Source: Granulimonas faecalis
Lineage (GTDB): Bacteria; Actinomycetota; Coriobacteriia; Coriobacteriales; Atopobiaceae
Direction: 5' to 3'
Length of the DNA stretch: 64,000 nt
NCBI RefSeq assembly: GCF_022834715.1
Contig: NZ_BQKC01000001.1
Location: 594,501 to 658,500 of the forward strand
Below are positions 1-64,000 of this stretch, in pieces; position 1 is the first letter of the stretch, and each line of letters starts with the position of its first letter. The position numbers and the translations under genes were made by a program. The notes beneath the pieces were generated by a model. That model was not told the origin of the DNA. It saw only the letters and a list, made by a program, of their open reading frames with translations, and did not search any database.

Positions 1-259
1 CTGACACGATTCCTACCTTCCGGCGCGCCGCGGGGACGCGCGAATGCTCGGTTCCAGGACATCCCGTGTTCTACCCCAACCGCGCCCGGGCTCCAAGGAG
101 GCCCTTCGGGAAAGGGGGAGGGAGGTCCTGTCCATCAGTATAGAAGTAAAATTACAGGAATCAATCAGGTTCATTTTGGGTGGGACCTTTTGGCGCACTG
201 CGCCCCGCCGCGTCCGTGCCATGATGGGCAGACCCTCAAACCGTCGCGAAAGGGGTCCC
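1..259. other. Left-edge intergenic region upstream of rmuC
   Basis: I see no convincing gene here. The reading frame of the downstream RmuC gene is open back to position 44, but its first 72 codons are Arg/Pro-rich and unlike RmuC. The stretch from about 139 to 176 is much richer in A and T than its surroundings and includes TAAAAT at 147-152, so it probably holds the rmuC promoter, though I cannot name a good -35 element. Confidence 0.4.
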
Positions 260-1534
260 ATGGACGTCCTCGTGTTGCTCCTGTCCGTCGTGGCCGCCGC
301 CGCGGCCGTGGCCGCCTGCCTCGTGGCCACCCGCGCCGCCCGGGCTGCCGGTTCCACTGCCGCCGCGGTGTCCGACCTCGGGCGCCGCCAGGCTGACGAC
401 GCCGGCTCGCTCGCCTCGTCGCTCGCCCGCGTTGACGGTGCCCAGGGCCAGGGCCTGCGCTCCATGGAGGCCCTGCGTCAGGACGTGGCGTCCCGGCTCA
501 GCTCCGTCGACGGCCGCCTCGACGCCATGTCGTCCACCGTGGGCCTGCAGCTGGCCCGCACCACCGACACCGTGGTGGGGCAGCTCTCCTCCATCCGCGA
601 GGACAACGCGCGCCAGCTCGAGCAGATGCGCGCCACCGTGGACGAGAAGCTCGAGCGCACCCTCAACGACCGCCTGGCCACGTCGTTCCGCCAGATCAGC
701 GACCAGCTGGAGTCGGTCCACCGCGGCCTCGGCTCCATGCAGGCCCTGGCGTCGGACGTGGGCGACCTGCGTCGGGTGCTCTCCAACGTCAAGACCCGCG
801 GCATCCTGGGCGAGGTGCAGCTGGGCGCCATCCTGTCCGAGGTCATGGCGCCCGACCAGTACGCCTGCGACGTGGCCTGCAAGCCCGGCAGCCGTGACCG
901 CGTGGAGTTTGCCGTCAAGGTGCCCGTGGAGGGCGGCGACCCGGTCCTGCTCCCCATCGACGCCAAGTTCCCCGGCGACCTCTACGCCCGCCTCGCGGAC
1001 GCCCAGGGGGCGGGCGACGCCGAGGCCGCGGCCAAGGCGCGCAAGGAGCTGGAGGCACGCATCCGCCAGGAGGCCAGGGACATCTCCTCCAAGTACCTGG
1101 CCGTGCCGGCCACCACGGGCTTCGGCATCATGTTCCTGCCCTTCGAGGGCCTCTACGCCGAGGTGGTCTCCACCCCGGGCCTCGTGGAGCGGCTCCAGCG
1201 CGAGCACTCCGTGGTGGTGGCGGGCCCGTCCACCATGGCCGCGCTGCTCAACAGCCTCCAGCTCTCGTTCCAGACCTTCGCCCTCCAGCGCCAGACCAAC
1301 GAGGTCATGGCCGTGCTCCAGGCCGTGCGCGCCGAGCTGCCCCGCTACCAGGACGCCCTGCGCCAGGCCAAGCGCCGCATCGACCTCGCCGGCGACGCCG
1401 TGGACAAGATCATCACCACCCGCACCAACGCCATGGAGCGCACCCTGCGCTCCGTGACCCTCACCGACGGCGCCCCCGCGGCACCCGCCGACGCTCTGGG
1501 CGCCGGGGACGGGGACGGCGGGGAGGGGCTGTGA
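260..1534 (+). CDS. rmuC: RmuC-family DNA recombination protein
   Basis: A 424-residue protein of the RmuC family, which limits DNA rearrangement at inverted repeats and has a restriction-endonuclease-like core. From the ATG at 260 it begins with a hydrophobic segment (about residues 2-22) followed by a long helical, probably coiled-coil region to about residue 190. The conserved core follows: GILGEVQLGAIL, then LPIDAKFPGDLY, then FGIMFLPFEGLYAEV, the signature blocks of the family. I chose ATG 260 rather than the upstream frame because the N-terminal anchor is typical and the upstream extension is low-complexity. Its stop codon overlaps the start of the downstream nuclease gene (GTGA), so the two are translationally coupled. 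Confidence 0.93.
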   Translation: MDVLVLLLSVVAAAAAVAACLVATRAARAAGSTAAAVSDLGRRQADDAGSLASSLARVDGAQGQGLRSMEALRQDVASRLSSVDGRLDAMSSTVGLQLARTTDTVVGQLSSIREDNARQLEQMRATVDEKLERTLNDRLATSFRQISDQLESVHRGLGSMQALASDVGDLRRVLSNVKTRGILGEVQLGAILSEVMAPDQYACDVACKPGSRDRVEFAVKVPVEGGDPVLLPIDAKFPGDLYARLADAQGAGDAEAAAKARKELEARIRQEARDISSKYLAVPATTGFGIMFLPFEGLYAEVVSTPGLVERLQREHSVVVAGPSTMAALLNSLQLSFQTFALQRQTNEVMAVLQAVRAELPRYQDALRQAKRRIDLAGDAVDKIITTRTNAMERTLRSVTLTDGAPAAPADALGAGDGDGGEGL

Positions 1535-2484
1535 GCCGCCGCCGCACGGCGCGCCACGGGCGGCTGCGGCTCGTCTGGGCCGTCTGCCTCGTCGCCCTCG
1601 CCGCGGTCCTGCTCCCTCCCGGCACCGGCCTCGCCTGGCGGGCCGGCGCGCTGCTCCGCCCGCAGCCGGAGCCCGTGGGCCTCTCGGCGGACGGCCGGAT
1701 CGAGGGCGTGCCTGTCTTCGAGGGCGACCTCGTGGTCCCGGTGGGCGACGGCAAGGCGGACTTCGGTGCCGACGACGGCCGCACGGACGCCTTCGAGGAC
1801 TACGCGCCGCTGGACGGCGAGGGCCGCTGCGGCGCCGCCTACGCCAACGTGTGCGAGCAGACCATGCCCACCGGCGAGCGCGGGGCCATCTCCGAGGTGC
1901 GCCCCACGGGCTGGCGCCAGGCGAGCTACCCGTGGGTGGACGGCGAGATGCTCTACAATCGCTGCCACCTCATCGCCTGGAGCCTCACCGGCGAGGACGC
2001 CAACGAGCGCAACCTCGTCACCGGCACCCGGACCATGAACGCGGGGTCCATGGTGCCCTACGAGACCTCGGTGGCCGACCACGTGCGCAGGACGTCCCAC
2101 CACGTGCTCTACCGGGCCACGCCCGTCTTCGTGGGCGACGAGGAGGTCTGCCGCGGCGTGCGCCTGGAGGCCCGCTGCGTGGAGGGCGACGGCGAGCTGT
2201 CGTTCGACGTCTTCTGCCACAACGTGGAGCCCGGCGTCTCCATCGACTACGCCACCGGCGAGTCGGAGGCCGACGGCGCCCGCGGGGAGGCCGTGGCGGC
2301 GCTGCCCCCGGCGGGCGGCACCGAGCGGGGTGACTACGTGCTCAACGTGCGCTCGAGGCGGTTCCACCGGCCCGACTGCCCCGGGCTCTCCTCGGCGTCG
2401 GCGATCAACCTGGAGGACTTCTCCGGCGACCGCTCCGACCTCCTCGAGGAGGGCTACGAGCCCTGCGGCACCTGCAACCCGTGA
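1531..2484 (+). CDS. DNA/RNA non-specific endonuclease, membrane-anchored or secreted
   Basis: A 317-residue protein starting at GTG 1531 inside the rmuC stop. An Arg-rich N-terminus and a hydrophobic segment (about residues 10-30) suggest a signal or anchor, so it should act outside the membrane. The catalytic region contains YNRCHLIAWSLTGEDANERN followed by TRTMN. This is the beta-beta-alpha metal finger of the EndA/streptodornase-like nuclease family, with the general-base His after RC and Asn residues downstream. The C-terminal 50 residues carry a separate small module, FHRPDCPGL...YEPCGTCNP, a Cys/His pattern often appended to cell-surface nucleases. Likely roles are nutrient scavenging from extracellular nucleic acid or DNA uptake. 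Which of these applies cannot be told from sequence. Confidence 0.85.
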   Translation: MSRRRTARHGRLRLVWAVCLVALAAVLLPPGTGLAWRAGALLRPQPEPVGLSADGRIEGVPVFEGDLVVPVGDGKADFGADDGRTDAFEDYAPLDGEGRCGAAYANVCEQTMPTGERGAISEVRPTGWRQASYPWVDGEMLYNRCHLIAWSLTGEDANERNLVTGTRTMNAGSMVPYETSVADHVRRTSHHVLYRATPVFVGDEEVCRGVRLEARCVEGDGELSFDVFCHNVEPGVSIDYATGESEADGARGEAVAALPPAGGTERGDYVLNVRSRRFHRPDCPGLSSASAINLEDFSGDRSDLLEEGYEPCGTCNP

Positions 2485-2607
2485 GCCGCGCCGCTGCACC
2501 ACGGGCCGCCGGGGTGCATCTCGCGTGCCCGTGACGACGCCTCGCGCCGGTGCCGCGGGTCCCGGGCCGCGTCCGTGGCACCGTGGGTTCCGAGGAAGGG
2601 AGGGCCT

Positions 2608-3048
2608 ATGAGGGTCGAGATCGTCGAGGACCCGGCGTTCACCGAGACCGTGGTGCGCATCGGCTGCGCCCGGCTCGACCAGCAGGTCGCCGACCTTGTC
2701 GCGCGCCTGAGGATCCTCGACCGCACCGTGGTGGGCGTAGAGGACGGGACCACCTACGTGGCCCCCGCCTCCGAGGTGCGCTTCGTGGAGTCGGTCGACC
2801 GCCGCTGCTTCGCCTACACGGCCGACCGGGTGCTCGAGAGCCGGCTCACCCTCGCGGAGTTCGAGGACCGCCTGGGCGACGTCGGCTTCGTGCGGGCGTC
2901 CAGGTCGTGCATCGTGAACCTCTCCCACGTGGCCGCCCTGAGCCCCGACATCAACGGCCGGCTCCGCGCCGTGCTCGACACCGCCGAGGAGCTCCAGGTC
3001 TCGCGCAGCTTTGTGAGACCGCTCAAGCGCGCCCTCGGCATGGAGTGA
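2608..3048 (+). CDS. LytTR-domain transcriptional regulator
   Basis: A 146-residue protein whose C-terminal two thirds (about residues 50-146) match the LytTR DNA-binding domain: VESVDRRCFAYTADRVLES, then FVRASRSCIVNLSHV, then SRSFVRPLKRAL. There is no receiver domain, so it is the stand-alone type. The ATG at 2608 is preceded by GAGGAAGGGAGG, a strong ribosome site. The next gene, 11 bases downstream, encodes a DUF3021 membrane protein. LytTR-DUF3021 pairs are a recurrent two-gene module in which the membrane protein is thought to control the regulator. The target genes are unknown. Confidence 0.9.
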   Translation: MRVEIVEDPAFTETVVRIGCARLDQQVADLVARLRILDRTVVGVEDGTTYVAPASEVRFVESVDRRCFAYTADRVLESRLTLAEFEDRLGDVGFVRASRSCIVNLSHVAALSPDINGRLRAVLDTAEELQVSRSFVRPLKRALGME

Positions 3049-3059
3049 GGAGGCAAGCC

Positions 3060-3533
3060 ATGGCAACGGATAGGAACGACCGGGCCCCCCACGGGGCCGA
3101 GCGCCCGTCGTGGCCGTCGGTGCTCTCGGCGGTCGCGGTCAGGGCCTGTGTGATCTTCACCGTGGCGTGTGCCGTCGCCTTGGCGGTGGGGACGGCCGCG
3201 GGCGCGGCGGGGGTGGCCTACGGCTGGTCGCTCCTGGCGGCCTCGGCCGCGGGGGCTGTGCTCCAGGCGGTCTTCTTCACCGACGTCCTCATCCGGGGCG
3301 TCCCATACCCGGTGCGCGTGCTGCTCTTCGGGGTGGGGTTCTACGGGCTGCTCGCCTGGGTGGCCGCGGCGTGTCGCTGGTTCCCCGTGGACCGTCCCGG
3401 GGCCTGGGTCATGTTCACGGCGTTCTACCTGGGCGGCCTCGTGGCGGGCTGCGTCGCGCAGACAGTGCGGGAGCGCGCTGAGGAGCGCCGCCTCGCCGAA
3501 CACCTCGACCGCTGGAAGGGCGGGCGCCTCTGA
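3060..3533 (+). CDS. DUF3021 family membrane protein
   Basis: A 157-residue protein with four hydrophobic segments (about residues 26-48, 52-72, 82-103 and 112-132) and a charged C-terminal helix (RERAEERRLAEHLDRWK). This is the size and layout of DUF3021 proteins, which sit beside LytTR regulators. The ATG at 3060 follows GAGGAGGCAAGCC. It probably acts as the membrane partner of the regulator encoded just upstream, but no ligand can be inferred. Confidence 0.8.
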   Translation: MATDRNDRAPHGAERPSWPSVLSAVAVRACVIFTVACAVALAVGTAAGAAGVAYGWSLLAASAAGAVLQAVFFTDVLIRGVPYPVRVLLFGVGFYGLLAWVAAACRWFPVDRPGAWVMFTAFYLGGLVAGCVAQTVRERAEERRLAEHLDRWKGGRL

Positions 3534-3543
3534 GCGCGCGCCG

Positions 3544-4734
3544 CTATCCCGCCTCGGTCACGGCCACCTGCCCGGTCGCCTCGGTCACGGCCAACCGCCC
3601 GATGGCGTCCAGGGCCACGACCACCCGGTCAAGGCGCTCGAAGTCGTCCCCGTCGTCGGTCATGACGGCGATGACGTAGGCCGTGTCGCCGCGTTCGACC
3701 ACACCGGCGTTGACGGTGGACGACTCCGACTCCACGGCGATCCAGCCGGGCTTGGACCAGCTGGCGGTGACGCCCTCCAGGGACGGGATGACGCTGTTGG
3801 CGGGTCCCGAGAAGACCGACGCGGCGAACGTGTCCCCCTCGGCGTCCTGTGCCTGGATGTAGGGGTAGGCCTGCACCCAGAGGCCGGCGAGCTGGCGGGG
3901 TGTGAGGTCCACGTAGGAGCCGACGTCCTCGTCGAGGGTCTCGGCGGAGCCTGCGGCCTCGAGCCACTCGTTTATCCTGTCGGTGCCGAAGGCGCTCTTG
4001 ACCCGGTAGTAGGAGTTGTTGTCGGAGTCCACGATGGCGCTGGCCACGGACCCGGAGAGGGCGCCGGGCGCGCCGGAGCCCCCGTCGGAGAGGACCGAGA
4101 GCACGTAGGGACCCTTGATGGCGCTGGCCGCGTAGTAGGCGGTGTCCTCGTTGTGGGCCGAGATGACCGTGCCGTCGGTGGTGCAGAGGTACCAGCCCAC
4201 GGTGTCGCCCCGGTCCTGGATGGCCGAGACCGCCTGGGTGAGGTCGGAGGCCGCCGCCGCGGTGGAGGCCGCCCCCTGCAGGAGGTCGTGGGGGCCTGCG
4301 GCCGCGGCGGACATCGTCGCCGTGCGCGCCGGGGCCAGGCGGGCGGTCTCGGCGTTGCCGGCCACGCACGATGCCACGAGCGCCACGGCCGTCACGGCCA
4401 CGGCGGCCGCGGCCCAGAGCAGGACGCGCATCGGGGCGGCGGGGCGGCCGAGGGCGCTCCTGAGGAGGGGGGAGGACGGCCGGCGACGGGTGCCGGGCCC
4501 CATGAGGTCCCGGTGCGCGCGGGCCCCGGGGAGCGCGCGCACCGTGCCACGGCCGTGGGACCGATCCTGGCGCGCGTCGGCCGCGGGCCTGCCGTGGGCC
4601 GGTGTGGTGCCGCGGCGCCTGTCGCCGGTGGGGCGGCCGTGGGGCGCTGGCTCGCGGCCGCCCGTGCGGCGGGTCCCCCCGCGGCCGGGGCACCCGCCGT
4701 CAGCGGACGGCCGCGCTCTCGGAGTTCGGGCCAT
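3544..4734 (-). CDS. Class A beta-lactamase-fold serine hydrolase, membrane-anchored
   Basis: A 396-residue protein. The N-terminal 100 residues are Arg/Pro/Gly-rich and unstructured. One membrane segment follows (about 105-122, LLWAAAAVAVTAVALVASCV), then an extracytoplasmic domain. That domain shows the serine-hydrolase triad blocks: SAIK (SxxK, nucleophile Ser), SDN within VDSDNNSYYRV, and a degenerate KPG in place of KTG. Similar beta-lactamase2-family proteins are common in Gram-positive bacteria and usually act on cell-wall or unknown substrates rather than conferring resistance. The start at 4734 has GGGGAGG five bases upstream. An internal ATG at 4503 would remove most of the Arg-rich tail. 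Substrate unknown. Confidence 0.75.
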   Translation of the reverse strand: MARTPRARPSADGGCPGRGGTRRTGGREPAPHGRPTGDRRRGTTPAHGRPAADARQDRSHGRGTVRALPGARAHRDLMGPGTRRRPSSPLLRSALGRPAAPMRVLLWAAAAVAVTAVALVASCVAGNAETARLAPARTATMSAAAAGPHDLLQGAASTAAAASDLTQAVSAIQDRGDTVGWYLCTTDGTVISAHNEDTAYYAASAIKGPYVLSVLSDGGSGAPGALSGSVASAIVDSDNNSYYRVKSAFGTDRINEWLEAAGSAETLDEDVGSYVDLTPRQLAGLWVQAYPYIQAQDAEGDTFAASVFSGPANSVIPSLEGVTASWSKPGWIAVESESSTVNAGVVERGDTAYVIAVMTDDGDDFERLDRVVVALDAIGRLAVTEATGQVAVTEAG

Positions 4735-4834
4735 GGAAACCTCCCCGGGCCTCGCGCCTGTCGTGTGCGGCGCCTGTTCGGGGCCACAGCATAGCGTCGG
4801 ACGGCGGGCCGTCGCCAGGGCCTGTCCCCCGGAA

Positions 4835-6199
4835 CTAGTTCTTGAGGCTGTTGAGCGGTGCGGGGAAGTGGCCTCCGCGGTGGGCGAGGACGGTCCCGGC
4901 GTGGGGGTTCACCGCCATGACGGGCGCCTCGCCGAAGAGGCCGCCGAACACGAGGGTGTCGCCCGCTTCCTTGCCGATGGCGGGGATGATGCGCACGGCC
5001 GTGGTCTTGTTGTTGATGACGCCGATGGCCATCTCGTCGGCGATGATGCCGGCGAGGGCCTCCACCGTGGTGTCGCCCGGGACGGCGATCATGTCGAGGC
5101 CCACGGAGCACACGCAGGTCATGGCCTCGAGCTTCTCGAGGGAGATGGCGCCGTCGCGGGCGGCGCGGATCATGTCGGCGTCCTCCGACACCGGGATGAA
5201 GGCGCCCGACAGGCCGCCCACGCTCGAGCTGGCCATGACGCCGCCCTTCTTGACGGCGTCGTTGAGCAGGGCCAGGGCGCACGTGGTGCCCGGGCCGCCG
5301 CACTCTCCCACGCCGATGATCTCGAGGATGCGGGCCACGGAGTCGCCCACGGCGGGGGTGGGGGCCAACGAGAGGTCGACGATGCCCTTGGCCGCGCCGA
5401 GCCGCCTGGCGGCCTCGCGGCTCATGAGCTCGCCGGCGCGGGTGATCTTGAAGGCGGTCTCCTTGATGCGCTCGGCCACCTCGTCGAGGTTCGCGGTGGG
5501 GGGCAGCTGCTCGAGGGCGGCGGCCATGACGCCGGGGCCCGAGACGCCCACGTTGATCACGGCGTCCGCCTCGCCCGTGCCGTGGACGGCGCCGGCCATG
5601 AAGGGGGAGTCCTCCACCATGTTGGCGAAGACCACGAGCTTGGAGGCGGCCACGCACTGCTCGTCGCGGGTGAGCTCGGCGCACTCGAAGATCTTCTCGG
5701 CCATGAGCAGCACGGCGTCCATGTTGATGCCCGCGCGCAGGGTGGCCACGTTGACGCTCGAGCAGACGCGGGAGGTCCCGGCCAGGGCCTCGGGGATGGA
5801 CTGGATGAGGCGGCGGTCGGAGTCGCCCACGCCCTTCTGGACGAGGGCCGAGAAGCCGCCGATGAAGTCGACGCCGAGGGTCTCCGCCGCGCGGTCGAGG
5901 GCGTGGGCCACGGGGGTGAGGTCCTCGTCGGGGCAGGCCGCGGCCACCTGGGCCACCGGCGTCACCGAGACGCGCTTGTTGATGATGGGGATGCCGTACT
6001 CGCGCTCCAACGACTCCGCCACGGGGACGAGGCGCTCCGCCGTGCGGCACACGTGGTCGTAGACCTTGGAGCAGAGGGCGTCCATGGAGGGGTCGGCGCA
6101 CGAGCCTAGGGAGATGCCCATGGTGACGGTGCGGATGTCGAGGTTCTGCTGCGAGACCATGTTGAGGGTCTCGAAGACCTCCTCGGGCGTGATGGACAT
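4835..6199 (-). CDS. PFL family protein (UPF0210/DUF711)
   Basis: A 454-residue protein, the usual length for UPF0210. It begins [15 protein letters not shown] and contains the family landmarks [45 protein letters not shown] and AVRIIPA. The fold is related to glycyl-radical-enzyme (pyruvate formate-lyase-like) barrels, but there is no glycyl-radical loop and no known reaction. The ATG at 6199 is preceded by GGAGGCCCC. In most genomes this gene follows a small ACT-domain gene (UPF0237). None is adjacent here, as the neighbour upstream is the divergent recQ. Confidence 0.9.
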
Positions 6200-6301
6200 G
6201 GGGCCTCCGTTCTCGGCGTTGCGGTCCCGCCATTGTATACGAGGGCGCGGCCCCCATGGCCTACACTGGGTGGCCCGGCAAAACCCGGCGAGAGGAGCCC
6301 C

Positions 6302-8197
6302 ATGACCCACGCGTCCACGCCTGAGGACGTGCTCAAGGACGTCTTCGGGTACGACTCGTTCAGGCCACACCAGCGCGAGGTCGTCGGTGCCGCCCTCGAC
6401 GGCCGCGACGCCCTCGCCGTCATGCCCACCTCCGCCGGCAAGTCCATCTGCTACCAGGTGCCGGCCATCCTGCTGCCCGGTGTGGCCGTGGTGGTCTCGC
6501 CGCTCATCTCCCTCATGGCCGACCAAGTGGCCGCCCTCGAGGCCTGCGGCGTGGAGGCCGCCTACCTCAACTCCACGCTCTCGGCCGCCGAGCAGGCCGA
6601 CGTCCTCGCCCGCGTCGCGCGCGACCTCGACCTCCTCTACGTGGCTCCCGAGCGCCTGGGGGACCCGCGCCTCGCCGCCGCCGTGGCACGCCGCGGCTGC
6701 CCCATCGTGGCCGTGGACGAGGCCCACTGCATCTCCCAGTGGGGCGCCGACTTCCGCCCCGACTACCTGCGCATCCGCGACGCCGTCGACGCGGTGGCCG
6801 CCGCCCAGGGCTCGCGCCCGGCCATTCTCGCGCTCACCGCCACGGCCACCGACGCCGTGCGTGCCGACATCGCGGCGTCGCTCGGGCTCGTCGACCCCCT
6901 CCGCGTGGTGGCGAGCTTCGACCGTCCCAACCTGGCCTTCTCCTGCGAGCGCTTCCCCAACGAGCGTCGGCGCACCGACTGGGTCGTCTCCTACGTGCGC
7001 GCCCACGCCGACACCTCGGGCATCGTCTACTGCGCCACCCGCAAGCAGGTGGACGCCCTTCACGAGGCGCTCAGGGCCGCCGGGGTCCGCGCCGCCCGCT
7101 ACCATGCCGGCATGGCCGAGTCCGAGCGCGCCCAGGCCCAGGACGACTTCACCCATGACCGATGCTGTTGTGTCGTGGCCACCAACGCCTTCGGCATGGG
7201 CATCGACAAGTCCGACGTCTCCTACGTGCTGCACCGATCGCTGCCCCTCACGCTCGAGGCCTACTACCAGGAGGCCGGCCGCGCGGGGCGCGACGGCTCG
7301 CCGGCTGAGTGCGTGCTGCTCTACCGGGAGGCCGACCTCCAGACGGCGCGGTTCCTCATCTCCCACGGCTCCGAGGCCTCCGACGGCGACCCGGGGGCCG
7401 AGGCTCGGCTCCAGGCCGCCTACGCCAGGCTCGAGGCCATGCGCCGCTACGCGGTGTCCGAGCGGTGCCTGCGGCAGCGGATCCTCGCGTACTTCGGCGA
7501 GGAGGCCCCGGACCGCTGCGGGCCCGGCGTGGAGGCCTGCGGCGTGTGCCGCGACGCCGAGGCCCGGGCGGCCGCGGGCACGGCCGACGAGGACCGCACC
7601 ACCGACGCCCTCAAGGTCCTCTCCTGCGTGGCCCGGCTGCAGTGCCAGGGGCGCCTCCAGGGTCGCGCCCGGGTGAGCGCCGTGCTCACGGGCTCGCGCT
7701 CCGTCGACATCCTGGACCGCGGCCTCGACCGCCTCTCCACCTACGGGCTGCTCGCGTCGGTGGGCACCGCCGGCGTGGACCGGCTGGTGGACGTGCTGGT
7801 TGACCGCGGGCTGCTCGCCTTCACCGCAGAGGAGCGCCCGGTGCTGTACCTCACCGAGGAGGGCTCCGCCTACCTGCAGAGCCGGGAGCCGCTCATGCTG
7901 GCCCCCGGGGCCCGCGGGGCGTCGGCCGCCCCCGGCGCCCCTGGCCGGGGGAGGGCGTTCGGCTCGGGGGGCGGTCCCGTGGACGAGGCGCTCTTCCAGC
8001 GCCTGCGCGACGTGCGCCGCGAGCTCGCCGGGGACTCTCCGGCCTACGTCGTGGCCACCAATGCCTGCCTGGAGGAGATCTGCCGCAGGCGTCCTACCAC
8101 CCGTGAGGAGCTCCTCGAGGTGCCGGGCATGGGCCGCCGCAAGGTGGAGCGCTACGGCGACGAGCTGCTGGAGGCGGTGCGCCAGGCCGCGGGGTGA
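6302..8197 (+). CDS. recQ: ATP-dependent DNA helicase RecQ
   Basis: A 631-residue superfamily 2 helicase acting in recombination and fork repair. Motif I at about residues 43-48 reads TSAGKS instead of the more common TGGGKS but keeps the essential GKS. Motif II is [10 protein letters not shown] near residue 140, followed by LALTATAT (motif III) and the Q/GRAGRDG motif VI. The zinc-binding Cys set CLRQRIL...[11 protein letters not shown] follows, then a winged-helix region. An HRDC domain (about 560-631) ends in a helix-hairpin [13 protein letters not shown]. The gene is complete and divergent from the UPF0210 gene. The ATG at 6302 follows GAGAGGAGCCCC. Confidence 0.95.
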
Positions 8198-8210
8198 AGG
8201 CGGCCGCACG

Positions 8211-8250
8211 GGAACGCCCGCCCGTATCGTCGGATACGGGCGGGCGTTCC
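8211..8250. terminator. Bidirectional hairpin between convergent recQ and solute-binding protein genes
   Basis: A perfect 18-bp stem (8211-8228 with 8233-8250) with a four-base loop, GTCG. It starts 13 bases after the recQ stop and lies between two convergent genes, so it can end transcripts from both sides. There is no strong T run. Confidence 0.85.
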
Positions 8251-8298
8251 AAGCGCTTCCGTTGATGCGAGGACCCGGGCTCCGGGTGGCGAGGGGCC

Positions 8299-9144
8299 TT
8301 ACAGCGTGGTCCCGAACCACTTCTGCTCGAGCTGGTCCATGGTGCCGTCGTCCTCGAGGTCCTTGAGGGCCTGGTTGATCTTCTCGGTGAGGCCGGGGTT
8401 GTCCTTGGATACCACGATGCCGTACTGCTCGCCGGTGGGGATCTCGGTGGTCACCTCGAGGTCGGAGTAGGCGATCTTGATCTCGTACTGGGCCACGGGC
8501 AGGTCGCAGACCACGGCGTTGTAGAGGCCGCTCTGCAGGCCTGTGAGGCACTGGATGATGTCGTCCAGGGGCACGCAGGTGGCGTTGGGCAGGTTCTCCT
8601 TGACCCAGGACTCGCCGGTGGTGCCGGACTGCACGGCCACCTGGGTGCCGGCGACGTTGAGGGTGTCCACGTCGGTGGCGGTGGCGCCCTTCTTGACCAC
8701 GATGGCCTGGTTGGAGTCCATGTAGGGGTCGGTCATGTCGACCTCCTCCAGGCGCTCGTCGGTGATGGTGACCGCGCCGATGGAGACGTCGGCCTTGCCG
8801 CCCTGCTTGATGGTGGGGACGATGGTGTCGAACTGCACGGAGGGCAGGATGTTGGGCTCGAGGCCGAGCTTGTCGCAGACCGCCTTGTAGACGTCCACGT
8901 CGAAGCCCTCGAAGTCGCCGCCGTTCTCCGCACTCATCGAGACGAAGGGCGGGAAGTAGAAGTTGGAGATCATGGTGAGCTTGCCGTCCTCGACCAGCGC
9001 GTAGTCATCGGTCGTGGAGGTGTCGGGCTCCTGGGCGGAGGAGCCGGACGGGGAGGGCGAGCCGCCGCAGGCCGCGAGGGTCACGGCGAGCACGGCTGCC
9101 AGCATGCAGCCGAGCACGGTGGAAAGGTGGGGCTTCTTCTTCAT
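8299..9144 (-). CDS. Amino-acid-type ABC transporter substrate-binding lipoprotein (family 3)
   Basis: A 281-residue lipoprotein. The signal peptide [23 protein letters not shown] ends in the lipobox LAACG, followed by a Ser/Pro linker. The mature part has the family 3 binding-protein pattern: FYFPPFVSM, then [17 protein letters not shown], then [22 protein letters not shown]-like and [15 protein letters not shown]. Ligands of this family are polar amino acids. No permease or ATPase gene lies nearby, so it is an orphan that must borrow transporter components from elsewhere. AGGAG stands upstream of the ATG at 9144. Confidence 0.88.
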
Positions 9145-9340
9145 GGTTGCTCCTTGTGCTGTCGCGTCGGGCGTGAGGAGGATGCTGACACGGGTGCGGG
9201 GGAGGGCTCCCCTAAAGGGGCACCTTGAAACAGTCTTGTTATAGAAAGTGGCCTAATACACGATTTTTGACACATTGTCCGAATGAATACGCGAATGAGT
9301 GCATAGATATCCTCCGAACGGTCGGAGGCCCCGGGCGGCT

Positions 9341-9409
9341 GGGACAGAAGTGCCCGACCATTGGGACAGAAGTGGGACGGGTGGGGTGGTGGGACGGGTG
9401 GTGGGACGG
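9341..9409 (+). repeat. Dispersed GGGACAGAAGTG repeat, copy R1
   Basis: Two GGGACAGAAGTG units separated by CCCGACCATT, followed by a run of GGGACGGGTGG-like units. Copies of the same element, all in gaps between genes, occur at 20214-20254, 54271-54320 and 63326-63375. Confidence 0.8.
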
Positions 9410-9447
9410 CGGGCACTGGTATGCCGCGGCGATTTTTGGGGAACCAT

Positions 9448-9491
9448 TTGCACGGTATGTGCAATACTTCACGGACCGTGCAGTATTGCAC
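9448..9491. promoter_or_regulatory. Candidate operator for the adjacent TetR regulator
   Basis: Two overlapping palindromes. TTGCAC-GGTAT-GTGCAA (9448-9464) is a perfect 6-5-6 site. GTGCAATACT (9459-9468) pairs with AGTATTGCAC (9482-9491). The block sits 31 to 75 bases before the TetR start, where autoregulation by a TetR dimer would be expected. Confidence 0.5.
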
Positions 9492-9522
9492 ACCATGTAT
9501 ACAAAATCGGTCAGGAGTGCCC

Positions 9523-10215
9523 TTGCCCCGAACCAGCCAGTCCAACGCCGCCGACCCGCGCTGCGTGCGGTCCCGGGAGCTTCTCCGCGACGCCCTCGCC
9601 GCCGACCTTGTGGCCCAGGGGGACCTCGCCCGGGTCACGGTCACCTCGGTGAGCGACCGCGCAGGCCTTACCCGACGCACCTTCTACGCCCACTACCGCT
9701 CCATCGACGACCTCGTGGCCGAGGTGGAGGACGAGACCCTCGCCGACGTCGTGCGCCTCGCCGAGGCCGTGGCCGAGAACCACCTCGATCAGGTCTTCTC
9801 GGCCTGCGACGCCCTGGAGCCCGTGCCCGGGTCGGTGGAGCTCCTCTCCTATTTCAGGGACCGCAGCGCGCTGCTCGTCCCGCTCCTGGGCCCCGGCGGC
9901 GACCCCAGTTTCATGCAGCGCCTCAAGGCCGCCCTCCACGACGCCTTCGCGTCCCGGGCCCTCGAGGGCCTGGACGGCCGCACCCTCGGCGCCTTCTTCG
10001 ACTACTACGTCACCTTCGCCGTGAGCGCGGAGTGCGGTGTGCTGGAGCGGTGGCTCCAGGGCGGCATGGCCGAGCCCGTGGGCGCGATGGCCCGCCTCAT
10101 GACCCTGCTCATGTTCGTGCGCCCCGGCGACCTGTACGGCAGCTCCTACGACATGAACATCCCCATGTACGGCTTGGCCCTCATGGCTTCTTTGGAGGAC
10201 GCAGATGAGTCATAA
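9523..10215 (+). CDS. TetR/AcrR family transcriptional regulator
   Basis: About 230 residues. The N-terminal helix-turn-helix reads LARVTVTSVSDRAGLTRRTFYAHYRSIDDLVAEVEDE, the classic TetR recognition helix pattern, followed by a helical ligand/dimer domain of about 170 residues. I prefer TTG 9523 because AGGAG (9513-9517) lies five bases upstream. GTG 9517 is in frame but overlaps that site. The stop overlaps the start of the giant dehydratase activase by 11 bases, so the two are co-translated. TetR-type genes often neighbour this activase family. The effector is unknown. Confidence 0.82.
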   Translation: MPRTSQSNAADPRCVRSRELLRDALAADLVAQGDLARVTVTSVSDRAGLTRRTFYAHYRSIDDLVAEVEDETLADVVRLAEAVAENHLDQVFSACDALEPVPGSVELLSYFRDRSALLVPLLGPGGDPSFMQRLKAALHDAFASRALEGLDGRTLGAFFDYYVTFAVSAECGVLERWLQGGMAEPVGAMARLMTLLMFVRPGDLYGSSYDMNIPMYGLALMASLEDADES

Positions 10216-13200
10216 CGCCACGGAAAACAGCAGGTACCACTTGGTGGAGACGGGCGCCGAGCTCGCTCCTGCCGAGCCGTTGGACCTCTCCGGCACCGAC
10301 CTCCGCCTCGGCATCGACGTCGGCTCCACCACCGTCAAGGTGGCCGTGCTCGACGCCGACGGCGAGCTGGTCTACGCCAACTACCAGCGCCACCACACCG
10401 ACATCCGCGCCACGGCCAAGGAGCTCTTCGAGCGCGCCCGCGCCCACGTGGGCGGCGCCCCCATGCGCGTGGCCATCACCGGTTCCGGCGGCCTCCTGCT
10501 GGCCCAGTGGCTCGACCTCGAGTTCGTCCAGGAGGTCATCGCCTCCAAGCGCGCCGTCGAGACGCTCATCCCTCAGACCGACTGCGCCATCGAGCTCGGC
10601 GGCGAGGACGCCAAGATCATCTACTTCGACAACGGCATCGAGCAGCGCATGAACGGCACCTGCGCCGGTGGCACGGGCGCGTTCATCGACCAGATGGCGT
10701 CGCTGCTCCACACCGACGCCACCGGCCTCGACGAGCTGGCCCGCGACGCCACGCACATCTACCCCATCGCGAGTCGCTGCGGCGTCTTCGCCAAGTCCGA
10801 CGTCCAGCCCCTGCTCAACGAGGGCGCCGCGCCGGCCGACATCGCCGCCTCCATCTTCCAGTCGGTGGCCAACCAGACCGTGTCGGGCCTGGCCTGCGGC
10901 CACCCCATCCGCGGCTACGTCGCCTTCCTCGGCGGCCCGCTCCAGTACCTCTCCCAGCTTCGCGAGCGCTTCTACGAGACCCTCGACCTCGACGAGGAGC
11001 ACCGCGTGGTGCCCGAGAACGCCCACCTCTTCGTGGCCTCCGGCGCTGCCATGGCCGGCGAGAGCGACAGGCTCGTCACCTTCGACGACGTCATCGCCTC
11101 CCTCGACGCCCTCGGCTCCACACAGGGCTCCGAGGTCGAGCGCCTGCCCCCGCTCTTCGCCACGGAGGGGGCCCTCGAGGAGTTCCGCGCCCGCCACGGC
11201 GCCGAGGTGGTCCCCAAGGGCAGCCTCGAGGGCTACCGCGGCCGCGTGTTCATCGGCATCGACGCCGGCTCCACGACCATGAAGGCCGCCATGGTGGGCG
11301 AGGACGGCCAGCTCCTGCGCACCTGGTACGGCAACAACAACGGCGACGTGCTCGGCACCGCCCGCGTCATCATGGACGACTTCTACGACGCACTGCCCGA
11401 GGGCGCGACCGTCGGCCACGTGACCACCACCGGCTACGGCGAGGCCCTGCTCATCGAGGCCCTCAAGGCCGACTCCGGCGAGATCGAGACCGTGGCCCAC
11501 CTTCGCGGTGCCAAGGCGTTCGTGCCCGACGTGGAGTTCATCCTCGACATCGGCGGCCAGGACATGAAGTGCCTGCGCGTGCGCGACGGCGTCATCGAGT
11601 CGATCATGCTCAACGAGGCCTGCTCGAGCGGCTGCGGCTCGTTCATCGAGAGCTTCGCCGACTCCATGGGCATGGACGTGCGCGACTTCGCCGCCGCGGC
11701 CGTGGGCGCGACGGCCCCCGTGGACCTCGGCAGCCGCTGCACCGTGTTCATGAACAGCCGCGTGAAGCAGGCCCAGAAGGAGGGCGCCACCGTGGGCGAC
11801 ATCGCCGCGGGCCTGTCCTACTCGGTCATCAAGAACGCGCTGTTCAAGGTCATCAAGATGCGCGACGCCGGGTCCATCGGCCGGAAGGTCGTGGTCCAGG
11901 GCGGCACCTTCATGAGCGACGCCACGCTGCGCGCCTTCGAGCAGCTCTGCGGCCGCACGGCCATCCGCCCCGACATCGCCGGGTGCATGGGCGCCTACGG
12001 CGCCGCCCTCCTCGCCCGCGACCGCGCCGGGGAGGACGGCGCCTCCGCGCTGCTCTCCCGCGATGAGATCGACAACCTCGAGGTGAGGCATGTCAACGCC
12101 CACTGCGGCCGCTGCTCCAACAACTGCCTGCTCACCATCAACGACTTCGGCGGCGGTCGGCGCTTCATCACCGGCAACCGCTGCGAGAAGGGCGCCGGCG
12201 GCTCCAAGGCCAAGCGCACCGCCCCCAACCTCTTCGAGGTCAAGAACCGCCTGCTGTTCGACCGTCCGGGCTGGTCCCGCGAGGAGGCGCCCCGCGGCAC
12301 CGTGGGCATACCGCGCGCCCTCAACATGTACGAGAACTACCCCTTCTGGCACACGTTCTTCACCGAGCTGGGTTTCGCCGTGGTGCCGTCGGACGACTCC
12401 ACCAGGGCCACCTACGAGGCCGGCATCGAGTCCATGCCCTCGGAGTCCGTCTGCTACCCGGCAAAGCTCTCCCACGGCCACGTGATGAACCTGCTGGGCA
12501 AGGACGTCGACTTCATCTGGATGCCCTGCGTGCGCTGGGAGCGCCAGGAGGACGAGACCGCCGGCAACCACTACAACTGCCCCATCGTCATGAGCTACCC
12601 GCAGGCCCTGGAGCTCAACGTCGACGAGCTCTCCTCGCCCTCCGTGGAGTACCTGGCACCCTTCCTGCCCTACGACGACAGGCGGGAGCTCAAGCGGCGC
12701 CTCTACGAGGTGGTCTCCGTCCAGCGCGAGGCCGACGCCGCCGAGGGCCGCGGCCGCGTGCGGGGCGCCCACATCACCCGCGCCGAGGTGGACGCCGCCG
12801 TCAACGCCGCGTGGCAGGCCGACCTCGACTTCAAGCAGGCCATGGCCGACGCCGGCGACGAGGCGCTTGACTGGGTCGAGCGCAACGACGCCCACGGCAT
12901 CGTGCTCGCCGGCCGCCCGTACCACAACGACCCCGAGGTCAACCACGCCATCCCCGAGCTCATCTCCTCGTTCGGCTTCGCCGTGCTCACCGAGGACTCC
13001 GTGGCGCACCGCACCCGCCCCGAGCGCCCCATCCGCGTGGTGGACCAGTGGATGTACCACTCCCGCCTCTACCGCGCCGCGCGCTTCGTGGCCGGCCGCA
13101 ACGACCTCGACCTCATCCAGCTGAACTCCTTCGGCTGCGGCCTCGACGCCCTCACCTGCGACCAGGTCCAGGAGATCCTCGAGGCGTCCGGCAAGGTCTA

Positions 13201-14818
13201 CACCTGCCTCAAGATCGACGAGGTCTCCAACCTGGGTGCCGCCCGCATCCGCGTGCGCTCCCTCATGGCCGCGCTCGAGGAGCAGCGCGCCGGGCTAGAG
13301 GAGGAGTTCGGCGCCGACGCCGTGCCTGTGGAGCGGGAGGCCGGCAGCGCCGCGTTCCCCAAGCCCCGCTACACCGAGGAGATGCGCGAGGAGGGCTACA
13401 CCATCCTCGTGCCGCAGATGGCCCCCATCCACTTCGCCCTCGTGGAGCCCATCATCAAGGCGGCGGGCTACAACATGGTGCTGCTGCCGTCGGTGGACCG
13501 CGGCGCCGTGGACGCCAGTCTCAAGTACGTGAACAACGACATCTGCTACCCGTCGATCCTGGTCACCGGCCAGATCATGGAGGCGATCGAGAGCGGGGAG
13601 TACGACCTCGACCGCACGGCCGTCCTCATCACCCAGACCGGCGGCGGCTGCCGCGCCACCAACTACATCGCCCTCATCCGCAAGGCGCTCAAGGACTCCG
13701 GCAACGGCCACATCCCCGTGATCAGCCTCGCCGTGGCCGGCGGCCTCGACGAGGACAACCCCGGCTTCGAGCTGCTCAAGCCCGCCGTGATCGTCAAGGC
13801 CCTCTACGCCCTGCTCTTCGGCGACCTCATCATGCAGCTGCTCTACCGCTGCCGCCCCTACGAGGAGGAGCCCGGCAGCGCCGACGCCCTGTTCGCCCTC
13901 ATCATGGACGAGGCGGAGCGGGCCATGCCCACCATGGACCGCAGGTCGTTCTACCGCCTGTGCCAGCGCACCATCGATGCGTTCGAGCTCCTGCCGCTGG
14001 TCAACGACCGCTCCAAGCCCCGCGTGGGCGTGGTGGGCGAGATCCTCGTCAAGTTCCACCCCACGGCCAACAACGAGGTGGTCAAGGTCATCGAGTCCGA
14101 GGGCTGCGAGGCCCAGGTGCCCGGCCTCGTGGACTTCTTCCTCTTCGGCCTCACGAGCCCCATCAACATGAGGGGCGAGCTCGGCAGCTCCATGAGGCGC
14201 CGCGCCACCCACATGGCGGGCATCAAGGCCATCGAGGCCTTCCGCGCGCCCATCAACCGCATGCTCGAGGAGACCACACGCTTCCAGCCGTACCCCGACA
14301 TCTTCGACATGGCCGCCAAGGCCGAGGAGATCCTCTCCCTCTGCAACACCATGGGCGAGGGCTGGCTCCTCACCGCCGAGATGTGCGACCTCATCGAGGA
14401 GGGCTGCCCCAACATCGTGTGCGCGAGCCCCTTCGCCTGCCTGCCCAACCACGTGGTGGGCAAGTCGGTGATCAAGCGCCTGCGCCAGATGCATCCCGAG
14501 AGCAACATCGTGGCCGTGGACTACGACCCCGGCGCCTCCGAGGTCAACCAGCTCAACCGCATCAAGCTCATGATCAGCGTGGCCAAGGAGAACTTCAAGA
14601 ACGGGGGAGGGGCGACCGTGGGCCTCGACCTCGACGCCGCCCCGCGCCACGCCACGTCGCTCTGCCACGGCCACATGACGGCGGCCGAGCCCATCCACCT
14701 CTCCCGCGAGCAGCTGGAGCTCATCGCCCAGGCCGAGGCAGAGGCCGCGGAGCGCGCTGCCGCGGCCGAGCGGGCCGCCGGGCGGGCCGAGCGTCACGAG
14801 GGCGCCGTTCGCGACTGA
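10205..14818 (+). CDS. Giant fused 2-hydroxyacyl-CoA dehydratase activase-related protein
   Basis: A 1537-residue cytoplasmic protein with duplicated BcrAD/BadFG-type (HgdC-like) ATPase domains. Domain 1 starts at about residue 36 with GIDVGSTTVKVAVLD and contains NGTCAGGTGAFIDQMA. Domain 2 starts at about 348 with GIDAGSTTMKAAMVG and contains LNEACSSGCGSFIES. The Cys in each would ligate a bridging 4Fe-4S cluster. A DUF2229-type region begins near residue 700 (VGIPRALNMYENYPFWHTFF), and an HgdB-like C-terminal half has conserved Cys such as NNDICYPSI. In the family, ATP hydrolysis drives very low-potential electron transfer to a dehydratase. The substrate protein of these giant fusions is not known. 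Complete and in frame throughout. Confidence 0.88.
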   Translation: MSHNATENSRYHLVETGAELAPAEPLDLSGTDLRLGIDVGSTTVKVAVLDADGELVYANYQRHHTDIRATAKELFERARAHVGGAPMRVAITGSGGLLLAQWLDLEFVQEVIASKRAVETLIPQTDCAIELGGEDAKIIYFDNGIEQRMNGTCAGGTGAFIDQMASLLHTDATGLDELARDATHIYPIASRCGVFAKSDVQPLLNEGAAPADIAASIFQSVANQTVSGLACGHPIRGYVAFLGGPLQYLSQLRERFYETLDLDEEHRVVPENAHLFVASGAAMAGESDRLVTFDDVIASLDALGSTQGSEVERLPPLFATEGALEEFRARHGAEVVPKGSLEGYRGRVFIGIDAGSTTMKAAMVGEDGQLLRTWYGNNNGDVLGTARVIMDDFYDALPEGATVGHVTTTGYGEALLIEALKADSGEIETVAHLRGAKAFVPDVEFILDIGGQDMKCLRVRDGVIESIMLNEACSSGCGSFIESFADSMGMDVRDFAAAAVGATAPVDLGSRCTVFMNSRVKQAQKEGATVGDIAAGLSYSVIKNALFKVIKMRDAGSIGRKVVVQGGTFMSDATLRAFEQLCGRTAIRPDIAGCMGAYGAALLARDRAGEDGASALLSRDEIDNLEVRHVNAHCGRCSNNCLLTINDFGGGRRFITGNRCEKGAGGSKAKRTAPNLFEVKNRLLFDRPGWSREEAPRGTVGIPRALNMYENYPFWHTFFTELGFAVVPSDDSTRATYEAGIESMPSESVCYPAKLSHGHVMNLLGKDVDFIWMPCVRWERQEDETAGNHYNCPIVMSYPQALELNVDELSSPSVEYLAPFLPYDDRRELKRRLYEVVSVQREADAAEGRGRVRGAHITRAEVDAAVNAAWQADLDFKQAMADAGDEALDWVERNDAHGIVLAGRPYHNDPEVNHAIPELISSFGFAVLTEDSVAHRTRPERPIRVVDQWMYHSRLYRAARFVAGRNDLDLIQLNSFGCGLDALTCDQVQEILEASGKVYTCLKIDEVSNLGAARIRVRSLMAALEEQRAGLEEEFGADAVPVEREAGSAAFPKPRYTEEMREEGYTILVPQMAPIHFALVEPIIKAAGYNMVLLPSVDRGAVDASLKYVNNDICYPSILVTGQIMEAIESGEYDLDRTAVLITQTGGGCRATNYIALIRKALKDSGNGHIPVISLAVAGGLDEDNPGFELLKPAVIVKALYALLFGDLIMQLLYRCRPYEEEPGSADALFALIMDEAERAMPTMDRRSFYRLCQRTIDAFELLPLVNDRSKPRVGVVGEILVKFHPTANNEVVKVIESEGCEAQVPGLVDFFLFGLTSPINMRGELGSSMRRRATHMAGIKAIEAFRAPINRMLEETTRFQPYPDIFDMAAKAEEILSLCNTMGEGWLLTAEMCDLIEEGCPNIVCASPFACLPNHVVGKSVIKRLRQMHPESNIVAVDYDPGASEVNQLNRIKLMISVAKENFKNGGGATVGLDLDAAPRHATSLCHGHMTAAEPIHLSREQLELIAQAEAEAAERAAAAERAAGRAERHEGAVRD

Positions 14819-14863
14819 CGGCGGCGCCCGTCGGGCCGCTCGGGTTTAGGCGCGTATCGGCGA

Positions 14864-14899
14864 GAGGGGGCCTCCCGAGGCGTCTCGGGAGGCCCCCTC
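14864..14899. terminator. Hairpin terminator between convergent activase and M20 peptidase genes
   Basis: Perfect 16-bp stem (14864-14879 with 14884-14899), loop GCGT, in the 119-base gap between convergent genes. It can serve both strands. Confidence 0.85.
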
Positions 14900-14937
14900 G
14901 CCGTCTCCGGGCCGCAGGGGCCCGATGCCCGGGTGGG

Positions 14938-16197
14938 TCAGAGGCAGCAGTCCGCCGCCAGGGCCGAGAGGACCCTCCGCACCCTGACGAGGTCGGCCAC
15001 GGGCACGTGCTCGTCGGGCTTGTGGGCCACCTCCAGGCTGCCGGGGCCGTAGCTCAGGAACTCGAGGTTCCCGGTGGCGGCGGCCATGACGGCGGTGTCG
15101 GTGTAGCCGGTGAAGACGTCCACGGGCGCCGGCGAGCCGGTCACGGCCTCCGAGGCCCCCTCGAGGGCCGCCAGCAGGCGGGAGTCCGGGTCGCGCTCCA
15201 CCGGCGGGCGGTCGCCGGTGACGGTGTAGGAGCCGTCCGCCCCCGGCACCGCCTCGGCGGCGCCGGCCAGGGCGTCGGCCACGAGCCGCTCCGCGAGGGC
15301 GGTGTCCGCCGGCGGGACGAGGCGCATGTCGATCCACAGGTGGGCGCGGTCGGGCACCACGTAGGGGCGGTAGCCGCCCTCCACCTGCCCGAACGTCACC
15401 GTGCTCCGCCCGAGCTCCGGGTGCTCGGGGAGCGCGAGCACCGACGAGCGCAGCCGGCACACGAACTCCGCCGCCGCGGCCACGGCGTCGGCGCCCTCCC
15501 ACGGGGTGGAGGCGTGGGCCGTCAGGCCGCGGACGTCCACCTCGAACCACGTGCGCCCCTTGTGGGAGACCCGCGCGCGGCCGTCCGTGGGCTCCGTGTC
15601 CACCACCCAGCAGCCGTCGTCCAGCCAGCCGGCGTCGAGCACGGCCTCGATGCCGCGCATGAAGTCCTCCTCGTCCACGGTCAGGAGCATCATGAGGGGC
15701 CTTCTCGGCAGCCAGGAGCGGTCGTCGGCGGACGGGGCGTCGCCGGAGCAGACGCAGGTGCCGTGGCATCCCGCCTCCCAGCGGGCCTGGGAGACGGAGC
15801 GCAGCAGGTCGTCGAAGGCCAGCAGGGCGCAGGCGAGGCCGCCCTTCATGTCGCAGGCGCCGCGGCCGTAGAGCAGGCCGTCGCGCACCTCGCCGCCGAA
15901 GGGGTCCACGTCGGCGGACCAGCCGTCGCCCACCACCACGGTGTCCATGTGGCAGCAGAAGACGAGCGCCCCCTCGCACGAGCCGTCGCGCCCCGGCACG
16001 CACGCCGAGAGGCACGGGCGCCCCGGCAGCGCCTCGAGCTCGCGGAACCGGACGACGTCTCCCAGCCCGGCGCGGCGCACGCGCCCCTCGAGCCACGCCC
16101 TCACCTGTGCCTCCAGCGCACCCTCGTAGGTGCCGGGGTCGGTGCTCTCGGTCCGCACGAGCCCTGCGCAGAGCTCCGCCTCTTCCCGGCCTTCCAT
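14938..16197 (-). CDS. M20-family metallopeptidase / amidohydrolase (ArgE/DapE-like)
   Basis: A 419-residue M20 family enzyme. Metal and catalytic blocks are visible: CHMDTVV (first His and Asp), YGRGACDMKGGLA (bridging Asp), TVDEED (catalytic Glu pair), VVDTEPTDG, and a C-terminal His in VAHKPDEHVP. The dimerisation lid begins near HKGRTWFEVDVRG. The family removes acyl groups from amino acids or cleaves dipeptides, and the exact substrate cannot be read from sequence. The start at 16197 (MEGREEAE) has AAAGGAAC upstream. A longer in-frame start at 16323 would add an Arg/Pro-rich tail and is less likely. It is divergent from the decayed permease next door. Confidence 0.85.
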   Translation of the reverse strand: MEGREEAELCAGLVRTESTDPGTYEGALEAQVRAWLEGRVRRAGLGDVVRFRELEALPGRPCLSACVPGRDGSCEGALVFCCHMDTVVVGDGWSADVDPFGGEVRDGLLYGRGACDMKGGLACALLAFDDLLRSVSQARWEAGCHGTCVCSGDAPSADDRSWLPRRPLMMLLTVDEEDFMRGIEAVLDAGWLDDGCWVVDTEPTDGRARVSHKGRTWFEVDVRGLTAHASTPWEGADAVAAAAEFVCRLRSSVLALPEHPELGRSTVTFGQVEGGYRPYVVPDRAHLWIDMRLVPPADTALAERLVADALAGAAEAVPGADGSYTVTGDRPPVERDPDSRLLAALEGASEAVTGSPAPVDVFTGYTDTAVMAAATGNLEFLSYGPGSLEVAHKPDEHVPVADLVRVRRVLSALAADCCL

Positions 16198-16382
16198 GGC
16201 GTTCCTTTCCCGGTGGCCCTCGAGCGGGCCGCCCTTTCTCGGTGGCTCTCCGGGGGACCTCGTACCCAATGGGGACCCCGGGCCGCGGGTCCCGGTCGGC
16301 GACCGGTTGCGGAGGCTCTCCATGACCCTGATGCCGCTCGCCCCCGCGGACGGTGCCGCTCACCGACGGTCACGGCTGAAAA

Positions 16383-16399
16383 CCAGACAAAAAGTAAGG
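16383..16399. promoter_or_regulatory. Degenerate copy of the purine-cluster operator
   Basis: CCAGAC-AAAAA-GTAAGG. It keeps the 6-5-6 layout and the A-tract of the perfect site at 47145 but has lost symmetry. It lies 17 bases before the remnant purine permease, consistent with a control site decaying along with its gene. Confidence 0.4.
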
Positions 16400-16415
16400 G
16401 AGTCAACAAGCCGGC

Positions 16416-17415
16416 GTCCTGAGCCTCATCCAGAGCCACCCCCTCGTGGGCCACCTCGGGTCGGGGCTGCCCGTGTTCATGGGCGCGGCCTTCGCCTACG
16501 TGCCCACGCTCACAGCCGTCGCCGGCATGGGCGGCACCGGGGCCGAGGACTTCGGCAGCGCCCGCAACTGGCTCGTCGCCACCGTCACCCTCGTGGCGTG
16601 CGTGGCCTTCGCCAACTTCGGCAAGGGCGTGCTCAAGCTCGGCTCGCTCTTCTGGGGCCTCCTCGTGGGCTACGGGCTCTCCCTGGCCCTGGGCATGGTG
16701 TCGTTCGACGGGCTGGCCGGCGAGGCCTGGTTCGCGCTCCCCGCGTTCACGCCCTTCTCTCTCGAGTTCCAGCCGGCGGCCATCGCCTCGCTCTCCATCG
16801 TGTTCGTCGTGGGTGCCGTGCAGATCGTGGGCGACCTCAACGGCGCCTGCGCCGGCGCCCTCGACCGCGAGCCCGCCGAGCGCGAGGTACTCGCAGAACA
16901 TCGGCATCGTCAACCAGAACAAGGTCATCAACAAGAAGGTGATGGTGGCCGCCTGCCTCATCATGCTCTGCGCCGGCCTCATGCCCAAGGTCGCCTTCGT
17001 GCTCCCGGGCATCCCCAAGGCCGTCATCGGCGGTGCCACCATCAACGTCTTCGCCACCATCACGATGACGGGCGTGCGCCTGCTCACCAAGAACGGCCTG
17101 TCCCAGCGCACGGCCTCCGTCGCGGGCCTCTCCGTCGCCCTGGGCATGGGCATCGCTCTCACCTCCGGCGCCCTGGCCGGCCCCGGGGTGCCCGAGTGGG
17201 CCCAGGGCGTCCTCGGCTCGTCCTCGCTCGTGGTGACCGCCATCACGGCCATCGTGCTCAACCTCGTGCTCCCGGGGCGCGAGGAGGTCGAGCCGGCGGG
17301 GGAGGGCGCGCCCGGAAGCGGCTCGCCGGCCGGCGGCCCGAGGCTCGCGGCGGGCGCCTGGGGGCACCGCGCCCAGGGGCGCCGGGAGCGGGCCCCGTGC
17401 CGGGCCCACCCATGA
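16416..17415 (+). pseudogene. Decayed NCS2-family purine (xanthine/urate) permease
   Basis: Two frames together encode an NCS2 nucleobase-cation symporter fragment. Frame one (from about 16416) reads VLSLIQSHPLVGHLGSGLPVF..., a mid-protein start that lacks the usual first 60-90 residues, and runs to TGDLNG-like VGDLNGACAGALDREPAERE. Near 16888 homology jumps to the frame that opens at 16813, continuing RYSQNIGIVNQNKVINKKVM and GIPKAVIGGATINVFATI. Both segments are standard NCS2 blocks, but the roughly 25-residue GG..G.P.T loop normally between them is missing. So there is an N-terminal truncation plus an internal deletion with frameshift. The closest type is the xanthine/urate branch (LPVFMGAAFAYVPTLTAVAG). 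No functional transporter can be made from it. Confidence 0.85.
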
Positions 17416-17731
17416 TGAGTGGGCCGTCGCTGCAGATGTCGGACGGATAATGGCAACCGGTTGCTCACCTGCGCGCGGCCGGTTGCCCCATTTCGGCGGT
17501 AGGGACGCCTGACGGCACGATAAAGGCAACCAGGTGCATTGACAGCGCTCACACCTGCCGTCTAAGGTCTCTCGGCGGTCCTTGGCGCCGAGCGTCGTCC
17601 TCCCGTCGCCGTGGCCGCGGCACCGGCCATGCGTGGCGGCATGGCGGAGACGCGGGACGCGGCACGCAGGGGACCGTCCGCCTCTGGTAGACCAGAGGGG
17701 TACGACGCACCTAGCGGGAGGACGGGCTTCC
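17416..17731. promoter_or_regulatory. Intergenic region with hairpin and promoter for the selD operon
   Basis: It holds an inverted repeat GGCAACCGG/CCGGTTGCC (17452-17460 with 17479-17487) and a third GGCAACC at 17524-17530. A possible promoter is TTGACA at 17539-17544, then 18 bases, then TAAGGT at 17563-17568. The remaining 160 bases up to the aminotransferase start are GC-rich, and I see no gene there. Confidence 0.45.
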
Positions 17732-18904
17732 ATGATCTACCTCAACTGCGCGGCGACGTCCCACGACCGGCCGCCGTGCGTGGCCGAGGCCGTGGTGGAG
17801 GCCATGGGCAACCTCGGCAGCTCCGGGAGGGGGGCCGGCGACGCCGAGCTGGGTGCCGCCCGCACCGTGGCCCACGCACGCGTCTCGCTGGCGCGGCTCC
17901 TGGGCAGCGACTCCCCCGAGCGCGTCGTCTTCACCGCCAACGCCACGGAGGCCCTGAACATCGCCATCCTGGGCTGCGTGCGGCCCGGCGACCCGGTGGT
18001 GGCCACCGACTGGGACCACAACTCGGTGCTCCGCCCCCTCTACCGGTTGGAGCGCGCCGAGGGCGTGCGCCTCTCGTTCTGGCGGGCCGACAGGCGCGGC
18101 CGCCTCGACCTGGCGGACCTCGAGCGGCTGTGCGTGCCCGGGACGCGGCTCGTCGCGGTCACCCACGGGTCCAACCTCACCGGCAACCTGGTGGACGTGG
18201 CCGCCTGCGCCGAGGTGGCCCACGCCGCGGGTGCCCTGCTCCTCGTGGACTGCTCCCAGACGGCCGGCTCGGTGCCCTTCTCCATGGAGCGGGCAGGCGC
18301 CGACCTCGTGGCCTTCACGGGCCACAAGGCGCTCCTCGGCCCCCAGGGCACGGGCGGGCTCATCGTGGCGCCCGGCGTGGAGGTGGAGCCCGTCCTGAGC
18401 GGCGGCACGGGCATCGCCTCGTCCCTCCCGCACCAACCCGATGCCTACCCCGAGCACCTCGAGGCCGGCACGCTCAACGGTCACGGCATCGCCGGCCTGG
18501 GCGCGGGCGTCGACTGGCTGCTCGAGCGCGGCGTCGGCGCCGTCCACTCCCACGACCTCGCCCTCGTGCGCCGCTTCGTGGCCGGGCTCCGCGCCATCGA
18601 CGGCGTGACGGTCTACGGCGACTTCCCCGACGACCTCTCCACGCTGGACGGCGTCACGTGCGACCACGGGGCCGCGGTGGCCGTCAACCTCGACGGCTGG
18701 GACTCCTCCGAGGCCGCCGACGAGCTCGAGGAGACCTACGGCATCGCGGTGCGCGCGGGGCTGCACTGCGCCCCCCGCATGCACGGGGCGCTCGGGACGT
18801 CCGACACCGGCGCCGTGCGCTTCTCGTTCGGCGCGTTCACCACCGAGGCCGACGTGGACGCGGCCCTCGCCGCTCTCGCGGCCATGGCCTCCGAGGAGGG
18901 CTGA
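17732..18904 (+). CDS. Class V aminotransferase / cysteine desulfurase-like protein (EF2568 type)
   Basis: A 390-residue PLP enzyme resembling cysteine desulfurases and selenocysteine lyases. The PLP Lys is Lys199 in FTGHKALLGPQGTGG. An active-site Cys is at about 346 in RAGLHCAPRMH, matching the desulfurase loop. The N-terminus MIYLNCAATSHDRPP fits the family in which Enterococcus EF2568 is the named member, found with selenium-dependent molybdenum hydroxylase genes. It probably supplies reduced S or Se to SelD or to the hydroxylase. The ATG at 17732 has GCGGGAGG upstream. It is first in a three-gene operon with DUF3343 and selD. The neighbourhood, more than the sequence alone, supports the selenium role. 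Confidence 0.85.
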   Translation: MIYLNCAATSHDRPPCVAEAVVEAMGNLGSSGRGAGDAELGAARTVAHARVSLARLLGSDSPERVVFTANATEALNIAILGCVRPGDPVVATDWDHNSVLRPLYRLERAEGVRLSFWRADRRGRLDLADLERLCVPGTRLVAVTHGSNLTGNLVDVAACAEVAHAAGALLLVDCSQTAGSVPFSMERAGADLVAFTGHKALLGPQGTGGLIVAPGVEVEPVLSGGTGIASSLPHQPDAYPEHLEAGTLNGHGIAGLGAGVDWLLERGVGAVHSHDLALVRRFVAGLRAIDGVTVYGDFPDDLSTLDGVTCDHGAAVAVNLDGWDSSEAADELEETYGIAVRAGLHCAPRMHGALGTSDTGAVRFSFGAFTTEADVDAALAALAAMASEEG

Positions 18905-18905
18905 C

Positions 18906-19142
18906 ATGGGCAGGCGCAAGAGGCTCAGGGCCGTGGCGACCTTCGCCTCCACCCACGACGCCGTGGAGGCGGAGGCCCTCTGCAAGGGGGCCGGCATCGC
19001 CGGCAGGCTCATCCCCACGCCGGTGGCCGTGCGCGCCACCTGCGGGCTCTCCTGGTCCATGGACCCGGCCGACCGCGGGGCCTTCGAGGCCGTGGCCCGA
19101 GGGAGGTTCGCCATAGAGAGCATCCAGGAGCTCGAGCTCTAG
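18906..19142 (+). CDS. DUF3343 domain small protein, putative Se/S carrier
   Basis: A 78-residue protein matching DUF3343: a ferredoxin-like small domain that starts with VATFASTHDAVEAEALCKGAGIAGRLIPTP and contains VRATCGLSWSM, where the conserved Cys follows a short strand. DUF3343 proteins cluster with selD, yedF and class V aminotransferases and are proposed sulfur or selenium carriers. No biochemical role is proven to my knowledge. It starts one base after the aminotransferase stop and is followed 14 bases later by selD, so a shared transcript is almost certain. Confidence 0.85.
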   Translation: MGRRKRLRAVATFASTHDAVEAEALCKGAGIAGRLIPTPVAVRATCGLSWSMDPADRGAFEAVARGRFAIESIQELEL

Positions 19143-19156
19143 AGAAGGGAAGAACC

Positions 19157-20209
19157 ATGACCCAGCCGATCAAGCTCACCAAGCTCGCGGAGTGCGCGGG
19201 GTGCGGCGCCAAGGTGGGTGCCGGCGAGCTCGCCAGGCTCCTGGAGGGCCTCGACGTGCGCCGCGACCCCAACCTGCTTGTGGGCTTCGACAAGAGCGAC
19301 GACGCCGCGGTGTACAGGGTCTCCGAGGACCTCGCCATCGTGGAGACGCTCGACTTCTTCCCGCCCATCGCCGACGACCCCTACACCTATGGCGCCATCG
19401 CCGCCGCCAACGCCCTCTCCGACGTCTGGGCCATGGGCGGCGAGCCCAAGGTGGCCCTCAACATCATGGCCGTCCCCGAGGACATGCCCAAAGACGTGGT
19501 GCACCAGATCCTCCGCGGCGGCTACGAGAAGGTCTACGAGGCCGGCGCCTCCATCGTGGGCGGCCATTCCATCTACGACGAGGAGCCCAAGTACGGCCTG
19601 TCCGTCACCGGCTTCGTGGAACCGGGCTCCATGTGGACCAACGCCGGTGCCCGGGAGGGAGACGTCCTCGTCTACACCAAGCCCCTGGGTATCGGCATCG
19701 TGGTGACCGCCGCCAAGGGCGGCCTCGCCACGCCCGAGCAGCTGTCGCTCGCTGAGGAGGCCATGATGCGCCTCAACCGCTGGCCCCACGACGTGGCCCT
19801 TGAGGGCGGCTTCACCGTGGACGCCGCCACCGACGTCACAGGCTTCGGCGTCATGGGGCATCTGCTGGAGATGGCCCAGGGGGCCGGCCTCGCCTGCGAG
19901 GTGGACGCCGGCGCCTTCGACGTGCTGCCCGGCGCCCTGGAGGCGGCGAGGCTGGGCCTGCTGCCCGCCGGCACCTACCGCAACCGCCACTTCGCCGCGG
20001 ACTACGTGGACGGCGGAGACACCGAGCTCGCCCTACTCGACCTGCTCTTCACCCCCGAGACCTCGGGCGGCCTGCTGTTCGCCGTGCCCGCCGAGGAGGC
20101 GGATGCCTTCGTGGCGACCCTGACGGCCGACGGGCGCGTCCTGGCGGCCTGCGCCGTGGGCCGTATGGTGGCGGCAGGGGAGGGCGCCCCACGCATCCGC
20201 GTGCGCTGA
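19157..20209 (+). CDS. selD: Selenide, water dikinase
   Basis: A 350-residue enzyme that makes selenophosphate from selenide and ATP. The active-site loop reads AECAGCGAKVG: the catalytic Cys is Cys16 and the essential Lys is Lys19. The second Cys of the E. coli loop (GCGCK) is Ala here. DDAAVYRV and the Asp-rich metal loops, plus TDVTGFGVMGHL and TSGGLLFAVP, are intact. No selA, selB or Sec-tRNA gene is in the window. With the surrounding yqeB, yqeC, yedF and xdh genes, the likely destination of the selenophosphate is the labile selenium cofactor of molybdenum hydroxylases. The start at 19157 follows AGAGAAGGGAAGAACC. Confidence 0.95.
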   Translation: MTQPIKLTKLAECAGCGAKVGAGELARLLEGLDVRRDPNLLVGFDKSDDAAVYRVSEDLAIVETLDFFPPIADDPYTYGAIAAANALSDVWAMGGEPKVALNIMAVPEDMPKDVVHQILRGGYEKVYEAGASIVGGHSIYDEEPKYGLSVTGFVEPGSMWTNAGAREGDVLVYTKPLGIGIVVTAAKGGLATPEQLSLAEEAMMRLNRWPHDVALEGGFTVDAATDVTGFGVMGHLLEMAQGAGLACEVDAGAFDVLPGALEAARLGLLPAGTYRNRHFAADYVDGGDTELALLDLLFTPETSGGLLFAVPAEEADAFVATLTADGRVLAACAVGRMVAAGEGAPRIRVR

Positions 20210-20213
20210 CCGC

Positions 20214-20254
20214 CGTCCCGGCACCTGTCCCAACACCCGGGCACTTTTGTCCCA
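20214..20254 (-). repeat. Dispersed GGGACAGAAGTG repeat, copy R2 (divergent)
   Basis: On the minus strand this reads GGGACAAAAGTGCCCGGG then TGTTGGGACAGGTGCCGGGAC, a shorter and more diverged copy of the element at 9341, 54271 and 63326. It starts five bases after the selD stop. Confidence 0.7.
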
Positions 20255-20320
20255 CGGCGGGGTCGAGGCGCACCGCCGGCCTGGCGGGCGCCTCGACCCT
20301 ACCGATAGATATCGCAACAT

Positions 20321-20354
20321 GCGAAGTGACAGATGGGCCAGGCACCGCTGTCAC
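20321..20354 (+). repeat. 34-bp dispersed hairpin repeat, copy S1
   Basis: It begins GCGAAGTGACAGATGGG and ends CACCGCTGTCAC. The terminal GTGACAG/CTGTCAC can pair as a 7-bp stem. The exact reverse complement, 34 of 34 bases, lies at 54137-54170. It sits 66 bases from the R2 element. Confidence 0.85.
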
Positions 20355-20370
20355 ATCAGGCGTCAAATGG

Positions 20371-20412
20371 AGGGCCCCTCGGCGAGCGGACGTTCGCTCG
20401 TCGAGGGGCCCT
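20371..20412 (-). terminator. Hairpin terminator of the Fbp-like ABC operon
   Basis: An 18-pair stem: AGGGCCCCTCG/CGAGGGGCCCT (20371-20381 with 20402-20412), one G-T wobble, then CGAGCG/CGCTCG, closing on a six-base loop. It lies 28 bases after the stop of the minus-strand binding-protein gene and could also block read-through from selD. Confidence 0.85.
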
Positions 20413-20440
20413 TTGCGGCGAGGGGGTTTGGGGTGCGGCC

Positions 20441-21516
20441 CTACTTCGAGCCCTCCTGGACCTCCTTGCCGCTCGTCATCTGGTCCCACTTCTCCAGGAC
20501 AGCGTCGCGTATCTCACCGAACTGCGAGATATCCTCCTTCATGAGGGCCTTCTCGTCGAAGTCCAGCTCCACGCCCTCGAGGGACGGGATGCAGAGCTTG
20601 ATGGTGTTCTTCTTGTCGATGGCGGCCAGCTCCTTGAGGTTCTCGCCGCTGGAGAAGAGCCACTCGATGAACTCTTTGGCGCCGTCCACGTTGGCGGCAC
20701 CCTTGAAGGCGGCCACGCCGTCGGGCATGTAGGGCATGCCGTCCGTGGGCTGGATGGTGTGGATGCCGTCGGTGAGCAGGTCGTCCAGGGTGCGGTCGAG
20801 GTAGGTGATGCCCACGGCGATCTCTCCCTGGGAGACGCGGGTGGCCGGGTCGCTGCCGCGCTTGGTGTAGAAGGGGATGTTGGCGTTGAGCTCCTCGAGG
20901 TACTTCCAGCCGTCGGTCTCGCCCATGGTCTGCAGGATGGCGGCCACGGCGGCATAGTTGGTGCCGGAGACGGCGGGCGAGCTCATGACGATCTCGTCCT
21001 TGTACTCGGTCTTCACCAGGTCGGTCCAGGCGGCGGGGGAGGAGGCGCCGACCTCCTTGAGCAGGTCGTCGTTGGCGATGAAGCCCACCACCGTGACGCC
21101 CTTGGAGAACCAGTAGTTGTCGGGGCTCTTGAAGCCCTCGGCGAACCTGTCGGCGTCCGGGAAGTCCACGGCCTCGAGCAGGCCGTCGGCGGCCGCGGCC
21201 ATGAACGAGTCGATGCCGCCGCCGAACCACAGGTCGGCGCTGGGGGTGCCCCCCTCGGCCCGGAGCTTGGAGAGCACGTCGCCGCTCGACATGGAGACGA
21301 ACTCCACGGGCATGCCCTTGTCCTCGGTGAACATGTCGAACAGGGCCTTGTACGACTCGTTGGTGCACACCACCTGGAGGGTCTTGTCCGAGGAGGCGCC
21401 CCCCTGGTCGGAGGAGGAGCCGTCGTCCGAGGAGGTGCCGTTGCATCCGGCCAGGGCCGCGGCGGGCACGAGGGCTGCGGCCGCACCGATGAACGACCTT
21501 CTCGAGAGGTTGAGCT

Positions 21517-21520
<4 letters not shown>
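20441..21520 (-). CDS. ABC transporter substrate-binding lipoprotein, Fbp/PhnS-like (family 1)
   Basis: A 359-residue exported protein. The N-terminus MKLNLSRRSFIGAAAALVPAAALAGCNG combines a twin-arginine motif with a lipobox Cys, so it is a Tat-exported lipoprotein. The mature fold is the FbpA-like type: VVCTNESYKALFDMF, PSADLWFGGGIDSFMAA, WTDLVKTEYKDEIVMSSPAVSGTNYAA. The paired Tyr that bind iron in ferric-binding proteins are not apparent, so phosphonate, phosphoester, thiamine or polyamine are also possible ligands. The start at 21520 overlaps the ATPase stop (ATGA). The gene is third in the permease-ATPase-binding-protein operon, which is an unusual order. Confidence 0.85.
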
Positions 21521-22470
<950 letters not shown>

Positions 22471-22471
22471 C

Positions 22472-24127
22472 TCAGCGACGCCCCCTTCCCGCCAGACGCC
22501 ATGAGACCAGGTCCACGGCGAGGGTGATGGCGATGAGCACGACGGCGATGGCGGCGGCGTAGCCGTAGCGGCCGCCCGAGAGCGCGTCGAAGAGCTGGAC
22601 GATACCGGTCTTGGTGCTGGGGGCCACGAGGAACACCACGGCGCCGTAGGCCATCATGGCGCTCGAGAACCCGTTGAGCAGGCTCACGGCCACCGCCTCG
22701 CGCAGGTTGGGCCAGAGCACGGAGGAGAAGCAGGTGAGCTCGCCCGCCCCCAGGTCGGCCGCGGCCCGGTCGAGGTCCCGGGGCACCTGGCCGAGGGCGT
22801 TGGAAAAGGCGTCCACCGAGACGGTGAGCTGCCTCGCGGCGAGCACGGCCACGATGACGGCGCCCGTCCCGGTGAGCTTGAGGGGGCCCGAGTTGAACGA
22901 GAGGATGTAGCCGAGGCCGAGGCAGGTGCCCGGCAGCATGTAGGGCATGGCGGCGGCGAACGAGAGGAGGGGCGAGCCGGCGACGTGCCTGCGGTGGCAG
23001 AAGTAGGCCACCGCCGCCCCCAGGGCGCAGCCGACGAGGGCGGCGAGGGCGCCGTAGGCCATGCCGCGGCCGAGGGGCGCCAGGTCGAAGTCGACCAGGT
23101 GCCGGAAGTTCTCCAGGGTGAAGGGCGCCCCCCAGCCCATGCCCCGCACGAAGGCACAGCGCACGATGGCGAGGTAGAGCACGGCCACGAAGGCGGCGAA
23201 GGCGCAGGCCACGCAGGAGAGCACGGCCGCCGCGGGGCCCGTGAGCCGCCAGGTGCCGGCGTCGCCCTCGCCCATGGTGCCCGCCACCAGCCGCTCGGCC
23301 TTGGCGTCCAGGTGCCGGCGTGCCCCGTAGGCTGCCACGGCGCACGCCAGGAGGCAGATGTTGAGCACGGCCGCCCCGGCCAGGTCGCCGTAGCCGGTGA
23401 GCTGCACGTAGATGCGGGAGGCCACGGTCTCGAAGGCCCCGCCGATCACCACGGGGGTGCCGTAGTCGGAGACGGAGCGCACGAATGTGAGCAGGAAGCA
23501 GGCGGCAAGGGTGGGGCGCACCAGCGGCATCACCACGTCGAGGAACACCCGGGTGCCCGACGCCCCCAGGTCGGCGGCGGCGGCCATGAGGCGTCGGTCG
23601 ATGCGGGAGATGCTCGCCTGCAGCAGCATCACGTTCACGGCGCAGAAGAAGAGCCCCTGCATCACCACGATGCCGAGCCAGCCGTAGGGGTCGCACGACA
23701 GGCCGAGCAGCCCATGGGTCACCAGGCCCCGCCGGCCGAAGAGCTGGATGTAGGCGAGGGACGCGAGAAACGGGGGCGATACCATGGACAGCAGCGCGGC
23801 GCCGCGGGCGGCCGTGCCCAGCCGGCGAGGCCCGAAGGCACCCACCACGGCCACCGCCAGGGCCACGGCGCAGGAAAGGGCGGCGGCGAGCATGCCGCAG
23901 AACAGCGAGTTCGCGATCAGGGGTGACGAGTCGCCCAGGACCTTGGCAAAGCGTGCCGCCGCCGCGGCAGGCCCCCCGTCGAGGCTCCTCGCGAGCATCG
24001 CCACGATGGGCCATGCGCAGAACACCGCCACGAGGGCCACGGTCAGGGCCAGGGCCCCGTCGGCCCCCACCGCCTGGAGCCGGTGGCGTCGTCTCAGGGT
24101 CGCGTTGTCGGGAGGGGTGGCTGTCAC
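22472..24127 (-). CDS. ABC transporter permease, fused FbpB-like with two permease domains
   Basis: About 551 residues and twelve predicted membrane segments, made of two tandem inner-membrane permease units. Each carries an EAA-like loop: AAADLGASGTRVFLDVVMPLVRPT near residue 190 and AAADLGAGELTCFSSVLWPNLREA near 455. This fused layout is typical of ferric iron and 2-aminoethylphosphonate importers. I chose GTG 24127, with GGAGAG upstream. The frame is open to a GTG at 24193, but that has no ribosome site. It heads the operon that runs leftward through the ATPase and binding protein. Confidence 0.85.
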   Translation of the reverse strand: MTATPPDNATLRRRHRLQAVGADGALALTVALVAVFCAWPIVAMLARSLDGGPAAAAARFAKVLGDSSPLIANSLFCGMLAAALSCAVALAVAVVGAFGPRRLGTAARGAALLSMVSPPFLASLAYIQLFGRRGLVTHGLLGLSCDPYGWLGIVVMQGLFFCAVNVMLLQASISRIDRRLMAAAADLGASGTRVFLDVVMPLVRPTLAACFLLTFVRSVSDYGTPVVIGGAFETVASRIYVQLTGYGDLAGAAVLNICLLACAVAAYGARRHLDAKAERLVAGTMGEGDAGTWRLTGPAAAVLSCVACAFAAFVAVLYLAIVRCAFVRGMGWGAPFTLENFRHLVDFDLAPLGRGMAYGALAALVGCALGAAVAYFCHRRHVAGSPLLSFAAAMPYMLPGTCLGLGYILSFNSGPLKLTGTGAVIVAVLAARQLTVSVDAFSNALGQVPRDLDRAAADLGAGELTCFSSVLWPNLREAVAVSLLNGFSSAMMAYGAVVFLVAPSTKTGIVQLFDALSGGRYGYAAAIAVVLIAITLAVDLVSWRLAGRGRR

Positions 24128-24588
24128 AGGGGTCTCTCCGGGCGGGTGGGTCGGTATGTCAAGAGGATCCTGTCTGTCATACCCCAAGACCACCCACCGA
24201 GACTCCCTCGTTATATTTCTGCTGGGTCAACGGTGTGCCTTCCCGCGTCGACGGTAGGGATGCCGTGGTCCGGCCATGTCAGATGGATTTCAATCGATTT
24301 TCAATGGATAATCAGATATACCATTTGGCGACAATAAGGGACCGTCCATCCGGATGGCGTCCGTCCGTTGGGTGTAAGGGACCGACTATGGGGCAAACCG
24401 AAAGGCATATGCACTAACAAAGAGTTCGGTCATCGAGGACCGGACCCTGCCCTCGGTCACCCGGTCTGCAGTCCCCTGTATGGAGGTGATGGACGGCTCC
24501 CAGGACGGCGCGTCCTTGTGCGCTCTAGCGAATGTCCTCGGGAGAGGGGCTGCAAGCAAGTCAGCTACCCACCCTGATTGGAAGCGCA
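24128..24588. promoter_or_regulatory. Long structured-looking leader before the purine permease
   Basis: A 461-base gap between divergent operons. The part from about 24200 to 24340 is AT-rich, with GATAAT at 24307-24312 as a possible -10. After it come two copies of TAAGGGACCG (24335-24344 and 24375-24384, 40 bases apart) and the self-complementary CCATCCGGATGG between them. A 7-bp hairpin TTCGGTC/GACCGGA lies around 24426-24445. I find no protein gene and no match to the classical purine riboswitch core. The long transcribed leader suggests RNA-level control of the permease. Confidence 0.45.
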
Positions 24589-25965
24589 ATGGAAGAGAAG
24601 CTCGACTCCCTGTTCCACCTCAAGGAGCGTGGAACCAACGTCAAGACGGAGTTCATCGCCGGCCTCACCACCTTCGTGACGGTGGCCTACGTCCTGGCCG
24701 TCAACCCCTCCGTGCTGGCCGACGCCGGCATGGACCACGGTGCCGTGTTCACCGCGTCGTGCCTTATCTGCATCATCGGCTCGCTGCTCATGGCGTTCCT
24801 GACCAACTTCCCGTTCCTGCTGGTGCCGTCCATGGGCCTCAACGCCTACTTCACCTACACCATCGTGGTGGGCATGGGCTACTCCTGGCAGGTCTCCCTG
24901 GCCGCCGTCATCGTCGAGGGAATCGTCTTCGCCATCATCTCCCTCACCAAGCTGCGCGACCTGCTCGCCGACGCCATCCCCTTCGGCCTGAAGAAGGCCA
25001 TCACCGCCGGCATCGGTCTGTTCATCACCATCATCGGCCTCAAGGGCTCCGGCCTGCTGCAACCCAACGAGTCCACCTACGTCTCCATGGTCTCGTTCAA
25101 CGGTACCGTCCAGGACGGCACCTTCTCCACCCTGGGCATCTGCGCCCTGCTCGCCCTCGTGGGCGTCATCATCACCGCCGTGCTCATGGCCAAGAACGTC
25201 AAGGGCAACATCCTCATCGGCATCGTGGCCACCTGGGTCCTCGGCATGATCTGCGAGGTCTGCGGCGTCTACGTCCCCAACCCCGATGCCGGCTTCTTCA
25301 CCCTGTTCCCCGACTTCTCCAACGGCCTCGCCGTCCCGTCCCTGGCCCCCGTGGCCTTCCAGGCCGACTTCACGCAGTTCGCCACCGTCGGCTTCGTGGC
25401 CGTCGTCATCGCCATCCTGTTCGCCTCCATCTTCGACACCCTGGGCACCCTCATCGGCACCGCCACCAAGGCCGGCCTCGCCGACGAGGACGGCAACATC
25501 CCCGGCATCGGCAAGGGCCTGCTGGCCGAGGCCGTCACCACCATCTGCGCCGGCTTCATCGGCTCCAGCCCCACCTGTGTGGCCGTGGAATCCAACGCCG
25601 GCGTCGCCGAGGGCGGCCGCACCGGCCTCACCGCGGTCTTCGGTGCCGTCATGTTCGCCATCGCCCTGCTCCTCAGCCCCATCTTCCTGGCCATCCCGAG
25701 CTTCGCCACCGCCCCCGCCCTCATCATCGTCGGCTTCCTGATGATCGGTGCCTGCTGCGCCGTGGACTGGGACGACCCCACCGAGGGCGTTCCCGCCTTC
25801 ATCACCCTGGCCGCCATGCCCTTCTTCTACTCCATCGCCGAGGGCGTCTTCCTGGGCATCATCTCCTACACACTCATCAACGCCTGCGCCGGCAAGGCCA
25901 AGAAGGTAAGCCCCCTGCTCTGGGTGCTCACGGTGCTCTTCATTATCAAGTACTTCTTCATCTAA
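24589..25965 (+). CDS. AzgA/PbuG-type purine permease (NCS2 family)
   Basis: A 458-residue membrane protein with about 12 hydrophobic segments. It belongs to the guanine/hypoxanthine/adenine branch: FHLKERGTNVKTEFIAGLTTFVTVAYVLAVNP, VPSMGLNAYFTYT, FGLKKAITAGIGLFITIIGL, ASIFDTLGTLIGTA and GSSPTCVAVESNAGVAEGGRTGLTA are the family landmarks. It would import guanine or hypoxanthine by proton symport. The ATG at 24589 has TTGGAAG upstream. The guanine deaminase gene follows 70 bases later, with a hairpin in between, so import and first catabolic step are linked. Confidence 0.92.
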   Translation: MEEKLDSLFHLKERGTNVKTEFIAGLTTFVTVAYVLAVNPSVLADAGMDHGAVFTASCLICIIGSLLMAFLTNFPFLLVPSMGLNAYFTYTIVVGMGYSWQVSLAAVIVEGIVFAIISLTKLRDLLADAIPFGLKKAITAGIGLFITIIGLKGSGLLQPNESTYVSMVSFNGTVQDGTFSTLGICALLALVGVIITAVLMAKNVKGNILIGIVATWVLGMICEVCGVYVPNPDAGFFTLFPDFSNGLAVPSLAPVAFQADFTQFATVGFVAVVIAILFASIFDTLGTLIGTATKAGLADEDGNIPGIGKGLLAEAVTTICAGFIGSSPTCVAVESNAGVAEGGRTGLTAVFGAVMFAIALLLSPIFLAIPSFATAPALIIVGFLMIGACCAVDWDDPTEGVPAFITLAAMPFFYSIAEGVFLGIISYTLINACAGKAKKVSPLLWVLTVLFIIKYFFI

Positions 25966-25988
25966 CCGTTCTCCGCGCGATTCCGACA

Positions 25989-26014
25989 GGCCGTGCCCCT
26001 GCGGGGGCACGGCC
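25989..26014 (+). terminator. Intercistronic hairpin between purine permease and guanine deaminase
   Basis: An 11-bp perfect stem GGCCGTGCCCC/GGGGCACGGCC with loop TGCG and no T tract. Since it lies only 22 bases before the next start, it more likely tunes or processes the mRNA than ends it fully. Confidence 0.6.
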
Positions 26015-26035
26015 CCGTGAAGGAAAGGAAGCACC

Positions 26036-27313
26036 ATGGCAGAGAAGACCTTCACCATCAAGGGCGACATCGTCTGGTCGGCCGGCCCCACCGAGCTCGC
26101 CGCCGTCAAGGACGGCTACCTGGTGGTCGTCGACGGCCTCGTGGCCGGTGTGTTCCCCGAGCTGCCCGCGGAGTACGCGGACATCGAGCTCGTCGACAAG
26201 ACCGGTATGCTCGTGATGCCCGGTCTCGTGGACGCCCACGTCCACGCCCCCCAGTACGCCTTCCGCGGCACCGGTCTCGACCTCGAGCTTCTCGACTGGC
26301 TCAACACCTACACCTTCCCCGAGGAGGCCAAGTACGCCGACCTCGACTACGCCGAGCGCGCCTACGACATCTTCGTCGACGACCTCAAGAACTCCGAGAC
26401 CTGCCGTGCCATCGTCTTCGGCACGCTCCATGTGCCTGCCACCGAGATGCTCATGGACAAGCTCGAGGCCACCGGTCTCAAGAGCTACGTGGGCAAGGTC
26501 AACATGGACCGCAACGGCGCCCCGGGCCTCGAGGAGGACACCCGCCAGTCCCTGGCCGACACCGAGCAGTGGCTGGCAGACACCCGCGACCGCTACGAGA
26601 ACACCAAGCCCATCCTGACCCCGCGCTTCACCCCGAGCTGCACCGACGAGCTCATGGAGGGCATCGGCAAGCTCAAGGCGGCCCAGAACGTGCCGCTCCA
26701 GAGCCACCTGTCCGAGAACCTCTCCGAGATCGACTGGGTGGCCGAGCTCTGCCCTTGGGCCTCGTGCTACGGCGACACCTACCTGCAGACCGGCCAGCTC
26801 GCGGGCCCGGCAAAGTCCATCATGGCCCACTGCGTCTACTCCACCACCAACGAGGTGGAGATCCTCAAGGGCACCGGCTGCTACATCGCGCTCTGCCCCG
26901 AGTCCAACGCCGACCTGGCCAGCGGCATCGCCCCGGTGCGCATGTACTTCGACCTGGGCATGAACCTGGCCCTGGGCAGCGACGTGGCCGGCGGCCCGCA
27001 CCTGTCCATGTTCTCGGCCATCGCCCACACGGTCTCGCTGTCCAAGCTGCGCTGGCGCTGCGTGGACGAGTCGCTGAAGCCCATCACCATTCCCGAGGCC
27101 ATCTACATCGCCACCGTGGGCGGAGGATCGTTCTTCGGCAAGGTGGGCACCTTCGAGCCCGGCTTCGAGGCCGACATCCTCGTCCTCGACGACTCCGGCA
27201 TCCGCTCCACCGTCGACCTCGACACCCAGCACCGCCTCGAGCGCTTCTGCTACGAGGCCAACGCCGGCGGCCGCGTCGACGCCAAGTTCGTCGCCGGGCG
27301 CCAGATCTTCTAG
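26036..27313 (+). CDS. guaD: Guanine deaminase
   Basis: A 425-residue zinc amidohydrolase that converts guanine to xanthine and ammonia. Metal-binding blocks: PGLVDAHVHAPQYAFRGTG (HxH with the GuaD-specific APQ), LQSHLSEN (His and the substrate Glu), MAHCVYST (His), and GSDVAGGPHLSM (metal Asp). The length and NxNxF-type motifs in LCPESNADLASG match the family. GuaD feeds xanthine directly to the xanthine dehydrogenases encoded 6 kb downstream. A strong hairpin 25 bases after the stop closes the transcript. Confidence 0.95.
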   Translation: MAEKTFTIKGDIVWSAGPTELAAVKDGYLVVVDGLVAGVFPELPAEYADIELVDKTGMLVMPGLVDAHVHAPQYAFRGTGLDLELLDWLNTYTFPEEAKYADLDYAERAYDIFVDDLKNSETCRAIVFGTLHVPATEMLMDKLEATGLKSYVGKVNMDRNGAPGLEEDTRQSLADTEQWLADTRDRYENTKPILTPRFTPSCTDELMEGIGKLKAAQNVPLQSHLSENLSEIDWVAELCPWASCYGDTYLQTGQLAGPAKSIMAHCVYSTTNEVEILKGTGCYIALCPESNADLASGIAPVRMYFDLGMNLALGSDVAGGPHLSMFSAIAHTVSLSKLRWRCVDESLKPITIPEAIYIATVGGGSFFGKVGTFEPGFEADILVLDDSGIRSTVDLDTQHRLERFCYEANAGGRVDAKFVAGRQIF

Positions 27314-27337
27314 GGCTAGCCCCGGACGCCTTCCATG

Positions 27338-27373
27338 GAAGGGGGCCGCATCCCACCGGATGCGGCCCCCTTC
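27338..27373. terminator. Hairpin terminator after guaD
   Basis: Perfect 16-bp stem (27338-27353 with 27358-27373), loop CACC, then TCTTATATAT. It stands between convergent guaD and the YheO-type regulator gene and can serve both. Confidence 0.88.
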
Positions 27374-27405
27374 TCTTATATATGTGCGTGGGTCGGGGAG
27401 GGCGG

Positions 27406-28077
27406 TCAGCGGCCCCCGTCGTCCTTGGCCCCCTCGGCCGCGGCCTTGGCCTCGTCGAGGTAGCTGTAGAGGGTGTACTTGGAGATGCCGAAGTAGGAGC
27501 ACACCTTCTGGCTGGACTGGCGCACCAGGAAGGCGCCGGAGTCGTTGAGAAAGCCGATGGCCTTGATGCGCTCGGCCTTGTTCATGAGGGCCACGGGCTT
27601 TCCCACCAGGCGCACGCTCTGCTCGATGAGGTCGTCGAGCAGGTCGGAGACGTTGTGGGGGATGGTGGGGGCGTTCTCCTCGGCCGAGGCCTCATGGGCG
27701 GTGAGGGTGCCGATGGAGTTCTGGGCGGCCACGAGCATCGTGATGTCGAAGTTGATGGAGAGCAGGGCCGTGGGCCTGCCGTCGTCGTCGCGGTAGAAGA
27801 CGGTGCTCGACTTCAGGATGCGGCCGTCCTCGGTGCGGGTGATGTAGGCGTAGCGGTCCTGGAGGGCCCGTGGGTCGCCGCTGAGCGACTGGAGCACCAC
27901 GTTGGAGGGGCCGTCCCCGATGAAGCGGCCGCTCACGTGGCCGTTCTCGATGGCCACCACGGTGTGCTGGGGGTCGGCGGCCTCGAGGTCGTGGATGACC
28001 ACCTCGCAGTTGGGGCCGAACTGGGCGGCCAGGCCCTTGGCCAGGCGGCTCAGAAACTCGATTCGTGCTGACGTCAC
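27406..28077 (-). CDS. YheO/DauR-type transcriptional regulator (PAS-like plus HTH)
   Basis: A 223-residue regulator. Residues 1-115 form the YheO-like PAS domain: LAAQFGPNCEVVIHDLEAADPQHTVVAIENGHVSGR, then GDPRALQDRYAYITRTEDGRILKSSTVFYRDDDGRPTALLSINFD. Residues 165-215 form the paired HTH: FLNDSGAFLVRQSSQKVCSYFGISKYTLYSYLDE. The family includes DauR, which represses D-arginine use, so a small nitrogen compound is a plausible ligand. GTG 28077 has GGGAGGAGC upstream. It is divergent from ssnA across a palindrome-rich gap, which makes it the best local candidate for the cluster regulator. That link is inference. Confidence 0.85.
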   Translation of the reverse strand: MTSARIEFLSRLAKGLAAQFGPNCEVVIHDLEAADPQHTVVAIENGHVSGRFIGDGPSNVVLQSLSGDPRALQDRYAYITRTEDGRILKSSTVFYRDDDGRPTALLSINFDITMLVAAQNSIGTLTAHEASAEENAPTIPHNVSDLLDDLIEQSVRLVGKPVALMNKAERIKAIGFLNDSGAFLVRQSSQKVCSYFGISKYTLYSYLDEAKAAAEGAKDDGGR

Positions 28078-28526
28078 GGATGCTCCTCCCACCATGGGGT
28101 CCCGATGGTTAGACAGTATAGAGGTCCGCGGCGGTATCCCCTCGTTTTTTGTCGATATTCCCACAAGGGAATAACGGGGGACAAGGAAAAAAGTAATGAT
28201 TAGGGGAGTGGGGGAGGGCGCCGCCCTTCCGGTCCACGGTGAACGGTCCCTGTAAAAATCAGCCGCCGGCGCTGGTGGTTTCTTCCGCTTGCGCCGCAAA
28301 TCGACCGCACGCCGAGAGCGCGGGGGCATCCCTTCCTTCTCATGCCAAGATGGGATACAGACAAAAAGTTTGGCTCCAAAACGCAAGCTGTATTTTGTCT
28401 GAACGGCCGGACATCCGGTCCGGGTCCTGTCCTTGGGGCGAACACGGATGGCGGGGCATGAGAGGGCCCATGCCACGGTCTGTTTTAGTCGTAGCTGATC
28501 TGCGACACGGCACAAGGAGACACCCT
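28078..28526. promoter_or_regulatory. Divergent control region between the regulator and ssnA
   Basis: A 449-base region. TATTCCC-ACAA-GGGAATA (28156-28173) is a perfect 7-4-7 palindrome near the regulator end. Nearer ssnA is the nested set CAGACAAAA (28358-28366)/TTTTGTCTG (28393-28401) with ATACAG/CTGTAT (28355-28360 and 28388-28393). These overlap the shared 17-bp operator at 28357. The mix of sites indicates at least two control inputs. I see no gene here. Confidence 0.5.
28357..28373. promoter_or_regulatory. Shared purine-cluster operator before ssnA
   Basis: ACAGAC-AAAAA-GTTTGG, 154 bases before the ssnA start. It matches the perfect CCAAAC-AAAAA-GTTTGG site at 47145-47161 in 15 of 17 positions, and the similarity continues for four bases (CTCC) downstream. 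Confidence 0.55.
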
Positions 28527-29870
28527 ATGCTGCTTATCGGTAACGGAAGGGTCATCACCCGCGACGCCGCCAACCCCTACCTCGAGCAGGGGGCCGTCCT
28601 CATCGACGGGGACACCATCGTCGAGGTGGGCGACGAGGCGGCCCTCAAGGCTGCCAACCCCGGCGCCGACTACGTCGACGCCCACGGCGGCGTCATCATG
28701 CCGGGCCTGGTCAACTGCCACACGCACATCTACTCCGGCCTCGCCCGCGGCCTGGCCATCAAGGGCTGCGACCCCCACAACTTCCTCGAGAACCTCGAGC
28801 AGCAGTGGTGGAACATCGACCGTCACCTCACCCTCGACGGCACCCGCGCCTGCGCCTATGCCACGGTCCTCGACTCCATCCGCGACGGTGTGACCTGCAT
28901 CTTCGACCACCACGCCAGCTTCAAGGAGATCCCGGGCTCGCTCTTCGCCATCAAGGACGTCTGCGCCGAGCTCGGCATGCGCGCCTGTCTCTGCTACGAG
29001 GTCTCAGACCGCGACGGCGTCGAGAAGCGCGACCAGGGCATCAAGGAGAACGCCGACTTCGCCCGCTGGTGCGCCAAGGAGGACTCCTCCATGATCGCCG
29101 CCATGTTCGGCGGCCACGCCACCTTCACCCTCTCCGACGAGACCATGGACCTCATGGCCGAGGCCAACGACGGCCTCACGGGCTTCCACATCCACGTGTC
29201 CGAGGGCATGAACGACGTCTACGACTCCCTGGAGAACCACTACGGCGTGCGTCCGGTGGAGCGCCTGCTCAACCACGGCCTGCTCGGTCCCAAGACCATG
29301 CTCGGCCACTGCATCCACGTCACCCCGGCCGAGATGGACATCGTCAAGGAGACCGGCACCTGGCTCGTCAACAACCCTGAGTCCAACATGGGCAACGCCG
29401 TGGGCTGCTCGCCGGTTCTCGAGTTCTTCCGCCGCGGCATCCCCGTGTGCCTGGGCACGGACGCCTACACCAACGACATGCTCGAGAGTCTCAAGGTCTT
29501 CGTGGCCATCCAGCGCCACAACGCCGGCATGCCCAACGTCGCCTGGGGCGAGGCCATGGCCATGTTGTTCCAGAACAACCCCGCCATGGGCGAGAAGTAC
29601 TTCGGCCGTACCCTGGGCAAGCTCGCCCCCGGCGCCGCCGCCGACGTGGCCGTCTTCGACTACAACGTCTTCACCCCGTTCTCCGAGGAGAACGTCGACG
29701 GCCACTTGCTCTTCGGCATGATGGGCAAGAACTGCCGCACCACCGTCATCAACGGCCGCGTGGTCTACAAGGACCGCGAGTTCGTGGACGTGGACGAGGC
29801 GGCCATCAACGCCTGGACCCTCGAGCAGTCGAAGCTCCTCTGGGGCGACCTCAACGACCGTCAGTACTGA
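28527..29870 (+). CDS. ssnA: SsnA-type putative aminohydrolase
   Basis: A 447-residue metal-dependent amidohydrolase of the SsnA group. Landmarks: MPGLVNCHTHIYSGLARGLAIKGCDPHNFLENLEQQWWN (the NCHTHIYSG metal site and SsnA-typical stretch), DHHASFKEIPGSL, HIHVSEG, LGHCIHV and LGTDAYTNDML. SsnA is one of the genes repeatedly found with ygfK, xdh and ygeX/Y/W in anaerobes that break down purines, and gene-deletion work ties the set to urate consumption. Its own reaction is not firmly assigned, and ring-opening or deamination of a purine intermediate is likely. The start at 28527 follows AAGGAGACACCCT. The ygfK gene follows 54 bases later. Confidence 0.93.
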   Translation: MLLIGNGRVITRDAANPYLEQGAVLIDGDTIVEVGDEAALKAANPGADYVDAHGGVIMPGLVNCHTHIYSGLARGLAIKGCDPHNFLENLEQQWWNIDRHLTLDGTRACAYATVLDSIRDGVTCIFDHHASFKEIPGSLFAIKDVCAELGMRACLCYEVSDRDGVEKRDQGIKENADFARWCAKEDSSMIAAMFGGHATFTLSDETMDLMAEANDGLTGFHIHVSEGMNDVYDSLENHYGVRPVERLLNHGLLGPKTMLGHCIHVTPAEMDIVKETGTWLVNNPESNMGNAVGCSPVLEFFRRGIPVCLGTDAYTNDMLESLKVFVAIQRHNAGMPNVAWGEAMAMLFQNNPAMGEKYFGRTLGKLAPGAAADVAVFDYNVFTPFSEENVDGHLLFGMMGKNCRTTVINGRVVYKDREFVDVDEAAINAWTLEQSKLLWGDLNDRQY

Positions 29871-29924
29871 TCCTCACCCCAAAGGAAGCGGCCGGAACCC
29901 CCGGCCCCGACAGATAGGACACCC

Positions 29925-32921
29925 ATGAGCGACATCATGCGCCCCATCGGCTTCGACCACCTCATGACCTGGATCCTCGACGAGTACCGCACCAAGGGCA
30001 CCGTCTTCGGCGAGCAGCGCGTCGTGCGCTGCGACCCCGAGCGCGCCTTCCCCATCTTCGACGAGCGCATCGAGACCCCCTTCGGCATGGCCGCCGGCCC
30101 CAACACCCAGCTCGCCCAGAACCTCGTGGCCGGCTATGTGTGCGGTGCCCGGTTCTTCGAGCTCAAGACCGTGCAGAAGATGGACGGAGCCGAGCTCTCC
30201 GCCTGCGTCCCCAAGCCCTGCATCCTCGCGTCCGACGAGGCCTACAACTGCGAGTGGTCCACCGAGCTCACCGTGCCCCAGGCCTTCGCCGAGTACGTCA
30301 AGGCCTGGGTGGCCTGCAAGCTCATCGCCCGCGAGTTCGGCTTCGGCGACCCCGACGGCTTCGTCTTCAACATGAGCGTGGGCTACGACTACGAGGGCAT
30401 CACCACCCCTAAGATCGACGCCTACATCGAGGGCATGAAGGACGCCTCCGACACCGAGGTCTTCAAGGAGGCCATCGCGTGGACCCGCGACCACCTCGAC
30501 CTGTTCGAGGTGGTGGACGAGGCCTTCGTCGACTCCATCACGCCCCATGTCTCCGCCTCCATCACCGAGTCCACCCTCCACGGCTGCCCACCCGCCGAGA
30601 TCGAGAAGATCGCCACCCACCTCATCTGCGAGAAGGGGCTCAACACCTACGTCAAGTGCAACCCCACGCTCCTCGGCTACGAGTTCGCCCGCACCACCCT
30701 CGACGGCCTGGGCTACGACTACGTCGCCTTCGACGACCACCACTTCGTCGAGGACCTTCAGTGGGCCGACGCCGTTCCCATGATCGAGCGCCTGCGCGCC
30801 CTCTGCAACGAGCGCGGCCTCGAGTTCGGCGTGAAGCTCACCAACACCTTCCCGGTCGACGTCACCCGCTCCGAGCTCCCCAGCGAGGAGATGTACATGA
30901 GCGGCCGCTCCCTCTACCCGCTCTCCATCGCCCTGGCCGCCAAGATCGCCGAGCGCTTTGACGGCACCCTGCGCATGTCGTACTCCGGCGGCGCCGACGC
31001 CCACAACATGGCCGACCTGGTCTCCGCCGGCATCTGGCCGGTCACCGTGGCCACCACCATCCTCAAGCCCGGCGGCTACGAGCGCCTCTCCCAGATAATG
31101 GGCCTGCTCACCGAGCTGCCCGGCGAGGCCTTCACCGGCGCCGACCCCGAGCGCATCGCCGAGCTCGCCGACGAGGCCGCCCACGGCGACGCATGCCGCA
31201 AGCCCATCAAGCCGCTGCCCGAGCGCCACATCCCCGGCGAGCTGCCGATCACCGACTGCTTCACGGCCCCGTGCCGCCACGACTGCCCCATCCACCAGGA
31301 CATCCCCGGCTACCTCCGCGCCGTGGACGAGGGCCGCTACGCCGACGCCCTGCGCATTGTCCTCGAGCGCAACGCCCTGCCCTTCATGACCGGCACTCTC
31401 TGCCCGCACCACTGCACCGACGCCTGCATGCGCAACTACGTCGACGCCCACGTGCTCATCCGCGAGGCCAAGCTCGAGGCCGCCAAGCGTGGCTTCGCCG
31501 CCGTGGCCCCCGCCCTCGCCGCCACCGAGAAGTCCTCCGACCGCCGTGTGGCCATCGTCGGCGGCGGCCCCGCCGGCCTCGCCTGCGCCTGCTTCCTCAC
31601 CCGCGCCGGTGTCCCCGCCACCATCTTCGAGCGCGCCGAGTCCCTCGGCGGCGTCGTGCGCCACGTGATCCCCGGCTTCCGCATCGCCGACGAGGACATC
31701 CAGAAGGACATCGACCTCTGCCTGGCCTACGGCGCCGAGGTGCGCTGCGGCGTGGAGGTGGACTCCGTCGACGCCCTCAAGGACGAGGGCTTCACCGACG
31801 TCGTCGTGGCCACCGGCGCCTGGGCCCCCGCACCCCAGGTCCTCTCCGAGGGTGGCGAGCTCGACGCCCTGGAGTTCCTGGCCCAGGCCAAGGAGTCCCC
31901 GGAGACCCTCGACCTCGGCACCGACGTCGTGGTCATCGGCGGCGGCAACACCGCCATGGACGTGGCCCGTGCCGCCAAGCGCATCCCCGGCGTCGAGAAC
32001 GTGCGCCTCGTCTACCGCCGCAACCGCCGCTACATGCCCGCCGAGGAGGAGGAGCTTGTGTTCGCCCTCGAGGACGGTGTGGAGTTCATGGAACTCCTGA
32101 GCCCGGGCAAGCTCCACGAGGGCAGCCTCACCTGCGACGTCATGGCCCTCGGCGCCCCCGACGCCTCCGGACGCCGCCGTCCCGAGCCCACGGGCGAGAC
32201 CGTCGAGGTGCCCGCCACCTCCGTCATCGTTGCCGTGGGCGAGAAGGTCGAGTGCGGCCTGTTCGAGTCGGCCGGCGTGGAGCTCACCGACCGCGGCATC
32301 CCCGCCGTGTCCGCCAACCTTGCCAGCAACGTCGAGGGCGTCTGGGTCTCCGGCGACGCCCGCCGTGGGCCGGCCACCATCGTGGAGGCCATCGCCGACG
32401 CCGCCGTGGTCGCCGCGTCTATCTCGGGCTGCGACTTCAACGGCCAGTCGGCCCAGAACATCGACCCCGAGTACGGCCGCGCCCTGGCCACCCGCGGCGA
32501 CGTGGCCCACGACTGCGGTCACTGCACCCCCACCCGCTGCCTCGGGTGCCCCACGGTGTGCGAGGCCTGCGTCGAGGTCTGCCCCAACCGGGCCAACGTC
32601 GCCGTGCGCATGCCCGGCATGCGCCAGCGCCAGATCGTCCATGTTGACGGCATGTGCAACGAGTGCGGCAACTGCGCGGTCTTCTGCCCCTACTCCGAGG
32701 GCCGTCCCTACAAGGACAAGCTCACGGTGTTCTGGGGTGAGGAGGACTTCGAGAACTCCGAGAACGAGGGCTTCCTCGAGGTCGACGGCGGCGTGAAGGT
32801 GCGCCTCGACGGCCAGGTGGCCGTCTTCGACCCCGACGACGGCGACTGCGGGCTCCCCGACGGGGTCCGCAGGACCATCCAGGCGGTTCGGAGGGACTAC
32901 GCCTACCTCCTCTGCAGGTAA
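29925..32921 (+). CDS. ygfK: YgfK-type FAD/NAD(P), iron-sulfur oxidoreductase (putative selenate reductase subunit)
   Basis: A 998-residue cytoplasmic multidomain flavo-iron-sulfur protein. The N-terminal 420 residues resemble dihydroorotate dehydrogenase/DPYD barrels (FGMAAGPNTQLAQNLVAGY, FFELKTVQ, GCPPAEIEKIA). A GltD-like unit follows, with Cys-rich CRHDCPIHQDIPGYL...CPHHCTDACMRNY. Next are FAD (IVGGGPAGLACACFL) and NAD(P)H (VVIGGGNTAMDVARAAKR) Rossmann folds. The C-terminus has two ferredoxin motifs, CLGCPTVCEACVEVCPNRA and CNECGNCAVFCPY. The selenate reductase name is historical. In purine clusters it more likely moves electrons between NAD(P)H and purine ring intermediates or the xanthine dehydrogenases. 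A hairpin follows its stop. Confidence 0.93.
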   Translation: MSDIMRPIGFDHLMTWILDEYRTKGTVFGEQRVVRCDPERAFPIFDERIETPFGMAAGPNTQLAQNLVAGYVCGARFFELKTVQKMDGAELSACVPKPCILASDEAYNCEWSTELTVPQAFAEYVKAWVACKLIAREFGFGDPDGFVFNMSVGYDYEGITTPKIDAYIEGMKDASDTEVFKEAIAWTRDHLDLFEVVDEAFVDSITPHVSASITESTLHGCPPAEIEKIATHLICEKGLNTYVKCNPTLLGYEFARTTLDGLGYDYVAFDDHHFVEDLQWADAVPMIERLRALCNERGLEFGVKLTNTFPVDVTRSELPSEEMYMSGRSLYPLSIALAAKIAERFDGTLRMSYSGGADAHNMADLVSAGIWPVTVATTILKPGGYERLSQIMGLLTELPGEAFTGADPERIAELADEAAHGDACRKPIKPLPERHIPGELPITDCFTAPCRHDCPIHQDIPGYLRAVDEGRYADALRIVLERNALPFMTGTLCPHHCTDACMRNYVDAHVLIREAKLEAAKRGFAAVAPALAATEKSSDRRVAIVGGGPAGLACACFLTRAGVPATIFERAESLGGVVRHVIPGFRIADEDIQKDIDLCLAYGAEVRCGVEVDSVDALKDEGFTDVVVATGAWAPAPQVLSEGGELDALEFLAQAKESPETLDLGTDVVVIGGGNTAMDVARAAKRIPGVENVRLVYRRNRRYMPAEEEELVFALEDGVEFMELLSPGKLHEGSLTCDVMALGAPDASGRRRPEPTGETVEVPATSVIVAVGEKVECGLFESAGVELTDRGIPAVSANLASNVEGVWVSGDARRGPATIVEAIADAAVVAASISGCDFNGQSAQNIDPEYGRALATRGDVAHDCGHCTPTRCLGCPTVCEACVEVCPNRANVAVRMPGMRQRQIVHVDGMCNECGNCAVFCPYSEGRPYKDKLTVFWGEEDFENSENEGFLEVDGGVKVRLDGQVAVFDPDDGDCGLPDGVRRTIQAVRRDYAYLLCR

Positions 32922-32930
32922 GGGAGAACG

Positions 32931-32964
32931 AGGACCGTTCGACTTCAAATAGTCGAACGGTCCT
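32931..32964 (+). terminator. Hairpin between ygfK and the fused xanthine dehydrogenase gene
   Basis: Perfect 14-bp stem AGGACCGTTCGACT/AGTCGAACGGTCCT, loop TCAAAT, nine bases after the ygfK stop, followed by TCTCAT. It probably lowers or stops read-through, so the hydroxylase genes may have their own promoter in the 54 bases that follow or depend on partial read-through. Confidence 0.75.
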
Positions 32965-33018
32965 TCTCATGGGACCGGAATTCAAGGGAACAGATATTTC
33001 AGTAGGAAGGAGTGTCCC

Positions 33019-35685
33019 GTGGAAGACGTCTACACCTTCACCGTCAACGGGTGCCAGGTGAGCACCTCCGAGAAGAAGCCCCTGTTGCGCTTCTTGCGTG
33101 ACGACCTGCACCTCACCTCCGTCAAGGACGGGTGCAGCCAGGGAGCCTGCGGCACCTGCACCATCGTCGTCGACGGCAAGGCCCAGAAGGCCTGCGTGCT
33201 CAACACCGCCAAGGCCGAGGGCAAGACCATCGTCACCTGCGAGGGCCTCACCGACGCCGAGAAGGACGCCTTCGTCTACGCCTTCGGCGCCAAGGGCGCC
33301 GTCCAGTGCGGCTTCTGCACGCCCGGTATGGTCATGGCGGCCAAGGCCCTCATCGACGGCAACCCGGACCCCTCCGAGGACGACGTCAAGAAGGCCATCA
33401 AGAACAACATCTGCCGCTGCACCGGCTACAAGAAGATCATCGAGGCCATCCAGCTGGCCGCGGCGGTGCTGCGCGGCGAGGCCCCCGTGGACGAGGCCCT
33501 CGAGAACGGCGCCGACGGCTTCGGCGTGGGCGACCTCGCCTTCCGCCTGGACGTCCGCGAGAAGGTGCTCGGTTACGGCCAGTACCCCGACGATATCTAC
33601 GAGGAGGGCATGGTCCACGCCAGCGCCCTGCGCACCCCGCACCCCCGCGCCCGTGTGGTCTCCATCGACACCTCTGATGCCCTCGAGGTCCCCGGCGTGC
33701 TCGCCGTGCTCACGGCCGAGGACGTCCCCGTCAACAAGGTGGGCCACCTCCAGCAGGACTGGGACGTCATGATCGCCGAGGGCGACGTCACTCGCTGCGT
33801 GGGCGACGCCGTGGCCCTCGTCGTGGCGGAGAACGAGCGCGCCCTCGAGGAGGGCAGGCGCGCCGTCAGGGTGGAGTACGAGGTCCTCGAGCCCGTCCGC
33901 AACGTGCATGAGGCCGCCGCCGAGGGCGCCCCCGCCATCCATGAGGGCGGCAACCTCTGCCAGCAGCGCCACATCACCCGCGGCGACGCCAAGGCGGCGC
34001 TCGCCGAGGCGGCCCACACCGTCACCGAGAGCTTCACCACGCCCTTCACCGAGCATGCGTTCCTCGAGCCCGAGTGCGCCGTGGCGTGGCCCACGGAGGG
34101 TGGCGTGCGCATCGTCACCACCGACCAGAGCGTCTTCGACACCCGCAAGGAGGTCGCCCACATGTTCGGGTGGGACGACGAGCCCGAGCGCGTGGTGGTG
34201 GAGAACGCCCTTGTGGGCGGCGGCTTCGGCGGCAAGGAGGACGTCTCCGTGCAGCATCTGGCCGCCCTCGCGGCCCGCGCCGTGGGCCGTCCGGTGAAGG
34301 CCAAGCTCACCCGCGACGAGTCCATCCGCTTCCATCCCAAGCGCCATGCCATGGAGGCCACCTTCACCGTGGGCTGCGACGCCGACGGCGTCCTCGTGGG
34401 CCTCGACTGCGACGTCTACTTCGACACCGGCGCCTACGCGTCGCTCTGCGGTCCCGTCCTCGAGCGCGCCTGCACCCACGCCCCGGGCCCCTACTGCTAC
34501 CAGAACACCGACATCCGCGGCTACGGCTACTACACCAACAACCCGCCCGCCGGCGCCTTCCGCGGCTTCGGCGTCTGCCAGACCGAGTACGCCCTCGAGG
34601 TCTGCCTCGACCTCCTCGCCGAGAAGGTGGGCATCTCGCCCTGGGAGATCCGTTACCGCAACGCCATCGAGCCCGGCAAGGTGCTGCCCAACGGCCAGAT
34701 CGCCGACTGCTCCACCGCCCTCAAGGAGACCCTCGAGGCCGTGCGCGACGTCTACGAGGCCAACGCCGACCACGCGGGCGTGGCGTGTGCCATGAAGAAC
34801 GCCGGCGTGGGCGTGGGCCTGCCCGACAAGGGCCGCGCCCGCATCGTGGTCCGCGACGGCGTGGCCTGCGTCTACTGCGCGGCCTCCGACATCGGCCAGG
34901 GCTGCAAGACGGTCTTCGCCCAGATGGCCTGCGAGGCGTCGGGGCTGCCCCTGGACAAGGTGCGCATGATGCCCGTGAGCAGCGAGCTCGGCCCCGACTC
35001 CGGCACCACCTCCGGCTCGCGCCAGACGCTCATCTCCGGCGAGGCCGTGCGCATGGTGGCCGCCGACCTCCGGGCCGACCTCGACGCGGCCGGCGGCGAC
35101 CTCGCGGCCCTCGAGGGCCGCGAGTACTACGAGGAGTTCTTCGACCCCACCGACAAGCTCGGCGCCGACGTGCCCTATCCCAAGAGCCACGTGGCCTACG
35201 GGTTCGCCACCTCCGTGGCCATCCTCGACGAGGAGGGCTACGTCGACCAGATCTGGCAGGCCCACGACTCCGGCAAGGTGGTCAACCCCATCGCCATCCA
35301 GGGCCAGATCGAGGGCGGCGTGCTCATGTCCATGGGCTACGGCCTCACCGAGGACTTCCCCCTCAAGGACTGCGTGCCCACGGCCAAGTACGGCACCCTG
35401 GGGCTGCTCAGGGCCGACCGCATCCCCGACATCCACGCCATCTACGTCGAGAAGGACGAGCTCCTGCCCTTCGCCTACGGCGCCAAGGGCATCGGCGAGA
35501 TCAGCTCCATTCCCACGGCCCAGGCCATCGCCGGCGCCTACATGGCCCGCGACGGCAAGGTCCGCAACAAGCTCCCCATGGAGGACACCCCCTATGCTAG
35601 GAAGCCCAAGAAGGCCGCCAAGATGACGCCCGAGCAGATCGCCGCCGCCATGGCCGCCAAGAAGGCCGCCAAGAAGGCCGAGTAG
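33019..35685 (+). CDS. Selenium-dependent-type xanthine dehydrogenase, fused 2Fe-2S and molybdenum domains
   Basis: An 888-residue molybdenum hydroxylase. The first 155 residues carry two 2Fe-2S clusters (CSQGACGTCTIVVDGKAQKAC and CGFCTPGMV...CRCTGY). The molybdopterin part begins near 175 and holds VGGGFGGKED, GAFRGFGVCQTE and the catalytic Glu in YGAKGIGEISSIP. It has no FAD domain. This layout matches the single-chain selenium-dependent xanthine dehydrogenases of purine-fermenting anaerobes (XdhD-like), where selenium is a labile ligand rather than Sec. The GTG at 33019 has GGAAGGAG upstream. The last 29 residues (from ARKPKK) form an extra Lys/Ala-rich tail. Neighbouring ygfK and xdhABC suggest shared electron carriers. 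Confidence 0.92.
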   Translation: MEDVYTFTVNGCQVSTSEKKPLLRFLRDDLHLTSVKDGCSQGACGTCTIVVDGKAQKACVLNTAKAEGKTIVTCEGLTDAEKDAFVYAFGAKGAVQCGFCTPGMVMAAKALIDGNPDPSEDDVKKAIKNNICRCTGYKKIIEAIQLAAAVLRGEAPVDEALENGADGFGVGDLAFRLDVREKVLGYGQYPDDIYEEGMVHASALRTPHPRARVVSIDTSDALEVPGVLAVLTAEDVPVNKVGHLQQDWDVMIAEGDVTRCVGDAVALVVAENERALEEGRRAVRVEYEVLEPVRNVHEAAAEGAPAIHEGGNLCQQRHITRGDAKAALAEAAHTVTESFTTPFTEHAFLEPECAVAWPTEGGVRIVTTDQSVFDTRKEVAHMFGWDDEPERVVVENALVGGGFGGKEDVSVQHLAALAARAVGRPVKAKLTRDESIRFHPKRHAMEATFTVGCDADGVLVGLDCDVYFDTGAYASLCGPVLERACTHAPGPYCYQNTDIRGYGYYTNNPPAGAFRGFGVCQTEYALEVCLDLLAEKVGISPWEIRYRNAIEPGKVLPNGQIADCSTALKETLEAVRDVYEANADHAGVACAMKNAGVGVGLPDKGRARIVVRDGVACVYCAASDIGQGCKTVFAQMACEASGLPLDKVRMMPVSSELGPDSGTTSGSRQTLISGEAVRMVAADLRADLDAAGGDLAALEGREYYEEFFDPTDKLGADVPYPKSHVAYGFATSVAILDEEGYVDQIWQAHDSGKVVNPIAIQGQIEGGVLMSMGYGLTEDFPLKDCVPTAKYGTLGLLRADRIPDIHAIYVEKDELLPFAYGAKGIGEISSIPTAQAIAGAYMARDGKVRNKLPMEDTPYARKPKKAAKMTPEQIAAAMAAKKAAKKAE

Positions 35686-35766
35686 GGGAGCGTCGGCAGG
35701 AAACCGCGCATCCCCGGGGCCCCAGCCCCGGAGGCGCCAGGAGATCTTTTGAAAGAAGGTCGATCG

Positions 35767-38100
35767 ATGAAGGAGTTCAAGGAGGTAGGAAGGCCGCTCA
35801 AGAGAGTTGACGCCTTCGACAAGGTCACGGGCAGGGCCAAGTACTGCTACGACCTCCTGCCCACGGACCACCTGGTGGCCAAGATGGTGCTCGCCACCGT
35901 CGGCAACGGCCGCGTGGTGTCCATCGACACCAGCGAGGCGGAAGAGATTCCCGGCGTGGTGGGTGTCTACACCTGCTTCGACCCCGACCTTCCCCAGCAG
36001 CCCTTCGGCACCGCCGGCCACCCCTGGTCGTGCGACCCGGGCCACCAGGACATCCAGGACCGCAACATCCTCACCCAGCGCGTGCGCCAGTACGGCGACG
36101 TCGTGGCCGCGGTCGTGGCCGAGGACACCGTGGCGGCCGACCGCGCCGTGCGCGCCGTCAAGGTGGAGTACGAGGAGTACCCGCTCGAGCTCACGCGCTT
36201 CGAGGCCGTGGACCGTCCCGAGGACTTCCCGCCGCTGCACGAGGCGCGCCCCAACAACATCATCGCCCACGTGGACAACCGCACCGAGGTCCAGGGCGGC
36301 TACGAGACCGTCGAGCAGATCCTCGACGACCCCCAGTGGCACCGCACCCACATCGAGGTCAAGACACCGCGCCAGTCCCAGGCCCACATCGAGCTCTGCC
36401 TCTCCTTCGCCTACGGCGAGGGCGACCGCATCGTGGTGGTCTCCTCCACGCAGCTGCCCCACATCTGCCGCCGCATCGTGGCCCAGGCACTCGGGCGCCC
36501 GTGGGGCGACATCCGCGTGATCAAGCCCTACATCGGCGGCGGCTTCGGCAACAAGCAGGACATCCTCTACGAGCCCCTCAACGCCTGGCTCTGCGAGAAG
36601 GTGGGCGGCCGCTGCGTGCTGCTCGAGCTCACCCGCGAGGAGGTCTTCGCCTACACGCGCTCCCGCCAGCCCAAGGAGTGCCACATCGACGCCGCGTGGG
36701 ACGACGACATGAACCTCAAGGCCCGCAGCCTCGAGGGCTGGTCCAACCAGGGCTCCTACGCCGCCCACGGCCACGCGCTCATGGCCAACACCGCCAACTC
36801 GTTCCGCCAGGAGTACTCCGCCAAGGAGCTGGCGCACCACGGCGTGGCCACCACGTTCTACTCCAACGAGACCTGCGCCGGCGCCATGCGCGCCTACGGC
36901 GTGCCCGAGGGCAACTGGGCGGCCGAGGTGCTCATGAGCGACATCGCCTACGACATGGGCTGGGACGGCGCCGAGTTCCGCCTCAACAACTTCATGGAGC
37001 TCGGCTACAAGGACCCGTTCTGGCCCGGCCCCCTCTGCTGCTACTCCCGCGGCATCGACGAGTGCGTGGCCAAGGGCAAGGAGCTCATCGGCTGGGACGA
37101 GAAGCGCGCCGCCTACAAGGACCAGACCGGCCCCGTGCGCCGCGGCGTGGGCATGGCCCTCTTCTCCTACAAGACGTCGGTGGCCGGCCTCTCCCTCGAG
37201 ACCTCCAACGTCCGCATGCACCTCGCCCAGGACGGCTCCATCATGCTGCAGATGGGCGCCACCGAGATCGGCCAGGGCGCCGACACCGTCTTCTCCCAGA
37301 TGGCCGCCGAGACCGTGGGCGTGCCCACCGAGACGGTCCACATCGTCAGCCAGCAGGACACCGACGTCACGCCCTACGACTCCGGCGCCTACGCCAGCCG
37401 CCAGACCTACGTGGCCGGCACCGCCTGCCGCAAGGTGGCCGAGGAGCTGCGCGAGAAGATCCTCGACTACGCCGCTTTCCTCAACCCCAAGCGCCAGGGC
37501 CCCTTCGACATGCGCGACGGCGTCATCTACGACGTCGCCGGAAACGAGGTGACCACCATCGGCGAGGTCTCGATCCAGTCGTACTACCACCCCACCAACG
37601 CCAAGCAGATCGAGGCCCAGGACGGCATCAACGTCCAGGAGAACACGTTCGCCATGGGCGCCTGCTTCGTCGACCTCACCGTGGACATCCCCATGGCCAA
37701 GGTCACGGTCAACGACGTGGTGGAGGTGCACGACTCCGGCGTGATCATCAACCCCAAGACCGCGGAGCAGCAGGTCCACGGCGGCATCGCCCAGTCCGTG
37801 GGCATGGCGCTCTCCGAGGAGCTGCTCACCAACCCCAAGGACGGGTCCATCCGCAACAACAACCTGCTCGACTACAAGATCCCCACCATGATGGACCTGC
37901 CCGACCTCACGGCCGACTTCGTGGAGACCTACGACCCCACCGGCCCCTACGGCAACAAGGCGCTCGGCGAGTGCCCGTGCATCCCCGCCGCCCCCGCGGT
38001 GCGCGATGCGATCCTCAACGCCACGGGCGTCAAGTTCTACGAGGCGCCCATGACCCCTCAAAGGCTCTTTGAGGGATTCAAGAAGGAGGGATTGATCTAA
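35767..38100 (+). CDS. xdhA: Xanthine dehydrogenase-type molybdenum subunit, paralog 1
   Basis: A 777-residue molybdopterin subunit, about the length of stand-alone XdhA. The N-terminal a/b hammerhead begins VGRPLKRVDAFDKVTGRAKYCYD. The Mo domain includes IGGGFGNKQD, ETCAGAMRAYGVPEG, ATEIGQGADTVFSQ, VHGGIAQSVGMALSEEL and the active-site Glu in NKALGECPCIPAAPAVRDAIL. It needs FAD and 2Fe-2S partner chains, and these follow directly (gaps of 3 bases and then an overlap). A very similar second XdhA is encoded at 39684. The start at ATG 35767 has GAAGG upstream, though TTG 35749 is in frame. Substrate could be xanthine, hypoxanthine or another purine. Confidence 0.92.
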   Translation: MKEFKEVGRPLKRVDAFDKVTGRAKYCYDLLPTDHLVAKMVLATVGNGRVVSIDTSEAEEIPGVVGVYTCFDPDLPQQPFGTAGHPWSCDPGHQDIQDRNILTQRVRQYGDVVAAVVAEDTVAADRAVRAVKVEYEEYPLELTRFEAVDRPEDFPPLHEARPNNIIAHVDNRTEVQGGYETVEQILDDPQWHRTHIEVKTPRQSQAHIELCLSFAYGEGDRIVVVSSTQLPHICRRIVAQALGRPWGDIRVIKPYIGGGFGNKQDILYEPLNAWLCEKVGGRCVLLELTREEVFAYTRSRQPKECHIDAAWDDDMNLKARSLEGWSNQGSYAAHGHALMANTANSFRQEYSAKELAHHGVATTFYSNETCAGAMRAYGVPEGNWAAEVLMSDIAYDMGWDGAEFRLNNFMELGYKDPFWPGPLCCYSRGIDECVAKGKELIGWDEKRAAYKDQTGPVRRGVGMALFSYKTSVAGLSLETSNVRMHLAQDGSIMLQMGATEIGQGADTVFSQMAAETVGVPTETVHIVSQQDTDVTPYDSGAYASRQTYVAGTACRKVAEELREKILDYAAFLNPKRQGPFDMRDGVIYDVAGNEVTTIGEVSIQSYYHPTNAKQIEAQDGINVQENTFAMGACFVDLTVDIPMAKVTVNDVVEVHDSGVIINPKTAEQQVHGGIAQSVGMALSEELLTNPKDGSIRNNNLLDYKIPTMMDLPDLTADFVETYDPTGPYGNKALGECPCIPAAPAVRDAILNATGVKFYEAPMTPQRLFEGFKKEGLI

Positions 38101-38103
38101 CCT

Positions 38104-38994
38104 ATGTATGACATCACCTACTTCCACGAGGCAACGAGCGTCCAAGACGCCGTGAGGCACCTCACCGAACACCCCGAGGCCAAGGTGATCGCCGGTGGCA
38201 CCGACGTCCTGGTCCAGATCCGCGAGGGGCGCTTCGGCCCCACGGAGCTGGTGTCCATCCACGAGCTCAAAGACGAGCTCTGGGGCGTTACCCTCACCGA
38301 CGACGAGACCATCTGCATCGGCCCGATCACCTGGTTCCAGGCGGTGAACCGCGACCCCATCTGCCAGGAGCGCATCCCGGTGCTCTGCGACGCCTGCGAC
38401 ACCCCCGGCGGCCCCCAGCTCCGCGTCTCCGGCACCATCGGCGGCAACGTGGCCAACGGCATCACCTCGGCAGACACCGCCTCCACGCTCTTCGCCCTCG
38501 GCGCCAGGATGGTGCTCGAGGGGCCCGACGGCCAGCGCGTGGTGCCCATCGAGGAGTGGTACGCGGGTCCCGGCAAGACCGTGCGCGAGCAGAACGAGCT
38601 GCTCGTCTCCATCCAGATCCCCCGCGACCATTACGAGGGGTTCACCGGCGACTACATCAAGTACGGCAAGCGCAACGCCCTGGAGATCGCCACCATGGGG
38701 TGCTGCTGCCTGGTCAAGCTCGCCGCCGACCATGAGACCATCGAGGACGTCCGCTTCGCCTACGGCGTGGCCGGCCCCAACCCGTGCCGTTCCAAGGCGG
38801 CCGAGGACGCCGCCCGGGGCAAGACCGTGGCCGAGGCGGCTGCCGTCGTGGGCGACGCCGCCCTGGAGGACCTGCACCCCCGCGACTCCTGGCGCGCCTC
38901 CAAGGACTTCCGCATGCAGCTGATCAAAGAGATGACCCGGCGCGCTCTGGTGAACGCCGCCAACAAGGGAGGTTCCAGCGCATCATGGAAATGA
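38104..38994 (+). CDS. xdhB: Xanthine dehydrogenase FAD-binding subunit
   Basis: A 296-residue FAD subunit of the CoxM/XdhB family. FAD contacts are visible in AKVIAGGTDVLVQIREGR (pyrophosphate loop) and RVSGTIGGNVANGITSADTASTLFALGA. The C-terminal CO-dehydrogenase flavoprotein domain contains EIATMGCCCLVKL and RFAYGVAGPNPCRSKAAE. It passes electrons from the iron-sulfur subunit to NAD+ or another acceptor. It begins three bases after xdhA and overlaps the 2Fe-2S subunit gene by 10 bases, giving the standard A-B-C order. Confidence 0.95.
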   Translation: MYDITYFHEATSVQDAVRHLTEHPEAKVIAGGTDVLVQIREGRFGPTELVSIHELKDELWGVTLTDDETICIGPITWFQAVNRDPICQERIPVLCDACDTPGGPQLRVSGTIGGNVANGITSADTASTLFALGARMVLEGPDGQRVVPIEEWYAGPGKTVREQNELLVSIQIPRDHYEGFTGDYIKYGKRNALEIATMGCCCLVKLAADHETIEDVRFAYGVAGPNPCRSKAAEDAARGKTVAEAAAVVGDAALEDLHPRDSWRASKDFRMQLIKEMTRRALVNAANKGGSSASWK

Positions 38995-39488
38995 GAATCC
39001 TGAGCTGCACCGTCAACGGCAAGCCCGTCCAGGTGGGCTACGACGTCCGCGAGTGCCTTCTCGACACCCTGCACGACCGCCTCGGCCTCACCTCCGTCAA
39101 GCGTGGCTGCGAGGTGGGGGAGTGCGGCGCCTGCACCGTCCTCATCGACGGCGTGGCCACCGACACCTGCCTCTACCTCACCGCGTGGGCCGAGGGCAAG
39201 ACCATCGAGACCGTCGAGGGTCTCCAGGCCGCCGACGGCACCCTCGACCCCGTCCAGCAGGCCTTCATCGACGAGTTCGCCGTCCAGTGCGGCTTCTGCA
39301 TCCCCGGCATCATCATGTCGGCCGAGGAGCTCGTGCGCTCCGGCAAGACCTACACCCGCGACGAGATCCGCAAGGCCCTCTCGGGGCACCTCTGCCGCTG
39401 CACCGGCTACCAGAACATCGTCACCGCTGTTGAGAAGGCCGTGAACCTCGTCAACGGCATGGTGGGGGAGGACGGCGGCGCCGCCTGA
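38985..39488 (+). CDS. xdhC: Xanthine dehydrogenase 2Fe-2S subunit
   Basis: A 167-residue iron-sulfur subunit with two 2Fe-2S clusters: plant-type ferredoxin Cys in CEVGECGACTVLIDGVATDTC and the helical-domain set QCGFCIPGI...HLCRCTGYQNIV. It links the molybdenum and FAD chains. The ATG at 38985 is chosen because GGGAGG lies upstream and the protein starts MEMRILSCTVNG, as the family does. The 12-residue tail after NLVNG is short and acidic. Not to be confused with the XdhC-family chaperone encoded at 56699. Confidence 0.95.
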   Translation: MEMRILSCTVNGKPVQVGYDVRECLLDTLHDRLGLTSVKRGCEVGECGACTVLIDGVATDTCLYLTAWAEGKTIETVEGLQAADGTLDPVQQAFIDEFAVQCGFCIPGIIMSAEELVRSGKTYTRDEIRKALSGHLCRCTGYQNIVTAVEKAVNLVNGMVGEDGGAA

Positions 39489-39502
39489 CGCCCGGAACGT
39501 GA

Positions 39503-39546
39503 CCGTGCGGCGCCCCAGGACCTGGCGGGAGCGGGGCGCCGCACGG
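39503..39546 (+). terminator. Hairpin after xdhC
   Basis: Perfect 14-bp stem CCGTGCGGCGCCCC/GGGGCGCCGCACGG (39503-39516 with 39533-39546), loop of 16 bases, 14 bases after the stop. It separates the A-B-C genes from the second XdhA gene. Confidence 0.75.
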
Positions 39547-39683
39547 AATGCAAGGAGACAGGGGACCGGCGGGAGGGCTCGAGGGCCCGCCTCTCGGCCG
39601 ACTGTACCTTAGCTTCGAGCATACTCCTCGGACTCCCGCCATAGCACCCGCGTCTACACTCACGTTTTCCCGAAGGGGTAACT

Positions 39684-42020
39684 ATGGCCATAGGAAGAAG
39701 CGTGACGCGCGTCGATGCCATCGACAAGGTCACCGGCCGAGCCCAGTTCACGGCCGATCTCGTACCCAACCCCCACCTCGTAGCCAAGGTGGTGCGCTCC
39801 ACCATCGCCTCGGGACGGGTGGTGTCCATCGACACCTCCAAGGCCGAGAGGCTTCCGGGCGTGGTGGGCGTCTGGACCTGTTTCGACACCGACCTGCCCA
39901 GCTACCAGATCTACACCGCCGGCCACCCGTGGGTGGTCGACCCGGCCCACCGCGGCGACATCGAGGACCGCAAGATCCTCGACGCCAGGGTGCGCCAGTA
40001 CGGCGACAACATCGCCGCCGTCGTCGCGGAGGACTCCGTGACCGCCGACAGGGCCGTGAGGCTCATCGAGGTGGAGTATGAGGAGTACCCCATCATCTTC
40101 GACTACGAAGACGCTGTGAACCCGCCGGCCGGTGCCCCGCCCGTCCACGAGGAGTGCCCCGGCAACGTCCATGCCGAGTGGGACACTCGCACCGACCTCG
40201 AGGGCACCGGCTACGGCTCCATCGAGGAGATCCACGCCGACCCCCGGTGGCACCACGGCTCCTACACCATGGCCACGCCGCGCCAGCAGCAGGCCCACAT
40301 CGAGACGTGCCTGTCCTACTGCTACATGGAGGGCAAGCGCATCGTCTGCGTCACCTCCACCCAGATCCCGCACATCATCCGCCACTCCATCGGCCTCGCC
40401 CTCGAGATTCCCTGGGGCGACGTCCGCGTGATCAAGCCGTGCGTGGGCGGCGGCTTCGGCAACAAGCAGGACGTGCTATACGAGCCCCTCAACGCCTGGC
40501 TCTGCAAGAAGGTGGGCGGCCGCTGCGTCCTGCTCGAGCTCACCCGCGAGGAGGTCTTCTCCTGCACGCGCTCCCGCCAGCCCAAGCGCTTCGTGGCCGA
40601 GGCCAGCTGGGACGACGACATGAACCTCGTGGCCCGCTCCTGCGAGGGCTACTCCAACTCCGGCGGCTACGCCAGCCACGGCCAGGCCATCGTCGCCAAC
40701 GGCCAGGGGTCGTTCCGCTACATGTACTCGGGTCAGGAGAAGGCCTGCTACACCAAGGCCCTCACCTACTACTCCAACCAGTCCACCGCCGGCGCCATGC
40801 GCGCCTACGGCGTGCCCGAGAGTACCTGGGCGGCCGAGTGCATGATGAGCGACATCGCCTACGACATGGGCTGGGACGGCGCCGAGTTCCGTCTCAACAA
40901 CGCCATCAAGCTCGGTTACTCCGACCCGTTCTGGCCGGCGCCCCTGGTCTGCGTCTCAAACGGGCTGCCCGAGTGCGTCGAGCGGGGCAAGGAACTCATC
41001 GGTTGGGACGAGAAGAGGCGCCTCTACGCCGACGAGACCGGCCCCGTGCGCCACGGCGTGGGCATGGCGCTCCTGTGCTACAAGTGCTCCGTCGCCGGCC
41101 TCGAGCTCGAGACCGCCAGCGCCCGCATGCTGCTGGCCGAGGACGGCTCGGTCATGCTCGAGCTCGGCGCCACCGAGATCGGCCAGGGCTGCGACACCGT
41201 CATGTGCCAGATGTGCGCCGACGCGGTGGGCGTGCCCTTTGAGGCGGTGCACATCCTGTCCACCCAGGACACCGACGTGAGCCCCTACGGCGCCGGCGCC
41301 TACGCCAGCCGTCAGACCTACGTCACCGGCATCGCCATCAAGAAGGTGGCCGCCCAGCTCCGGGAGAAGATCCTCGCCTACGCCGCGGGCCTCATCCCAG
41401 ACGGCCAGAACCTCGACCTCGTGGACGGCCAGATCGTGGGCGGCCCCGACAGGGACCACCTCGAGCCCCTCATGGGCCTCGGCGAGCTCTCCTGCATCGC
41501 GTACTACTCCCGCACCGACTCCCAGCAGATCAGCGCCGAGGGAACGGCCCAGACCGACCTCAACTCCTTCTGCCTCGGCGCCTGCTTCGTGGAGGTGGAG
41601 GTGGACGTCCCCCTGTGCAAGGTGGAGGTCAAGAACGTCGTCCAGGTCCACGACTCCGGACGCATCATCAACCCGGCCACGGCCTCCGGCCAGGTCCACG
41701 GCGGCATCGCCCAGTCCGTGGGGTTCGGCCTGTTCGAGGAGCTCATCGAGGACCCCGCCACCGGCCGGACCCTGAACGACAACTTCCTCGACTACAAGAT
41801 CCCCACCATGCTCGACCTGCCCGACCTCACGGCCGAGTTCGTGGAGACCTGGGACCCCACGGGCCCCTTCGGCAACAAGTCCCTGGGGGAGCCGCCGGCC
41901 ATCCCCGCCGCCCCGGCCATCCGCGACGCCATCCTCGACGCCACGGGCGTGAAGCTCTACGAGGCCCCCATGACGCCCCAGCGCCTCTTCGAGGGGTTCA
42001 AGGAGGCCGGCCTGGTCTGA
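39684..42020 (+). CDS. xdhA: Xanthine dehydrogenase-type molybdenum subunit, paralog 2
   Basis: A 778-residue molybdopterin subunit closely similar to the protein at 35767 over its whole length: VTRVDAIDKVTGRAQFTADLV, VGGGFGNKQDVLYEPLNAWLC, STAGAMRAYGVPES, GATEIGQGCDTVMCQM, VHGGIAQSVGFGLFEEL, and the catalytic Glu in NKSLGEPPAIPAAPAIRDAIL. Residues near the molybdenum differ in places (GQGCDTVMCQMCA against GQGADTVFSQMAA), so the substrate may differ. It has no FAD or 2Fe-2S genes of its own nearby and presumably shares those at 38104-39488. A 195-base gap with a hairpin precedes it, so it may have a separate promoter. Confidence 0.92.
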   Translation: MAIGRSVTRVDAIDKVTGRAQFTADLVPNPHLVAKVVRSTIASGRVVSIDTSKAERLPGVVGVWTCFDTDLPSYQIYTAGHPWVVDPAHRGDIEDRKILDARVRQYGDNIAAVVAEDSVTADRAVRLIEVEYEEYPIIFDYEDAVNPPAGAPPVHEECPGNVHAEWDTRTDLEGTGYGSIEEIHADPRWHHGSYTMATPRQQQAHIETCLSYCYMEGKRIVCVTSTQIPHIIRHSIGLALEIPWGDVRVIKPCVGGGFGNKQDVLYEPLNAWLCKKVGGRCVLLELTREEVFSCTRSRQPKRFVAEASWDDDMNLVARSCEGYSNSGGYASHGQAIVANGQGSFRYMYSGQEKACYTKALTYYSNQSTAGAMRAYGVPESTWAAECMMSDIAYDMGWDGAEFRLNNAIKLGYSDPFWPAPLVCVSNGLPECVERGKELIGWDEKRRLYADETGPVRHGVGMALLCYKCSVAGLELETASARMLLAEDGSVMLELGATEIGQGCDTVMCQMCADAVGVPFEAVHILSTQDTDVSPYGAGAYASRQTYVTGIAIKKVAAQLREKILAYAAGLIPDGQNLDLVDGQIVGGPDRDHLEPLMGLGELSCIAYYSRTDSQQISAEGTAQTDLNSFCLGACFVEVEVDVPLCKVEVKNVVQVHDSGRIINPATASGQVHGGIAQSVGFGLFEELIEDPATGRTLNDNFLDYKIPTMLDLPDLTAEFVETWDPTGPFGNKSLGEPPAIPAAPAIRDAILDATGVKLYEAPMTPQRLFEGFKEAGLV

Positions 42021-42241
42021 CGTTCTTCCAAATAGTGTGCCCATAGCACAAGCGTGGGCCGTACCCTTCGGTTTCCCCTTATTTTCCGTTCGCAGAACCA
42101 AACTGAACGTTTGGGGAACGGGCGTGTAAGGTGGAATGAAAATAAGGGGATGCACTTCAACGGGTTCTCTTATTTTCCCTGTACCGCGGGCGCGGCCCAC
42201 GCCCGGCATCGGATCGTCGTCATCCCGAGAAAGGCGGTCGT
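42021..42241. promoter_or_regulatory. Palindrome-rich control region of the nucleoside ABC importer operon
   Basis: A perfect 12-bp inverted repeat CCCCTTATTTTC (42075-42086)/GAAAATAAGGGG (42138-42149) encloses the shared operator at 42098-42114. The half-site CTTATTTTCC recurs at 42169-42178. The A/T content is far above that of the flanking genes. Two proteins, or one protein looping DNA, could act here. Confidence 0.55.
42098..42114. promoter_or_regulatory. Shared purine-cluster operator before the ABC importer
   Basis: CCAAAC-TGAAC-GTTTGG, a perfect 6-5-6 palindrome with the same arms as the site at 47145, 128 bases before the ATPase start. Confidence 0.6.
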
Positions 42242-43747
42242 ATGGAAGAACTGCTGCGGATGGAGGGGATCAGCAAGCGCTTCGGGACGTTCTACGCCAA
42301 CCACGGCGTGAACCTCGATATCAGGCGCGGCGAGGTCCACACGCTCCTCGGAGAGAACGGGGCGGGCAAGTCCACCCTCATGAACATCCTCATCGGGCTC
42401 TACCAGCCCACGGAGGGCAGGATCTTCATGGGGGGCAAGGAGGTCCACATCACCTCTCCGGCAGTCGCCGTCGAGCACGGCATCGGCATGGTGCACCAGC
42501 ACTTCATGCTCATCGAGGCCATGACGGGCTTCGAGAACATCATCCTCGGCTCCAAGGTCAACCCGTCGCCCCTCATCGAGGAGGCCAAGGACAAGAAGGC
42601 CATCATGGAGCTGGCCGAGCGCTACGGCCTCGAGGTGGACCTCGACCTTCCCGTGAGCGAGATGTCCATCGGCATGCAGCAGCGCGTCGAGATCCTCAAG
42701 GTGCTCTACCGCGGTGCGGAGCTGCTCATCCTCGACGAGCCCACCGCCGTCCTCACCGACCAGGAGGTCGAGGGCCTCTTCGAGATCATGCGGTCGCTCA
42801 CGGCCGAGGGTAAGTCGGTCATCTTCATCTCCCACAAGATGCGCGAGGTCACCCGCATCTCCGACCGGGTCACGGTGCTGCGCGCCGGCGAGTCGGTGGA
42901 GACCCTCGAGATGGCCGACACCACGGGTCAGGAGCTCTCCGACCTCATGATCGGCCACCACTACGTGGAGAGCACCTACGAGAAGGTCGCGGGCGAGCGC
43001 CCGGTCCTCGAGATCAAGGGGGTCTCCTACCACCCCGAGGAGAAGCACGGCGGCCTGAGGGACGTCGACCTCACGGTGCACAGCGGCGAGATCGTGGGCA
43101 TCGCCGGCATCGACGGCAACGGCCAGTCCCAGGTCGCGGCCCTCGTGGCCGGGCTCATCGCGCCGGAGTCGGGGGAGGTGTGGCGCAACGGCGAGAAGGT
43201 GGCCGTGTTCTCCCCGGAGGACTTCATCGACCAGGGCCTCGGCAACATCCCCGAGGACCGCAACAAGATGGGTCTCGTGGGCGACATGACCGTGGCCCAG
43301 AACCTCATCCTCAAGGAGACCGACTCCGACCGGTTCTCCCTCGGCCACGGTCTCTGGCTCAAGTCCGGCGCCATCCAGGAGTTCGCCGAGACCAAGCGCG
43401 CCGAGAACGACATCCGCTGCACCTCGGTCAACCAGACCGCGAGGAGCCTCTCCGGCGGCAACCAGCAGAAGGTGATCCTGGCCAGGGAGCTCGACGGCGA
43501 CCCCGAGGTGCTCGTGGCGGTGTACCCCACCCGCGGCCTCGACATCGGCGCCACCAACTTCATCCACGACTCCATCGTGGCCCAGCGCGACAAGGGCTGC
43601 GCGGTGCTCCTCATCTCCGCCGACTTCGACGAGGTCCTCAAGCTCTCCGACCGCATCGCGGTGCTGTTCGAGGGCGAGATCATGGGCGAGTACCCAGGAG
43701 ACAACCCGCCCATCGACCAGATCAGCCTCGCGATGGCAGGAAAGTAG
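42242..43747 (+). CDS. Nucleoside/purine ABC importer ATP-binding protein (two ABC domains)
   Basis: A 501-residue double ATPase of the BMP/sugar importer group, like NupO. Domain 1 has GENGAGKST (Walker A), SIGMQQRVEILKVL (signature) and LLILDEPTAVLTD (Walker B), all intact. Domain 2 (from about residue 255) has GIDGNGQSQ, LSGGNQQKVILAREL and VLVAVYPTRGLDIG, where the usual DE of Walker B is replaced. Such asymmetry is normal in the family. It heads a four-gene operon with two permeases and a BMP lipoprotein and is preceded by the shared operator. Family substrates are nucleosides and related purine compounds. Confidence 0.92.
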   Translation: MEELLRMEGISKRFGTFYANHGVNLDIRRGEVHTLLGENGAGKSTLMNILIGLYQPTEGRIFMGGKEVHITSPAVAVEHGIGMVHQHFMLIEAMTGFENIILGSKVNPSPLIEEAKDKKAIMELAERYGLEVDLDLPVSEMSIGMQQRVEILKVLYRGAELLILDEPTAVLTDQEVEGLFEIMRSLTAEGKSVIFISHKMREVTRISDRVTVLRAGESVETLEMADTTGQELSDLMIGHHYVESTYEKVAGERPVLEIKGVSYHPEEKHGGLRDVDLTVHSGEIVGIAGIDGNGQSQVAALVAGLIAPESGEVWRNGEKVAVFSPEDFIDQGLGNIPEDRNKMGLVGDMTVAQNLILKETDSDRFSLGHGLWLKSGAIQEFAETKRAENDIRCTSVNQTARSLSGGNQQKVILARELDGDPEVLVAVYPTRGLDIGATNFIHDSIVAQRDKGCAVLLISADFDEVLKLSDRIAVLFEGEIMGEYPGDNPPIDQISLAMAGK

Positions 43748-43757
43748 GTGAGAGGCA

Positions 43758-44885
43758 GTGAGTAGATTCAGATTCACCAAGTTCGGCAAGCGCTACCGCG
43801 ACAAGGCCCTCGGCATCGTCATCCCCGTCGTGGCCATCCTCCTGGCCTTCGTGGTGGGCGCGATCGTCATCCTGTGCCTCGGCAAGAACCCCGTGGAGGG
43901 CTACGCCCTGCTCTTCTCCGGCGCCCTTGGCAACCCCGGGCGCGTGGCCCAGTCGCTCATGAGCGCGTGCCCGCTCATCTTCACGTCGCTCGCCGTGGCG
44001 TTCGCTTACAAGTGCGGCGTCTTCAACCTCGGCGGCGAGGGCCAGTTCATCATGGGCGCCACGGTGACCATGATGGTGCTGCAGGTCACGGGCGCCCAGG
44101 GTGTGCCCGGCGTCCTGCTCGGCATCCTCGTGGGCATCGTCGCCGGCGGCGTCTGGGGCCTCCTGCCCGGCGTCATGAAGATCACCCGCGGCCTCAACGA
44201 ACTCATCACCACGATCATGCTCAACTACGTGGCCACGTTGTTCATGAACTACATCTACTCGGGTCCGTTCCACGACCCCGACTCCGGCAACCTCCAGACG
44301 CCCGCCGTGGCCGACAGCGTGAACCTCATCCGCGTCGACCGCATGCACTTCGGCGTCATCATCGCCATCCTCATGGCGGTCGTGGTCTGGTACGTCATCT
44401 ACAAGACGAGCTTCGGTTTCAAGATCCGCGCCGTGGGCATCAACCCCACCGCCGCGCGGGTCGCGGGCTTCCCCGTCAAGCGCCTCGTGCTCCTCTCGTT
44501 CGTGATCTCGGGCGCCATCGCCGGCTTCGGCGGCTCCGTCGACCTCCTCGGGCGCCAGTACCGCCTCATGACGGGCTTCGGCTCGGGCTTCGGGTTCTCG
44601 GGCGTGGCCATCGCGCTCATCGCCCAGCTCAACCCGATCGGCTCCATGGTGGTAGCCCTGTTCTTCGGCATGCTCACCACCGGCGCCTCCTCCATGCAGG
44701 TGGGCATCATGGTCCCGTCCGCCATCCTCGACATCATCCGCGCCCTCATCATCATCTTCGCGGTGTCCGGCATGGCCCTCATGAAGCTCCCCACCTTCAA
44801 GAACCTGCTCAACCGTCGCCCCATGGATCAGGAGGGCCTCGTGCCCCCGGCCGCCGGTGACCAGAAAGTGGAGGTGAGCGAGTAA
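43758..44885 (+). CDS. Nucleoside ABC importer permease 1 (NupP-like)
   Basis: A 375-residue membrane protein with about nine to ten hydrophobic segments, in the BPD_transp_2 (RbsC/LivH-like) family. Typical blocks: AVAFAYKCGVFNLGGEGQFIMGA, TRGLNELITTIMLNYVATLFMNY and GFKIRAVGINPTAARVAGFPVKR, the last being the cytoplasmic loop that contacts the ATPase. GTG 43758 has GAGAGG upstream. Its stop shares one base with the next start (TAATG), so the permeases are made as a pair. Confidence 0.92.
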   Translation: MSRFRFTKFGKRYRDKALGIVIPVVAILLAFVVGAIVILCLGKNPVEGYALLFSGALGNPGRVAQSLMSACPLIFTSLAVAFAYKCGVFNLGGEGQFIMGATVTMMVLQVTGAQGVPGVLLGILVGIVAGGVWGLLPGVMKITRGLNELITTIMLNYVATLFMNYIYSGPFHDPDSGNLQTPAVADSVNLIRVDRMHFGVIIAILMAVVVWYVIYKTSFGFKIRAVGINPTAARVAGFPVKRLVLLSFVISGAIAGFGGSVDLLGRQYRLMTGFGSGFGFSGVAIALIAQLNPIGSMVVALFFGMLTTGASSMQVGIMVPSAILDIIRALIIIFAVSGMALMKLPTFKNLLNRRPMDQEGLVPPAAGDQKVEVSE

Positions 44886-45820
44886 TGGAAGCCTTCCTCA
44901 GCTCCATGCCCGACGTGCTGGCCACGACCATCCGCATGACGGTACCGCTGCTCTTCGTGGCCCTGGGCGAGCTCTTCTCGGAGCGCGCCGGCCTCGTGAA
45001 CATCGGCCTCGACGGCCTCATGACCATCGGCGCCTTCACCGGCTTCGTGGTGGGCTACCAGACCGGCAACCTCTGGCTCGGTGTCCTGTGCGGCGCGGTG
45101 GCCGGCATAGCCGTGAACATGGTCTACGCCTTCTGCACCGTCTCGCTGCGCGTGGACCAGACGGTGACCGGCATGGCCATCAACATCCTCGCGCCCGGCA
45201 TAGCCACCTTCGCCTACAAGGTCATCTTCGGCGACGGGTCCACCCTCGTCCAGGGCACCACCATGGACAAGCTGGCCGTCCCCGGCCTCTCGGCCATCCC
45301 GTTCGTGGGCGACATCCTGTTCAACCAGACGATCCTCGCCTATCTGGCCTACATCGCCGTGCCCCTCTGCTGGTTCTACTTCGCCCGCACCCGTGGCGGC
45401 CTCAACTTCCGCTCCGTGGGCGAGAACCCCCAGGCGGCCGAGACCCTGGGCATCGACGCCATCAGGACCAAGTACCTCGCCTCGGTGGTCTGCGGCGCCC
45501 TCGCCGGCATCGGCGGCGCCTTCCTCACCCTCTGCTACACGAGCACCTATGCCACCGGCGTGGTGGCAGGCCGCGGCTTCATCGCCCTCGCGGCCGTGAT
45601 CTTCGGCCGCTGGAGCTCGGTGGGCATCCTCGGCGCCACGCTGCTCTTCGGCTTCTTCGACGCCGTGCAGATCGCCCTGCAGGTGTCCGCCCCTGTGGTC
45701 CCGTACCAGTTCTTCGCCATGATCCCCTATGTGTTCACCATCGTCGCCCTGTTCTTCTTCAACGCCCAGAAGGGCGGGCCAAAGGCCAACGGAAAGCCCT
45801 ACTTCCGAGAGGAACGCTGA
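44885..45820 (+). CDS. Nucleoside ABC importer permease 2 (NupQ-like)
   Basis: A 311-residue membrane protein with about eight hydrophobic segments. It matches the second permease of BMP-type importers: VALGELFSERAGLVNIGLDGLMTIGAF, RVDQTVTGMAINILAPGIA, FRSVGENPQAAETLGIDAIRTKY and AGRGFIALAAVIFGRWSSVGILGATLLFGF. It forms the channel with the permease encoded directly upstream. After the stop, an intercistronic hairpin precedes the binding-protein gene. Confidence 0.92.
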   Translation: MEAFLSSMPDVLATTIRMTVPLLFVALGELFSERAGLVNIGLDGLMTIGAFTGFVVGYQTGNLWLGVLCGAVAGIAVNMVYAFCTVSLRVDQTVTGMAINILAPGIATFAYKVIFGDGSTLVQGTTMDKLAVPGLSAIPFVGDILFNQTILAYLAYIAVPLCWFYFARTRGGLNFRSVGENPQAAETLGIDAIRTKYLASVVCGALAGIGGAFLTLCYTSTYATGVVAGRGFIALAAVIFGRWSSVGILGATLLFGFFDAVQIALQVSAPVVPYQFFAMIPYVFTIVALFFFNAQKGGPKANGKPYFREER

Positions 45821-45833
45821 CCCAGGTCCCAAG

Positions 45834-45853
45834 GGGCCCTGGTCCCAGGGCCC
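45834..45853 (+). other. Intercistronic hairpin before the BMP lipoprotein gene
   Basis: GGGCCCTG-GTCC-CAGGGCCC, an 8-bp stem within a GC-rich 79-base gap. Hairpins in this position often protect or process the downstream mRNA so that the binding protein is made in excess over the permeases. Confidence 0.5.
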
Positions 45854-45899
45854 AGGAGAGCGCCTCGCACAAGAGGGGCGCGCAGAGAAAGGTGTGTCT

Positions 45900-46916
45900 A
45901 TGAAGAACGTCAAGAAGTGGCTCGGGCTGTTCATGTGCGGCCTGCTCGCCGTGGTCTGCGTGGCCGGCCTCAGCGCCTGCGGCGGTTCCGGCGACTCGGG
46001 TTCCGGCGACTCGGGCACCGAGGGCGGCGGCTCCGGCAAGAAGGTCGCCATGATCCTCGACGGCCCCGTGAATGACGGCGGCTGGGGCGCCTCCTGCTAC
46101 GACGCCATGGTCCAGGCTGCCAAGGACCACGGTTGGGAGACCGCCTATACCGAGAACGTCGCCCAAGCCGACTGGACCACCACCATGCAGGACTACGTCG
46201 ACCAGGGCTACGACCTGGTCATCGCCCCGGGCAACCAGTACACCGCCTCCGTGGAGGACTGCGCCAAGTCCAACCCCGACGCCAAGTTCTGCATCTTCAA
46301 CGACGAGGTGAGCGACTACGACAACATCGAGTGCACCATGCCCGACACCGTGCAGATCGGCCAGATCGCCGGCATCATGGCGGGCCTGACCTCCAAGACC
46401 AACAACATCGGCTTCATCGGCGCCATGGAGCTCGACACCACCCTCAACAAGATCAAGGGCTACACCGAGGCCGCCCAGAAGATCAACCCCGACATCAAGG
46501 TGACCACCGCCTACTCCAACAGCTTCTCCGACGCCGCCAAGGGCAAGGAGCTGGCCACCACCATGATCAACTCCAACAACGTCGACGTCATGTTCGGTGA
46601 CGCCTCCATCGTCGACACCGGCGCCCGCGAGGCCCTCAAGGAGGCCGGTGCCGGCCACTTCGACATCGGCCAGCCCGGCGACATCACCGACACCGACCCC
46701 GAGCTCATCCTGGTCTCCGTGGTCACCGACAACGTGAAGATGACCAACGAGGTGATGGACGACGTGGAGAGCGGCTCCTTCGGCAAGAAGACCATCAAGG
46801 GCGACCTGTCCAACGGCGGCGTCTACGCCGGCGCCGTGTCCGACAAGATCGTCGACGCCGACACCAAGGCCAAGTTCGAGGAGTACGTGGCCCAGCTCAA
46901 GGACGGCAAGTTCTAA
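45900..46916 (+). CDS. BMP-family substrate-binding lipoprotein of the nucleoside importer
   Basis: A 338-residue lipoprotein. Signal peptide MKNVKKWLGLFMCGLLAVVCVAG, lipobox LSAC, then a Gly/Ser-rich linker to about residue 46. The mature domain is BMP/PnrA-like: VAMILDGPVNDGGWGASCYDAM, LVIAPGNQYTASVEDCAKSNPDAKFCIFND, IGFIGAMELDTTLNKIKGYTEAAQ and VDVMFGDASIVDTGAREALKEA. Known members bind purine nucleosides. The ATG at 45900 follows GAGAAAGGTGTGTCT. Fourth and last gene of the importer operon, closed by the hairpin at 46964. Confidence 0.92.
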   Translation: MKNVKKWLGLFMCGLLAVVCVAGLSACGGSGDSGSGDSGTEGGGSGKKVAMILDGPVNDGGWGASCYDAMVQAAKDHGWETAYTENVAQADWTTTMQDYVDQGYDLVIAPGNQYTASVEDCAKSNPDAKFCIFNDEVSDYDNIECTMPDTVQIGQIAGIMAGLTSKTNNIGFIGAMELDTTLNKIKGYTEAAQKINPDIKVTTAYSNSFSDAAKGKELATTMINSNNVDVMFGDASIVDTGAREALKEAGAGHFDIGQPGDITDTDPELILVSVVTDNVKMTNEVMDDVESGSFGKKTIKGDLSNGGVYAGAVSDKIVDADTKAKFEEYVAQLKDGKF

Positions 46917-46963
46917 CGCAAAACCTCCAACCGTCCCCGAACAACCCCTTGGTCAGGTCCGAG

Positions 46964-46998
46964 AAGGCCCCGGAGCGAGCGCGTCTGCCCGGGGCCTT
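46964..46998 (+). terminator. Hairpin terminator of the nucleoside importer operon
   Basis: Perfect 11-bp stem GAAGGCCCCGG/CCGGGGCCTTC (46964-46974 with 46988-46998), 13-base loop, 48 bases after the BMP gene. Confidence 0.75.
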
Positions 46999-47108
46999 CC
47001 CCTATGGAGCCGACGAGGAGAGGGAGGAGCGAAAATACCCGCTCACGGCCCCTGAACAACCGTCCACCGGTAAACGGCGTCGATTGGGGGGACTCTGGGG
47101 GATGAGCC

Positions 47109-47136
47109 TTGCAACCCCCCATGAACAGACTATAGT
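47109..47136 (+). promoter_or_regulatory. Candidate promoter of the ygeX operon
   Basis: TTGCAA (47109-47114), 16-base spacer, TATAGT (47131-47136). The predicted start of transcription, near 47143, falls at the edge of the operator at 47145-47161. Confidence 0.5.
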
Positions 47137-47144
47137 TGAGGTGT

Positions 47145-47161
47145 CCAAACAAAAAGTTTGG
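47145..47161. promoter_or_regulatory. Shared purine-cluster operator before ygeX (best copy)
   Basis: CCAAAC-AAAAA-GTTTGG, a perfect 6-5-6 palindrome nine bases downstream of a candidate -10 element and 47 bases before the ygeX start. The position fits repression by blocking promoter clearance. Confidence 0.65.
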
Positions 47162-47207
47162 CTCCCAAATTGAACGTGTGGTCAATGTCGCAGGGAAGGG
47201 AACGTCC

Positions 47208-48437
47208 ATGCAGCTGCCAGAGATGAAATGGGTCCTCAACAAGTGCCCCAAGAGCGAGGACTCCAACCTTCCCGTCATGTCCCTGGAGAACGTGGCCGCA
47301 GCCCGTGCCTTTCACCAGGGCTTCCCGCAGTACTCGGTGACCCCCCTCGCCGACCTCGATGCCATGGCCGGGCGCCTCGGCCTCGGCGGCCTCTACGTCA
47401 AGGACGAGAGCTACCGCTTCGGCCTCAACGCCTTCAAGGTCCTCGGCGGCTCCTTCGCCATGGCCCGCTACATCGCGCAGCAGACCGGCCGCGACATCGC
47501 CGACACCACCTTCGACTACCTCACCGGAGACGACCTGCAGAAGGACTTCGGTCAGGCCACCTTCTTCACCGCCACCGACGGCAACCACGGCCGCGGCGTG
47601 GCCTGGGCCGCCAACCGTCTCGGCCAGAAGGCCGTCGTGCACATGCCCAAGGGCTCCACGCAGACCCGCCTCGAGAACATCGCCAAGGAGGGTGCCGAGG
47701 TCACCATCGAGGAGCTCAACTACGACGACTGCGTGCGCCTGGCCGCCAAGGAGGCCGACGAGACCGAGCACGGCGTCATCGTCCAGGACACCGCCTGGGA
47801 CGGCTACGAGGAGATTCCCTCCTGGATCATGCAGGGCTACGGCACCATGAGCTCCGAGGCCGCCGAGCAGCTCCGCGCCCTCGAGGTCAACCGTCCCACC
47901 CACGTGTTCGTCCAGGCCGGCGTGGGCTCGCTCGCCAGCTCCGTCGTGGGCTACTTCGCCAACCTGTTCCCCGGCTGCCCGCCCACGTTCGTGGTCATGG
48001 AGGCCGGCGCCGCCGACTGCCTGTACCAGAGCGCCAAGGCCGCCGACGGCGAGCCGCGCATCGTGGGCGGGGACCTTGAGACCATCATGGCCGGCCTTGC
48101 CTGCGGCGAGCCCAACACCATCGGCTGGGACATCCTGCGCAACCACGTCACCGCCTTCGTCAGCTGCCCCGACTGGGTGAGCGCCAAGGGCATGCGCATG
48201 CTCGCCGCGCCCCTGGCCGGCGACCCGGCCGTCACGTCCGGCGAGTCCGGCGCCGTGGGCATGGGCGTGGTCTCCACCATCATGGAGGACCCCGACTACG
48301 CCGACCTCAAGGAGGCCCTGGGCCTCGACGGCAGCTCCCGCGTGCTGCTCTTCTCCACCGAGGGCGACACCGACCCCGTCCGCTACCGCGAGGTGGTCTG
48401 GGGCGGCGCCTACCCGACCGAGGACATCGAGCGGTAG
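47208..48437 (+). CDS. ygeX: 2,3-diaminopropionate ammonia-lyase
   Basis: A 409-residue fold-type II PLP enzyme that converts 2,3-diaminopropionate to pyruvate and two ammonia. The PLP Lys is Lys77 in ESYRFGLNAFKVLGGSFA, which is diagnostic for the family. TATDGNHGRGVAWAA is the phosphate/substrate loop, and VFVQAGVGSLASSVVGYF and SGESGAVGMG complete the cofactor pocket. In purine-degrading anaerobes this gene acts late, after ring opening, and releases 2-aminoacrylate, which RidA (53752) can clear. It is first in the ygeX-ygeY-ygeW run and has its own promoter and operator. Confidence 0.95.
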   Translation: MQLPEMKWVLNKCPKSEDSNLPVMSLENVAAARAFHQGFPQYSVTPLADLDAMAGRLGLGGLYVKDESYRFGLNAFKVLGGSFAMARYIAQQTGRDIADTTFDYLTGDDLQKDFGQATFFTATDGNHGRGVAWAANRLGQKAVVHMPKGSTQTRLENIAKEGAEVTIEELNYDDCVRLAAKEADETEHGVIVQDTAWDGYEEIPSWIMQGYGTMSSEAAEQLRALEVNRPTHVFVQAGVGSLASSVVGYFANLFPGCPPTFVVMEAGAADCLYQSAKAADGEPRIVGGDLETIMAGLACGEPNTIGWDILRNHVTAFVSCPDWVSAKGMRMLAAPLAGDPAVTSGESGAVGMGVVSTIMEDPDYADLKEALGLDGSSRVLLFSTEGDTDPVRYREVVWGGAYPTEDIER

Positions 48438-48557
48438 ACATCCATCGCCAGAGTGTGGCCGGGCCGGCTGCGGGCCGGGTCCAGCCACCCCCCTTCGACC
48501 CTCCCAGACGCGAGGAGGCCCGCACAGGCACCGGTCCCATAGCGAGGAGGAACTGCA

Positions 48558-49946
48558 GTGAACAAAGAGCTCGACTACCAGAAGATCAAGGACGCGGCCG
48601 AGGCGTACCGCCCCCAGATGACCGCCTTCCTGCGTGCCATGATCTCCAAGCCCAGCGAGAGCTGCGAGGAGGGCGAGGTCGTCGCTGTCATCAAGGCCGA
48701 GATGGAGAAGCTCGGCTTCGACGAGGTCAAGGTCGACGGACTCGGCAACGTCATGGGCTTCATGGGCGACGGCGACAAGATCATCGCCCTCGACGGCCAC
48801 ATCGACACCGTGGGCATCGGCAATATCGACAACTGGAACGCCGACCCCTACGAGGGCTATGAGACCGACGACGTCATCTACGGCCGCGGCGGCTCCGACC
48901 AGGAGGGCGGCGTCTGCTCCGCCACCTACGCCGCCAAGATCATGAAGGATCTCGGCCTCATCCCCGAGGGCTACAAGATCATGGTCGTCGGCACCGTCCA
49001 GGAAGAGGACTGCGACGGCATGTGCTGGCAGTACATCTACAACAAGGACGGCATCAAGCCCGAGTTCGTCATCTCCACCGAGCCCACCGACGGCGGCATC
49101 TACCGCGGCCACCGCGGCCGTATGGAGATCCGCGTGGACGTCAAGGGCGTCTCCTGCCACGGCTCCGCCCCCGAGCGCGGCGACAACGCCATCTACAAGA
49201 TGGCCGACATCATCGCCGACGTCCGCGACCTCAACAACAACGGTTGCGACGAGTCCACCGAGATCCGCGGCCTCGTGAAGATGCTCGACCCCAAGTACAA
49301 CCCCGAGCACTTCGAGGACGCCCGCTTCCTGGGCCGCGGCACCTGCACCGTCTCCCAGATCTTCTACACCTCGCCCTCGCGCTGCGCCGTGGCCGACTCC
49401 TGCTCCATCTCCATCGACCGCCGTATGACCGCCGGCGAGACCTGGGAGAGCTGCCTCCAGGAGATCCGCGACCTCCCCGCGGTGAAGAAGTACGGCGACG
49501 ACGTCCAGGTCTCCATGTACAACTACGACCGTCCCAGCTGGACGGGCGAGGTCTACGAGACCGAGGCCTACTTCCCCACGTGGATCAACAAGGAGTCCGC
49601 GCCCCACGTGGCCGCCATGGTGGAGGCCCACAAGGCCCTCTTCGGCGACGAGCGCCAGGGACCCGACTGCGCCATGGACCTGCGTCACCGCCCCCTCGTG
49701 GACAAGTGGACCTTCTCCACTAACTGCGTGGCCATCCAGGGCCGCTACGGCATCCCCTGCGTGGGCTACGGCCCCGGCGCCGAGTCCCAGGCCCACGCCC
49801 CCAACGAGGTCACCTACAAGGACGACCTCGTGGCCGCCGCCGCCCTCTACGTGGCCTCCGTCAACCTCTACGACGGCGACGCCGTCTGCGAGTCCGCCAC
49901 CGAGTTCCGCGCCGACAACCTCGGCACCGACAACGACGGCGAGTAA
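48558..49946 (+). CDS. ygeY: YgeY family M20-type hydrolase linked to selenium/purine metabolism
   Basis: A 462-residue M20 family metallohydrolase. Metal ligands are visible in [20 protein letters not shown] (bridging Asp), TVQEEDCDG (catalytic Glu pair), STEPTDGG and a late His in [12 protein letters not shown]. The YgeY subgroup is named for its co-occurrence with selenium-dependent molybdenum hydroxylase genes. Deacylation or C-N cleavage of a ureido or diamino intermediate is likely but unproven. GTG 48558 has GCGAGGAGG upstream, after a 120-base GC-rich gap from ygeX. A strong hairpin lies between it and ygeW. Confidence 0.93.
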
Positions 49947-49958
49947 ACCCGGTTCCCT

Positions 49959-49984
49959 GCGGCGGGGCCCTGCGGCCCCGCCGC
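49959..49984 (+). other. Intercistronic hairpin between ygeY and ygeW
   Basis: Perfect 11-bp stem GCGGCGGGGCC/GGCCCCGCCGC with loop CTGC, 26 bases before the ygeW start. No T tract, so mRNA processing or partial termination is likely. Confidence 0.6.
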
Positions 49985-50010
49985 CCCATCGACCACGAAG
50001 AAAGGCACCC

Positions 50011-51207
50011 ATGGACGCTCAGCTTCAGAAGCTCATCGACAAGCTCGACACCCTCGACTTCTCGGACATGTACGAGAACGACTTCCTGCTCACCTGGGAC
50101 AAGTCCAAGGACGACCTCGAGGCCGTCATCGCCGTCGCCAACGCCCTGCGCAACCTCCGCGAGCGCAACATCAGCCCGCGCATCTTCGACTCGGGCCTCG
50201 GCATCTCCATCTTCCGTGACAACTCCACCCGCACCCGCTTCTCCTTCGCGAGCGCCTGCAACATGCTCGGCCTGACCGTCCAGGACCTCGACGAGAAGAA
50301 GTCCCAGATCGCCCACGGCGAGACCGTGCGCGAGACGGCCACCATGGTCTCCTTCATGGCCGACGTCATCGGCGTCCGCGACGACATGTACATCGGCGAG
50401 GGCCACAAGTACCAGAAGGAGGTCATCGCCTCGGTCGACGAGTCCTACAAGGACGGCATCCTCAACCAGAAGCCGACGCTCGTCTCCCTCCAGTGCGACA
50501 TCGACCACCCCACGCAGTCCATGGCCGACCTCCTCTACATCGCCGACCAGTTCGGCGGCGTCGAGAACCTCAAGGGCAAGAAGATCGCCATGTCCTGGGC
50601 CTACTCGCCCAGCTACGCCAAGCCCCTCTCCGTGCCCCAGGCCATCATCGGCCTCATGACCCGCTTCGGCATGGACGTCGTCCTGGCCCACCCCGAGGGC
50701 TACGACGTCATGCCCGAGGTCGAGGACGTGGCCCGCAAGAACGCCCAGGAGTCCGGCGGCACCTTCACCAAGACCAACGACATGGCCGAGGCTTTCAAGG
50801 GCGCCGACATCGTGATCCCCAAGAGCTGGGCTCCGTTCGTGGGCATGGAGGAGCGCACCAAGCTCTACGCCGCCGGCGACTTCGACGGCATCGATGCCCT
50901 CGAGCAGAAGCTCCTCGAGCAGAACAAGCAGCACATGGACTGGGTGACCACCCCCGAGCTCATGGCCACCACCAACAACGCCATCTACATGCACCCGCTG
51001 CCCGCCGACATCGAGGGTGTCTCCTGCGAGCACGGCGAGGTCACCAACGACGTCTTCGAGGCGCACCGCGTGGGCATGTACAAGGAGGCCAGCTACAAGC
51101 CGTACGCCATCGCGGCCATGATCTTCCTGGCCAAGTGCAAGGACCCGCAGGCCACCCTGCGCGCCCTCGACGCCGCCGACAAGCCCCGTCTCTTCCAGGA
51201 GAAGTAA
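50011..51207 (+). CDS. ygeW: YgeW-type knotted carbamoyltransferase
   Basis: A 398-residue carbamoyltransferase. The carbamoyl-phosphate loop is FRDNSTRTRFSF (Ser72-Arg76), with CDIDHPTQSMADLL (the HPTQ motif) and MHPLPADIEGV (HPLP) downstream. YgeW proteins have a knotted ATCase/OTCase fold and a length near 400. Phosphorolysis of a ureido compound here would yield carbamoyl phosphate and so ATP through carbamate kinase, an energy step in purine fermentation. No carbamate kinase gene is in the window. A strong terminator follows, so this ends the ygeX-Y-W unit. Confidence 0.95.
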   Translation: MDAQLQKLIDKLDTLDFSDMYENDFLLTWDKSKDDLEAVIAVANALRNLRERNISPRIFDSGLGISIFRDNSTRTRFSFASACNMLGLTVQDLDEKKSQIAHGETVRETATMVSFMADVIGVRDDMYIGEGHKYQKEVIASVDESYKDGILNQKPTLVSLQCDIDHPTQSMADLLYIADQFGGVENLKGKKIAMSWAYSPSYAKPLSVPQAIIGLMTRFGMDVVLAHPEGYDVMPEVEDVARKNAQESGGTFTKTNDMAEAFKGADIVIPKSWAPFVGMEERTKLYAAGDFDGIDALEQKLLEQNKQHMDWVTTPELMATTNNAIYMHPLPADIEGVSCEHGEVTNDVFEAHRVGMYKEASYKPYAIAAMIFLAKCKDPQATLRALDAADKPRLFQEK

Positions 51208-51250
51208 GCTGGACCCACACGCCCGTGGGGCCTGAGGGTACATAGCTTCC

Positions 51251-51286
51251 ACCGGGCCGGGCGCGACCGATCGTGCCCGGCCCGGT
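51251..51286 (+). terminator. Hairpin terminator after ygeW
   Basis: Perfect 12-bp stem ACCGGGCCGGGC/GCCCGGCCCGGT (51251-51262 with 51275-51286), 12-base loop, then CTGTATGGGT. Confidence 0.82.
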
Positions 51287-51321
51287 CTGTATGGGTCGGA
51301 TCTTCCGGGGGAGGGAGAGGG

Positions 51322-52245
51322 ATGAGGCCTTCGGTACATGCGTCGCTGGTGGACGGGGACGGTGCCCGGTTCTTCGGGCCGGGGCCCTGCCGGCTCCTGG
51401 AGGGCGTCGACCGCCTCGGGAGCCTCTCCGCCGTGGCGCGCGAGATGGGCATGAGCTACTCCAAGGCCAACCGCGTGGTCAAGAACGCCGAGCAGGCCTG
51501 TGGCTTCCCGCTGCTGGCCCGCCGCATCGGCGGCGCCGACGGCGGCTCGTCGGAGCTTACGCCCCGGGGCGCCGACCTCCTCGCGCGCTACCGCGCCTTC
51601 GAGGCCGCCTGCTCCGATGCCGCGGACGCCGCGTTCGCCTCGTGCTTCGAGGGGCTCTTCGGCATGCCCCGGTGCGCCTGTGTGGTGCTCGCCAACGGCC
51701 GCTCGGAGCGGTTCGGCTCCCAGAAGCTCCTCGCCGACCTCGACGGCCGGCCGGTGCTTGCGCACACGCTCGCAGCGCTGCCCGAGGGGCTCCTCGACAC
51801 CGTGGTCGCGGCGGCCTCTGGGCCCGTCGCGGACCTCGCCGAGGGCCTGGGCCTCACCTGTGTGGCCCCCAACGGCCCCGACATCTCCGACTCCGTGAGG
51901 GCCGGCCTCTCCGCCGTGGGCGACGCGGCCGGCTGCCTCTTCGTCTGCGGCGACCAGCCCCGGCTCGCGCCCGGGGACGTCTTCGCCCTCGTTGCCTGCC
52001 ACCAGGCCAACCCCGGCGCTGTCGTCCGGCTCGCGTCCCGCGGCGAGCCCGGCAACCCCGTGCTCTGGCCGCGCGACCTGTTCGGTGCCCTGGCCGGCGT
52101 CGAGGGGGACCGCGGGGGCGCCGCGCTCATCGCCTCCAGGCCCGACGTCGCCGCGCGCGTGGTGACCGTGGAGGCCCTGGGGCCGGAGTCCGTCGCCGAC
52201 GTCGACACGCCCGAGGAGCTCCGGCGCCTCGGCTCCTGCCAGTGA
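51322..52245 (+). CDS. ModE-like HTH fused to MocA-type nucleotidyltransferase
   Basis: A 307-residue fusion. Residues 1-110 are a ModE/LysR-like winged helix (LEGVDRLGSLSAVAREMGMSYSKANRVVKNAEQ, then LTPRGADLLARYRAFE). Residues 115-305 are an NTP-transferase domain: CVVLANGRSERFGSQKLLADLDGRPVLAHTL (nucleotide loop, with LANG where LAAG is usual), FVCGDQPRL (metal Asp) and SRGEPGNPVLWPRDLF. MocA enzymes add CMP to molybdopterin for xanthine dehydrogenase-type enzymes, as the xdh genes here require. The HTH may let it bind DNA, possibly linking cofactor assembly to transcription. Next to the hydantoinase gene. Confidence 0.85.
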   Translation: MRPSVHASLVDGDGARFFGPGPCRLLEGVDRLGSLSAVAREMGMSYSKANRVVKNAEQACGFPLLARRIGGADGGSSELTPRGADLLARYRAFEAACSDAADAAFASCFEGLFGMPRCACVVLANGRSERFGSQKLLADLDGRPVLAHTLAALPEGLLDTVVAAASGPVADLAEGLGLTCVAPNGPDISDSVRAGLSAVGDAAGCLFVCGDQPRLAPGDVFALVACHQANPGAVVRLASRGEPGNPVLWPRDLFGALAGVEGDRGGAALIASRPDVAARVVTVEALGPESVADVDTPEELRRLGSCQ

Positions 52246-52262
52246 AGGAGGACAAGCACACC

Positions 52263-53669
52263 ATGAAACTCATCGCCGACGGCATCCTCGTCACCCCCGC
52301 CGGGCCCGTGCGGGGCGACCTCGTCCTGGACGGCGGCTCCATCGCCGACGTCGTCCCCGGCGGCGTGGCCTCGCGCGACGGCTTCGACGAGGTCTACGAC
52401 GCGTCGGGCTGCTACGTCTATCCCGGTTTCATCGACGCCCACACCCACATGCAGTGCTGGACCGGCATGGACTGGACCGCCGACTCCTTCGAGACCGGCA
52501 CCCGTGCGGCGGCCTGCGGCGGCACCACCACCATCGTGGACTACGCCACCCAGGACCGCGGCACCACCATGCCCGACGCCCTGGCTGAGTGGCACCGCCG
52601 CGCCGACGGCACGTGCACGGCCAACTACGGCTTCCACATGGCCATCGCCGAGTGGAACAACGAGACCAAGGCCGACATCCCGGCCATGTTCGACGCCGGC
52701 GTGACCTCGTTCAAGACGTACTTCGCCTACGACCACCTGCGCCTCCCCGACGACCAGATGCTCGACGTCCTGGAGACGATAAGGCCCGGGGGCGGCATCC
52801 TCTGCGTCCACTGCGAGAACGGCGACCTCGTGGACAGCCTCCAGCGGCGCGTCTTCGACGCCGGCGTCACCGGCCCCGAGGGCCATCCCATGAGCCGACC
52901 GGCCATCTGCGAGGCCGAGGCGATCTCGCGCCTCATGTACCTCGCCGAGCTCTCCGGCGCCCGCGTCAACGTGGTGCACCTCTCCACGGCCCTGGGCCTC
53001 GAGGCCGTCGAGGCCGCCAAGGCCCGCGGCGTGGACGTGTGCGTGGAGTCGTGCCCGCAGTACCTCATCCTCGACGACACGTGTTTCCTCGAGCCCGACT
53101 TCCAGGGCGCCAAGTACGTCATGAGCCCGCCGCCCCGCAAGCCCCACGACCGCTCCGTGCTGCAGGACGCCCTGGTGGACGGCTCCATCGACACCCTGGC
53201 CACCGATCACTGCTCCTTCAACCTCTTCGGCCAGAAGGACCGCGGCGTCGGCGACTTCCGCAAGATCCCCAACGGCGGTCCCGGTGTGGAGCACCGGCCC
53301 GCCCTCATCCAAACCCTCTTTGCCGACGAGCTGGGTCCCGAGGACTTCTGCCGGCTCATGAGCGAGAACCCCGCCCGCGTGTTCGGCATGTATCCCGAGA
53401 AGGGCCGGCTGGCCGCCGGCTCGGACGCCGACGTCTGCGTGTGGGACCCCTCCGTGGCCTGGACCATCTCGGTCAAGAACCAGCACCAGGCCGTGGACTA
53501 CACCCCCTACGAGGGCTTCGAGGCCCGGGGCATGCCCCGGTACGTGTTCGTCAACGGCGAGCTCGCTGCCGAGAACGGCGAGCCCACCGGCGCCAAGCCC
53601 GGCCGCTACGTGCCGCGCCACGCCGGCTGCGAGCCGCGTCGCGTCGACGACGGCCCCGAGGTCCCGTAA
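52263..53669 (+). CDS. hydA: Dihydropyrimidinase / D-phenylhydantoinase
   Basis: A 468-residue cyclic amidohydrolase. Binuclear metal site: DAHTHMQ (His60 and His62), the carbamylated Lys151 in TSFKTYFAYD, VHCENGDLV (His), VNVVHLST (His) and LATDHCSF (Asp). Length and GMDWTADSFETGTRAAACGGTTTIVDYA match the HyuA/D-hydantoinase group. In this cluster it would open a five-membered ring such as a hydantoin or imidazolone made from purines. The start at ATG 52263 follows GAAGGAGGACAAGCACACC. The C-terminal 20 residues are a charged tail. Confidence 0.92.
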   Translation: MKLIADGILVTPAGPVRGDLVLDGGSIADVVPGGVASRDGFDEVYDASGCYVYPGFIDAHTHMQCWTGMDWTADSFETGTRAAACGGTTTIVDYATQDRGTTMPDALAEWHRRADGTCTANYGFHMAIAEWNNETKADIPAMFDAGVTSFKTYFAYDHLRLPDDQMLDVLETIRPGGGILCVHCENGDLVDSLQRRVFDAGVTGPEGHPMSRPAICEAEAISRLMYLAELSGARVNVVHLSTALGLEAVEAAKARGVDVCVESCPQYLILDDTCFLEPDFQGAKYVMSPPPRKPHDRSVLQDALVDGSIDTLATDHCSFNLFGQKDRGVGDFRKIPNGGPGVEHRPALIQTLFADELGPEDFCRLMSENPARVFGMYPEKGRLAAGSDADVCVWDPSVAWTISVKNQHQAVDYTPYEGFEARGMPRYVFVNGELAAENGEPTGAKPGRYVPRHAGCEPRRVDDGPEVP

Positions 53670-53751
53670 GGTCCCCGCGGCCGATGAGGCCGCTTTCCGT
53701 CCCGGTCATCCGCCCCGCCAGCCGGCGGGGGAGACAACGATAGGAGAACCC

Positions 53752-54135
53752 ATGAACAACCGCGCCGTCACCACCGTCAACGCCCCCGCCGCCATCGGCC
53801 CCTACAGCCAGGCCGTGGCCGCCGAGGGTCTCTCGATCAACGTCTCGGGCCAGCTGCCCATCGACCCGGCCACCGGCGAGTTCGCCGGCGACGACATCGC
53901 CAGCCAGACCCGTCAGAGCCTCACCAACGTCAAGAACATCCTCGCCGAGGCCGGCGCCTCCATGGCCGACGTCGTGGAGACCACCGTGCTGCTCACCGAC
54001 ATCGCCGAGTTCGGCGCCATGAACGAGGTCTATGCCGAGTTCTTCTCCGAGCCCTTCCCGGCCCGCGCCGCCTTTCAGGTGGTGGCCCTGCCCAAGGGCG
54101 CCAAGGTCGAGATCAAGGCCGTGGCCCGCGTCTAG
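53752..54135 (+). CDS. ridA: RidA family enamine/imine deaminase
   Basis: A 127-residue RidA/YjgF protein. Conserved blocks: NAPAAIGPYSQAV, NVSGQLPIDPATG, TRQSLTNVKNILAEAG, TTVLLTDIAEFGAMNEVYAEFF and PARAAFQVVALPKGAKVEIKAVA, which includes the Arg that holds the substrate carboxylate and the catalytic Glu. It hydrolyses 2-aminoacrylate and similar imines, which the diaminopropionate lyase encoded at 47208 would release. The ATG at 53752 has GATAGGAG upstream. It ends the purine section and is followed by a hairpin repeat and a strong terminator. Confidence 0.93.
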   Translation: MNNRAVTTVNAPAAIGPYSQAVAAEGLSINVSGQLPIDPATGEFAGDDIASQTRQSLTNVKNILAEAGASMADVVETTVLLTDIAEFGAMNEVYAEFFSEPFPARAAFQVVALPKGAKVEIKAVARV

Positions 54136-54136
54136 C

Positions 54137-54170
54137 GTGACAGCGGTGCCTGGCCCATCTGTCACTTCGC
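54137..54170 (-). repeat. 34-bp dispersed hairpin repeat, copy S2
   Basis: Exact reverse complement of the repeat at 20321-20354 over all 34 bases. It begins one base after the ridA stop. Its ends can form a 7-bp stem. Confidence 0.85.
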
Positions 54171-54193
54171 ATATTTCATAATCTATGAAATCC

Positions 54194-54239
54194 CGGAGGC
54201 CCCGGGGAGCGGCGTGCAGCCGGCTCCCCGGGGCCTCCG
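54194..54239. terminator. Hairpin terminator between ridA and yqeC
   Basis: Perfect 17-bp stem (54194-54210 with 54223-54239) with a 12-base loop. It lies between convergent genes and can end both transcripts. Confidence 0.88.
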
Positions 54240-54270
54240 CCCGATCGCTCCGGCCGGGATTCGGCCTTCT

Positions 54271-54320
54271 GGGACAGAAGTGCCCGGCCATTGGGACAGA
54301 AGTGTCCGGGTGGTGGGACG
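54271..54320 (+). repeat. Dispersed GGGACAGAAGTG repeat, copy R3
   Basis: GGGACAGAAGTGCCCGGCCA followed by TTGGGACAGAAGTGTCCGGG and TGGTGGGACG. It differs from the copies at 9341 and 63326 by single bases in the first 36 positions. It lies just after the 3' end of yqeC. Confidence 0.85.
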
Positions 54321-54333
54321 CCTGGCGGGTAGC

Positions 54334-55017
54334 CTAGAGCTCCCGCACGTGGTCGGCCCGCACGGACCCCGCTCCCACGCGGCCGGAGAAGCCGGCCTCC
54401 CGCAGGGCCGCCGCGAACCGCTCGGCCACAGCCATGGCGGCGCCGTCGCCCGGATCAACCTGGTTCACGAGGACGGTGCCCGCAAGCCCCTCGGCGACCA
54501 CGGCGCGGGCCACAAGCTCCGGCGTGGCCTCGTCGAGCGGGGAGCCGCCCACCAGGCCGCAGAAGGTGTTGGGGCGGTGCACGGCCTCGGCCACCGCGCG
54601 GCCGAACCCGGAGGCGCCCATCATGAGCACCGTCGGCCGCGCCCCCTCCGGCACCACGGGCTCCCGGGGGGCGTGGGCCTTGAGCGGCAGCCGCTTGGAG
54701 CCGTCGGCCTCCACGAGCACGTAATCGGCCGCCGACGCCAGCGCGGCGACGCCGCAGGAGGGCTCCGCGAGCTTGTCGCGCTCAGCCGGCGCGCCCACGC
54801 ACACCGCCCGGTGGCGCTGGAGGGCCCGGGCCACCTCGTCGGGCGAGGCGTCGCCCAGGCACGGCATGCCGTCGAAGGGCAGCACGCGCGTGGTCGTGGC
54901 GAGCACCGCCGTGCCGGGGAGCGTCCGGGCGAGATGGGCGAGGAGCGACGACTTGCCGCCGCTCCCCACCACCGGCGTGACGCCCGGTGCCGTTCGAAGG
55001 AAGTCAAGAATATTCAT
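54334..55017 (-). CDS. yqeC: Selenium cofactor biosynthesis protein YqeC
   Basis: A 227-residue P-loop protein of the YqeC family. The nucleotide-binding loop is TPVVGSGGKSSLLAHLA near residue 18. ADYVLVEADGSKRLPLKAHAPREPVVP is the family signature, and LMMGASGFGRAV and PNTFCGLVGG follow. YqeC is found only with selenium-dependent molybdenum hydroxylase systems, and its exact reaction is unknown. I use ATG 55017 with TGGGG upstream. An in-frame ATG at 55032 (MWGNQ) is possible. It is divergent from yedF across 114 bases. Confidence 0.9.
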   Translation of the reverse strand: MNILDFLRTAPGVTPVVGSGGKSSLLAHLARTLPGTAVLATTTRVLPFDGMPCLGDASPDEVARALQRHRAVCVGAPAERDKLAEPSCGVAALASAADYVLVEADGSKRLPLKAHAPREPVVPEGARPTVLMMGASGFGRAVAEAVHRPNTFCGLVGGSPLDEATPELVARAVVAEGLAGTVLVNQVDPGDGAAMAVAERFAAALREAGFSGRVGAGSVRADHVREL

Positions 55018-55131
55018 CTGGTTGCCCCACATGGAGTCTGGTAGGTTCCCGACAGGGGGGGGCGTCCACACCACCCCCTTGCGATATGTTCTCATTGAGA
55101 CAACGAAACCTCCAGCCGTTAGGAGAGCGAC

Positions 55132-55740
55132 ATGCAGATCGACGCCCGCGGCATCACCTGCCCCAAGCCCGTCATCATGACCCTTCAGGCCCTCAAGGAG
55201 CTTCCCGCCGGGGAGGCCCTCGAGGTGCTCGTGGACGACGAGACCGCTCTGGGCAACCTCACCCGCCTCGCTTCCGAGAAGGGGTGCGCCCTCACGGTGA
55301 CCGAGGCCGACGACCACACCGTCATGACACTCGTGCCCGAGGGCGCCGTCGAGGTCGCCTCCGCCGAGGAGGAGACCGCCGCCATCTGCGACCTGCCGGC
55401 CACGGTGCCCTCGGTCTTCGCCTTCGGGTCCTCCTCCATGGGCCAAGGCGACCCCGAGCTCGGCCACATTCTCGTGAAGGGCCTCATCTACGCCCTCTCC
55501 CAGCAGGACCAGGTGCCCTCCTGCTGCCTGTTCTTCAACGACGGCGCCCGGCTCACCTGCGAGGGGAGCGACACCGTGGAGGACATCCGCACCCTCGAGG
55601 AGCGCGGCTGCAGGATCCTCACCTGCGGTACCTGCCTCGACTTCCACCACCTTCGCGAGAAGCTCGCCGTGGGCGGCGTGACCAACCTCTACGAGATCGC
55701 CCAGATCCTGTCCGCCCAGCCGGGCGTGGTTACCGTTTAA
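55132..55740 (+). CDS. yedF: Sulfurtransferase-like selenium metabolism protein YedF
   Basis: A 202-residue two-domain protein. Residues 1-75 are a TusA-like domain with the conserved Cys in DARGITCPKPVIMTLQAL. The remainder is a DsrE/DUF3343-associated domain containing FAFGSSSMGQGDPELGHILVKG, SCCLFFNDGARLTCEGS and GCRILTCGTCLDFHHLREKLAVGGVTNLYE, with several Cys. YedF tracks with selD and is thought to carry selenium as a persulfide-like species to the hydroxylase. The ATG at 55132 follows TTAGGAGAGCGAC. It is followed by a structured leader for the yqeB operon. Confidence 0.92.
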   Translation: MQIDARGITCPKPVIMTLQALKELPAGEALEVLVDDETALGNLTRLASEKGCALTVTEADDHTVMTLVPEGAVEVASAEEETAAICDLPATVPSVFAFGSSSMGQGDPELGHILVKGLIYALSQQDQVPSCCLFFNDGARLTCEGSDTVEDIRTLEERGCRILTCGTCLDFHHLREKLAVGGVTNLYEIAQILSAQPGVVTV

Positions 55741-55782
55741 GGCACTCCCGTCAAGGTCCTTTCGTTTACCGGAAGATTCGCG

Positions 55783-55845
55783 GTGCCCTGTTTTCCAGCG
55801 GCCTGAAGTGGCAAAGGCCCTAGGGGACAGGGCACAGGCCCTGTC
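55783..55845 (+). promoter_or_regulatory. Candidate riboswitch/attenuator leader of the yqeB-xdhC-mod-moa operon
   Basis: Stem one: GTGCCCTGT (55783-55791) with ACAGGGCAC (55827-55835), extendable inward by G-U pairs. It encloses GGCCT (55800-55804)/AGGCC (55815-55819) with loop GAAGTGGCAA. Competing stem: GACAGGG (55826-55832) with CCCTGTC (55839-55845), followed by ATCGTTATCT. Bases 55827-55832 belong to both, so only one fold can form. This is the layout of a metabolite-sensing attenuator. No known class matched by eye. Confidence 0.5.
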
Positions 55846-55886
55846 ATCGTTATCTGCTCTTGAGAACAACGGGGAAGGGAAGTCCC

Positions 55887-56696
55887 ATGCTCGTCTGTGT
55901 GCGTGGTGCCGGCGACCTCGCCTCCGGCATCGCCGTGCGCCTTCACCGGGCCGGCTGGCAGGTGGCCATGCTCGATATCGCGGAGCCCACGTCGGTGAGG
56001 CGCACGGTGTGCTTCTCCGAGGCGGTGCGGCTGGGCGAGACCCTCGTGGAGGACGTGCGCGGCGTGGCCGTGGCAGGCCCCGACGAGGTGGCGGCCGCGG
56101 TGGCCGCCGGCAACGTGGCCGTGATGGTGGATCCCGACGGCCGCTCCATCCCCGCGCTCGCCCCCGACGCCGTCGTGGACGCCATCCTCGCCAAGCGCAA
56201 CCTCGGCACCGACCTCTCCATGGCCCCCATCGTCGTGGGCGTGGGCCCCGGATTCACGGCCCCCGACGACGTCGATGCTGCGGTGGAGACCCAGCGCGGC
56301 CACGACCTCGGCCGCGTCTACTATCGCGGCACCCCGGCCCCCAACACCGGCATCCCCGGGAACATCGGCGGCTACACCGTGGAGCGGGTGCTCCGCGCCC
56401 CGGCCGACGGCGTCTTCAGCGGCGTGGCGTCCATCGGCGACGTGGTGGCCGCCGGCGACGTGGTGGCCACGGTGGATGGCGTGCCCATGGAGGCCACCAT
56501 CGACGGCGTGCTCCGCGGCCTGCTCCAGGACGGCCTGACCGTCTTCCGCGGCATGAAGGCCGGCGACATCGACCCGCGCTGCGAGGTGTCCAACTGCTTC
56601 TCGGTCTCCGACAAGGCCCGGTCCGTCGCCGGCGGCGTCCTGGAGGCCCTGGACCACTTCCGCGCCCGCCCCCGCCGACCCAAGGGAGGGGAGTGA
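55887..56696 (+). CDS. yqeB: Selenium-dependent molybdenum hydroxylase system protein YqeB (EF2563 family)
   Basis: A 269-residue protein of the EF2563/YqeB family. It starts MLVCVRGAGDLASGIAVRLHRAGWQVAMLDI, a Rossmann-like nucleotide loop. Conserved AILAKRNLGT, PIVVGVGPGFTAPDDVDAAVETQRGHDLGRVYYRGTPAPNTGIPG and a C-terminal biotinyl-like region (LRAPADGVFSGVASIGDVVAAGDVVATVDG) follow. Family members are needed only with selenium-dependent hydroxylases, and their chemistry is unproven. ATG 55887 has GGGGAAGGGA upstream. It heads a long operon with XdhC, ModABC and molybdopterin genes. Confidence 0.92.
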   Translation: MLVCVRGAGDLASGIAVRLHRAGWQVAMLDIAEPTSVRRTVCFSEAVRLGETLVEDVRGVAVAGPDEVAAAVAAGNVAVMVDPDGRSIPALAPDAVVDAILAKRNLGTDLSMAPIVVGVGPGFTAPDDVDAAVETQRGHDLGRVYYRGTPAPNTGIPGNIGGYTVERVLRAPADGVFSGVASIGDVVAAGDVVATVDGVPMEATIDGVLRGLLQDGLTVFRGMKAGDIDPRCEVSNCFSVSDKARSVAGGVLEALDHFRARPRRPKGGE

Positions 56697-56698
56697 CC

Positions 56699-57706
56699 GT
56701 GGCTGACCTCACCGACACCCTGCGCGACCCCCGCTTCGTGGGGGCCGTCGCCCGCTCCTTCGTCCAGGGCCGCCCCACGGTGGTGGCCGTGGTGCTGTCG
56801 TGCCGCGGCTCCATGCCCCGGGAGGCGTCTGCGGCCATGGCCTACGTGGGCGACGGCTTCATCGGCACCGTGGGCGGCGGCAAGGTAGAGGCCATGGTGC
56901 AGGAGCGCTGCCTCGCGGCGGCCGACGGCACCGGCCCCGCCGACGACCTCACCTGGTACACCCACGCTATGACCGCCATGGCCTGCGGCGGCGACGCCCT
57001 CGTGGGCATCCACCGGCTGGTGCCGGCCGACGCCGTGTTCCTCGACCGCCTGCTCGACGCCCTCGACGCGGGCGCGGGCCACTGGCTCGAGGCCGCGTGG
57101 CCCGAGGAGGGCCCGGCCGCGCTCGCGGTGCGCGACGGGGCGCCGGACGTCCCGGGCCCGGTGTCCCCGGGGGCCAACGACACCCTCTGGTACCCTGAGG
57201 CCCGCACCTACGTGGAGCGCCCCGTTGCTGACCCCGTGGTCTACGTCTTCGGCGCCGGCCACGTCTCTGCCGCCCTCGTGCCCGCGCTCTCGGCCGTGGG
57301 CTTCACCTGCGAGGTGGCCGACGACCGCCCGGCCCTCGCCGTCCCCGACCGGTTTCCCGAGGCCCGCGCCGTGCGCTGCGGCGACTTCGTGGAGGTGGCC
57401 CGGGGCCTCCCCATCGGCCCGCGCGACTACGTGGTGGTCATGACCCACGGCCATGTGGCCGACCTCGACGTGCTCAAGGCCGCCATGGGCCGCCACCCCA
57501 CCTACGTGGGGTGCATCGGCAGCCGCTCCAAGCGCCGCCTGTTCGACGAGGAGCTCCTCTCCGCCGGCATCCCGGCGCCCGAGGTGGCCGCCCTGCACCT
57601 GCCCATCGGCGACGACATCGGCGCGGTCACTCCCGCCGAGATCGCCGTGTCGGTGTGCGCCGAGATGGTGCGCCACCGCGCCGGCGGCCCCCACCACCGC
57701 CCGTAG
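56699..57706 (+). CDS. XdhC/CoxF family molybdenum cofactor insertion chaperone
   Basis: A 335-residue chaperone that binds, sulfurates or selenates and inserts molybdopterin into xanthine dehydrogenase. The N-terminal XdhC/CoxI domain shows VVLSCRGSMPREASAAMAYVGDGFIGTVGGGKVEA. The C-terminal Rossmann domain shows VVYVFGAGHVSAALVPALSAVGF, MTHGHVADLDVLKAAM and YVGCIGSRSKRRLFDEEL. GTG 56699 has GGGAGGGG seven bases upstream, nearly touching the yqeB stop. Pairing with YqeB suggests that it handles the selenated form of the cofactor. Distinct from the 2Fe-2S subunit also called XdhC. Confidence 0.9.
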   Translation: MADLTDTLRDPRFVGAVARSFVQGRPTVVAVVLSCRGSMPREASAAMAYVGDGFIGTVGGGKVEAMVQERCLAAADGTGPADDLTWYTHAMTAMACGGDALVGIHRLVPADAVFLDRLLDALDAGAGHWLEAAWPEEGPAALAVRDGAPDVPGPVSPGANDTLWYPEARTYVERPVADPVVYVFGAGHVSAALVPALSAVGFTCEVADDRPALAVPDRFPEARAVRCGDFVEVARGLPIGPRDYVVVMTHGHVADLDVLKAAMGRHPTYVGCIGSRSKRRLFDEELLSAGIPAPEVAALHLPIGDDIGAVTPAEIAVSVCAEMVRHRAGGPHHRP

Positions 57707-57761
57707 CCAGGTTCCCAACCTGTGCCGCAGGGGCCGTGGTTCCCATAGAAAGGACCCATCC

Positions 57762-58628
57762 ATGAAGCCAGTCACCCGTCGCGCCTTCTGCGCCTCCGCC
57801 GCCGTCGCAGCCGGCACCATCGCCGGCTGCGGGCGGTCCCAGGACGAGGCCGACGACGCCGCGTCCGACGCCGGTCAGGGCACGGCCGACGACGCTGAGA
57901 AGGAACTCGTGGTCTTCGCCGCCGCCTCCCTCACCGAGTCGCTCGCCAGGATCGGCGAGCTCTTCGCCGAGGAGAACCCCTCGCAGCCCAGCTTCAACTT
58001 CGACTCCTCGGGCACCCTCAAGACCCAGATCCAGGAGGGCGCCTCCTGCGACGTGTTCATCTCGGCCGCCCAGAAGCAGATGAACCAGCTCGAGGCCGGC
58101 AACGAGGCCAACACCGAGAACCTCGACCTCGTGGAGCCCGGCACCCGCCTCGACCTCCTCGAGAACAAGGTCGTGCTCGTGGTGTCCGACGGCAACCCCG
58201 CCGCCATCGACTCCTTCGAGGCCATGGCCCGGAAGCTCGCCTCCGGCGACGTCGTGCTCGCCATGGGCAACGAGGACGTTCCCGTGGGCCAGTACACCCA
58301 GAAGATCCTCGCCTACCTCGAGCTCGACGAGAGGCGGCTCGCCGACGCCGGCCGCATCACCTACGGCTCCAACGTCAAGGAGGTCACCACGCAGGTGAGC
58401 GAGGCCGCCGTGGGCTGCGGCATCGTCTACGCCACCGACGCCTACTCCGCCGGCCTCGACTCCGTGGCCGAGGCCACCGAGGAGATGTGCGGCAAGGTGG
58501 TCTACCCCGCCGCCGCCATCAAGGGCGCCGCGCACCCGGACGACGCCGAGAGGTTCCTCGAGTTCTGCCGCGGCCCCAAGGCCTCCGCGGAGTTCGAGGC
58601 CGTGGGCTTCACCCCGCTCGCGGGGTAG
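57762..58628 (+). CDS. modA: Molybdate ABC transporter substrate-binding lipoprotein
   Basis: A 288-residue binding lipoprotein. N-terminus MKPVTRRAFCASAAVAAGTIAGCG has a twin-Arg-like start and a lipobox Cys, then an acidic linker. The mature protein follows ModA: LVVFAAASLTESLARIGELF (oxyanion-binding Ser), FNFDSSGTLKTQIQEGASCDVFISAAQKQMNQLE, LLENKVVLVVSDGN and GIVYATDAYSAG. It binds molybdate or tungstate outside the membrane. Start ATG 57762, with AGAAAGGACCC upstream. It is followed by modB and modC, so metal uptake is in the same operon as cofactor synthesis. Confidence 0.93.
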   Translation: MKPVTRRAFCASAAVAAGTIAGCGRSQDEADDAASDAGQGTADDAEKELVVFAAASLTESLARIGELFAEENPSQPSFNFDSSGTLKTQIQEGASCDVFISAAQKQMNQLEAGNEANTENLDLVEPGTRLDLLENKVVLVVSDGNPAAIDSFEAMARKLASGDVVLAMGNEDVPVGQYTQKILAYLELDERRLADAGRITYGSNVKEVTTQVSEAAVGCGIVYATDAYSAGLDSVAEATEEMCGKVVYPAAAIKGAAHPDDAERFLEFCRGPKASAEFEAVGFTPLAG

Positions 58629-58640
58629 GGAGGACGCGCC

Positions 58641-59312
58641 ATGGACCTCTTCCCCCTCCTCAACTCGCTGAGGATCGCCGCCATCGCCACGGTGGCGGTC
58701 TTCTTCCTGGGCATCGGGCTCGCGGACCTCGTGGCCCGCGCCCCGCGGTGGCTCAAGGGGGTCCTGGACGTGGTGCTCACCCTGCCGCTCGTCCTGCCGC
58801 CCACGGTGGTGGGCTACCTGCTCCTGCTCGTCCTGGGGCCCAGGCGGCCCCTGGGCGGGTGGCTCCTCTCCACCTTCGACCTCAGGCTGGTCATGACGTG
58901 GTACTCGGCGGTCTTCGCCACCATGGTGGTGAGCTTCCCGCTCATGTACCGCACGGCCCGCGGCGCCTTCGAGGGATTCGACGAGCGGCTGGCCCAGGCC
59001 GGGCGCACGCTGGGCAAGTCCGACGCGTGGGTGTTCTGGCGCGTGAAGCTGCCCGCCTGCGCCCCCGGCATCGTGGCCGGGGCCGTGCTCGCCTTCGCCC
59101 GCGCGCTGGGCGAGTACGGCGCCACCTCCATGGTGGCCGGCTACATCCCCAACCAGACGGCCACCATCTCCACCACGGTCTACCAGCTGTGGCGCACCGG
59201 CGACGACGCCGGTGCCCTCAGCTGGGTGCTCGTCAACCTGGCCATCTCGGCCGTGGTGCTCATGGCCATGAACATGTTCGAGCGGCGCGCCCGCGCCCGG
59301 AAGGCGGCGTGA
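58641..59312 (+). CDS. modB: Molybdate ABC transporter permease
   Basis: A 223-residue permease with five hydrophobic segments. ModB features: LPLVLPPTVVGYLLLLVLGPRRPLG, AVFATMVVSFPLMYRTARGAFEGFDERLAQAGRTLG (EAA-type loop contacting ModC) and GAVLAFARALGEYGATSMVAGYIPNQTATISTTVYQL. The complete gene starts 12 bases after modA and is separated by one base from the modC start. Confidence 0.95.
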   Translation: MDLFPLLNSLRIAAIATVAVFFLGIGLADLVARAPRWLKGVLDVVLTLPLVLPPTVVGYLLLLVLGPRRPLGGWLLSTFDLRLVMTWYSAVFATMVVSFPLMYRTARGAFEGFDERLAQAGRTLGKSDAWVFWRVKLPACAPGIVAGAVLAFARALGEYGATSMVAGYIPNQTATISTTVYQLWRTGDDAGALSWVLVNLAISAVVLMAMNMFERRARARKAA

Positions 59313-59313
59313 C

Positions 59314-60405
59314 ATGGCCCTCGACGTGTCGGTGAGGAAGGACCTCGGGTCGTTCAGGCTCGACGTGGAGTTCTCCCTGGAGGGCGACGGCGTGCTCGCG
59401 CTGCTCGGCCCCTCGGGCTGCGGCAAGTCGCTCACGCTCGGCTGCATCGCCGGCACCGTGCACCCCGACGACGGCCGCATCGTGCTCGACGGCCGCACGC
59501 TCTTCGACTCCGAGGCCGGCGTCGACCTCCCGCCCCAGGATCGCCGCGTGGGCTACCTCTTCCAGAACTACGCGCTCTTCCCCACGATGACGGTGCTCCA
59601 GAACGTCATGTGCGCCGTGCCGGTGCCCGGCCTCAGGGGCGCCGCCGCCCGCCGCCGGCGCCGCGAGGCGGCCGAGGCGCAGCTCGCGGCCATGGAGCTC
59701 TCGGGCCTCGAGGACCGCAGGCCCTCCCAGCTCTCCGGCGGCCAGCAGCAGCGCGTGGCCCTCGCCCGCATGCTTGCGAGCGAGCCTGCCCTCGTGCTGC
59801 TCGACGAGCCGTTCTCGGCCCTGGACGGCCACCTGCGCTGGACCCTCGAGATGGCGTTGGCCGACACCCTCCGGGGCTTTCCCGGCGGCACCGTCTACGT
59901 GAGCCACGACCGCGACGAGGTCTACCGCCTCTGCGACCAGGTGTGCGCCGTCGACCGCGGCGTGTCGGACCCGGCGGTGCCCACCAAGCGCTTCTTCGAG
60001 GAGCCCGGCACCCGGGCGGCGGCCGTCATCTCCGGTTGCAAGAACATCTCGGCCGCCCGCGCCACGGGGTCCCACGAGGTGGCCTGCGACGACTGGGGCG
60101 TCACGCTCGCGTGCGCGGGGGAGGCCGGGCCGGCCACCGACTACGTGGGGCTGCGCGCCCACTACTTCTCCGTGGAGGGGAGCGAGAATCCCATCCCATG
60201 CACCGTGGACCGCGTGATCGACAGCACGTTCTCCACCATCGTGATGCTCTCCACCCGGGGGCCCGGGAAGATTCGCTACGAGCTGGACAAGGACGCCTGG
60301 GCGGCCCTGGGCGACCCGGACCGGCTCACGCTGCACATCGCCCCCGAGCACGTCATGCCGCTCGCGGACCGCCGTGTCCGCTTCCAGGGAGGTGCCCATG
60401 CTTGA
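59314..60405 (+). CDS. modC: Molybdate ABC transporter ATP-binding protein
   Basis: A 363-residue ATPase. Walker A GPSGCGKSLT, Q-loop LFQNYALFPTMTVLQNV, signature LSGGQQQRVALARML, Walker B LVLLDEPFSALD and switch His YVSHDRDEVY. The C-terminal part (from about 240, SGCKNISAARATG) resembles a molybdenum-binding (MOP) domain with FSTIVMLST. The stretch GLRGAAARRRRREAAEA around 105-120 is an Arg-rich insert. It overlaps the moaA start by eight bases. Confidence 0.93.
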   Translation: MALDVSVRKDLGSFRLDVEFSLEGDGVLALLGPSGCGKSLTLGCIAGTVHPDDGRIVLDGRTLFDSEAGVDLPPQDRRVGYLFQNYALFPTMTVLQNVMCAVPVPGLRGAAARRRRREAAEAQLAAMELSGLEDRRPSQLSGGQQQRVALARMLASEPALVLLDEPFSALDGHLRWTLEMALADTLRGFPGGTVYVSHDRDEVYRLCDQVCAVDRGVSDPAVPTKRFFEEPGTRAAAVISGCKNISAARATGSHEVACDDWGVTLACAGEAGPATDYVGLRAHYFSVEGSENPIPCTVDRVIDSTFSTIVMLSTRGPGKIRYELDKDAWAALGDPDRLTLHIAPEHVMPLADRRVRFQGGAHA

Positions 60406-61348
60406 CGAGACCGGTCGCTCCATCACCTACCTGCGTCTCTCGGTGACCGACCGATGCAACTGCCGCTGCCGCTACTGCATGCCGGCCGCCGGTGTGGAGA
60501 AGGTCTGCCATTCCGACGTCATGGGCCTCGAGGAGATGGCCGTCGTGGTCGCCGCCTGCGCGAGGCTCGGCGTCACGAAGGTGCGCATCACCGGCGGCGA
60601 GCCGCTGGCCCGCCTGGGCGTGGAGCGCCTCGTGGCCATGGTGCGCTCGGTGCCGGGCATCGAGGAGGTGGCCATGACCACCAACGCCACGCTGCTCGCG
60701 CCCAAGGCCCGCGCCCTGGCCGATGCCGGCCTCGACCGTGTGAACGTGAGCCTCGACTCCCTGGACCCGGACCGCTACCGCGCCATCACCCGCACGGGGA
60801 GCCTCGACGACGCCCTCGCCGGCCTGGCCGCGGCGCGGGAGGCGGGCCTCGGCCCCGTCAAGGTCAACGCCGTGCTCATGGGCGGCGTCAACGAGGCCGA
60901 CATCCGCCCCCTGGCGGGCCTCGCCAGGGACGGTGCCGTCGCCTCGGTGCGCTTCATCGAGCTCATGCCCATCGGCGAGGCGGCGTCGTGGCCGAGGGCC
61001 TCGTTCGTCCCCGCGGAGCGCGTGCTCGAGGAGCTCCCAGATCTCGCCCCCGTGGGTGCGGACGGCGTGAGCGAGACCTTCTCGGCCCCGGGCTGGCGCG
61101 GCACCGTGGGCCTCATCAGGCCCATGAGCCACCGGTTCTGCTCCGGGTGCAACCGCATCCGGGTCACGGCCGACGGCATGCTCAAGGCCTGCCTGCACTC
61201 CGGGCGCGAGGTGCCGCTCCGGGGCCTGGCCCCCGACGCCCTCGTGCGCGTCATCGCCGACGAGATCCACCGCAAGCCCGAGCGCCACGCCATGGACGCC
61301 GACCACGCCAGCCAGAGCGCCCGGGCCATGAACGCCATTGGAGGTTGA
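60398..61348 (+). CDS. moaA: GTP 3',8-cyclase
   Basis: A 316-residue radical-SAM enzyme that starts molybdopterin synthesis from GTP. The SAM cluster is DRCNCRCRYCMP (CxxxCxxC), with TGGEPLARLG and NVSLDSLDPDRYRAITR following. The C-terminal cluster is CSGCNRIRVTADGMLKACLH, and the essential GG tail is present (AIGG at the end). ATG 60398 lies inside modC and has AGGGAGGTGCCC upstream. The moaC gene follows three bases later. Slightly shorter than the usual 325-330 residues but with all motifs. Confidence 0.95.
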   Translation: MLDETGRSITYLRLSVTDRCNCRCRYCMPAAGVEKVCHSDVMGLEEMAVVVAACARLGVTKVRITGGEPLARLGVERLVAMVRSVPGIEEVAMTTNATLLAPKARALADAGLDRVNVSLDSLDPDRYRAITRTGSLDDALAGLAAAREAGLGPVKVNAVLMGGVNEADIRPLAGLARDGAVASVRFIELMPIGEAASWPRASFVPAERVLEELPDLAPVGADGVSETFSAPGWRGTVGLIRPMSHRFCSGCNRIRVTADGMLKACLHSGREVPLRGLAPDALVRVIADEIHRKPERHAMDADHASQSARAMNAIGG

Positions 61349-61351
61349 ACC

Positions 61352-61831
61352 TTGAACGACCTGACCCACGTGAACCGGCAGGGGCGCGCCCGCATGGTGG
61401 ACGTCTCTGCCAAGGACGCCACCCTGCGCCGCGCCCGCGCCGCGGGCAAGGTGCTCATGGCGCCGTCGACCCTGGAGCTCGTGCGCACCGGCGGTACCAA
61501 GAAAGGCGACGTGCTCGCCGTGGCCCAGGTGGCCGGCATCCAGGCCGCCAAGCACTGCTGGGAGCTCGTGCCCATGTGCCACCAGGTGGCGCTCACGGGA
61601 GTGGACATCTCCTTTTCGCTCGAGGAGGACGGCGTCGCCGTCGAGGTGGTGTGCACCTGCCGGGGCGAGACCGGCGTGGAGATGGAGGCGCTCTGCGCGG
61701 CGTCCGTGGCGGGGCTCACCATCTACGACATGTGCAAGGCGCACCAGCGAGACATGGTCATAGCAGACGTTCGCCTCCTCGAGAAGGACGGCGGGAAGAG
61801 CGGGCACTTCGTGAGGGAGGACGGACGATGA
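61352..61831 (+). CDS. moaC: Cyclic pyranopterin monophosphate synthase
   Basis: A 159-residue protein that converts the MoaA product to cyclic pyranopterin monophosphate. Family blocks: [56 protein letters not shown] (active-site LVPMCHQ), [26 protein letters not shown] and the substrate Lys in [10 protein letters not shown]. It starts at TTG 61352, with TTGGAGG upstream. Its stop overlaps the next start (ATGA). Confidence 0.95.
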
Positions 61832-62274
61832 GCGACGTCAGGGGCACCGTGGCGGCCACGAGCATCAGCACCGAGAAGGGCACGCGCAAGCGCCCCCAGG
61901 AGTCCATCGGGCTCGTCGTGGGCTCCGGCGTGGAGGGCGACGCCCACGCGGGCGCCTGGCACCGCCAGGTGAGCCTGCTTCCCGACGAGTCCGTGGACCG
62001 CATGCGCGGCCGCGGGTTCGAGCTGTCCGCCGGCGACTTCGCCGAGAACATCCTCACCCGGGGCATCGCCCTCTACGAGCTGCCCGTGGGCACCCTGCTC
62101 GAGGTGGGCGACGCCGTCCTGGCCGTCACCCAGATCGGCAAGACCTGCCACAACGACTGCGAGATCCGTCGCACCGTGGGCATGTGCGTCATGCCCACCG
62201 ACGGCATCTTCGCCGTCGTGGTGCGCCCCGGCACCGTGCGCCCGGGCGACGCCGTCTCCGTCATCCAGATCTAA
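61828..62274 (+). CDS. MOSC domain protein
   Basis: A 148-residue stand-alone MOSC domain (molybdenum cofactor sulfurase C-terminal type). Landmarks: [38 protein letters not shown] and [33 protein letters not shown], with the paired Cys motif. Such proteins accompany MoaC/MogA in anaerobes and probably carry or sulfurate the cofactor. ATG 61828 overlaps the moaC stop by four bases, so the two are coupled. Confidence 0.9.
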
Positions 62275-62285
62275 GGGGTAGAGCC

Positions 62286-63317
62286 ATGAAGAAGATCCCG
62301 ACCGAGGAGGCCGTCGGCCACGTCCTCGTGCACGATATGACCCAGATCGTCCCCGAGGGGCCGGAGCGCTACAAGGGCCCCCGGTTCCGCAAGGGCCACG
62401 TGGTGGCCGAGGAGGACGTCCCCGTCCTGCTCTCCATGGGCAAGCGGTTCCTCTACGTCTGGGAGATGGAGCCGGGCATGCTCCACGAGAACGACGCCGC
62501 CGAGCGCCTGGCCGCCCTCTGCATGGGCCCCGGCGTCTCCCGCGACGGCGACCCCAGCGAGGGCAAGATCGGCCTCTCCGCCGCCCGCGACGGCGTGCTG
62601 CTCGTGAACTCCGCGCGCCTCATGGCCGTGAACTCCGTGCCCGACGTCATGGTGGCCACCCGCCGCGGCGGCTTCGCCGTGTCGGAGGGCGACGCCGTGG
62701 CCGGCACCCGCGTGATCCCGCTCGCCGTGGCCTCCTCGGTGCTCGACGAGGCCGAGGCGGCCGCCGCGGGCGAGTCCCTCCTCGAGGTGCTCCCCTTCAC
62801 GCTCCGGACAGCCGCCGTCGTGGCCACCGGCTCCGAGGTGGCCTCCGGGCTCATCGAGGACCGCTTCACGCCCGTGGTGGAGGGCAAGCTCGCGGCGTTC
62901 GGCATCGAGACCGTCTCGGTGTCGACGCCCGGCGACGACATGGACGACGTCATGGCCGCCATCCTCGACGCCAAGGCCTCCGGCGTGGACATCGTGGTGT
63001 GCACCGGTGGCATGTCGGTGGACCCCGACGACAACACCCCGGGCGCCATCCGCCGCAGCGGGGCCGAGGTCGTCACCTACGGCGCCCCGGTGCTCCCGGG
63101 CGCCATGATGTGCCTGGCGTACTTCGACGACGGCACCCCCGTGGTGGGACTCCCCGGCTGCGTCATGTACGCCGACTCCACGATCTTCGACCTCGTGCTG
63201 CCGCGCATCGCGGCCCGCGTGCCCCTGACCCGTGAGGACTTCGTGTCCATGGGGGAGGGCGGCCTCTGCCTGCGCTGCAAGCCGTGCACCTATCCCCACT
63301 GTCCCTTCGGCCGCTGA
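62286..63317 (+). CDS. MoeA-like molybdopterin-binding protein
   Basis: A 343-residue molybdopterin-binding protein. It begins MKKIPTEEAVGHVLVHDMTQIVPG-like, as MoeA-related proteins do, with GPRFRKGHVVAEEDVPVLLSMGK. The MoCF-type domain from about 180 contains VVATGSEVASGLIEDRF, ASGVDIVVCTGGMSVDPDDNTPGAIR and VVGLPGCVMYADSTIFDLVLPRI. It ends in a four-Cys motif, CLRCKPCTYPHCPFGR. It is shorter than MoeA (about 400 residues) and lacks one MoeA domain, so it may insert molybdenum or act as a cofactor carrier. Confidence 0.88.
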   Translation: MKKIPTEEAVGHVLVHDMTQIVPEGPERYKGPRFRKGHVVAEEDVPVLLSMGKRFLYVWEMEPGMLHENDAAERLAALCMGPGVSRDGDPSEGKIGLSAARDGVLLVNSARLMAVNSVPDVMVATRRGGFAVSEGDAVAGTRVIPLAVASSVLDEAEAAAAGESLLEVLPFTLRTAAVVATGSEVASGLIEDRFTPVVEGKLAAFGIETVSVSTPGDDMDDVMAAILDAKASGVDIVVCTGGMSVDPDDNTPGAIRRSGAEVVTYGAPVLPGAMMCLAYFDDGTPVVGLPGCVMYADSTIFDLVLPRIAARVPLTREDFVSMGEGGLCLRCKPCTYPHCPFGR

Positions 63318-63325
63318 CCCCCGCC

Positions 63326-63375
63326 TGTCCCGCCACCCGGACACTTCTGTCCCAATGGTCGGGCACTTCTGTCCC
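63326..63375 (-). repeat. Dispersed GGGACAGAAGTG repeat, copy R4
   Basis: On the minus strand: GGGACAGAAGTGCCCGACCA, then TTGGGACAGAAGTGTCCGGG, then TGGCGGGACAGGC. The first 36 bases match R1 exactly. It is the only copy placed between two genes of what otherwise looks like one operon. Confidence 0.85.
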
Positions 63376-63432
63376 ACCTCGCGACCTGCGACCCGCGACA
63401 CCGCCCGCCCCCGACGCCCCGAGAGGAACGCC

Positions 63433-63948
63433 ATGCCCCACGCCTGCCCCGACGCACCGTTCACCGCCGCCGTCCTCACCGTGTCGGACCGCGGCTCCCG
63501 CGGCGAGCGCCCCGACGGCAGCGGCCCCGCGGTCGCCGACCTCCTCGCCGAGAACGGCTTCTCCGTGGTGGACCGCGCCATCGTCCCCGACGGCGTGGAG
63601 CCGGTGGCGGCCGCGCTCCGCGGCTACGTGGCGCGCGACGTCGCCCTCGTGGTGACCACCGGCGGCACGGGCTTCTCGCCCCGCGACCTCACGCCCGAGG
63701 CCACGCTCCAGGTGGCGGAGCGCCTGTGCCCCGGCATCCCCGAGGCCATGCGCGCGGTGTCCCTGGCCAAGACGCCCCACGGCTGCCTTTCGCGCGAGGT
63801 GAGCGGCATCTGCGGCCGCACCCTCATCGTCAACGTGCCGGGCAGCCCGCGGGCGGCCGTGGAGAACCTCTCCGCCGTGGTGGGCGCCGTCTCCCACGGG
63901 CTCGCCATGCTCCGCGGCGGCACGGCCGACTGCGCGGCGGGGGCCTAG
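63433..63948 (+). CDS. mogA: MogA/MoaB family molybdopterin adenylyltransferase
   Basis: A 171-residue MoCF-domain protein that adenylates molybdopterin before molybdenum insertion. Motifs: AAVLTVSDRGSRGERPDGSGPAVADLL, DVALVVTTGGTGFSPRDLTPEATLQV (the TTGGTG(F)xxRDxTPE signature), LSREVSGICGRTLIVNVPGSPRAAVENL. It starts at ATG 63433, with GAGAGGAACGCC upstream. It follows the MoeA-like gene across a 115-base gap holding the R4 repeat. Confidence 0.93.
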   Translation: MPHACPDAPFTAAVLTVSDRGSRGERPDGSGPAVADLLAENGFSVVDRAIVPDGVEPVAAALRGYVARDVALVVTTGGTGFSPRDLTPEATLQVAERLCPGIPEAMRAVSLAKTPHGCLSREVSGICGRTLIVNVPGSPRAAVENLSAVVGAVSHGLAMLRGGTADCAAGA

Positions 63949-63949
63949 C

Positions 63950-64000
63950 ATGCGCATCCTCAACGTGTCGGCACAGAAGCCCGACTCCACCGGCAGCGGC
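63950..64000 (+). CDS. Start of a gene cut by the window edge, probable glycosyltransferase
   Basis: Only 17 codons are visible, MRILNVSAQKPDSTGSG, starting one base after the mogA stop. The opening resembles the N-terminus of GT4-type glycosyltransferases (a first beta strand, then a Gly-rich loop), but this is a weak basis. The 3' part lies outside the window. Confidence 0.35.
   Translation, partial: MRILNVSAQKPDSTGSG

Follow-up and report, generated by a model that had tools for sequence, protein, structure and literature searches.

A conserved 17-bp palindrome, probable operator of a YheO-like repressor, in the purine-breakdown gene cluster of Granulimonas faecalis and its relatives

Our work suggests that the 17-bp palindrome CCAAAC-N5-GTTTGG, found upstream of purine genes in Granulimonas faecalis, is quite probably the operator of a YheO-like repressor encoded in the same region, which would occupy it in tandem at ygeX, be released by a ligand and bind weaker sites at other units. 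The region analysed is a stretch of 64,000 nucleotides (hereafter the window). Judged from comparative sequence data, the palindromes in it form a real and conserved set of predicted operators of a purine-breakdown regulon. The predicted sites, scored with a matrix trained on 58 sites, all from other genomes, and then run over the window, are the following:

16383..16399, + strand: putative relic operator beside a dead purine permease, CCAGACAAAAAGTAAGG (score 15.3)
24413..24429, + strand: possible weak operator before the intact purine permease-guaD unit, ACTAACAAAGAGTTCGG (9/12 match; score 9.4; ~0.1 expected per window)
28357..28373, + strand: predicted operator in the yheO-ssnA gap, ACAGACAAAAAGTTTGG (score 21.6)
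42098..42114, + strand: perfect palindrome before a nucleoside-type ABC importer (BMP family), CCAAACTGAACGTTTGG (exact match; score 20.2)
47109..47136, + strand: predicted ygeX promoter, TTGCAA-16-TATAGT (consensus scan, 0.0 expected in shuffles; geometry shared with 21/33 relatives' sites)
47145..47161, + strand: predicted primary ygeX operator, CCAAACAAAAAGTTTGG (perfect palindrome; same place in relatives; score 32.8)
47165..47181, + strand: candidate second, weaker ygeX operator, CCAAATTGAACGTGTGG (10/12 match, exactly 20 bp after the first site; score 7.5)

The genes concerned are:

16446..17331, + strand: dead purine permease, of a subfamily other than that of the intact one (tblastn with relatives' permeases)
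24532..25962, + strand: intact xanthine/uracil-type permease (Pfam PF00860, E 3e-35)
26036-27313: guanine deaminase (guaD), 3' of the intact permease (guanine deaminase family)
27406..28077, - strand: proposed regulator gene, PAS_6 + HTH_22, YheO-like (Pfam E 5e-36 and 3e-19; co-occurrence and position of sites in relatives)
28527..29870, + strand: ssnA, first gene of the ssnA-ygfK-xdh unit (NCBIfam PRK07203.1, 624 bits)
42242..43747, + strand: importer ATPase, B6/nucleoside-type ABC (NCBIfam and Pfam)
43758-45820: importer permeases (NCBIfam and Pfam)
45858-46916: importer BMP lipoprotein (NCBIfam and Pfam)
47208..48437, + strand: ygeX, diaminopropionate ammonia-lyase, heading the ygeX-ygeY-ygeW-hyuA-ridA unit (NCBIfam TIGR03528, 622 bits)
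53752-54135: RidA/L-PSP gene in the ygeX unit

A frame at 24480-26216, considered as a conserved unknown, was rejected, the real gene being the permease at 24532-25962 in a different frame.

The preliminary description of this DNA had singled out four sites, namely perfect palindromes at 47145-47161 and 42098-42114, a 15/17 match to the first at 28357-28373 and a decayed version at 16383-16399. All were found as described, and they are the window's top four for the foreign-trained matrix, the best of 30 simulated windows reaching 13.2; 24413-24429 and 47165-47181 come next. It had also proposed a genome-wide motif search, with random occurrence as the outcome that would speak against a regulon. 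Pattern searches were run over the whole genome, and the matrix scan over the window. The exact 6-5-6 form occurs only twice in the 2.23-Mb genome, at 42098 and 47145, both in the window and before purine genes, and the reversed-pattern control gave 0 occurrences. Random occurrence thus fails for the exact form and holds for looser ones: matches with at most three mismatches in the window (12 versus 12.3 expected) and with at most two in the genome (16 versus 17 for the reversed pattern) are at background level and uninformative, and matching with two or three mismatches was left out as evidence. That the palindromes arose by chance, a reading in keeping with this background, has a practically negligible probability, as they are conserved across families and phyla with controls near zero. 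Chance is already refuted by these comparisons for the ygeX and ssnA sites; it may still account for 24413-24429 and, with a small probability, for 42098-42114. Beyond the window, the genome has a single one-mismatch site (C1:1740337), flanked by PTS genes and by a gene that looks DeoR-type (translation judged by eye); it was taken as a chance match.

The source genome is that of a member of the Atopobiaceae, a family with Olsenella, Parafannyhessea, Lancefieldella and Thermophilibacter among its named members. In most of these named members the motif stands before ygeX, ygeY or a purine permease gene, and it is also present before ygeX in some Lachnospiraceae and in one Subdoligranulum-type genome (Clostridia). 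Its A/T-spacer form, with at most one mismatch, was present in 58 of 140 family genomes, the reversed pattern in one. When sites with at least 10 of the 12 arm bases were counted within 200 bp upstream of ygeX, they occurred at 21 of 28 loci of the family (0.26 expected) and at 11 of 60 loci of Clostridia (0.98 expected); the same count upstream of ygeW gave no excess. Several genomes thus have a conserved palindrome before genes of related function, as would be expected of a regulon.

It was originally proposed that one repressor controls all the units that have one of the four sites. This idea fares well at ygeX and ssnA, whose sites are conserved: 28357-28373 has the counterpart TCAGACAAAAAGTTAGG in the nearest relative, and weaker sites recur in the yheO-ssnA gap elsewhere. 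It fares less well at the importer, whose site has no counterpart in either of the two relatives checked (the nearest one and G021), and at 16383-16399, which stands at a dead gene. It is the perfection of 42098-42114 that makes it a probable operator. The dead permease is truncated and frameshifted, being spread over two frames, with its N-terminal part lost and a frameshift near 16880; intact copies of its subfamily exist in relatives, where the motif lies ~490-515 bp before the aligned coding stretch. The site at 24413-24429, absent from the preliminary description, is a possible fifth target. We also observed a perfect 13-bp inverted repeat, TCCCCTTATTTTC, at 42074-42086 and 42138-42150, on both sides of the importer palindrome.

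Outside the purine cluster, a perfect palindrome, CCAAACAATATGTTTGG (L209:5536-5552), was noticed in one genus (g34) ~200 bp before carA, which encodes the small chain of carbamoyl-phosphate synthase, and it recurs in most of that genus. Among the single-mismatch sites of relatives (L195:1501-1517, L196:1501-1517 and L187:1501-1517), the adjoining genes were a Sulf_transp gene, guaD and one that is XdhC-like. The data suggest that in relatives the regulon may reach selenium- and molybdenum-linked genes. In the search tables, some permease, yheO or ygeX frames of three loci (L038, L178 and L181) show in-frame stops (TAG or others) at their ends.

The position of the sites relative to predicted promoters is also shared. 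The usual layout at the relatives' ygeX or ygeY comprises a TTG-type -35 hexamer, a 16-bp spacer, a -10 hexamer, ~8 bp, and then the operator over the predicted transcription start; at 21 of 33 such sites, the operator is preceded by a -10-like hexamer whose first base is 13 or 14 bp away. The ygeX promoter of the window matches this layout, and the 17-mer begins 9 bases after its -10 hexamer, so that the overlap of the site with the ygeX transcription start, already pointed out in the preliminary description, holds as a prediction. For these predicted promoters, the operator thus overlaps the promoter or the transcription start, as would be expected of the target of a repressor. Secondary sites around the 33 relatives' sites peak most strongly at +20, with other peaks at -62 and -82 that represent, in some species, an extra pair above the promoter. 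These spacings are close to whole helical turns, which suggests that dimers may cooperate on one face of the DNA. The site at 47165-47181, which the preliminary description did not list, has a score that is not significant alone, and its offset coincides with the strongest of these peaks.

The primary ygeX site would span roughly positions +2 to +18 of the predicted transcript, where a stem of 6 bp could form, and the palindrome might instead act at the RNA level, as a hairpin at the transcript's 5' end. We consider this highly improbable: the 61 sites compared show 68 pair-breaking changes on one side, against 8 compensatory changes, and extra copies occur upstream of promoters. The hairpin was rejected on the scarcity of compensatory change.

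The favoured binder, the protein encoded at 27406-28077, divergently from ssnA, contains a PF08348 (PAS_6) domain at residues 7-120 (E 5.2e-36) and a full-length PF13309 (HTH_22) domain at residues 146-208 (E 2.9e-19), an architecture that is YheO-like. It had been put forward earlier as the nearest candidate, under the label 'YheO/DauR-type'. The first half of this label is justified by the architecture and the second reduces to a family resemblance, as the protein matched no NCBIfam family at E 0.001. Linkage to D-arginine dehydrogenase, expected of DauR proper, was not found: the neighbours are ssnA and guaD in the window, and ssnA, ygeX or a purine permease in relatives. A search for related solved structures found none.

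The candidacy itself has gained from the tracking of yheO by the sites, which is read directly from the genomes, as are the positions and conservation of the sites. Orthologues (E below 1e-60; 53-88% identity) are present in 67 of the 140 family genomes, and sites with at most one mismatch occur in 52/67 yheO-positive versus 6/73 yheO-negative genomes (Fisher 5e-18, kinship ignored). The six exceptions have no purine gene beside the site in the loci examined, while 15 of the 67 yheO-positive genomes lack a strong site, and the three inspected all have degenerate ones. In one genus (g33), about ten genomes have just one perfect palindrome each, placed 56-67 bp ahead of the yheO orthologue and with a permease-ssnA-ygfK unit on its other side, and genomes of this genus without a strict site have degenerate sites in the yheO gap. 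Conversely, one relative (G077) with ygeX (73% identity) and no yheO has no site within 15 kb.

The sites could nevertheless be true operators bound by some other transcription factor encoded elsewhere, yheO being only a target and a pathway neighbour. The tracking is partly confounded, as yheO is present in 62 of the 65 genomes with ygeX, and because the two genes are so often inherited together, co-occurrence alone cannot tell a regulator from a passenger. However, sites still adjoin yheO in two genomes in which no ygeX was found (G093 and G098, both incomplete assemblies), sites occupy the yheO gap in two families, and in those window frames that were scanned, Pfam detected no other transcription-factor domain.

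What most strongly ties the operator to the YheO-like protein is a second family (f3), whose yheO orthologues were not used in training the matrix. The same matrix was applied to 16 loci of 3.5-12 kb each. At every one of the 16, yheO lies beside ygeX in divergent orientation, and the gap between the two always contains 2-4 sites of score at least 14; no site was found outside the gap in the 3.5-12 kb examined, ~0.05 being expected per locus. One site lies ~100 bp before ygeX and another, in most loci, 10-60 bp before yheO, where it often abuts the ribosome-binding site. Sites upstream of the regulator's own gene were thus found both in genus g33 and in family f3. A further family (f6), in which yheO is 40-47% identical, yielded a site at one of four loci.

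The regulator's DNA-binding domain is more conserved than its PAS domain (0.86 versus 0.75), and its segment ISKYTLYSYLDE is preserved across phyla. In Flavonifractor-type Clostridia, the recognition helix of yheO is nearly unchanged, yet the palindrome is a different one, CCTAAAAATTTTTTAG, found upstream of ssnA in three loci (L069, L074 and L075) and also of ygeX in the first of these. This difference speaks for another binder. Taken with the points above, such a binder appears rather improbable, and the named regulator very probably binds the sites.

We infer binding, repression and induction by the YheO-like protein as follows. Its dimers would bind CCAAAC-W5-GTTTGG sites and, at ygeX, would sit in tandem, 20 bp or about two helical turns apart, over the transcription start just past the -10 hexamer. 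When no inducing signal is present, the bound protein would block RNA polymerase at the ygeX unit, and weaker sites would do the same for the ssnA-ygfK-xdh and permease-guaD units and probably for the importer. The protein would be released once its PAS_6 domain senses a small-molecule ligand, for which a metabolite of the purine pathway is the natural guess. In many relatives, the regulator would also control its own gene. Autoregulation seems less clear within the window, because the yheO-ssnA gap has one good site, upstream of both genes by 279 bp (yheO) and 153 bp (ssnA).

Repression is the likely mode of action, because the operators sit on the predicted transcription start and because loss of a published YheO-like protein raised the expression of a neighbouring gene (PMC4519771). 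Alternatively, the YheO-like protein could bind these sites as an activator or a dual regulator. Some relatives have additional sites 62 and 82 bp above the main one, near and above the -35 hexamer, and family f3 has one ~52 bp upstream, which would suit such a role. However, the best-conserved site follows the -10 hexamer, a position at which an activator would get in the way, the window has no upstream sites, and Cj1387c, the one characterized relative found, behaves as a negative regulator (PMC4519771). Activation or a dual role is in our opinion unlikely, and simple repression remains the preferred reading.

Urate-degrading gut anaerobes affect host urate levels, and the papers found on them give enzymes and no dedicated regulator. 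With a defined operator and a named candidate, the switching of this pathway becomes a simple question of binding and reporter assays. The matrix can be used for regulon mapping across many genomes, and a DNA target is now offered for the widespread PAS_6-HTH_22 family, for which we found no published operator.

In Pseudomonas aeruginosa, DauR is a YheO-type regulator of the D-arginine catabolism operon, described as a repressor relieved by the substrate. Like DauR, the 27406-28077 protein is YheO-type and stands with catabolic genes, but the genes and ligand of DauR differ, and the likeness is at family level. Cj1387c of Campylobacter jejuni, also YheO-like, shares the PAS_6-HTH_22 architecture and has a negative effect on a linked gene: its loss raised expression of the RidA-type neighbour (PMC4519771). 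YheO-like regulators are often linked to a RidA/L-PSP gene, and one is also present in the ygeX unit here. In contrast, the pathway of Cj1387c is that of flagellar interactions, and the parts of the text searched report no operator (PMC4519771). The enzyme set of the window is the same as that of the described anaerobic reductive urate/purine clusters (ygeX, ygeY, ygeW, ssnA, ygfK, xdh and hyuA), for which a Crp site in Escherichia coli is reported and no dedicated regulator or operator is mentioned (PMC12507026). In the literature searched, we found no published regulator or operator for the urate/purine cluster and no operator for YheO or DauR. The kind of system is thus ordinary, and the specific pairing of operator and regulator appears undescribed in that literature. 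It seems to us an even matter whether the whole picture will hold, namely a repressor of the YheO type that is dedicated to anaerobic purine breakdown, autoregulated and responsive to urate/purines, with tandem operators in helical phase, spread across Coriobacteriia and part of the Clostridia and reaching carA and selenium-linked genes in some lineages. If true, the PAS_6-HTH_22 family would gain its first defined operator and a ligand from the purine pathway.
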